Part shown: positions 1 to 32,629 of the stretch, piece after piece | Layout: each line of letters opens with the position of its first letter | Numbering within the stretch: the first letter of the stretch is position 1 | DNA from: an uncultured Lachnospiraceae bacterium | Lineage (GTDB): Bacteria; Bacillota; Clostridia; Lachnospirales; Lachnospiraceae | Direction of reading: 5' to 3' | Assembly (NCBI GenBank): GCA_905236025.1 | Contig: CAJOOB010000062.1 | Location: 1-32,629 of the forward strand | Length of the DNA stretch: 32,629 nt | The notes under the pieces: model-generated | Database searches by the model: none | What the model was told of the DNA's origin: nothing | The model's input: only the letters and a program-made list of their open reading frames with translations | Position numbers and translations under genes: made by a program

Positions 1-468
1 AAGCCTTGCACGACTTTTTCCAAAGTTCATCATCTTGCTGTTTCCGCCTGCACGCCCGTTCATGACATACAAGAAGACAATCACCATCACACCCGCAATA
101 AGAAGCGGTAAAATGGTCGTTACAAAGACACTGTCTCTTGAAACATCCTTTAATTCGTATACATCGCCCAACTCATATTCTTCCAAAAGGGCAATTACTT
201 CATTTACATCTGAAACATAAAACGTTTCTACTGTTTCGTCATCATCTTCATCAACAAAGGTAACCGTTACGGAACCCGTTGGGATTTCACTGTTCTGACG
301 AATTACGATTTCTTCAATTTCGTCCGCTTTTTCTTTTACATCATTTACAAAATCCAAATACTGGTATTGATCCTGGTCTGTATAGAAATAATGGAACGCA
401 AAGATAAGTCCGATTACAATTGCCATTAAGAGAAGATAAATACCAATTCCTCTGTACTGCTTTTTCAC
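1..468 (-). CDS. ftsH: ATP-dependent zinc metalloprotease FtsH, N-terminal part (truncated by window edge)
   Basis: Reverse-strand translation from a GTG at 468 gives MKKQYRGIGIYLLLMAIVIGLIFAFHYFY...PLLIAGVMVIVFLYVMNGRAGGNSKMMNFGKSRAR: two TM segments and the FtsH 'MNFGKSRA' motif. An upstream CGGAG is a plausible RBS. Follows hpt as in other Firmicutes. Confidence 0.9.
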   Translation of the reverse strand, partial: MKKQYRGIGIYLLLMAIVIGLIFAFHYFYTDQDQYQYLDFVNDVKEKADEIEEIVIRQNSEIPTGSVTVTFVDEDDDETVETFYVSDVNEVIALLEEYELGDVYELKDVSRDSVFVTTILPLLIAGVMVIVFLYVMNGRAGGNSKMMNFGKSRARL

Positions 469-504
469 TTCTGTCTCCGTTTCTTTTAATTATTCTTTTT
501 TCAT

Positions 505-1035
505 TTAATTGTCGAACTGCTTCGGAACCCCGATAAACGGAAGGTTTCGATAGTTTTGATCATAATCAAGTCCATATCCCACAATAAACTTGTCCGGAAT
601 ATTAAAGCATGTGTAATCAACCTTTACATCCACAACTCTTCTTTCCGGCTTATCAAGCATTGTGCAAAGCCTAAGACTCTTTGGCTTTCTTGTTTCAAGC
701 ACCTCCATAAGGTAAGAAAGCGTTCTGCCCGAGTCAATAATATCTTCGGTTACCAAAACATCCTCGCCTTCAATCGGTTCACTTAAATCCATATCTATCT
801 TTACAATGCCGGAACTCTTTGTTCCGCTGCCGTAACTTGAAATCTTCATAAAATCCAGTGTAACAGGGACCGTAATATACTTTGAAAGCTCCGTCATAAA
901 GTACACACCACCCTTTAAAATACAAATAAGATGTATTTCCTTGCCCGCGTAATCTTTGTTAATTTGTTCAGCAACTTCCTTAATACGATCCGTAAGTTCC
1001 TCTTCAGATATTAAAACATTTATATCGTCGAACAT
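505..1035 (-). CDS. hpt: hypoxanthine phosphoribosyltransferase
   Basis: 176 aa; PRPP motif VLVTEDIIDSGRTL and C-terminal DKFIVGYGLDYDQNYRNLPFIGV typical of HPRT; tilS-hpt-ftsH synteny. Confidence 0.95.
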   Translation of the reverse strand: MFDDINVLISEEELTDRIKEVAEQINKDYAGKEIHLICILKGGVYFMTELSKYITVPVTLDFMKISSYGSGTKSSGIVKIDMDLSEPIEGEDVLVTEDIIDSGRTLSYLMEVLETRKPKSLRLCTMLDKPERRVVDVKVDYTCFNIPDKFIVGYGLDYDQNYRNLPFIGVPKQFDN

Positions 1036-1047
1036 TTTTCCTCCTGA

Positions 1048-2463
1048 TTATGCCTCTTCATTAAGGCCTTCAATGTTTGCGCAAACCTTTATAACCGGCA
1101 GTTCACCCTCATAAAAGTTACCGTTTTCATCTTGTAATACCTTATATTTTTCGCTTATCCTATACCCCACAACCCACAATATATCATGTCCGCAGGCCAG
1201 TACATACAAAGAGTCACGCTTATTTCTCGGATATTTAATGTCTGTAAGATAGTCGTTAAGCTTCTTTTTATCGCCCTTTTTATTAATCACGATAAAATCT
1301 CCGTCTTGGCGGTGTCTAATCACCGTATTGTTCTTTAGTATATCACATGCAAACCATTTAGTACACTTTTTTTCACTTTTTACCACATTTGCAGGATTAT
1401 CGCGCTCTACACTGAAGTTCCCTGCACTAACATTGTAAGTTCCGTAATCTTTAATCTCACAAATCTCGCCGATAGCCACATTTTCGCTTTTTTGGGCAAC
1501 AACCAAAACCTCAGACGTTGTAAACCCTTCTAAATCATACGGTAAATCAGCCTTTGCCCCGGTTGTAAAATTAACCAGTGAACAAACAGTCATTATATGG
1601 GTATTTGTTATATCCTTTAACCTACCACAGACCTCCTCAATCATTAATCGTACAATGTATGGCTTAACCGCATCCCTTAATTTAATGAATTCGTCACGCT
1701 TTATACAAACACCGTTCTCATAAGGGATTTTTAGCTTTTCAAAAAGATTTTTCGCATCCTCTTTAATGTATTCATTAATTTCAAATGCCATCCTTGAAAG
1801 GTTCGAAAGATGTTTTACCGACGAGTTGTTAATTTCTTTTTCAATATACGGAATAACAACATTTCTGATTTTATTTCTTGTGTAATCTTCACCCTCATTT
1901 GTCTTATCAATACAATATGAAATACCGTTTTCATTAAGAAATTCAAGAATCTCTTTTTTAGTAAAAGGAATTAGCGGCCGGATTATATTATCTCGCTTTG
2001 CCAAAATACCGCAAATTCCTGAAAGTCCCGCACCTCTTAATGCGTTAAAAATAACCGTTTCAACGTTATCATCCGCATTATGCGCAGTTGCAATCTTTGT
2101 TGAATTTGTCTCTAAAAAGACTTCGTTAAAAGCTTTGTATCTTTCAATTCTTCCCGTTTCTTCGCTGCTTTCGCCGCGTTTCTTTGAAAGAGCGGGTATA
2201 TCAATGCAATACGTGTGACAGGTAAGATCATTATCTTTACAGTATTTTTGCACAAACTCCATATCTTTGTCTGCATCAATACCGCGAATTTTGTGGTTAA
2301 TATGAACGCAATGCAAATTTAAATCATATGCTTTACTTAACTTTTGCAATACAAAAAGAAGGCACATGGAATCCGGGCCGCCGCTTACGCCGACAACCAC
2401 TCCATCGCCTTTTTTAAGTAATCCTTTATTTACAATAAAGCTTTCTACATCACTAACTTTCAC
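1048..2463 (-). CDS. tilS: tRNA(Ile)-lysidine synthetase
   Basis: 471 aa; PP-loop SGGPDSMCLL, HNADDNVET, RPLIPFTKKEI motifs; C-terminal TilS domain. Confidence 0.95.
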   Translation of the reverse strand: MKVSDVESFIVNKGLLKKGDGVVVGVSGGPDSMCLLFVLQKLSKAYDLNLHCVHINHKIRGIDADKDMEFVQKYCKDNDLTCHTYCIDIPALSKKRGESSEETGRIERYKAFNEVFLETNSTKIATAHNADDNVETVIFNALRGAGLSGICGILAKRDNIIRPLIPFTKKEILEFLNENGISYCIDKTNEGEDYTRNKIRNVVIPYIEKEINNSSVKHLSNLSRMAFEINEYIKEDAKNLFEKLKIPYENGVCIKRDEFIKLRDAVKPYIVRLMIEEVCGRLKDITNTHIMTVCSLVNFTTGAKADLPYDLEGFTTSEVLVVAQKSENVAIGEICEIKDYGTYNVSAGNFSVERDNPANVVKSEKKCTKWFACDILKNNTVIRHRQDGDFIVINKKGDKKKLNDYLTDIKYPRNKRDSLYVLACGHDILWVVGYRISEKYKVLQDENGNFYEGELPVIKVCANIEGLNEEA

Positions 2464-2472
2464 AATACTGCC

Positions 2473-2811
2473 CTAGTTCGAAGGCTTGTACAAAATCTCA
2501 TCCGGATAAAGTAAACCAAGCTTCTTCGCCACTTCTTCCATATATTCATCGGTTTGAACATAGTCTTTCTTTTCGACCAGTTCAAGTTTCTTTTCTTCCT
2601 CTTCTTCAATTTGTTCGTTAAGTGCTTTGATCTGACTGTCTAATGCGCGAATTCTTTTATCTGCAGCACTTATTCTTGTATATATAACCACAGCAAAAGC
2701 CGCGGCAACAGTAACCGCAATTATTATACCGCCTCTTGAACGGCGCTTTTTTGCGAGTCTTCTTCTTCTTTGTTCGTATGAATTTGTATGCTCATAACCG
2801 GTTCTTCGCAT
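2473..2811 (-). CDS. septum formation initiator family protein (DivIC/FtsB-like)
   Basis: 112 aa; short basic N-terminus, one TM, coiled coil, then KKLGLLYPDEILY; position between the S4-domain gene and tilS matches divIC. Confidence 0.8.
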   Translation of the reverse strand: MRRTGYEHTNSYEQRRRRLAKKRRSRGGIIIAVTVAAAFAVVIYTRISAADKRIRALDSQIKALNEQIEEEEEKKLELVEKKDYVQTDEYMEEVAKKLGLLYPDEILYKPSN

Positions 2812-2849
2812 AATACCACCAAATAACCTTTACTTATTTACAAATTTGT

Positions 2850-3089
2850 TCAGACCTCTTCGTACATGCTCGCAGCCTCGTCTTTCTTCACGGTCTCTGC
2901 AATACTTGTAACTTTAACTTTTACATCTCTGGTCCCGAATTTTATTTCAATAACATCCCCAACTTTAACATCTGCAGACGCTTTTGCCTGCTTATCGTTA
3001 ATATAAACTCTGCCGGAGTCACACGCTTCATTTGCGATTGTTCTGCGCTTAATAAGACGCGAAACCTTTAAATACTTGTCTAATCTCAT
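2850..3089 (-). CDS. S4-domain RNA-binding protein (RqcP/YabO-like)
   Basis: 79 aa; MRLDKYLKVSRLIKRRTIANEACDSGRVYINDKQAKAS is a canonical S4 domain; located next to HU as for yabO. Confidence 0.88.
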   Translation of the reverse strand: MRLDKYLKVSRLIKRRTIANEACDSGRVYINDKQAKASADVKVGDVIEIKFGTRDVKVKVTSIAETVKKDEAASMYEEV

Positions 3090-3119
3090 AAATTAATCCT
3101 AAATTATTTAAAAGAAGAA

Positions 3120-3142
3120 CGCTCTGCCAATACGGCAGAGCG
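3120..3142 (-). terminator. intrinsic terminator downstream of HU
   Basis: Perfect 9-bp stem CGCTCTGCC/GGCAGAGCG with a 5-nt loop; minus strand continues into TTCTTCTTTT. Confidence 0.7.
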
Positions 3143-3160
3143 ATAAATAACTTTTAAAAC

Positions 3161-3451
3161 TTATTTCTTCTTCTTACCAGCGTTAACAGCATCCTTTAAA
3201 GCCTTACCAGCCTTAAACTTAGGTGCCTTAGAAGCAGGAATCTTCATTGTCTTCTGAGTCTGAGGATTTCTTCCTTCTCTAGCTTTTCTTGATACAACAT
3301 CGAATGTACCGAAGCCAACGAGCTGAACCTTCTCGCCCTTCTTTAATTCATCTGTTACAACGTCTACGAAAGCCTTAAGTGCCTTCTCAGAGTCTTTCTT
3401 TGTTAACTCTGTCTTTGCAGCGATTGCTGCTACTAATTCAGCTTTGTTCAT
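3161..3451 (-). CDS. hup: HU family DNA-binding protein
   Basis: 96 aa; [25 protein letters not shown]...[22 protein letters not shown] is canonical HU. Confidence 0.95.
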
Positions 3452-3541
3452 TAATTTGAACCCTCCTATTTAGAAGTTATTTCCACACTATTGTGGTCAA
3501 GTATCTTAGCGTTATCACTGTGACAACGGCCCGATACTCTA

Positions 3542-3570
3542 TTTATATACTTTTTATATTATTTTGTCAA
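3542..3570 (-). promoter_or_regulatory. predicted sigma-70/A promoter for HU
   Basis: On the minus strand: TTGACA (3570-3565), 17 nt, TATAAA (3547-3542). Confidence 0.65.
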
Positions 3571-3693
3571 GAAAAAATATCGATTTTTCTTTGAAAAATG
3601 CTAGATTTTTTTCAAGAAAAGTATATTTTATCCTACTTACAACAGACGTTTTTTAAAAAAATCAGTTAAACACTGGCTTTTTCAAGGGTATCT

Positions 3694-6600
3694 TTAGCGA
3701 ATATAATCTAACAACATTTTAAATAATTCGTCATTATTTATCGGTTTGGCAAGATGATCCGTCATGCCGGCTTCTAAAAAGCGCTTTTTATCATTATCAA
3801 AAGCATCCGCAGACACAGCAATTATCGGCACGTGTCTTGCATCATCACGGTTAAGTTGCCTGATCTTTTTGGCAGCTTCCATTCCGTCCATCACAGGCAT
3901 TCGATTATCCATAAGGATAACGGCATATTCGTTATCTTTTGAGTTTTCAAATTTTTCTAAAGCAACCTTACCGTTTTCCGCAACATCAACCAAAACGCCC
4001 TTCTTCACAAGAATCTTCTTTAAAAGCATTGAATTAATCAGATTATCTTCAACCACCAGCGCTTTCTTACCCGTAAGTGAGCCGTAATCATTTTGTACGA
4101 CACGCTTTGTATGTTTTTTTGATTTCCTGTACAAGACAGGGAGGCTTACATAAAACGTGGATCCTTTTCCAAGTTCACTTGTAACCGTGATTGTTCCTCC
4201 CGCAGATTCCACAATCTTTTTAACTAATGAAAGCCCAAGTCCGGTTCCCCGCACACTCCTTGTATACGGATTAGCCTCCATTTCAAACGGTTCAAACACT
4301 CTTCCAAGGAAGTCCGCCGTCATACCGCAACCCGTATCGCTAACGACAATCTGGCAATCGAGAATGCCTTCCGCTTCATCAATAACCTCTTCGCTGTAAC
4401 CCGGAATGGAAACCAGTTTTTTCATGCCGGTACCGTCAATGTTATCAATCTTTCTGTCTTCCGAGATTTTCTGGGAAATCTCAATTCTACCCTGTTCTGC
4501 GGTAAACTTAACGGCATTTGAAACCATATTCATAAAGACTTGCTCTAAATGCTTAACGTCAATGAAAAATTCCTTGCCCTCTTTCATCTTTGAAACGCCG
4601 TCACTTATGATTAATTCAATATGTTTCTTCTTAATCTGGCTGTCCATAATGCGAACAACCTTTTCAAACGGTTCCGCAATATCCGCCCACTCAAAGTTAA
4701 GAATGGATTTGCCGGCCTCAATTCTGCTCGTATCAAGGACATCATTGATGATGCCAAGAAGATAATTACTTGATTCATCAATTTTATCAAGATAAGACTT
4801 AACCGCTTCCGTATCCGCAAGTTCTTCCCTGCAAAGGTGCGTCATTCCCATAATTGCGTTCATTGGGGTCCTTATTTCGTGGCTCATGTTTGAAAGGAAG
4901 GTACTCTTTGCGCGGTTTGCGTATTCCGCTCTTTCTAAGGCTTCCGTAAGTCTTTCATTGTTCTTTCTTTCAATCATCACGTTTTCAGTGATATCGGAAA
5001 GTGTAAGGCCGACAATATGTCTTCTTCTGTCGATGCTTATTGCCTGAACATTCGCTACAATGCTTCGTTTGCCGACCTCGTTTGAAGGTTCTAAATCCCG
5101 GCGGTTTTTATAAGCTCTTGGAATTATCTCAATCGTTGAAGAAAGATACTTTGATTCCTCCGAGAATTTTTTTAATTCCGATAGCTGCAGTTTGTTAAGA
5201 ATATCGTTTCTGTCGCCTCTAACCTCGAAAACTCCGAGAATCGTCGCAAGAAACTCCGTATAATCCCCCTCTGTGCTTATATAATCAAGAATTTTTTCTT
5301 TGTATTCCGGAAGGAAATACTGACCGTTTCCGGTATTTAAAATCATTATATATTCGTAATTTGCATGGAGAAGATATTTATGGAGTCTTCCAAGGCTCAT
5401 TTCCTTGTTGATATTTTCTCCTGATGCATAGCCTTCAACATCTCCGGTTTCAGGGTTTTTATACATTTTTATAAGGATTCTTAAACAGATATATTCCCCG
5501 TTGTAATCAAGGAAATTATCAAAATCAAGGATTTGAGTGTATGTACCCTCCGCAACTGAAGAAAGCAGGCTCTTTCTTTTTAAAAGCCCCAGCCTTTCCT
5601 TTTCCGTGGCATTTTGGCAAAGCTCAAACATCTGCTCAACCCAGTAATCATACGGTTTGCCAACAAGTTCATCCTCGCCCACCATATAATTTGCAGTGTT
5701 TTGAAAAATAAGATTTTTTGTGAGGTTAAATCTTATGTATCTCGTGCCGCTTGATTCAAGCTGTTTACGGTATTCTTCCTCTAACTTGATTTTCTTTTCG
5801 GCTCTCTTTAATTCCGTGATATCAATGCTGATACCGGTAAATACTCTTTCGTCCTTATCCCCTCCGATGGCACTGATTATCTGCATTGCAAGCCATCTGT
5901 CATCTCTCGAAGGAAACTCGGCATTTGTAGGAGTATTTACAATAAATTCAACCTCATGAGCCCCATTATACAACTTGGCGATGGCGCCCATAAACGAATC
6001 CTTATACTCTTGACGAAGAATTTTTTGCTCAAAAAAAACATCCGGGAAGTTTTCCGCTATCTGCGATTTCATGCCGTATTTTCTGGCGGTAGCCTCACTG
6101 AATACGCATAATCTGTTATTAAGGTCAATCGAGAAACTGTCTGCGCCGGCTCTGCTAAGCGCCATTTCAAGAGTTCTCTGGCTATTGGCATTGGCTTCCT
6201 CTGCTTTTTTTCTCTTTGTAATATTTGTGTAAGAGCAGTAATAAATAGTCTTTCCTTCACGGTTTACGCTTCTTGTTCCTCTTACTTCAACCCAAATTCT
6301 TGAACCGTCCTTTTTTACAAGACGCACTTCAGTTGTAAATGAGATTTTGTTCTTTTGACGATACTCAGCCAAAATAGCGGCAAGAGGCTTTCTGTCTTCC
6401 ATAAAAACATTGCCAAGAAAGTCACTGTAAGTATAATCATCAAGCGCGATTTCGCTGTCCACACCCAAAAGCTCATAATATCCGTCGTTTGCATATAAAA
6501 TCGGGAAGCCGGAGCCGTCGTCTCTTACAAGCGTAATACCTGTCGGGATGTTATTCATTACACTTTTTTGTACGGCTTCTTCCTTAGCCTGGCGGGTAAC

Positions 6601-7323
6601 ATCATAAAAATAAAATACGTCAACATCATGGTCGCCCCACTGACTCGGGAGAATTCTTACGTTATACTGCGGCTTGTTTTCGCCTTCATTTACAAGGATT
6701 TCAGGCGGTGCATCATCAAGAGAAAGTGCCTGCACTTTATTAATCATGCCCGCTCTTTGCGACAATTTATCATAATCATTTATAAATTCGGATTCCGATT
6801 CGTAATCAAGAATCTTAAGCATTTTACGGTTAACATATAAAACCTCTTTCGTTCCGTGAATAACCGCGTAAATACCAATTGAAGCATCATCAAGAAGCGG
6901 GTTTGTGTAAACGTTTTCTGCGTTCATATTACCCAAAATAAGACAAAAAAGGCTTCCGTCCTCGGTCTTTCTTACGTTGCTTAATTCAACGGAAATCCAC
7001 ATATAATCACTGTCACGATGGCGCACCTTAACACGAAGGTAAGTATGAAGACTCTCACCCTCTCTTAAAGTGGACATGGACATATGAAGTTTGTAGCGAT
7101 CGGCTTCTTCAAGGAAGTGAAGCGGATTATCTGCCGTCTTCTCTAAGTATTCTTCCATTGTAAGTTTGTGAAGCTGCGCCACTCTTTCAGAAACACTCTG
7201 AACGATAATTCTTTCGTTTTCAAAGCGGTAAAAAACTACTCCGCCGGGCAAAAGAGAAATCAGATCCTCTGCCGAAAAATGGCTTTGGGCCGCAATTTCA
7301 CCGGTTTGCTCAAATTTTTCCAT
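3694..7323 (-). CDS. hybrid sensor histidine kinase with multiple PAS domains and C-terminal receiver
   Basis: HisKA H-box FLSNMSHEIRTPMNAIMGM, HATPase motifs MNMVSNAVKFTAE, VSDTGCGM, GTGLGLSLVKKI, and a REC domain ALVVEDNLIN...VILMDNRMPVMDG. Start taken as ATG at 7323 (MEKFEQTGE) behind GAGGG rather than the longer ORF start at 7404. Confidence 0.92.
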   Translation of the reverse strand: MEKFEQTGEIAAQSHFSAEDLISLLPGGVVFYRFENERIIVQSVSERVAQLHKLTMEEYLEKTADNPLHFLEEADRYKLHMSMSTLREGESLHTYLRVKVRHRDSDYMWISVELSNVRKTEDGSLFCLILGNMNAENVYTNPLLDDASIGIYAVIHGTKEVLYVNRKMLKILDYESESEFINDYDKLSQRAGMINKVQALSLDDAPPEILVNEGENKPQYNVRILPSQWGDHDVDVFYFYDVTRQAKEEAVQKSVMNNIPTGITLVRDDGSGFPILYANDGYYELLGVDSEIALDDYTYSDFLGNVFMEDRKPLAAILAEYRQKNKISFTTEVRLVKKDGSRIWVEVRGTRSVNREGKTIYYCSYTNITKRKKAEEANANSQRTLEMALSRAGADSFSIDLNNRLCVFSEATARKYGMKSQIAENFPDVFFEQKILRQEYKDSFMGAIAKLYNGAHEVEFIVNTPTNAEFPSRDDRWLAMQIISAIGGDKDERVFTGISIDITELKRAEKKIKLEEEYRKQLESSGTRYIRFNLTKNLIFQNTANYMVGEDELVGKPYDYWVEQMFELCQNATEKERLGLLKRKSLLSSVAEGTYTQILDFDNFLDYNGEYICLRILIKMYKNPETGDVEGYASGENINKEMSLGRLHKYLLHANYEYIMILNTGNGQYFLPEYKEKILDYISTEGDYTEFLATILGVFEVRGDRNDILNKLQLSELKKFSEESKYLSSTIEIIPRAYKNRRDLEPSNEVGKRSIVANVQAISIDRRRHIVGLTLSDITENVMIERKNNERLTEALERAEYANRAKSTFLSNMSHEIRTPMNAIMGMTHLCREELADTEAVKSYLDKIDESSNYLLGIINDVLDTSRIEAGKSILNFEWADIAEPFEKVVRIMDSQIKKKHIELIISDGVSKMKEGKEFFIDVKHLEQVFMNMVSNAVKFTAEQGRIEISQKISEDRKIDNIDGTGMKKLVSIPGYSEEVIDEAEGILDCQIVVSDTGCGMTADFLGRVFEPFEMEANPYTRSVRGTGLGLSLVKKIVESAGGTITVTSELGKGSTFYVSLPVLYRKSKKHTKRVVQNDYGSLTGKKALVVEDNLINSMLLKKILVKKGVLVDVAENGKVALEKFENSKDNEYAVILMDNRMPVMDGMEAAKKIRQLNRDDARHVPIIAVSADAFDNDKKRFLEAGMTDHLAKPINNDELFKMLLDYIR

Positions 7324-7461
7324 ACTATTCCCTCGTAGATATGTGTTATAAACATTCACTGATACAAGTATGTATATTTTACCACATTTTTTATCGATTT
7401 GCACTGTTTCCCATAAAAAAATCGGACGAATTTTGTCAAAATATTTTTTACAAAATCTTCA

Positions 7462-7490
7462 TTGTAATTAAATAACAGTTCTGTTATATT
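7462..7490 (+). promoter_or_regulatory. predicted promoter of the PurF-like gene with palindrome in the spacer
   Basis: TTGTAA (7462-7467), 17 nt, TATATT (7485-7490); ATAACAGTTCTGTTAT at 7472-7487 lies in the spacer and overlaps the -10. Confidence 0.5.
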
Positions 7491-7606
7491 AGTATAGTTT
7501 TCTGAGATTTAACTCGGAGAAAGATGGATCTTTTACCCGGTCGGTAATCCTAATGTTTACCGACATGTTACTAATAACACTACTCATGATACGGAGGGAA
7601 AATCAA

Positions 7607-9010
7607 ATGGGCGGTTTCTTTGGCGTCGCTTCAAAAAGCGATTGTGTTTTTGATTTATTTTTCGGAACGGATTACCATTCACACTTGGGAACAAGACGTG
7701 CGGGTATGGCAGTTTACGGTGAAAACGGCTTTGACAGAGCAATTCACAATATCGAAAATTCACCATTCAGAACAAAATTTGAAAAAGACGTAAATTCCAT
7801 GAAGGGAAATATTGGTATTGGCTGTATTTCCGACTATGAGCCACAGCCTCTCATTGTCCGCTCCCATCACGGTACATACGCAATTTCAACGGTTGGTAAA
7901 ATCAACAACTTAGAAGCGATTGTAAATGAACTTTTTTCAAATAACCACTCTCACTTCCTTGAAATGAGCGGCGGTGATATAAATGCAACAGAACTTGTGG
8001 CATCGGTTATAAACCAGAAGGATAACATTATTGAGGGTATACAGTACGCTCAGGAAATTATTGACGGCTCAATGACCATCCTTGTACTTACCGAAAAGTG
8101 CATTTATGCTGCAAGAGATAAATTCGGAAGAACACCTGTAAGTTTAGGACGTAAAGAAGACGGCTTCTGCGCTGCGTTTGAGAGTTTTTCATTCTTAAAC
8201 CTCGGATATACGCCTTACAGAGAATTGGGGCCGGGCGAAATTGTGGCTATCCAGCCTGAAGCGGTTGTAACCCTTGCAAAACCGGGCTCAAAGATGCGAA
8301 TCTGCTCATTCTTATGGGTATACTACGGTTATCCTTCATCCTCATACGAAGGACTTTCCGTTGAAAAGATGCGTTATAAATGCGGTGCATTCCTTGCAAA
8401 GAGAGATAACGTAAAGCCTGACATTGTTGCCGGTGTTCCGGATTCAGGTACGGCTCACGCTGTGGGATATGCAAACGAGTCGGGAATTCCTTTCTCAAGA
8501 CCGTTTATCAAATATACTCCAACCTGGCCAAGATCATTTATGCCGACAATCCAGAGCAAGAGAAATCTTATTGCAAAGATGAAGCTCATTCCTGTTCATG
8601 ATTTGATTGAAAACCAGAGCCTTCTCCTTATTGACGACTCAATCGTACGTGGTACACAGCTTAGAGAGACTACTAACTTTTTATATGAAAGCGGCGCAAA
8701 GGAAGTTCATATAAGACCTGCATGCCCACCTCTTGTTTACGCATGTAAGTATTTAAACTTCTCACGTTCTTCTTCGGAAATGGATTTAATTACAAGACGT
8801 ATCATCAAGGAAATGGAAGGCGACAAAATTCACGTTGACTTAAATCCTTACGCTGACCCTGATTCTGACAGCTACAAGGAAATGGTTGCAAGAATTTGCA
8901 AACAACTTAATTTTACTTCGCTTGCTTTCCAGAGGTTAGATGATTTGGTGGAATCGATTGGCATCGGAAAAGAAAACCTTTGTACTTACTGCTTTGACGG
9001 CGTGGAGTAA
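7607..9010 (+). CDS. PurF-like protein (amidophosphoribosyltransferase family), predicted to lack glutaminase activity
   Basis: PRPP-binding motif LLLIDDSIVRGTQLRE, PDSGTAHAVGYA, SKRNLIAKMKLIPV, C-terminal CTYCFDG. N-terminus MGGFFGV lacks the Cys of M-CGVFG-type enzymes. Start placed at ATG 7607 behind CGGAGGG. Confidence 0.85.
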   Translation: MGGFFGVASKSDCVFDLFFGTDYHSHLGTRRAGMAVYGENGFDRAIHNIENSPFRTKFEKDVNSMKGNIGIGCISDYEPQPLIVRSHHGTYAISTVGKINNLEAIVNELFSNNHSHFLEMSGGDINATELVASVINQKDNIIEGIQYAQEIIDGSMTILVLTEKCIYAARDKFGRTPVSLGRKEDGFCAAFESFSFLNLGYTPYRELGPGEIVAIQPEAVVTLAKPGSKMRICSFLWVYYGYPSSSYEGLSVEKMRYKCGAFLAKRDNVKPDIVAGVPDSGTAHAVGYANESGIPFSRPFIKYTPTWPRSFMPTIQSKRNLIAKMKLIPVHDLIENQSLLLIDDSIVRGTQLRETTNFLYESGAKEVHIRPACPPLVYACKYLNFSRSSSEMDLITRRIIKEMEGDKIHVDLNPYADPDSDSYKEMVARICKQLNFTSLAFQRLDDLVESIGIGKENLCTYCFDGVE

Positions 9011-9050
9011 TTTGGGTTTTTATATAAAGTAAAGGATGAAGAACGTAAAA

Positions 9051-9125
9051 AGTCCGGAGGATTGATTGTTATGAAAGCGCGCATCGAAAGCAGCGCGTCT
9101 TTCATAATACATCAATCTCCGGACT
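9051..9125 (-). terminator. very long imperfect hairpin between convergent genes; T-run present only in minus-strand orientation
   Basis: Arms AGTCCGGAGGATTGATTGTTATGAAAGCGCGC and (reverse complement of right arm) AGTCCGGAGATTGATGTATTATGAAAGACGCGC; minus strand exits into TTTTT (9050-9046). Confidence 0.6.
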
Positions 9126-9151
9126 ACAATTAAAATCGTTCAAAGGGAATA

Positions 9152-9928
9152 TTAATACAAATACCAATTAATCAATTCTTCTGCGTACAGCGCCGCCACC
9201 ACGCACCCCACGCAGATATACGGTCCAAACGCAAAATGATCTTTTCTCCCCTTCTTTTTTGTTATGAGCAGGTATGCGCCCGCAATCCCACCGACAATCA
9301 GCGTAATGAAAAAGCCCACAAGAGTGTGGCGCCAGCCAAGGTAAAGACCAATCGCGGCCATCAACTTTATGTCGCCACCGCCAAACGCGCCGTCAATCAC
9401 TATTGTAAGAATGAGCATCGGAACACTGATTACGAAGATTCCAATTATGTGCTCTAAGTAATTCCCGCTAAGCACCGTATTGATAACGCCAAGCATTAAC
9501 ACAAGCACCACCATAACGTTACTTATTTCCATTGTATCCGCATCTATAAAGGCTATTATCGTAAGTAATGATATATACGCAAAGGTTATTATTACTGCTG
9601 CCAACTCATCTGCATGCACATGTATCAAGCTATGGGTATTGCAAACGTATGAAAATACCGCCATGAATCCGCCAAGGATTTCCACTGCCATGTATCTTGG
9701 GCTGATTTTTGCCTTACAGTATCTGCATTTTCCTCTAAGAAATATATAACTAAATACCGGCACCAGATCAAGTGCCTTAAGGTTATGCCCGCAATCCGGG
9801 CAAAAACTTCTTCCCTTTACAAACTGTATATGCTTTGGAACGCGGTATATTACAACATTGTAGAACGAAAACATACACATTCCAAATACAAACATCATTG
9901 CATACAGCAAAAATTCACTTACTGTCAT
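9152..9928 (-). CDS. prepilin peptidase (A24 family, PilD/ComC-like)
   Basis: 258 aa polytopic; CPDCGHNLKALDLVPVFSYIFLRGKCRYCKAKI Cys tetrad; catalytic AFIDADTMEI and GAFGGGDIKLMAAIGLYLG. Confidence 0.92.
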   Translation of the reverse strand: MTVSEFLLYAMMFVFGMCMFSFYNVVIYRVPKHIQFVKGRSFCPDCGHNLKALDLVPVFSYIFLRGKCRYCKAKISPRYMAVEILGGFMAVFSYVCNTHSLIHVHADELAAVIITFAYISLLTIIAFIDADTMEISNVMVVLVLMLGVINTVLSGNYLEHIIGIFVISVPMLILTIVIDGAFGGGDIKLMAAIGLYLGWRHTLVGFFITLIVGGIAGAYLLITKKKGRKDHFAFGPYICVGCVVAALYAEELINWYLY

Positions 9929-9946
9929 TTCAAACCCTTTCCATTT

Positions 9947-10951
9947 TTATTCTTCCGTATCCTCTGTCACATCTTCCAATGTAAAGATGCTCTCTGAAAA
10001 TGTGATTGTCGCAAGCACGTCTGCGTACTCTTTGATTGTTGCATCTTTTAAGAGTTCTTCGTACATGCTTGTTATCACTGCTGCCTCGGCTTCTGAGACC
10101 ATATCTTCATATACGTACTCTGTTGCTTCCTCGTCATAATCATTTGTACAATATACAACGTAATAGTAGCCATCGACCTCACAATAACCAAACTCACCGG
10201 TCGAAAGGGAAAGGCACAAATCTTCAAGGGCATTGTCCATATCACCTTTGCCAATGTTTCCTTCTGATGTTTCAAGGCCGTACACATCCGCCAGATATGT
10301 GATGGTTTCGCCGCCTTCCATTCGCTCAACGATTTTTTGTGCGGTTGCTTCCTGTGATGTTATCTCCGAGTCAATTACCGCAACTATGCAATACGCCTGC
10401 TTTGCATCATCATATGATACACTTATCGGGTTATCGGAAAGGATCTTTTCGCACACCTTTTTATAAAGGGCAACGCTTTTATACACCTTTTCTACAAGCT
10501 CTTTTGATGCCCCGATTTTTTCCAAAAGTTCATCATCACTGTCTGTAAAGAAGTCCGATACGTCCGTTGCAACACCCTCTAAATCTTCCTCATCAAGCGT
10601 AATGCCGTATTCTTCCGCCAGGTCTTCAAACAATATCTGACGGTATATGATTTCCATACTTTCTTCTTTTACAAGGTCTTCTATTGTCACGGTGTTTCCG
10701 TCATCATCCGTTGTTTCGTATGACCAGTCAATCTCCACGCCGCTTGCCACGTAGTAAGCTTCGTAGTTTGCCTGCTCCATATATGCATAAAATGAGGCTT
10801 CTTCAAGGGTTATCTCCACATCGTTTACCTTTGCGGCGATTGAATCCTTAGTGATTTCCGTCTGTTCTTTTGCGTTTTTTCCGCATCCCGAAAAGATTGC
10901 AACGGCTATCAGCACGACTGAAGCCATTTTTGTTACTGTTTTTTTTATCAT
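9947..10951 (-). CDS. peptidylprolyl isomerase / foldase-type lipoprotein (PpiC/PrsA/SurA-like)
   Basis: Lipoprotein signal VVLIAVAIFSGC; SurA-N-like region plus parvulin-like AQKIVERMEGGETITYLADVYGLETSEGNIGKGDM...LSTGEFGYCEVDGYYYVVYC. Confidence 0.72.
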   Translation of the reverse strand: MIKKTVTKMASVVLIAVAIFSGCGKNAKEQTEITKDSIAAKVNDVEITLEEASFYAYMEQANYEAYYVASGVEIDWSYETTDDDGNTVTIEDLVKEESMEIIYRQILFEDLAEEYGITLDEEDLEGVATDVSDFFTDSDDELLEKIGASKELVEKVYKSVALYKKVCEKILSDNPISVSYDDAKQAYCIVAVIDSEITSQEATAQKIVERMEGGETITYLADVYGLETSEGNIGKGDMDNALEDLCLSLSTGEFGYCEVDGYYYVVYCTNDYDEEATEYVYEDMVSEAEAAVITSMYEELLKDATIKEYADVLATITFSESIFTLEDVTEDTEE

Positions 10952-11048
10952 ATTTTGTTTAGCTTTTGCCTTCTCCTGTAAATTTATCTACGCAAGTATT
11001 ATACCCCCTCGACTACCGTCTCGTTGGAGATACTCGTCTTTCCTCGTT

Positions 11049-11076
11049 ATTATACCCTATTATTGCCAAATTTCAA
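11049..11076 (-). promoter_or_regulatory. predicted promoter for the PpiC-like lipoprotein gene
   Basis: On the minus strand: TTGAAA, 16 nt, TATAAT. A second TATAAT lies about 50 bp further downstream on the same strand. Confidence 0.45.
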
Positions 11077-11137
11077 TACTGACAACTCTTTGCGTATTTT
11101 TGACAATAGTGTATAATGTCTTAAACAAGGAGATTAA

Positions 11138-14100
11138 ATGAAAACTTTTTTTGACAACTTAAGTGAGTATGAGCGCCTCCACGAAGCCCTTAAACTTGCA
11201 AAGAGAAATAACACTCATCCAAGCCTGCAGATTTGCGGAACCATGGATTCCGGCCGAAACGCCTTTATTCACTCGCTTAAGGATACTTTTAAATACAAGT
11301 TTATTGTGACTTTTGATGACCTGCACGCCAAAAGTCTTTTTTCCGACTTCAGAGATTTCTGCGACGCATACAACCATAAAGACAGCGTTGTGTGCTTCCC
11401 GGCCACCGACTTTATTTTTTACGGCGCAGACATGCAGTCGGGCGCAATTAACAAAGAGCGTATCAGAGCCTTAAAAGCCATTAAGGATGCAAATGATGAC
11501 GGCCTCTTTATCATTACCACCATCGACGTGCTGATGGCCAAACTCCCCATCTTTGACATTTCTGATTCCGGCATCACGCTTGAACCGGGTAGCGTCATTG
11601 ACGAAAAAGCGATGGCCGCAAAGCTTGTTTCCTACGGTTACACCAGAAGGAGCCAGGTTGAGACACCGGGCGAGTTTGCAATAAGAGGCAGCATCATCGA
11701 TGTATTTCCCGTTACTTCTGATATCCCCATAAGAATTGATATGTGGGATGATGAAATTGACACACTTAAAACCTTTGAACCGCTTAGCCAAAGAACACTC
11801 GAAACAGTGGATGAAGTAACCATTTTCCCTGCATCTGAATTTGTTCTTTCGGGTGATGAAATTAATAATGGTATTAAGAAGATTAATGCTGAATTTGAAA
11901 AAACTTACGCCTCTTTAAAGAACATAAAGAAGTCCGAAGAGGCGTACCGGTTAAAACAGACGGTTTCCGAGTTTTTAGAGCGCCTGGACATTAGCCCTAA
12001 CGGACTGCCTCTAATGTCTTACGTTAATTTCTTTTATGATAATCCTTGTTCTTTCCTGGATTATTTAGGAGAAGACACACTTATTATCATGGATGACCCG
12101 GTAAGAATTAAGGACAGGGCCAAGGTTATTGAGACTGAATTTTCAGAATGTATGGAAAGTCGTTTGGAAGGCGGTTATATTTTGCCATCCCAGGCAGATG
12201 TTATGTGGAATTATGATACCGCATTTAAACATACATCTTCTTATTCAAGACTTTTCTTTTCGATTCTTGATCAAAAAATTAAGGGTATTACGGGAAGCGA
12301 TATTTTCCGCTTCTCCATGCGTAATATTAATACTTACAATAAAAATATCGAGCTTTTAACCGCCGATTTACGTGATTATGTTAAAAGGAAGTATAAAATA
12401 CACATTGTTTCTTCGTCGTTAACCAGAGCAAAGCGTTTAACCACCGGCCTTAACAATGATTATAATCTTCCGGCTTTCTTTAGCGAGGACAGATTTGTTA
12501 AGCCAAATCCGGGAAATATTCTGGTTACCTACGGTAACTTAAATACGGGATTTGAGTATCCTGATGCTTTGTATGTGGTTATCTCGGATGCGGATATTTT
12601 CGGACACGAAACGAAGAGAAAACGTAAAAAGAGCCTTTACACCGGTGAAAGAATTGCCGATTTTTCGGCTATCAAGCCGGGCGATTACGTGGTACACGAA
12701 AATCACGGCCTCGGAATTTACAGGGGTATTGAAAAGGTTACGGTGGATCACATTGTCAAAGATTACGTTAAGATTGAATATGCGGGAGAATCCAACCTTT
12801 ACGTGCCTGCAACAAGCCTTGATGTTCTGCAAAAATATTCGGGAGGCGAAGGCGCAAAGCCAAAGCTTAACTCTCTTGGTTCTAATCGCTGGAATAACAC
12901 AAAAGCAAGAGTTAAAAGCGCGGTTAAGGATATTGCGGCGGAGCTTGTTGATTTGTACGCAAAGCGACAGAGTTTAAAGGGTTTTATGTTTTCAGAAGAC
13001 GGCGTTTGGCAGAAGGAATTTGAAGAAACCTTCCCTTTTGAAGAAACCGAAGATCAGCTTAACGCAATTGAAGATACAAAAAAGGATATGGAAAGCAGCA
13101 GGATCATGGACCGTCTTATTTGCGGAGATGTGGGCTTTGGTAAGACGGAGATTGCCATACGTGCTGCTTTTAAGGCTGTACAGGACGGCAAGCAGGTTGT
13201 TGTTTTGGTACCAACCACCGTCTTGGCACAACAGCATTTTAATACTTTCACCCAGAGAATGAAGGATTTCCCTGTTAATATCTCGCTCTTAAGCCGTTTC
13301 AGAAGTGCAGGCGAACAAAGAACCGCAACGGAAGGCCTTAAAAACGGATATGTTGATATTGTGATTGGTACTCACAGGATTTTATCCAAGGATATCACTT
13401 TTAAGAACCTTGGACTTTTGATTATAGATGAAGAGCAGCGTTTCGGCGTTTCTAACAAGGAAAAGATTAAGCAGTTAAAGGCTAACGTTGACGTTCTTTC
13501 TTTAACCGCAACCCCTATCCCAAGAACACTTCATATGAGTCTTGTGGGAATCAGGGATATGAGCCTTCTTGAAGAAGCTCCGATTGACCGTCTTCCAATC
13601 CAGACTTATGTAATGGAATACAGTCCGGAAATGATTAAAGAGGCAATACGCCGCGAGCTTGCAAGGGGCGGTCAGGTTTATTATGTATATAACAGGGTTG
13701 AAAGCATTGAAGAAATTACTGCAACCATCAGGAACCTTGTTCCGGAGGCCGTAACCGAATATGCTCACGGAAGAATGAGCGAACACCGCTTAGAATCAAT
13801 CATGACAGACTTTGTTAACGGGAATATTGACGTTTTGATTTCAACTACCATTATTGAAACCGGTCTTGATATTCCAAACGCCAACACAATGATTGTTCAT
13901 GATTCGGATAAACTTGGACTTTCTCAGCTTTATCAGTTAAGAGGAAGAATCGGGCGTTCCAACAAGACTTCTTACGCATTTTTAATGTACAGAAGGGACA
14001 AAACACTTAAGGAGGTTGCCGAGAAGAGACTTCAGGCAATTAAAGAATTTACTGAGCTTGGCTCAGGATTTAAGATTGCACTTCGTGACCTTGAATTAAG

Positions 14101-14731
14101 AGGCGCGGGCAACATTCTCGGAGCAGAACAAAGCGGCCACATGGAAGAAGTGGGATACGACATGTACTGCAAGCTTTTAAATGAGGCCGTGATAAAGCTT
14201 AAGAAAAAGAAGGATGCCGAGCTTTTGGGAGGTGAAATCCCGAATGATACGGATGATGATTTTGAAGATTTTGAAACCACCATCGATATTGATATTAATG
14301 CCTTTATTCCGCCTTCATATATTGCGGATGAATTGCAGAAAATCTCGATTTACAGGAAAATCGCGGCCATAGGCACGAACGGGGATGCTGAGGATATGAC
14401 GGACGAACTTTTGGACAGATTCGGCGACCCTCCTTCTTCTGTTATGAGCCTCATTGCGGTTTCCGTTTTAAGAGCGAAGGCAAAAACCGTGTATGTCTCT
14501 GAAATAAAGGGAAACAAGGATTTAATAAGGATTAAGATGTATCAGAAAGCTAAAATTAATCCGGCAAATATCCCGGCTTTTCTTGAAAGCTATGACAGGC
14601 GAATGACTTTTGCTGCGGAAAAGGAGGCAGTTTTTTCTTATAAGCCGAAGTATGCGCCAAAAAGCACCAAAGACTTCCTTTCAATGATTTCTTCGTGTCT
14701 TGACGATATTAAAGATAAACTTATGGACTAA
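11138..14731 (+). CDS. mfd: transcription-repair coupling factor
   Basis: 1197 aa; RID motif GDYVVHENHGLGIYRGI, helicase motifs GDVGFGKTEIAIRAAF, DEEQRFGV, TATPIPRT, LRGRIGRS; C-terminal TRCF domain. Confidence 0.97.
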   Translation: MKTFFDNLSEYERLHEALKLAKRNNTHPSLQICGTMDSGRNAFIHSLKDTFKYKFIVTFDDLHAKSLFSDFRDFCDAYNHKDSVVCFPATDFIFYGADMQSGAINKERIRALKAIKDANDDGLFIITTIDVLMAKLPIFDISDSGITLEPGSVIDEKAMAAKLVSYGYTRRSQVETPGEFAIRGSIIDVFPVTSDIPIRIDMWDDEIDTLKTFEPLSQRTLETVDEVTIFPASEFVLSGDEINNGIKKINAEFEKTYASLKNIKKSEEAYRLKQTVSEFLERLDISPNGLPLMSYVNFFYDNPCSFLDYLGEDTLIIMDDPVRIKDRAKVIETEFSECMESRLEGGYILPSQADVMWNYDTAFKHTSSYSRLFFSILDQKIKGITGSDIFRFSMRNINTYNKNIELLTADLRDYVKRKYKIHIVSSSLTRAKRLTTGLNNDYNLPAFFSEDRFVKPNPGNILVTYGNLNTGFEYPDALYVVISDADIFGHETKRKRKKSLYTGERIADFSAIKPGDYVVHENHGLGIYRGIEKVTVDHIVKDYVKIEYAGESNLYVPATSLDVLQKYSGGEGAKPKLNSLGSNRWNNTKARVKSAVKDIAAELVDLYAKRQSLKGFMFSEDGVWQKEFEETFPFEETEDQLNAIEDTKKDMESSRIMDRLICGDVGFGKTEIAIRAAFKAVQDGKQVVVLVPTTVLAQQHFNTFTQRMKDFPVNISLLSRFRSAGEQRTATEGLKNGYVDIVIGTHRILSKDITFKNLGLLIIDEEQRFGVSNKEKIKQLKANVDVLSLTATPIPRTLHMSLVGIRDMSLLEEAPIDRLPIQTYVMEYSPEMIKEAIRRELARGGQVYYVYNRVESIEEITATIRNLVPEAVTEYAHGRMSEHRLESIMTDFVNGNIDVLISTTIIETGLDIPNANTMIVHDSDKLGLSQLYQLRGRIGRSNKTSYAFLMYRRDKTLKEVAEKRLQAIKEFTELGSGFKIALRDLELRGAGNILGAEQSGHMEEVGYDMYCKLLNEAVIKLKKKKDAELLGGEIPNDTDDDFEDFETTIDIDINAFIPPSYIADELQKISIYRKIAAIGTNGDAEDMTDELLDRFGDPPSSVMSLIAVSVLRAKAKTVYVSEIKGNKDLIRIKMYQKAKINPANIPAFLESYDRRMTFAAEKEAVFSYKPKYAPKSTKDFLSMISSCLDDIKDKLMD

Positions 14732-14732
14732 A

Positions 14733-14759
14733 AAGGCCACCTCATTACGAGGTGGCCTT
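14733..14759. terminator. bidirectional intrinsic terminator between mfd and spoVG
   Basis: Perfect 11-bp stem AAGGCCACCTC/GAGGTGGCCTT with loop ATTAC, between convergent genes. Confidence 0.8.
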
Positions 14760-14763
14760 ATTT

Positions 14764-15027
14764 CTACTGTTCTTCCGGAGTTTCTTTATAAGCATTAAGG
14801 ATTAATTCCTGTAACTGTTTACGAGTCTCCATGTTGATTGGGTGAGCAATGTCTTTAAACTCGCCCGTGGATGCTTTTCTGCTTGGCATTGCGATAAATA
14901 AACCGCTGTCTCCTTCAATAATTTTGATGTCATGTACGACAAACACATTATCAATGGTGATTGAAGCAACCGCCTTCATTTTGCCGTCCTTCTGCATCCT
15001 TCTTACCTTAACATCTGTAATATTCAT
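14764..15027 (-). CDS. spoVG: SpoVG family regulator
   Basis: [51 protein letters not shown]...FKDIAHPIN; start moved to ATG 15027 behind GGAGG. Confidence 0.93.
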
Positions 15028-15061
15028 GCCTCTTTCCTCCCGGTCATATTTCAAGGAATAA

Positions 15062-16180
15062 CTATCTTTCGTAAGCCTCGGAAGTATCTGTTACGATTCT
15101 TATCCTGCTTTCTCCGACAAAGCTTGAATTTGCTTTGATAGTGCCTCTACTTTCTATTATACAGTTTTCAATAAATGTATTATCACCAATATATACGTTA
15201 TTTAAAATGATTGAATTTCTTATAACGCAATTATTACCAATATACGCTTTCTTGAATAATACTGAGTTTTCAACGTGGCCGTTTATGATACAGCCTGTGG
15301 AAACCAAACTGTTGCTTACCACTGCACCCGGATTGTATTTCGCAGGCGGATAATCATCTACCTTTGAATAAATGTCCGGATATTGTCTGAAGAAGTAATT
15401 TCTAACATCCGGGTCAAGAAATTTCATATTTGTTTCATAATATGAATCCACCGTACCAATGTTACTCCAGTACTCATCAAACATATATGCATGTATTTTC
15501 TTTGCGTTCTTGTATCTTATAAGTACATCACTTACAAAATCGTAACGCTCTTCTTTTGCTGCTTTTTCAATAAGTTCAATAAGAAGTCTTCTTCTTATTA
15601 CGTATATACCAAGGGAAACTATTGTTGAATCGGCCTGTACAGGCTTTTCTTCAAACTGAACGATACGATTGTTTTCATCTAACTGAACAACACCAAACCT
15701 TGTAACGTCCACATCCCTGCCCATATCCTTGCAGACAACGGTAATATCAGCTTCTGATTTAATATGATCTTCAAGGACTTTGTTGAAGTCCATCTTGTAT
15801 ACAATGTTACCCGGTGCAATTACCACATATGGCTCATGGCTGCCTTTTAAAAACGAGATGTTTTGGGCAATTGAGTCAGCTGTGCCTCTGTACCAGAAAC
15901 TGTTTTCCGCAGTAACGGATGGCGTAAATACGAAAAGGCCGCCCTGCTTTCTACCGAAATCCCACCATTTGGAAGAATTAAGGTGTTCGTTCATTGACTT
16001 TGCGTTGTACTGAGTAAGTACCGCAACCTTAGAAATATGTGAATTGGCCATGTTACTAAGGGTAAAGTCAATTGCTCTGTAACTTCCGGCAATAGGCAAT
16101 GCTGCAACCGCTCTTTTTCTGGATAATTCTCTTACCTGGTTGCTGTTACCGCCGGCTAAAATAATACCTATCGCTCTCAT
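15062..16180 (-). CDS. glgD: glucose-1-phosphate adenylyltransferase, GlgD-type subunit
   Basis: 372 aa ADP-glucose pyrophosphorylase homologue with altered N-terminal loop ([26 protein letters not shown]) as in GlgD; overlaps glgC by 4 bp. Confidence 0.9.
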
Positions 16181-17451
16181 GCCTCATCACCTGCCTTAAT
16201 TATATAGCCGCCGCTTTCAAGCTCGCCGTTTGTGTAATCCTCCGGTTTTGTAATGCCGGAAACAACAGTGTTCTTACCAATCTTTACACCGTCAGGAATA
16301 ACAGAACCATTACCGATTGTCACAATACCTGAGGTATAGATCTTTGGATTTAATTTATTTGGAGCTTCATCGCCAACACCAAGTTCAACGTTTTCACCCA
16401 CTGTAACGTCTTCAGAAACAATTGACTTGCTGATTTTCGTTCCGACACCAATCTTGGTACCGCTCATAATAATTGAATCTCTTATTATTGCACCCGGGCC
16501 CACGTAAACGTCAGCACCGATTATTGAATTGTGAACTTCTCCGTATATTTCGGAGCCTTCACTTATGATACATCTGTCAACAACCGATTCCGGTGACAAA
16601 TACTGAGGAGGAAGAATCTCACTCTTTGTATAAATTCTCCAGAATTCCTCGTAAAGATTAAATACAGGAACAAGGTCAATAAGTTCCATATTGGCTTCCC
16701 AATAAGAATTGAGCGTTCCTACATCCTTCCAATATCCGTTAAACTGATACGCATATATCTTCTTACCCTGTTCATGACAGTATGGAATGATATGCTTACC
16801 AAAGTCGCAGTTGCTCTGGTCTTTAAGTTTACAAAGCGCTTCTTTGAGAACATTGAAATTAAAAATATAAATACCCATTGAAGCAAGGTCTGAACGTGGA
16901 TTTTCAGGCTTTTCCTCAAACTCGGTGATTTTACCGTCTTCATCCGCAATTACAATACCAAAACGGCTTGCTTCCGAAATTGGTACCTTCATTGAAGCAA
17001 TGGTAACATCAGCTCCCTTTGTTTTGTGGAAGTCTAACATTATCTGATAATCCATCTTGTAAATATGGTCACCCGACAAAATCAGGACATAGTCGGGATT
17101 GAACTGCTCCATAAATTCTATATTCTGGAATATAGCATTTGCAGTTCCTGTGTACCATTGGCTGCTTCCGCTCTTTTCATACGGAGGTAAAACAGAGACA
17201 CCACCGATATTTCTATCGAGGTCCCAAGGAATACCGATTCCGATATGAGAGTTCAACACAAGTGGCTGATATTGGGTCAGCACACCAACCGTATCAACAC
17301 CTGAGTTAATACAGTTACTGAGAGGGAAGTCGATGATACGATACTTGCCACCGAATGAAACGGCTGGCTTAGCCATTTTGGCCGTGAGGATACCAAGTCT
17401 GCTGCCCTGTCCCCCGGCAAGCAGCATGGCAATCATCTCTTTCTTAATCAT
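16177..17451 (-). CDS. glgC: glucose-1-phosphate adenylyltransferase GlgC
   Basis: 424 aa; [53 protein letters not shown]. Confidence 0.95.
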
Positions 17452-17614
17452 AGCGTCACCTCATGTCAATCTTTAATGCCATAAATATGTACTTGTTAGT
17501 GTCTTTTTCATACCCCAAAGCACAAACAATGTCCTAGGTTGATTATAACACCAACAGATAGGAAAATAAAGCATTTTTTTGTTTAAATCCGCTTTTTCGG
17601 GGTATTCGGGTTTA

Positions 17615-17643
17615 TTGCCAAATTTTATCCTTTGGTGTATAAT
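17615..17643 (+). promoter_or_regulatory. predicted promoter of murC
   Basis: TTGCCA (17615-17620), 17 nt, TATAAT (17638-17643). Confidence 0.6.
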
Positions 17644-17702
17644 TAGCCGTGGTGTTAAAGCCGCGACTTTTCGCACATTTTTTAACCTTGAGGTAATGAT
17701 AA

Positions 17703-19079
17703 ATGAATTCAGATACACAAATTGACATATTAAAATTAAAACACATTCACTTTATGGGTATTGGCGGAGTGAGCATGAGCGGGCTCGCGCAGATAGCCAA
17801 AAACCAAGGCATCACGGTAACAGGCTCCGATATTGCTGAAAGTGAACTCACTAAAAAGTTAGAAGATGAGGGAATCAAAGTTTTCTACGGCCAGAAAGCT
17901 TCCAATATATCAAAGGATATGGACCTGGTTGTCTACACGGCAGCCATCGGCCCGGATAATGAGGAGTTGGGTAAAGCAAGAGAATTAAATATTAATACAA
18001 TGGTAAGGGCCGATTATTTGGGGCTTTTAATGAAGATGGCAAATAATGTTATTTGCATTTCCGGTACGGACGGAAAAACAACGACAACGGCAATGATTTC
18101 CCACATCATGCTTGAAACCGATTTTGATCCGACCGTTATGGTGGGCGGTATGTATGATAAGATTGGTGGAAATTTGCGTATTGGCAAGTCTTCAAACATG
18201 ATTGTCGAGTCCTGCGAATATAAGGACAGCTTCCTTTCGTTTTTTCCGACAACCGCCGTTATTTTAAATATCAGGGAAGATCATCTTGATTATTTTAAGG
18301 ATATTAATCATATAAGAAGAAGTTTTAAGGCTTTTGCAGACAAAAAAGGCGTTAAGACGCTTGTTATATGTAACGAGATTGATAACGTTTCTGATTTTAC
18401 AAAGGATGCTTCTTATTCTGTTATTACCTACGGAAAAGGCGGTAAATACGAGGCCTGCGACATTACTTTCGACGAATTTGCAAGACCTTCCTACACGCTT
18501 TTAGAAGACGGTAAGGAGGTTACAAGACTCACGCTTGGTGTTACGGGCGAACATAATGTTACAAACTCACTTGCGGCAATTGCTGTTTGCAGAAACTACG
18601 GCGTTTCTTACGAATTAATTGAAAAGTTACTCCCTTCCTTCCACGGAACCGACAGAAGATTCCAGATTTTAGGCGAATGTAACGGCGCAACCGTGATTGA
18701 TGATTATGCTCACAACCCCGATGAAATCCGTGCTTCTTTAAAGACACTTTCAAAGTTTAAGCATAATGACTCATATGTTGTCTTCCAGCCTCACACTTAT
18801 ACGCGTACCAAATCTCTTTTAAAAGAATTTGCGAAGGAGCTTTCAAATGCCGATCATATAATTTTAGCCAAAATTTATCCTGCCAGAGAGAAGGATATTT
18901 ACAATATTTCATCACAGGATTTAGCCGATGAAATAATGGCTTTGGGGAAATCTTCCATTTATATGGAAACATTTGAGGAAATCGAAAAATATTTGAAAAA
19001 TAGTTGTTCACATGGCGACGTAATTTTGACAATGGGTGCCGGTGACGTTGTAAATATCGCAAAAGACCTGATTAAGTAA
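17703..19079 (+). CDS. murC: UDP-N-acetylmuramate--L-alanine ligase
   Basis: 458 aa; HFMGIGGVSMSGLAQIA, ISGTDGKTTTTAMI, IDDYAHNPDEI. Confidence 0.95.
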   Translation: MNSDTQIDILKLKHIHFMGIGGVSMSGLAQIAKNQGITVTGSDIAESELTKKLEDEGIKVFYGQKASNISKDMDLVVYTAAIGPDNEELGKARELNINTMVRADYLGLLMKMANNVICISGTDGKTTTTAMISHIMLETDFDPTVMVGGMYDKIGGNLRIGKSSNMIVESCEYKDSFLSFFPTTAVILNIREDHLDYFKDINHIRRSFKAFADKKGVKTLVICNEIDNVSDFTKDASYSVITYGKGGKYEACDITFDEFARPSYTLLEDGKEVTRLTLGVTGEHNVTNSLAAIAVCRNYGVSYELIEKLLPSFHGTDRRFQILGECNGATVIDDYAHNPDEIRASLKTLSKFKHNDSYVVFQPHTYTRTKSLLKEFAKELSNADHIILAKIYPAREKDIYNISSQDLADEIMALGKSSIYMETFEEIEKYLKNSCSHGDVILTMGAGDVVNIAKDLIK

Positions 19080-19094
19080 AGTTTACATATTTTT

Positions 19095-19145
19095 AATCCA
19101 CATACCGTATGTTGAAAACACATAAAAGTATGTGGATTATTTTTT
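19095..19145 (+). terminator. probable intrinsic terminator of murC
   Basis: Perfect 11-bp inverted repeat AATCCACATAC (19095-19105)/GTATGTGGATT (19128-19138), followed by A and six T. Arms contain one-mismatch DnaA-box-like 9-mers. Confidence 0.55.
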
Positions 19146-19162
19146 GAGACATACATCTTTTT

Positions 19163-19246
19163 TTATCCACATTTTTTCTGTGATTCGTAATTATGCAACA
19201 TAAATTCTCCACGATTTCCACACTTTCCACAACGTCACTTTTCACA
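19163..19246 (+). promoter_or_regulatory. DnaA-box-like cluster upstream of the DnaD-like gene
   Basis: TTATCCACA at 19163-19171 (perfect). ATTTCCACA 19214-19222, CTTTCCACA 19223-19231 and CTTTTCACA 19238-19246 each differ by one base from TTWTNCACA; TTCTCCACG 19205-19213 is weaker. Confidence 0.5.
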
Positions 19247-19357
19247 GTGTTTTCGGGACTTTTTGGGCATTTTTTCACTTTCATTTTAAAAATTTTTGTG
19301 TTATATTGTTTACACGTTAAGAATTTTATCGGTGCACCTTCTTAACACCGAATCAGT

Positions 19358-19373
19358 ATAACAATATTGTTAT
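19358..19373. promoter_or_regulatory. perfect 16-bp palindrome ATAACAATATTGTTAT, candidate operator upstream of the DnaD-like gene
   Basis: Read directly; 53 bp before the ATG and overlapping a possible -10 (TTAACA 19342-19347, 17 nt, TATTGT 19365-19370). Confidence 0.5.
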
Positions 19374-19425
19374 GAAAAGTTGATTTTTCAGACGTAATTA
19401 AAATCGGGATTGGTGGTTTTTTGAA

Positions 19426-20547
19426 ATGAATAACACTATTACATTAAACAATGAGACTAAGGCGTCTTATACCCTTGTTTCAAATACCTTCATTGAGGAA
19501 TACATGCCTCATGCAAGTGGTGAATATGTAAAAATATATTTGTATATTCTCAGGATTTCTTCTAAAGGAATCAGTGAATTTACACTCGGTCAGATGGCAG
19601 ATGCTTTTGGTCAGACTGAAATGGATATTGTCCGCGGCCTTAAGTATTGGGAAAGACTCGGACTTTTGGAACTCAAGTACGATGATTACAAGTCCCTTTC
19701 GGCCATCACCTTATCTGACATTAAACAAAACAAGTTCGTCTCTTATGTTTTACTCGACAGCGAAAGGGCAGATGTAGATGTTATGCCTGTTACTCCTGTT
19801 AAGGAAAACGTGCAAACTCCTAATATCATTACAGAGGCTGAACCTGTTAAAAATACAGTTCCTGAAAAGAAACTGTCAACAGAACGCGTCGCAGAACTTT
19901 CTGCAGACACAACCATCAAGGATCTTCTCTATCTCGCCGAAGAATACCTTGGAAAGACTTTATCTCCTGTGGAATCAGAGACAATACTTTACTTCTATGA
20001 TACTTTGGGATTTTCTGCAGAACTTATCGAGTATCTTATTGAAAGCTGCGTCTCAATGAACCGCAAGAATATAAAGTACATCGAGCGTGTGGCCATTTCA
20101 TGGGCCGAAGACGGTGTAAAGGACGTTGCAGCAGCCAAAGCACACAACCTCGCATATAATCAATTATGCTTTTCTATCCTCAAGGCTTTCGGGCTTACGG
20201 GAAGAACAATGGGCGAAGCTGAAAAACAATTTGTGCTTAAATGGAGAGACGAATACAAATTTGATTCGAGCGTTATCCTTTTTGCATGCAACAGAACAAT
20301 TACAACCATCTCAAAGCCAAGTTTCCAGTACACGGATTCAATTCTCGAAAACTGGAAGAAAGCAGGTGTAAAGACTTTAGAAGACATTGAATCTGCTGAC
20401 AAGATTTACATCAGCAGCAAGAAGAAAGCAAGCGCTGTTGCTGCTCCTGTCGGCAAGCCGAAGACCAGACCGGTCTTCTCAAATTTCGAGCAACGCTCAT
20501 ACGACTCTAGCGAGCTTGAGAAGTTGCTTCTTAAGAAAAATAAATAG
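19426..20547 (+). CDS. DnaD/DnaB-like primosome protein (tandem DnaD-type C-terminal domains)
   Basis: 373 aa; winged-helix-like N-terminus; two DnaD/DnaB_2-like segments (LLYLAEEYLGKTLSPVESETILYFYDTLGFSAELIEYLIESC..YIERVAISWAEDGV and LCFSILKAFGLTGRTMGEAEKQFVLKWRDEYKFDSSVILFACNRT); followed by the loader gene. Confidence 0.82.
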   Translation: MNNTITLNNETKASYTLVSNTFIEEYMPHASGEYVKIYLYILRISSKGISEFTLGQMADAFGQTEMDIVRGLKYWERLGLLELKYDDYKSLSAITLSDIKQNKFVSYVLLDSERADVDVMPVTPVKENVQTPNIITEAEPVKNTVPEKKLSTERVAELSADTTIKDLLYLAEEYLGKTLSPVESETILYFYDTLGFSAELIEYLIESCVSMNRKNIKYIERVAISWAEDGVKDVAAAKAHNLAYNQLCFSILKAFGLTGRTMGEAEKQFVLKWRDEYKFDSSVILFACNRTITTISKPSFQYTDSILENWKKAGVKTLEDIESADKIYISSKKKASAVAAPVGKPKTRPVFSNFEQRSYDSSELEKLLLKKNK

Positions 20548-20557
20548 GGAGGCTTAC

Positions 20558-21565
20558 GTGAAACTCACAAATTCTCAATATAATTCCATTATGACGGAAT
20601 ATTCAGATACGAGATTTATGCATCTTCACGAATTGGACGAGAGGCTTGCTAAAATTTATGGCAAGTACCCTCGTCTGAAAGCCATACGTGAAACAATTGC
20701 TTCACTTTCCGCATCCTGTACCATCGAGGCCATCCAAAACGGCGAATCGATACAGGATGCTAAATTGCGTTTAAGGGAAAAAATTCTGGAATTAAAGGAA
20801 GAAGAAAACCTTATACTTGTTTCAGCAGGCTTAACAGAAGATGATTTACAACTTAAGTATACCTGTCCAAAATGTAAGGATACGGGGTATATCGGAAATG
20901 AACAGTGTATTTGTCTTAAAAACCGCATCATTTCTGAATTGTACACAAAATCGAACCTGCAGGATACAATGAAGGATGAGAACTTTGACACATTTGATTA
21001 TTCATATTACAGCAGATCTTTTATTGACAGCGATACGGAGACGGACGCCTATACAAATATTAAAGGCATTGTCTCTTCGTTGAAAGATTTTGTCACAACT
21101 TTTGATAATCAAAATCCGAAAAAAAATTTTTTGATTTGCGGAAAAGCGGGTGTGGGCAAGACTTTTTTAAGCAATTGCGTTGCAAAAGCCATGATTGACA
21201 CATCTCATTCTGTTATTTACCTTCCGGCCATTAAACTCTTTAATCTTCTCTCCGAAGAAAAGTTCCAAAAGGGCGGAAATGAGGGCTCTGAGATTGGATT
21301 ATCCTCTTACATTTATCAGTGTGATTTGCTTATTATTGACGATCTTGGAACCGAACTTGTTAACTCATTTACAATTTCAGAATTATTTAATATAATAAAT
21401 GAGCGTGGGCTTTTAAAAAATTCCACTATAATATCTACAAACCTTGGACTTGCAGGGCTTGAGGATGTTTACTCCGAGAGAATTTTTTCAAGACTCACCA
21501 TGTACGACATACGAAAGATTTTCGGACCTGACATTCGTATGCAGAAAACTTTATCCAATAAATAA
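20558..21565 (+). CDS. DnaI/DnaC-like replicative helicase loader, AAA+ ATPase
   Basis: CPKCKDTGYIGNEQCIC Cys cluster; Walker A CGKAGVGKTFLSNC; Walker B LLIIDDLG. Start taken as GTG 20558 behind AGGGAGG; the longer ORF overlaps the upstream gene. Confidence 0.88.
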   Translation: MKLTNSQYNSIMTEYSDTRFMHLHELDERLAKIYGKYPRLKAIRETIASLSASCTIEAIQNGESIQDAKLRLREKILELKEEENLILVSAGLTEDDLQLKYTCPKCKDTGYIGNEQCICLKNRIISELYTKSNLQDTMKDENFDTFDYSYYSRSFIDSDTETDAYTNIKGIVSSLKDFVTTFDNQNPKKNFLICGKAGVGKTFLSNCVAKAMIDTSHSVIYLPAIKLFNLLSEEKFQKGGNEGSEIGLSSYIYQCDLLIIDDLGTELVNSFTISELFNIINERGLLKNSTIISTNLGLAGLEDVYSERIFSRLTMYDIRKIFGPDIRMQKTLSNK

Positions 21566-21591
21566 ACCAAACACAAGGAGAACTACAAACC

Positions 21592-22767
21592 ATGGCAAAT
21601 GAAGAAATCCATTTAAATTCAATCCCTACCGGCCCTTTGGGAATTATTTCGCTTGAAAGCACCAAAGATCTTGGCCGTAAGGTAGATGATTACATCGTTT
21701 CATGGAGAGCGGAAAGAGGTCGTGAAACACCAATCACTTTCCCGGATTACGTTAAGGATTCTTTCCTCGTTAGCAGCAAAACCCCTAGATTCGGCTCAGG
21801 CGAAGGCAAAGGTGTTATCAACGAAAGTATTCGTGGTAAGGACCTTTACATTATGGTTGACGTTACTAACTACAGTCTTACTTACACTGTATGCGGCCAT
21901 GAAAACAGAATGTCTCCTGATGATCATTATGCAGATTTAAAACGTATTATCGGTGCAACTGCAGGTAAGGCAAAGAGAATCACTGTCATTATGCCTTTCC
22001 TTTATGAAAGCAGACAGCACAGAAGAAGTGCAAGAGAATCTTTGGACTGCGCTTTTGCTTTACACGAACTTGTTAACATGGGTGTTGATAACATCATCAC
22101 TTTTGATGCACATGACCCTCGTGTACAAAACGCCATTCCGCTTAACGGCTTTGAAACCGTTTCTGCATCATACCAGTTCTTAAAGGGCTTACTCAGGAAA
22201 GAGAAAGACCTTACAATTGACTCAGATCATCTCATGATCATAAGCCCGGATGAAGGCGGTACTTCACGTGCTGTTTACCTTGCTTCCGTTCTTGGTCTTG
22301 ACGTTGGTATGTTCTACAAGAGGCGTGATTACACAAGAATCGTTAACGGCAGAAACCCTATCGTTGCACATGAATTCCTTGGTTCTTCCGTTGAAGGTAA
22401 GGATGTTCTCATCATTGATGATATGATTTCATCCGGTGAAAGTATTCTTGACGTTGCAAGAGAGCTTAAGGAAAGAAAGGCAAGAAAAGTCTTTGCTGCA
22501 GCTACTTTCGGTCTCTTTACAAACGGACTTGATTCATTTGACAAAGCTTACGAAGAAGGCACAATTAACGGAATCTTAAGTACAAACCTTACTTATCAGA
22601 CTCCTGAACTTCTTGAAAAACCATATTTTATTAACTGTGATATGAGTAAGTATATTTCACTTATTATTGATACTTTAAATCATGACGCTTCAATCAGCGA
22701 ATTACTTAACCCTATCAACAGAATACGCAAGATTGTAAATAAGTATAACAACAATGAGGCTATCTGA
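21592..22767 (+). CDS. prs: ribose-phosphate pyrophosphokinase, long (391 aa) form
   Basis: LVNMGVDNIITFDAHDPRVQNAIP, SPDEGGTSRA, VLIIDDMISSGESIL; clear AAGGAG RBS. Confidence 0.9.
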   Translation: MANEEIHLNSIPTGPLGIISLESTKDLGRKVDDYIVSWRAERGRETPITFPDYVKDSFLVSSKTPRFGSGEGKGVINESIRGKDLYIMVDVTNYSLTYTVCGHENRMSPDDHYADLKRIIGATAGKAKRITVIMPFLYESRQHRRSARESLDCAFALHELVNMGVDNIITFDAHDPRVQNAIPLNGFETVSASYQFLKGLLRKEKDLTIDSDHLMIISPDEGGTSRAVYLASVLGLDVGMFYKRRDYTRIVNGRNPIVAHEFLGSSVEGKDVLIIDDMISSGESILDVARELKERKARKVFAAATFGLFTNGLDSFDKAYEEGTINGILSTNLTYQTPELLEKPYFINCDMSKYISLIIDTLNHDASISELLNPINRIRKIVNKYNNNEAI

Positions 22768-25315
22768 CGACAACGTTTTACAAACTTCAAATAATAATCG
22801 CGCTAACGGAAACTCTCGAGCTTCCGTTAGCGCTTTTGTCTCAAATTCAGATTCTTTAAAGAATGATGCACCGGTTAATTACGACCTTTCCGCATCTAAT
22901 TACGTTAATTCTCCAAAGAAAATAAGAAAACAAAAAACTACGGCAAGTGATATTCATAAAAGGCGCACAAACTCCAAAAAGGAACAAAAAAAAGCCGCTA
23001 AACGCGCTAAACGTGCCGCAAGACCTCTACCTTTAAAAATACTTGCTGCAATTGGAAAGTTTTTCGGGTTGATTTTCCTTACACTTGCAATTGCAGGAAT
23101 TATTTTAAGCATCTTTTTGGCTATCAAGCTCAACTCCGTGCGTAAGGATGCTCTTGCCATCATGGCTGCTGCCGGTGACGATGCATTTAAGGCTAACTTA
23201 TCAAGTATTGTATATGATGCAGACGGTAACGAGATTACAACGTTTAGCAATGGGCACGTTTCTTTTTATACTGAATATGTGGATATTCCTGAAATTGTCA
23301 GACTCACTTTCGTGGTTTCCGAAGACCGTAAATTCTATTCTCACGACGGTGTTGACTTAAAAGCCATTACTCGTGCGTTTGTTATTATGATGGATGATTA
23401 CGGCGGACCGCTTAACGCTCTTAAAGCCCTGCTTCGCGGGGATTCCGGCATCAGTCAGGGCGGAAGTACCATCACGCAACAGCTTGCGCGTACGGTTTAT
23501 CTTTCCAATGAGCTTTCAATGAGCCGTAAGGTTAAGGAAATCTTTATTGCCCTTGAACTCGAAGATACGTATTCCAAGGACGAAATTATGGAATACTATA
23601 TAAACAATATTTATTTTGGCAACAACTGTTACGGTATTGAGGCTGCGGCAAGAAAGTATTTTTCCAAGTCTGTATGCGATTTAACGGAGCCTGAGCTTAT
23701 CTTCCTTTGCGCAATCCCTAATAATCCAACGGTTTATGACCCCGTGACTTCTTTTGACAATACGTATTTCAGATACAGGCTTTTGGTTAAGCAACTCTAT
23801 GAAAACTCGGTTATTGATGAGGCTCTTTTTAATGAATGGTACGATACGGAGATTGTCTTGAATATCAGGCAAACGACTAGAAATAATTACGTTGATACTT
23901 ACGTTAAGTACTGCGCTACCATTGAATTAATGGAACTTCAGGGCTTCTCTTTCCAGTATGATTTTGATACTGAGTTCGATCGCCAGATTTACCTTACTTT
24001 TTACCAAAAGGTATATAAGCAGTGTAATGCCCTTCTCTTTACGGAAGGATACAAGATTTATACATCTATTGATATGGATATGCAAGATGAACTGCAGCAA
24101 ACTATTGATGAACACATGAATGAGACGGATAATTCCGTGGATGATGACGGTATTTATATGTTTCAGTCAAGCGGCGTGTGTATTGATAATGATACCGGCC
24201 TTGTTGTGGCGATTGTGGGCGGAAGGACCGCGGATTATAACGGATACACGATTAACCGTGCCTACCAAAGCCACCGTCAGCCAGGCAGCGCCATTAAGCC
24301 TTTGATTGTGTATACCCCCGCTTTTGAAGTGGGATTTACGCCGGATACCATCGCGATGGACGAAAAAACTGAGGACGGGCCAAAGAATATCAGTGATTAC
24401 TATGCGGGTTCGGTGACGTTACGTACGGCTATCAGCCTCTCCCTTAACACTGTTGCCTGGAAGATTATGCAATATCTTACCGTTGATAAAGCATTGTTTT
24501 ATCTTTACAGGCTTGAGTTTTCAAGGATTGTTAAGCAGGATTATGTGCCGGCTGCTTCTATTGGCGGCTTTACATATGGTGTTTCCGCTAAGGAAATGGC
24601 TGCGGGGTATGCCGCTATTGCAAATGACGGCATTTACAGGCAGGCTACGTGTATTAAGTCCATACTTGATAAAAACGGCGAGGTTGTGGTTAAGGATGCG
24701 GCGCAGGCATCTGCGGTTTATGAAAGAAATGCATGCCGTATGATGACCAGTTGCCTTAAAACAGCTGTTACTTCCGGTACGGGTGCTAACCTTTCTTTAA
24801 AGAATGCAATTTATGCCGCTAAAACCGGTACAACCGATAATTATTACGATAAATGGATGGTTGGCTACTCTGCTTATTATACTTTGGCAATCTGGGTGGG
24901 TTATGATTATCCGAAAACGGTTGCAACCGAGTATAATGAGGTTGCTAAGGAGATTTGGGCGGATTATATGGAATCTGTTCACGAAGGTCTTGAACTCGTG
25001 GATTTTCCTGATTACACAACGCCTCACACTACTATTGATAATTTGGACGTTCCTGAGGAAGTGACCATTAATGATGATTATGATGATACGGGAACTAATG
25101 ACGAGGGCTACGTCGGCGAAGATGACGGCTCTTATACGGGCGCTGATTCTGATAATTCCGGTACTAATGATGATGCTTCTTCTAACGAAGGCTCATACGA
25201 TGATATTTCTTCTAACGAAGGCTCCCATGATGATGCTTCAGGCGACGGAAGCGGCTCAAACAGCGAGGCTTCTGATGATTCAGGATCTAATGCAGAGGGT
25301 GAAAATTCCGCGTAA
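22754..25315 (+). CDS. class A penicillin-binding protein (GT51 transglycosylase plus transpeptidase)
   Basis: 853 aa; GT51 VSEDRKFYSHDGVD and QGGSTITQQLAR; transpeptidase SAIK, SLN and KTGTT motifs; acidic low-complexity tail. Overlaps prs by 14 bp. Confidence 0.93.
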   Translation: MRLSDDNVLQTSNNNRANGNSRASVSAFVSNSDSLKNDAPVNYDLSASNYVNSPKKIRKQKTTASDIHKRRTNSKKEQKKAAKRAKRAARPLPLKILAAIGKFFGLIFLTLAIAGIILSIFLAIKLNSVRKDALAIMAAAGDDAFKANLSSIVYDADGNEITTFSNGHVSFYTEYVDIPEIVRLTFVVSEDRKFYSHDGVDLKAITRAFVIMMDDYGGPLNALKALLRGDSGISQGGSTITQQLARTVYLSNELSMSRKVKEIFIALELEDTYSKDEIMEYYINNIYFGNNCYGIEAAARKYFSKSVCDLTEPELIFLCAIPNNPTVYDPVTSFDNTYFRYRLLVKQLYENSVIDEALFNEWYDTEIVLNIRQTTRNNYVDTYVKYCATIELMELQGFSFQYDFDTEFDRQIYLTFYQKVYKQCNALLFTEGYKIYTSIDMDMQDELQQTIDEHMNETDNSVDDDGIYMFQSSGVCIDNDTGLVVAIVGGRTADYNGYTINRAYQSHRQPGSAIKPLIVYTPAFEVGFTPDTIAMDEKTEDGPKNISDYYAGSVTLRTAISLSLNTVAWKIMQYLTVDKALFYLYRLEFSRIVKQDYVPAASIGGFTYGVSAKEMAAGYAAIANDGIYRQATCIKSILDKNGEVVVKDAAQASAVYERNACRMMTSCLKTAVTSGTGANLSLKNAIYAAKTGTTDNYYDKWMVGYSAYYTLAIWVGYDYPKTVATEYNEVAKEIWADYMESVHEGLELVDFPDYTTPHTTIDNLDVPEEVTINDDYDDTGTNDEGYVGEDDGSYTGADSDNSGTNDDASSNEGSYDDISSNEGSHDDASGDGSGSNSEASDDSGSNAEGENSA
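22800..22833 (+). terminator. terminator-like hairpin inside the 5' end of the PBP ORF
   Basis: Perfect 12-bp stem GCGCTAACGGAA/TTCCGTTAGCGC, loop ACTCTCGAGC, then TTTTG; begins 33 nt after the prs stop codon. Confidence 0.6.
25169..25240 (+). repeat. 30-bp coding tandem repeat in the PBP acidic tail
   Basis: GATGATGCTTCTTCTAACGAAGGCTCATAC, then GATGATATTTCTTCTAACGAAGGCTCCCAT, then partial GATGATGCTTCA. Confidence 0.75.
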
Positions 25316-25403
25316 AGTTGTATACAGGTATAATATTTGCTATATTCCGTGTTTTGTACTATTATGTAGAGGTCCAGAATAATTGTACAAAGGAGGAATC
25401 ACT

Positions 25404-25577
25404 ATGGCTCACGTTATTAATTCAGAAACATGTGTAGGTTGTGGTGCTTGTGCTGAACAGTGTCCTGTAAGCGCAATCGAAGCTGATGGCGCAGTTTACA
25501 AAGTTGATGCAGATACTTGTGTTGACTGTGGCGCTTGCGAAGCTGCTTGCCCTACAGAATCAATCGCAATGGCGTAA
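25404..25577 (+). CDS. 2[4Fe-4S] ferredoxin
   Basis: 57 aa; CVGCGACAEQCP and CVDCGACEAACP; start ATG 25404 behind AAAGGAGG. Confidence 0.95.
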   Translation: MAHVINSETCVGCGACAEQCPVSAIEADGAVYKVDADTCVDCGACEAACPTESIAMA

Positions 25578-25614
25578 GATTTAAAACTATTTGATTTGAT
25601 TAATTAATGAAATC

Positions 25615-25644
25615 AAAGGCTCTGTCAATTGACAGAGCCTTTTT
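25615..25644. terminator. intrinsic terminator between convergent ferredoxin and GH43-like genes
   Basis: AAAGGCTCTGTCAATTGACAGAGCCTTTTT, a perfect inverted repeat ending in a T-run. Confidence 0.85.
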
Positions 25645-25658
25645 CGTGTTTTTATATT

Positions 25659-27272
25659 TTATTCTCCGATTCCGTACGCTGCAACAAGTGCTTCGTATTC
25701 TGCATCCGTGATTGGAATAAAGGAACCGTGTTTTGCTCCTTCAGGAAGCTCATATTCATCATCCTCAAGCCTTCTGAAGTTTGCCGTCTGTAAGTCTTCC
25801 AGACTGTCAGCTATTAACGGGAAGTATCCCACTCCGCTGTTATCGTTTGCATATCCGTCCATGTAAAGTACCCATTTTTCTTCGTTTCCGACTTTGTAGA
25901 TTGATGGACCTTCTACACCGTATTCACCGGCAATCACCGTCTTTACAAGCGTATAATCACCAAGTACCGAATCACTTGTTTCAAGAAGGATGGTGATATT
26001 GTTTTCGTTCTTTGTAAATCTGTAATATACGCCGTCATAATATGTCATTGTGGTATCAATGTATGTTACGGTATCGTATGCTTTATATATCTGTGGCTCC
26101 GTAAATGTCCAGAAATCTCTGGTCTTTACGTAATAAATCTGCTTTGAGCCACCGCCTTCATTAGATGAATAATATACAATGTATTCGCCCGTTGTCGGGT
26201 CATATGTTGCTTCAGGAGCCCACATACATCCGGCGTTTTCTCCGGCAATCTCAATAAGTCTTATCTCTGACCAGTTTACCAGATCGTCCGATTCCCATAC
26301 TACAATGCACTTACTTCCGTTATCGCTGTAGCTTGACCAGTCTCCGCCTGATGCATCAAGGTCTGTTCCTATGAGCCAGAAATGGTCTCCGTCCGCTGAA
26401 CGAAGTAAGAACGGGTCTCTTACACCGCCTGTTCCTTCTGTGTTTTCAAGTACGTATTCGCCTGAATTAAGTACATCCCAAAAGAATCCGTCATCACTTG
26501 CTGCAAGGTATATTCTCTGGCTTTCACCGCTTCCAAGGTTGCCCCTGAAATATGAGTAAAGATAATGTGTGTATGTATTTTCTGCAGGAGCAGCCACAAC
26601 CGTTGCATCGTATGTTACTGTCTTTGTTATACCGTAAAGCGAAATTTCCGCGGTTAATGTAACGTTTGTGTCACTTTCTCCTCTTGTTACAACGCCTGCC
26701 GGGATTTCACCGTCATCACCCGTTGCTTCGTCGGTAATTACGGATGTGTCTGAAGATGTCCATTCTACGGTTACTACGTCTCCGTATGCCGATGTGTAGC
26801 TATCGGCAAGAGTAATATTCCCTCTGATATTATCCACATCATGTAACATTGATTCTTCCATTACGCTAAGCACTTCTTCAGCTCTTTCTGTAACCGAAGG
26901 AACGGTAACAAGGTAATAATACGTATTTCCCTTTGAGCCAACCTTACAACTTATTGTAATCTGCTCTTCTTCCGTGTTTGTAAGTGTAAGCTCGCCGTCT
27001 TCGTTAATGGCCGTGCCGTCCACAACCTCCCACGTAATTGCTGCCGATGACAATTTCTCAAAGAAATTTAAGTCATACATAATGTTGTCCGCTGATTCGT
27101 TGTCTCCAAGCATATCCTCGAGAATTCGGACTGCAAGCGTGTCTTCTGAGTCATTGGAATAAATAATGGTTGTTTCGTCCTCAGTGTTGTCTTTGCCACA
27201 TGATACCACGCTGCCAAATATAAGCGCGGTTAACCCCATGAGGGCAATAGCTTTCAAAAAACTCTTCTTCAT
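25659..27272 (-). CDS. secreted lipoprotein with Ig-like domains and a GH43-like beta-propeller
   Basis: Lipobox LIFGSVVSC; two bacterial Ig-like segments; propeller motifs GGVRDPFLLRS, WLIGTDL, CMWAPEATYD, YGVEGPSIYK. Start moved to ATG 27272 behind AAGGAG. Confidence 0.82.
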   Translation of the reverse strand: MKKSFLKAIALMGLTALIFGSVVSCGKDNTEDETTIIYSNDSEDTLAVRILEDMLGDNESADNIMYDLNFFEKLSSAAITWEVVDGTAINEDGELTLTNTEEEQITISCKVGSKGNTYYYLVTVPSVTERAEEVLSVMEESMLHDVDNIRGNITLADSYTSAYGDVVTVEWTSSDTSVITDEATGDDGEIPAGVVTRGESDTNVTLTAEISLYGITKTVTYDATVVAAPAENTYTHYLYSYFRGNLGSGESQRIYLAASDDGFFWDVLNSGEYVLENTEGTGGVRDPFLLRSADGDHFWLIGTDLDASGGDWSSYSDNGSKCIVVWESDDLVNWSEIRLIEIAGENAGCMWAPEATYDPTTGEYIVYYSSNEGGGSKQIYYVKTRDFWTFTEPQIYKAYDTVTYIDTTMTYYDGVYYRFTKNENNITILLETSDSVLGDYTLVKTVIAGEYGVEGPSIYKVGNEEKWVLYMDGYANDNSGVGYFPLIADSLEDLQTANFRRLEDDEYELPEGAKHGSFIPITDAEYEALVAAYGIGE

Positions 27273-27283
27273 ATCTTCTCCTT

Positions 27284-28648
27284 TTAGTCTTCTGTGCCGT
27301 CTTTCGGTCTCTTGGTGCTGTTTGCAAACTTCGTGAGATCCGCAAGCCATGCAAGCTTGATTGTACCGATTGGGCCGTTTCTTTGCTTGGCGATTATTAT
27401 TTCGGCAATTCCCTTCTCCGTTGATGTTTCCTTGTTGTAATAATCGTCTCTGTAGATAAACATAACAACGTCCGCATCCTGTTCAATACCACCGGATTCA
27501 CGAAGGTCTGAAAGCATAGGACGTTTGTCATCTCTTTTTTCAACCGCACGGCTAAGCTGCGAAAGTGCAATTACAGGGACATTAAGTTCTCTTGCAAGCA
27601 TCTTTAACTGTCTTGATATTTCTGCAACTTCCTGCTGCTTGTTTCCGTCCGTCGCCCTGTCCGGACTCATGAGCTGTATGTAGTCAATGATTACGCAGGA
27701 AAGGTTCTGTTCAAGTTTGAATTTTCTGCACTTTGAAACAAGCTCGGAAACCTTGATACCTGACGTATCATCAATGATTAAGTGCGATTTACTGATTCCG
27801 CCTGCGCCTTCCATAAGTCTTGACCATTCCGTTTCATTTAACTGGCCGGTTCTTATGCTCTGTGAGCTGATGCCCGTTTCAAGCGCAAAAAGACGGTTCA
27901 TAAGCTGTTCTTTTGACATTTCCAATGAGAATATGGCCACGGTTTTATCTTCCCTAAATGCCATGTGTTCCGCAATATTTAATACGAACGCTGTTTTTCC
28001 CATTGAAGGACGGGCAGCAACTATTATTAAGTCCGATGGCTGCATTCCCGCCGTCTGTATGTCTAAGTCAACGAAACCGGTAGCAAGGCCGGTAACACGC
28101 TTTCCGGCTTTTCCCGTTTCTTCGATTTTCTTAATTGCATTAATTACAACCTCTTTGATTGGGACATAATCTGCAGAGCCTGCAGAGTGAACAAGGCCAA
28201 ACATCTTTTTTTCGACATCGCTTAATATGGCCATGGTGTCCTCTATTCCACCCTTATAACATAAATCGGCCACTTCTTCACTTGCTTTAATCAAACGCCT
28301 TCTAAGGGCCTTATCGGCCACGATTTCGGCATACTGTTTTATGTTTGCAGACACGACAACCTGGTTCGCAATTTCTGACATGGATTCCACATCGGTTATG
28401 CTTTCCGGTAGGCCCATCGAAATAAGCTTTTCCTGGAAAGTAACCAAATCAATTGCTTTTCCCGCATCATACATTTCCTTTAATGCGGTGTACATGCTGC
28501 CGTATTTATTTGAATAAAAATCATCCGGGTGAAGTACATCCCCGATTGTACTGATTTTTGCAGGGTCCACAAGAACAGAGCCGATAACCGATCTTTCAGC
28601 ATCTAGGCTGTACGGCACCTGCCTTTGCAATAACTCATTATTATCCAT
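27284..28648 (-). CDS. dnaB: replicative DNA helicase
   Basis: 454 aa; VPYSLDAERSVIGSVL, ARPSMGKTAFVLNIA, VIIDYIQLMSP, LSQLSRAVEKR, SDLRESGGIEQDADVVMFIYR. Confidence 0.97.
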   Translation of the reverse strand: MDNNELLQRQVPYSLDAERSVIGSVLVDPAKISTIGDVLHPDDFYSNKYGSMYTALKEMYDAGKAIDLVTFQEKLISMGLPESITDVESMSEIANQVVVSANIKQYAEIVADKALRRRLIKASEEVADLCYKGGIEDTMAILSDVEKKMFGLVHSAGSADYVPIKEVVINAIKKIEETGKAGKRVTGLATGFVDLDIQTAGMQPSDLIIVAARPSMGKTAFVLNIAEHMAFREDKTVAIFSLEMSKEQLMNRLFALETGISSQSIRTGQLNETEWSRLMEGAGGISKSHLIIDDTSGIKVSELVSKCRKFKLEQNLSCVIIDYIQLMSPDRATDGNKQQEVAEISRQLKMLARELNVPVIALSQLSRAVEKRDDKRPMLSDLRESGGIEQDADVVMFIYRDDYYNKETSTEKGIAEIIIAKQRNGPIGTIKLAWLADLTKFANSTKRPKDGTED

Positions 28649-28663
28649 AAAACACCTCTGAAA

Positions 28664-29110
28664 TTATTTCTCACAAACCTTTACAAGCAATTTGCCCGTT
28701 ACCTCTTTGTGCAAATGAATTTCAACATTATAACTGCCAATGCTCTTGATTGGCTCATTTAATACGATTTTCTTTTTATCGAATTCAAGCCCTAACTGAC
28801 TCTTTGCAGCCTCCGCAATTTCCTTTGAGGAAATCGAACCAAACGCTCTTCCGTCTTTTCCTGCTTTTAAGCTTAGGGTTACGGACTTTTGTTCTAAATC
28901 CTTCGCAAGCTCCTTTGCCTCAGCAAGATGCATTGCTTCTACCTTTTCGTCATTTGCTTTTTTTAATTTTAAATCATTTAAATTCTTAGGAGTTGCCTCG
29001 ATTCCGAGCTTCTTGTTGATAAGCACGTTTCTGGCATATCCGTCATTAACTTTTACAACTTCGCCCTTTTTACCAAGGTTTTTTACGTCCTGCAATAAAA
29101 TAACTTCCAT
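28664..29110 (-). CDS. rplI: 50S ribosomal protein L9
   Basis: 148 aa; [40 protein letters not shown]. Confidence 0.97.
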
Positions 29111-31179
29111 TAGATTGCTCCTTCCTCAAGCATTTGTTTCACTGTGTTCTTAACAATCTTCTTAGCTTCATCCATGGTCGTATCTTCAAGCTGAGCTCCG
29201 GCAACACCAAGATGTCCGCCGCCGCCAAGTCTTTCCATTATAATCTGAACGTTAACCTCGTCCATGGATCTTGCACTTATAAATATCTTTTCCTGATATT
29301 CCGTAAGTACAAACGCAGCCTTAATTCCGCTGATATCCATTAATTCATTTGCCGCCTGAGCCGCAACGACCGTTGGACTTTCAATTCCCTCATTCGGGGA
29401 AACCGACAAAATGAAGTGGTCCAAAAATACTTCCGCATTGCTGATAGCCACAGCCCTTGCCTTATAATCAGAGAAATTATCTCTTAAAATCTTCTTTACC
29501 TTTGTAATGTCCGCACCCTTCTTTTTAAGGAATGCCGCTGCTTCAAAGGTTCTAACGCCTGCCTTTGACGAGAAATTGTTTGTATCAATAAGCATACCGC
29601 CGTACATTGCGTTTGCTTCCTGCTGCTTAATCTTGATTTCATCCGGAATATACTGTAATACTTCGGCAATCATCTCGCATGCTGATGATGCAAAAGGTTC
29701 AATATATGAAAGCACCGCATTCTCAATAACTTCCGTTGTCTGTCTGTGGTGATCGAGTACCACAATTGACTTGCATTTCTCCAAAAGTTCCGGACACTCT
29801 GTTCTTGACGGACGGTTAACATCCACAACAACAACTACCGTGTTTTTATCAAGAATTTCCAAAGCCTGCTCACTGTTAATAAAGACATTCTCATATTCCT
29901 GAATTTCTTTAACATGTTCAAGCATTGGTCTTAATGAACTTGTTACCTCATTAATAACAATATATGCTTTCTTCTCCTGGTTCCTTGCCACCTTATACAC
30001 ACCGATAGCCGCGCCTAAGGCGTCCGTATCACCAAGCTGATGTCCCATAATGATAACTTTTTCTTTTTCTTCAAACACCTCAACCAAAGCGTGAGCTTTA
30101 ACTCTCGCCTTAACTCTTGTGTTTTTCTCAACCTGCTTGGACTTACCGCCGTAATAATAAACCTTATCGCCTGCCTTGACAACAGCCTGATCGCCGCCTC
30201 TTCCCAAAGCAAGGTCAACCGCGTTTCTTGCGTATTCCATGTTTTTATTGTAGGTATCTCCGCCTGCGCCAATACCGACACTGATTGTAATTGACATATC
30301 GTTACCAATATTTACGGTCTTTACATCATCCACAAGCGAGAATTTGTCTGACTGAAGATACTCAAGATACTTCTGTTTAAAGATGATAAGGTATTTATCT
30401 CTTTCAAGTTTTTTTGTAATGGCATCCATCTCGGCGAGATACTTATTAATTTTTCTGTCAACAAGGGCTGAAAGAAGGGATCTTCTTACTTCTTCAACAC
30501 TAAGCATTGCTTCCTCGTAATTATCAAGGTAAAGAAGGCCGACAAGCATTGTCTGATCATAGACTTCCTTACGTAACTGCGTTTCTTCCGTTACGTCAAT
30601 CGCATACACAGCAACAACGAAATCGCGGCTATCATAATCATCTGAATTTTCGTCAGCTCCAAAGGCACTACGAACGTCAACTTTTTTAAACTGCATTCTG
30701 AAGTGTCTGTCGTATGCGTCAATTTCTTTTATATTTTCATTATTTTCACCAAAAATGGTGTAATCATCTTCCTCAATGCCCTCAAAATATGTCTTTATGG
30801 ACTTATTGTTATATTTCTTTTCCCCGATAATCTCCGCAAAGCACTTGTTTGCCCACATAATGCTTCCGGAAGTGTCAGTGAGACAATACGGAATATCAAG
30901 GTCTTTTAAAAGGAATTTCTGGACCTTTGCGTAATCCATGGCAAAGGAAATAAGCTTGCGCGTTAGATGCGGCTTATTAATAATATAATAGAGAACGATA
31001 ATAATACCGTAAAGAACCGCAAGCACGGCTAAGAAAATGCCAATTTTTCTGTATTCTCCAATAGATAAGTCTTTCACAAAAAACACAAGGCCGCAAAGCA
31101 GCATAATTACGCTCATTACAGCCGGTAACAATATATAAAGGGTAATCCTTCCTTTTGCTTTTTTTATACTTTTATTCAA
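29110..31179 (-). CDS. gdpP: GdpP/YybT-type cyclic-di-AMP phosphodiesterase (PAS, degenerate GGDEF, DHH-DHHA1)
   Basis: DHH motifs [37 protein letters not shown]1 [14 protein letters not shown]; gdpP-rplI-dnaB synteny. Start taken as TTG 31179 behind AAAGGAG; stop overlaps rplI start as TAATG. Confidence 0.92.
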
Positions 31180-31272
31180 ACTAATCTCCTTTGGCGTCAA
31201 ATCAGCCCAAAAAATAGTCAACACACCGCTTAATATTATACCATTTATATAAGTCAATTAAAAGAAAAAATT

Positions 31273-31296
31273 GGACGTCGCCTTTTGGCAACGTCC
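31273..31296 (-). terminator. intrinsic terminator of the rpsF-ssb-rpsR operon
   Basis: Minus strand GGACGTTGCC-AAAA-GGCGACGTCC followed by AATTTTTT. Confidence 0.8.
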
Positions 31297-31310
31297 TTAA
31301 ATAATTGAAA

Positions 31311-31580
31311 TTATTCAACTGTGTATGGTAAGAGTGCAATGTGACGAGCTCTCTTGATTGCAACTGTAAGTGCTCTCTGATGCTTTGCACATGTACCTGT
31401 AATTCTTCTTGGAAGAATCTTACCGCGCTCTGAAACGTACTTCTTTAACTTAGCAACGTCTCTGTAGCTGATTTCGCTTTCTTCACCACAAAATACGCAA
31501 ACTTTCTTTCTTCTGCGCATTGGTTTTCTCTTCATTGCGCCATCAGCATTCTTATCTGTTCTTTCTTTATTAACTGGCAT
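31311..31580 (-). CDS. rpsR: 30S ribosomal protein S18
   Basis: 89 aa; [61 protein letters not shown]. Confidence 0.97.
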
Positions 31581-31602
31581 CTTAGCTTACCTCCGTATTT
31601 GA

Positions 31603-32061
31603 TTAAATAAACGGCATTTCTTCATCATCTACGCTGTCAGGGATGTTCATGAAACCATCTCCTGCGTTACCTGTTGGTGCGCTTGTCTCGCGAGGCTGCT
31701 GTCCACCTTCATTTGATGAAGCACCGCTTGCTGATTTGCTTTCTGCAAATTCAGCCTGTTCTACAACTACTTCTGTAGTGTAAACCTTCACACCGTCCTT
31801 ATTTGTGTAAGAACCTGTCTGAATTCTACCTTCTACAACTAACTTCGTTCCCTTATGAACATAGTGTTCAATGAATTCTCCGGTCTTGCCGAATGCTACG
31901 CAGCTGATAAAATCGGCTGTTTGTTCATTGTTTGATGAAGATCCTCTTCTTCTATCCACAGCAAGAGTAAATCTTGCGATTGCCATTTGATTTTCACCTG
32001 ATGATGAATATCTTACTTCAGGATCTTTTGTAAGTCTTCCGACTAATATTGCTTTGTTCAT
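31603..32061 (-). CDS. ssb: single-stranded DNA-binding protein
   Basis: 152 aa; MNKAILVGRLTKDPEVRY OB-fold start and acidic C-terminal tail DDEEMPFI. Confidence 0.97.
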   Translation of the reverse strand: MNKAILVGRLTKDPEVRYSSSGENQMAIARFTLAVDRRRGSSSNNEQTADFISCVAFGKTGEFIEHYVHKGTKLVVEGRIQTGSYTNKDGVKVYTTEVVVEQAEFAESKSASGASSNEGGQQPRETSAPTGNAGDGFMNIPDSVDDEEMPFI

Positions 32062-32078
32062 GTTAGCCTCCTTAATAA

Positions 32079-32366
32079 TTAAGCTTCTTTCTTAACAACA
32101 AGGAATCTTAATACATTTTCAAGAAGTCTCAATTCTGCCTCTACCTGACCAGGTACAGAATTCTCTGCCTCGAACTGAACGAAATAATAGAAAGCTTCTG
32201 TCTGACCTTTGATTTCGTAAGCAAGCTTTTTCTTTGAGCCATCTTCAACTTCGCCTACCTGTCCGCCGAAACGTGTAATGAAACCTTTAACCTGCTCAAG
32301 AGCAGCGTTTCTTTCGTCTTCTTCAAGGTTAGCACCAAGGATGACTGCTAATTCGTATTTATTCAT
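32079..32366 (-). CDS. rpsF: 30S ribosomal protein S6
   Basis: MNKYELAVILGANLEEDERNAALEQVKGFITRFGGQV; start placed at ATG 32366 behind GGAGG. Confidence 0.95.
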   Translation of the reverse strand: MNKYELAVILGANLEEDERNAALEQVKGFITRFGGQVGEVEDGSKKKLAYEIKGQTEAFYYFVQFEAENSVPGQVEAELRLLENVLRFLVVKKEA

Positions 32367-32537
32367 TTTGTTACCTCCTTCTGGTCTCTGGCCCATTTAC
32401 TGAAAATGAGCAAGGAATAATATATCACAAGTGCATAGTTTACCATAATATAAAACATATTGCAAGCCCTTTTTCGGAAAAATTATGTAAATCAAAAAAA
32501 TTATAATGCCGCTAAATACTGAATCTTTATACGTTAG

Positions 32538-32629
32538 AATCGAGTAGGCTGACTCCTACTCGATTTCGCATACGAACATTCCGCACTTAGTGCTCCATGT
32601 TCTTACGACCGGCAAATGAATTTGTATGC
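32538..32629. repeat. nested palindromic island (candidate dispersed repeat or structured RNA), truncated by window edge
   Basis: Perfect 11-bp stem AATCGAGTAGG/CCTACTCGATT (32538-32565); palindrome GAACAT-TCC-GCACT-T-AGTGC-TCC-ATGTTC (32574-32602); distal inverted arms GCATACGAA/TTTGTATGC. Confidence 0.5.

Follow-up and report, generated by a model that had tools for sequence, protein, structure and literature searches.

A degenerate DnaA-box array between murC and dnaD belongs to a conserved element that may regulate the dnaD-dnaI operon in Lachnospiraceae

Why do sequences resembling DnaA boxes line up between murC and the genes for a DnaD-domain primosomal protein and a helicase loader in an uncultured Lachnospiraceae bacterium? 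An earlier note on the stretch of DNA analyzed here (32,629 nt, hereafter the window) had offered two answers: that DnaA controls the expression of the primosome loader, or that the site titrates DnaA in the manner of datA or DARS. Comparison with relatives, in which both the arrays and their fixed distance from a predicted promoter are kept, gives strong support to the first answer and weakens the second. On balance, we lean towards the region being a DnaA-box regulatory element of the dnaD-dnaI operon, shared by Lachnospiraceae and related families and degenerate in this genome. The features concerned are collected in Table 1; the helicase-loader gene lies directly behind dnaD, with a GTG start placed at 20558 from the sequence.

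Table 1. The murC-dnaD intergenic region and its neighbours, in window coordinates.
Feature	Position	Strand	Basis or remark
murC, upstream of the element	17703..19079	+	TIGR01082 equivalog, 449.6 bits
murC terminator hairpin with TAATCCACA on each arm	19094..19139 (arms 19094-19105 and 19128-19139)	+	fold
Perfect DnaA box TTATCCACA	19163-19171	+	motif match
Abutting boxes TTCTCCACG-ATTTCCACA-CTTTCCACA	19205-19213, 19214-19222, 19223-19231	+	9-bp period; triple p 0.0005 in shuffles
Two-mismatch box CTTTTCACA	19238-19246	+	weak, may be chance
Extended -10 (TGTTATATT) of predicted dnaD promoter; -35 poor	19299..19307	+	position conserved relative to the boxes
Gene for DnaD-domain primosomal protein	19426..20547	+	TIGR01446 100.8 bits, PF07261 148.9 bits
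Gene for DnaI/DnaC-type helicase-loader ATPase	20558..21565	+	NF005304 331.9 bits

The array is real though degenerate, and it is a member of a strongly conserved element. Every 9-mer that the earlier note had named is present at its coordinates, and the three that it had described as contiguous do abut one another, with two mismatches to the box in TTCTCCACG and one each in ATTTCCACA and CTTTCCACA. The one-mismatch boxes that it had seen in the arms of the murC terminator (19094-19102 on the plus strand, 19131-19139 on the minus strand) were both located, inside a strong hairpin (-17.8 kcal/mol, z -5.3 by folding). The strict motif TTWTNCACA is not enriched over the whole window (4 found, 4.8 expected) and occurs only once within the array. 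The 346-bp intergenic region, by contrast, holds six boxes with at most one mismatch to TTWTCCACA, against 0.71 ± 0.82 in 2000 dinucleotide shuffles of that region (p 0.0005). The intergenic region also has one head-to-tail triple at a 9-bp period, allowing up to two mismatches per box (p 0.0005 in the shuffles); no other is present anywhere in the 32.6-kb window. The excess lies in near-matches and their arrangement rather than in counts of the strict motif. No Rfam match to a structured RNA was found in the window, and the array itself is not predicted to fold (z 0.01). Taken alone, the window holds a weak, degenerate member, and the interest lies in the family-wide element.

Comparing the region across related genomes, as the earlier note had proposed, revealed far stronger box arrays. 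Our sample comprised the regions upstream of DnaD homologues in relatives together with 80 named loci, all or nearly all from Lachnospiraceae; boxes were counted in the 77 loci at which murC precedes dnaD and compared with 630 kb of flanking sequence, a generous control since the flanks are mostly coding DNA. Perfect DnaA boxes occur at 9.84 per kb in the 77 intergenic regions versus 0.064 per kb in the flanks, with 226 of the 232 on the coding strand, and the repeat unit is exactly TTATCCACA, the canonical DnaA box. Boxes abut at a 9-bp period in 63 of the 77 loci, 50 having two such clusters, while 14 lack a 9-bp tandem; none was found in any flank segment. The commonest box spacings are 9 bp (141 cases) and 12 bp (39 cases). 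The first cluster (cluster A), which often reads TTATCCACATTATCCACAnnnTTATnCACA, begins immediately after murC, overlapping the terminator, and the second (cluster B) lies roughly 100-190 bp beyond it. The window's terminator hairpin with its boxed arms is the counterpart of cluster A, and its abutting triple is that of cluster B, the last box being 70 bp from the -10 as it also is in relatives.

The element is widespread within the family. Of 200 family genomes, 114 contain the exact 18-mer TTATCCACATTATCCACA and none contains its backward reading. When 30 of its sites were sampled at one per genome, 17 fell between murC and dnaD, 10 at NlpC/P60 genes and/or hpf, one at dnaA and two elsewhere. 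Outside Lachnospiraceae, several families of the order also keep the element. The array is absent at murC in 27 loci sampled from further clostridial families, at which murC does not precede dnaD, and in four genomes with murC and dnaD apart (G048, G050, G052 and G054) it stands at neither gene, a pattern compatible both with an operator and with a murC-linked site.

The 3' end of murC carries a related signal. Among the 81 conserved columns of the MurC end, codon bias is strongest in four adjacent ones, which read TTG TTG ATA ACT in relatives, with ATA used in 76% of sequences versus 21% expected. This stretch includes most of the reverse one-mismatch box TTATCAACA, and the signal co-occurs with tandem arrays (Fisher p 0.0003, uncorrected for kinship). 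In the murC of the window the synonymous box signal has been lost, though it is conserved in relatives. Over the last ~110 nt of murC, loci L048-L127 show a strong synonymous-site constraint that spells TTGTTGATAACT, including the rare ATA codon.

Cluster B stands in register with a predicted promoter. In most loci an extended -10 (TGnTATAAT) lies downstream of it, as TGTTATATT does in the window, although a plain sigma-70 scan did not report this predicted dnaD element. Across 59 loci thinned for similarity, the distance from the last tandem box to the -10 hexamer is mostly 47-49, 57-60, 66-71 or 76-79 bp; it exceeds 130 bp in seven. A gap of 66-71 bp is found in 52% of loci, versus 5% (at most 17%) after shuffling of the downstream sequence. 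The distances are best described by a period of 10-10.5 bp (R 0.78, versus 0.60 for 9 bp), and none of 5000 jittered sets attained the observed periodicity, which may nevertheless stem in part from the gain and loss of 9-bp units. Further loci, including some from two other families, have distances mostly of 46-49, 60, 66-70 and 79 bp, with some exceptions and some larger values. The -35 hexamer follows TT[TC]TC[TA]; it agrees with TTGACA at two to four positions and hardly ever has G at the third. DnaA boxes are found near a promoter, in excess of chance and at a fixed geometry to it, as is expected of a DnaA-regulated promoter, the promoter itself being predicted. Three smaller observations concern the same DNA: the word TTCTCWTTT occurs near the -35 in 20 of the 77 murC-dnaD loci, the word TTTACATAA occurs in 24 of them (1.0 per kb versus 0.006 per kb in the flanks), and in the window a small hairpin, TCGGTG...CACCGA (19329-19351; -7.2 kcal/mol, z -2.8), lies in the predicted dnaD 5' leader.

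Based on this comparison we can present a rough proposal for how the element might work. DnaA would bind the contiguous head-to-tail boxes between murC and dnaD, with the promoter-proximal cluster about 49, 59, 69 or 79 bp before an extended -10 that has a weak -35; because the cluster-promoter distances are fixed, bound DnaA would occupy a fixed helix face relative to RNA polymerase. Placing the start of the -10 at -12, we infer box centres near -65, -75, -85 or -95, on one face of the helix and in the geometry of an upstream activator. The fixed distance of the array from the dnaD promoter suggests that DnaA controls the loader genes, and DnaA bound there would most likely activate dnaD-dnaI transcription: activation is probably a better description than repression, since the boxes precede the promoter instead of overlapping it, and its -35 is poor. 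In B. subtilis, DnaD interacts with DnaA and inhibits the cooperative binding of DnaA to DNA, so that the arrangement would form a feedback loop in which the supply of helicase loader is tied to active DnaA. With only one perfect box, affinity in the window's own genome may be low.

The idea bears on how initiation is controlled in Firmicutes, where the matching of replication initiation to growth is only partly understood. If DnaA controls the dnaD-dnaI promoter, the supply of helicase loader in a dominant gut family would be linked to initiator activity, with the initiator controlling the supply of both its own loader and its anti-cooperativity partner. Roseburia, Blautia and Coprococcus offer culturable species in which to test the hypothesis, and the abutting 9-bp arrangement is also relevant to the packing of DnaA on duplex DNA.

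A second recurrent tandem array of DnaA boxes is found downstream of genes for NlpC/P60 cell-wall hydrolases, upstream of hpf, or both (L151, L152, L154, L155, L156, L174, L177, L185, L186, L188, L192, L193, L195, L196 and L198). It often takes the form of TTATCCACA, about 40 bp and then TTATnCACnnAGTTATCCACATTATCCACA, and the genes downstream vary (hpf, truA, mecA). No obviously fixed distance to a promoter was seen by eye for the array upstream of hpf. A degenerate counterpart, TTTTCCACTTTTTCCACT, lies some 200 bp before hpf in the window's own genome (L004, contig C39, 2110-2127); allowing up to three mismatches, this counterpart and the window's array are among the seven best tandem matches in the genome. 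More tentatively, we can envisage that Lachnospirales possess a small conserved DnaA regulon outside oriC, comprising the murC-dnaD and NlpC/P60-hpf sites, and that a DnaA assembly on abutting boxes could serve as a helix-phased activator of the loader operon.

Control of replication genes by DnaA is already known, from the autoregulation of dnaA, from dnaB and dnaQ in C. crescentus and from the DnaA regulon of E. coli (PMC8203912, PMC11317965). Those systems likewise have DnaA boxes upstream of the promoter of a replication gene. The arrangement described here, known from sequence, differs in its dnaD-dnaI target, in its abutting 9-bp boxes and in its helix-phased upstream position, and dnaD-dnaI is not mentioned as a target in the review among these sources. 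A literature search that took in few subscription papers returned nothing on DnaA boxes in Lachnospiraceae or ahead of dnaD or dnaI, and no report of abutting 9-bp arrays or of the NlpC/P60-hpf site; the novelty of these findings is provisional for that reason.

Outside oriC, B. subtilis has six clusters of DnaA boxes (DBCs; PMC5295017), and the boxes described here could similarly serve mainly to bind and titrate DnaA, with their position before dnaD being incidental. The resemblance is real in that the element has several boxes (at least three), is intergenic and lies away from oriC. Moreover, cluster A is tied to the murC 3' end and its terminator, and it persists where the gene order has changed: one locus (L153, in G030) has a permease-like gene (AI-2E family by eye) between murC and dnaD with the boxes directly behind murC, and G046 retains boxes behind murC only, with dnaD elsewhere. 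The variable neighbours of the second array, behind the NlpC/P60 genes, point the same way. However, a site that only absorbs DnaA could lie at any distance from a promoter, yet cluster B keeps a fixed one in most loci, and the distance to dnaA, on which dosage depends, is not conserved. Unlike the DBCs, the murC-dnaD element is found family-wide at one gene pair and in register with a predicted promoter. We consider titration an unlikely main function, though it may be an added role of the same boxes and is perhaps the better account of cluster A and the NlpC/P60-hpf site.

The more specific suggestion of a titration site like datA or DARS found no support. The E. coli sites datA, DARS1 and DARS2 are also clusters of DnaA boxes outside oriC, but the distance of the murC-dnaD element from oriC is not conserved. 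From the dnaD locus to dnaA it measures 46 kb (G057), 139 kb (G005), 239 kb (G035), ~280 kb (G062) and 882 kb (G061), and such wide variation over five genomes argues against a site whose action depends on its position.

If the element is a dnaD-dnaI operator in relatives, the copy in the window might still be a decayed, non-working relic. Its genome retains one perfect box in the array, has lost the murC 3' signal and lacks the exact 18-mer altogether. We judge such decay improbable, as the triple, its 70-bp distance to the -10 and the boxed terminator have been retained. The second array, upstream of hpf, has likewise been kept in degenerate form, pointing to a change in box preference and not to decay.

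The simplest reading of the array, from box identity and target gene, is that DnaA would be its binder. The 9-bp period does call for comment: box spacing in the oriC loci examined in these genomes is mostly 11 or 22 bp, and E. coli DnaA prefers pairs of boxes 2-3 bp apart (PMC11317965). Furthermore, the preference for A or T at box position 3 showed no co-variation between oriC and dnaD loci. Both observations would suit a different protein, but we think one quite improbable, as relatives repeat precisely the canonical DnaA box, boxes spaced at 12 bp in cluster A leave between them the 3-bp gap that DnaA of E. coli tolerates, and the target gene encodes a partner of DnaA.

Finally, densely packed boxes in one orientation, followed by AT-rich DNA, might recall a replication origin or second origin, but this can hardly be the case, as GC skew in the complete chromosome of Blautia parvula is negative on both sides of dnaD and positive from dnaA, 0.88 Mb away (with one 20-kb exception beyond dnaA), and in the window's own genome a different contig carries dnaA with box pairs of its own. 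With the skew switching at dnaA and not at dnaD, we rejected oriC at murC-dnaD. In C. difficile, oriC lies at rpmH-dnaA-dnaN and has a DnaA-trio and a DUE (PMC7561715), and clostridial origins of this type share their box consensus with the element. A scan for DnaA-trios, which in most relatives had too little power to tell oriC apart from other DNA, gave runs of at most two units behind boxes at murC-dnaD in relatives and up to four units in the dnaA-dnaN gap of the window's own genome. In one relative (L183), the region upstream of dnaA has an exceptional number of perfect boxes, with several 9-bp tandems, on both strands.
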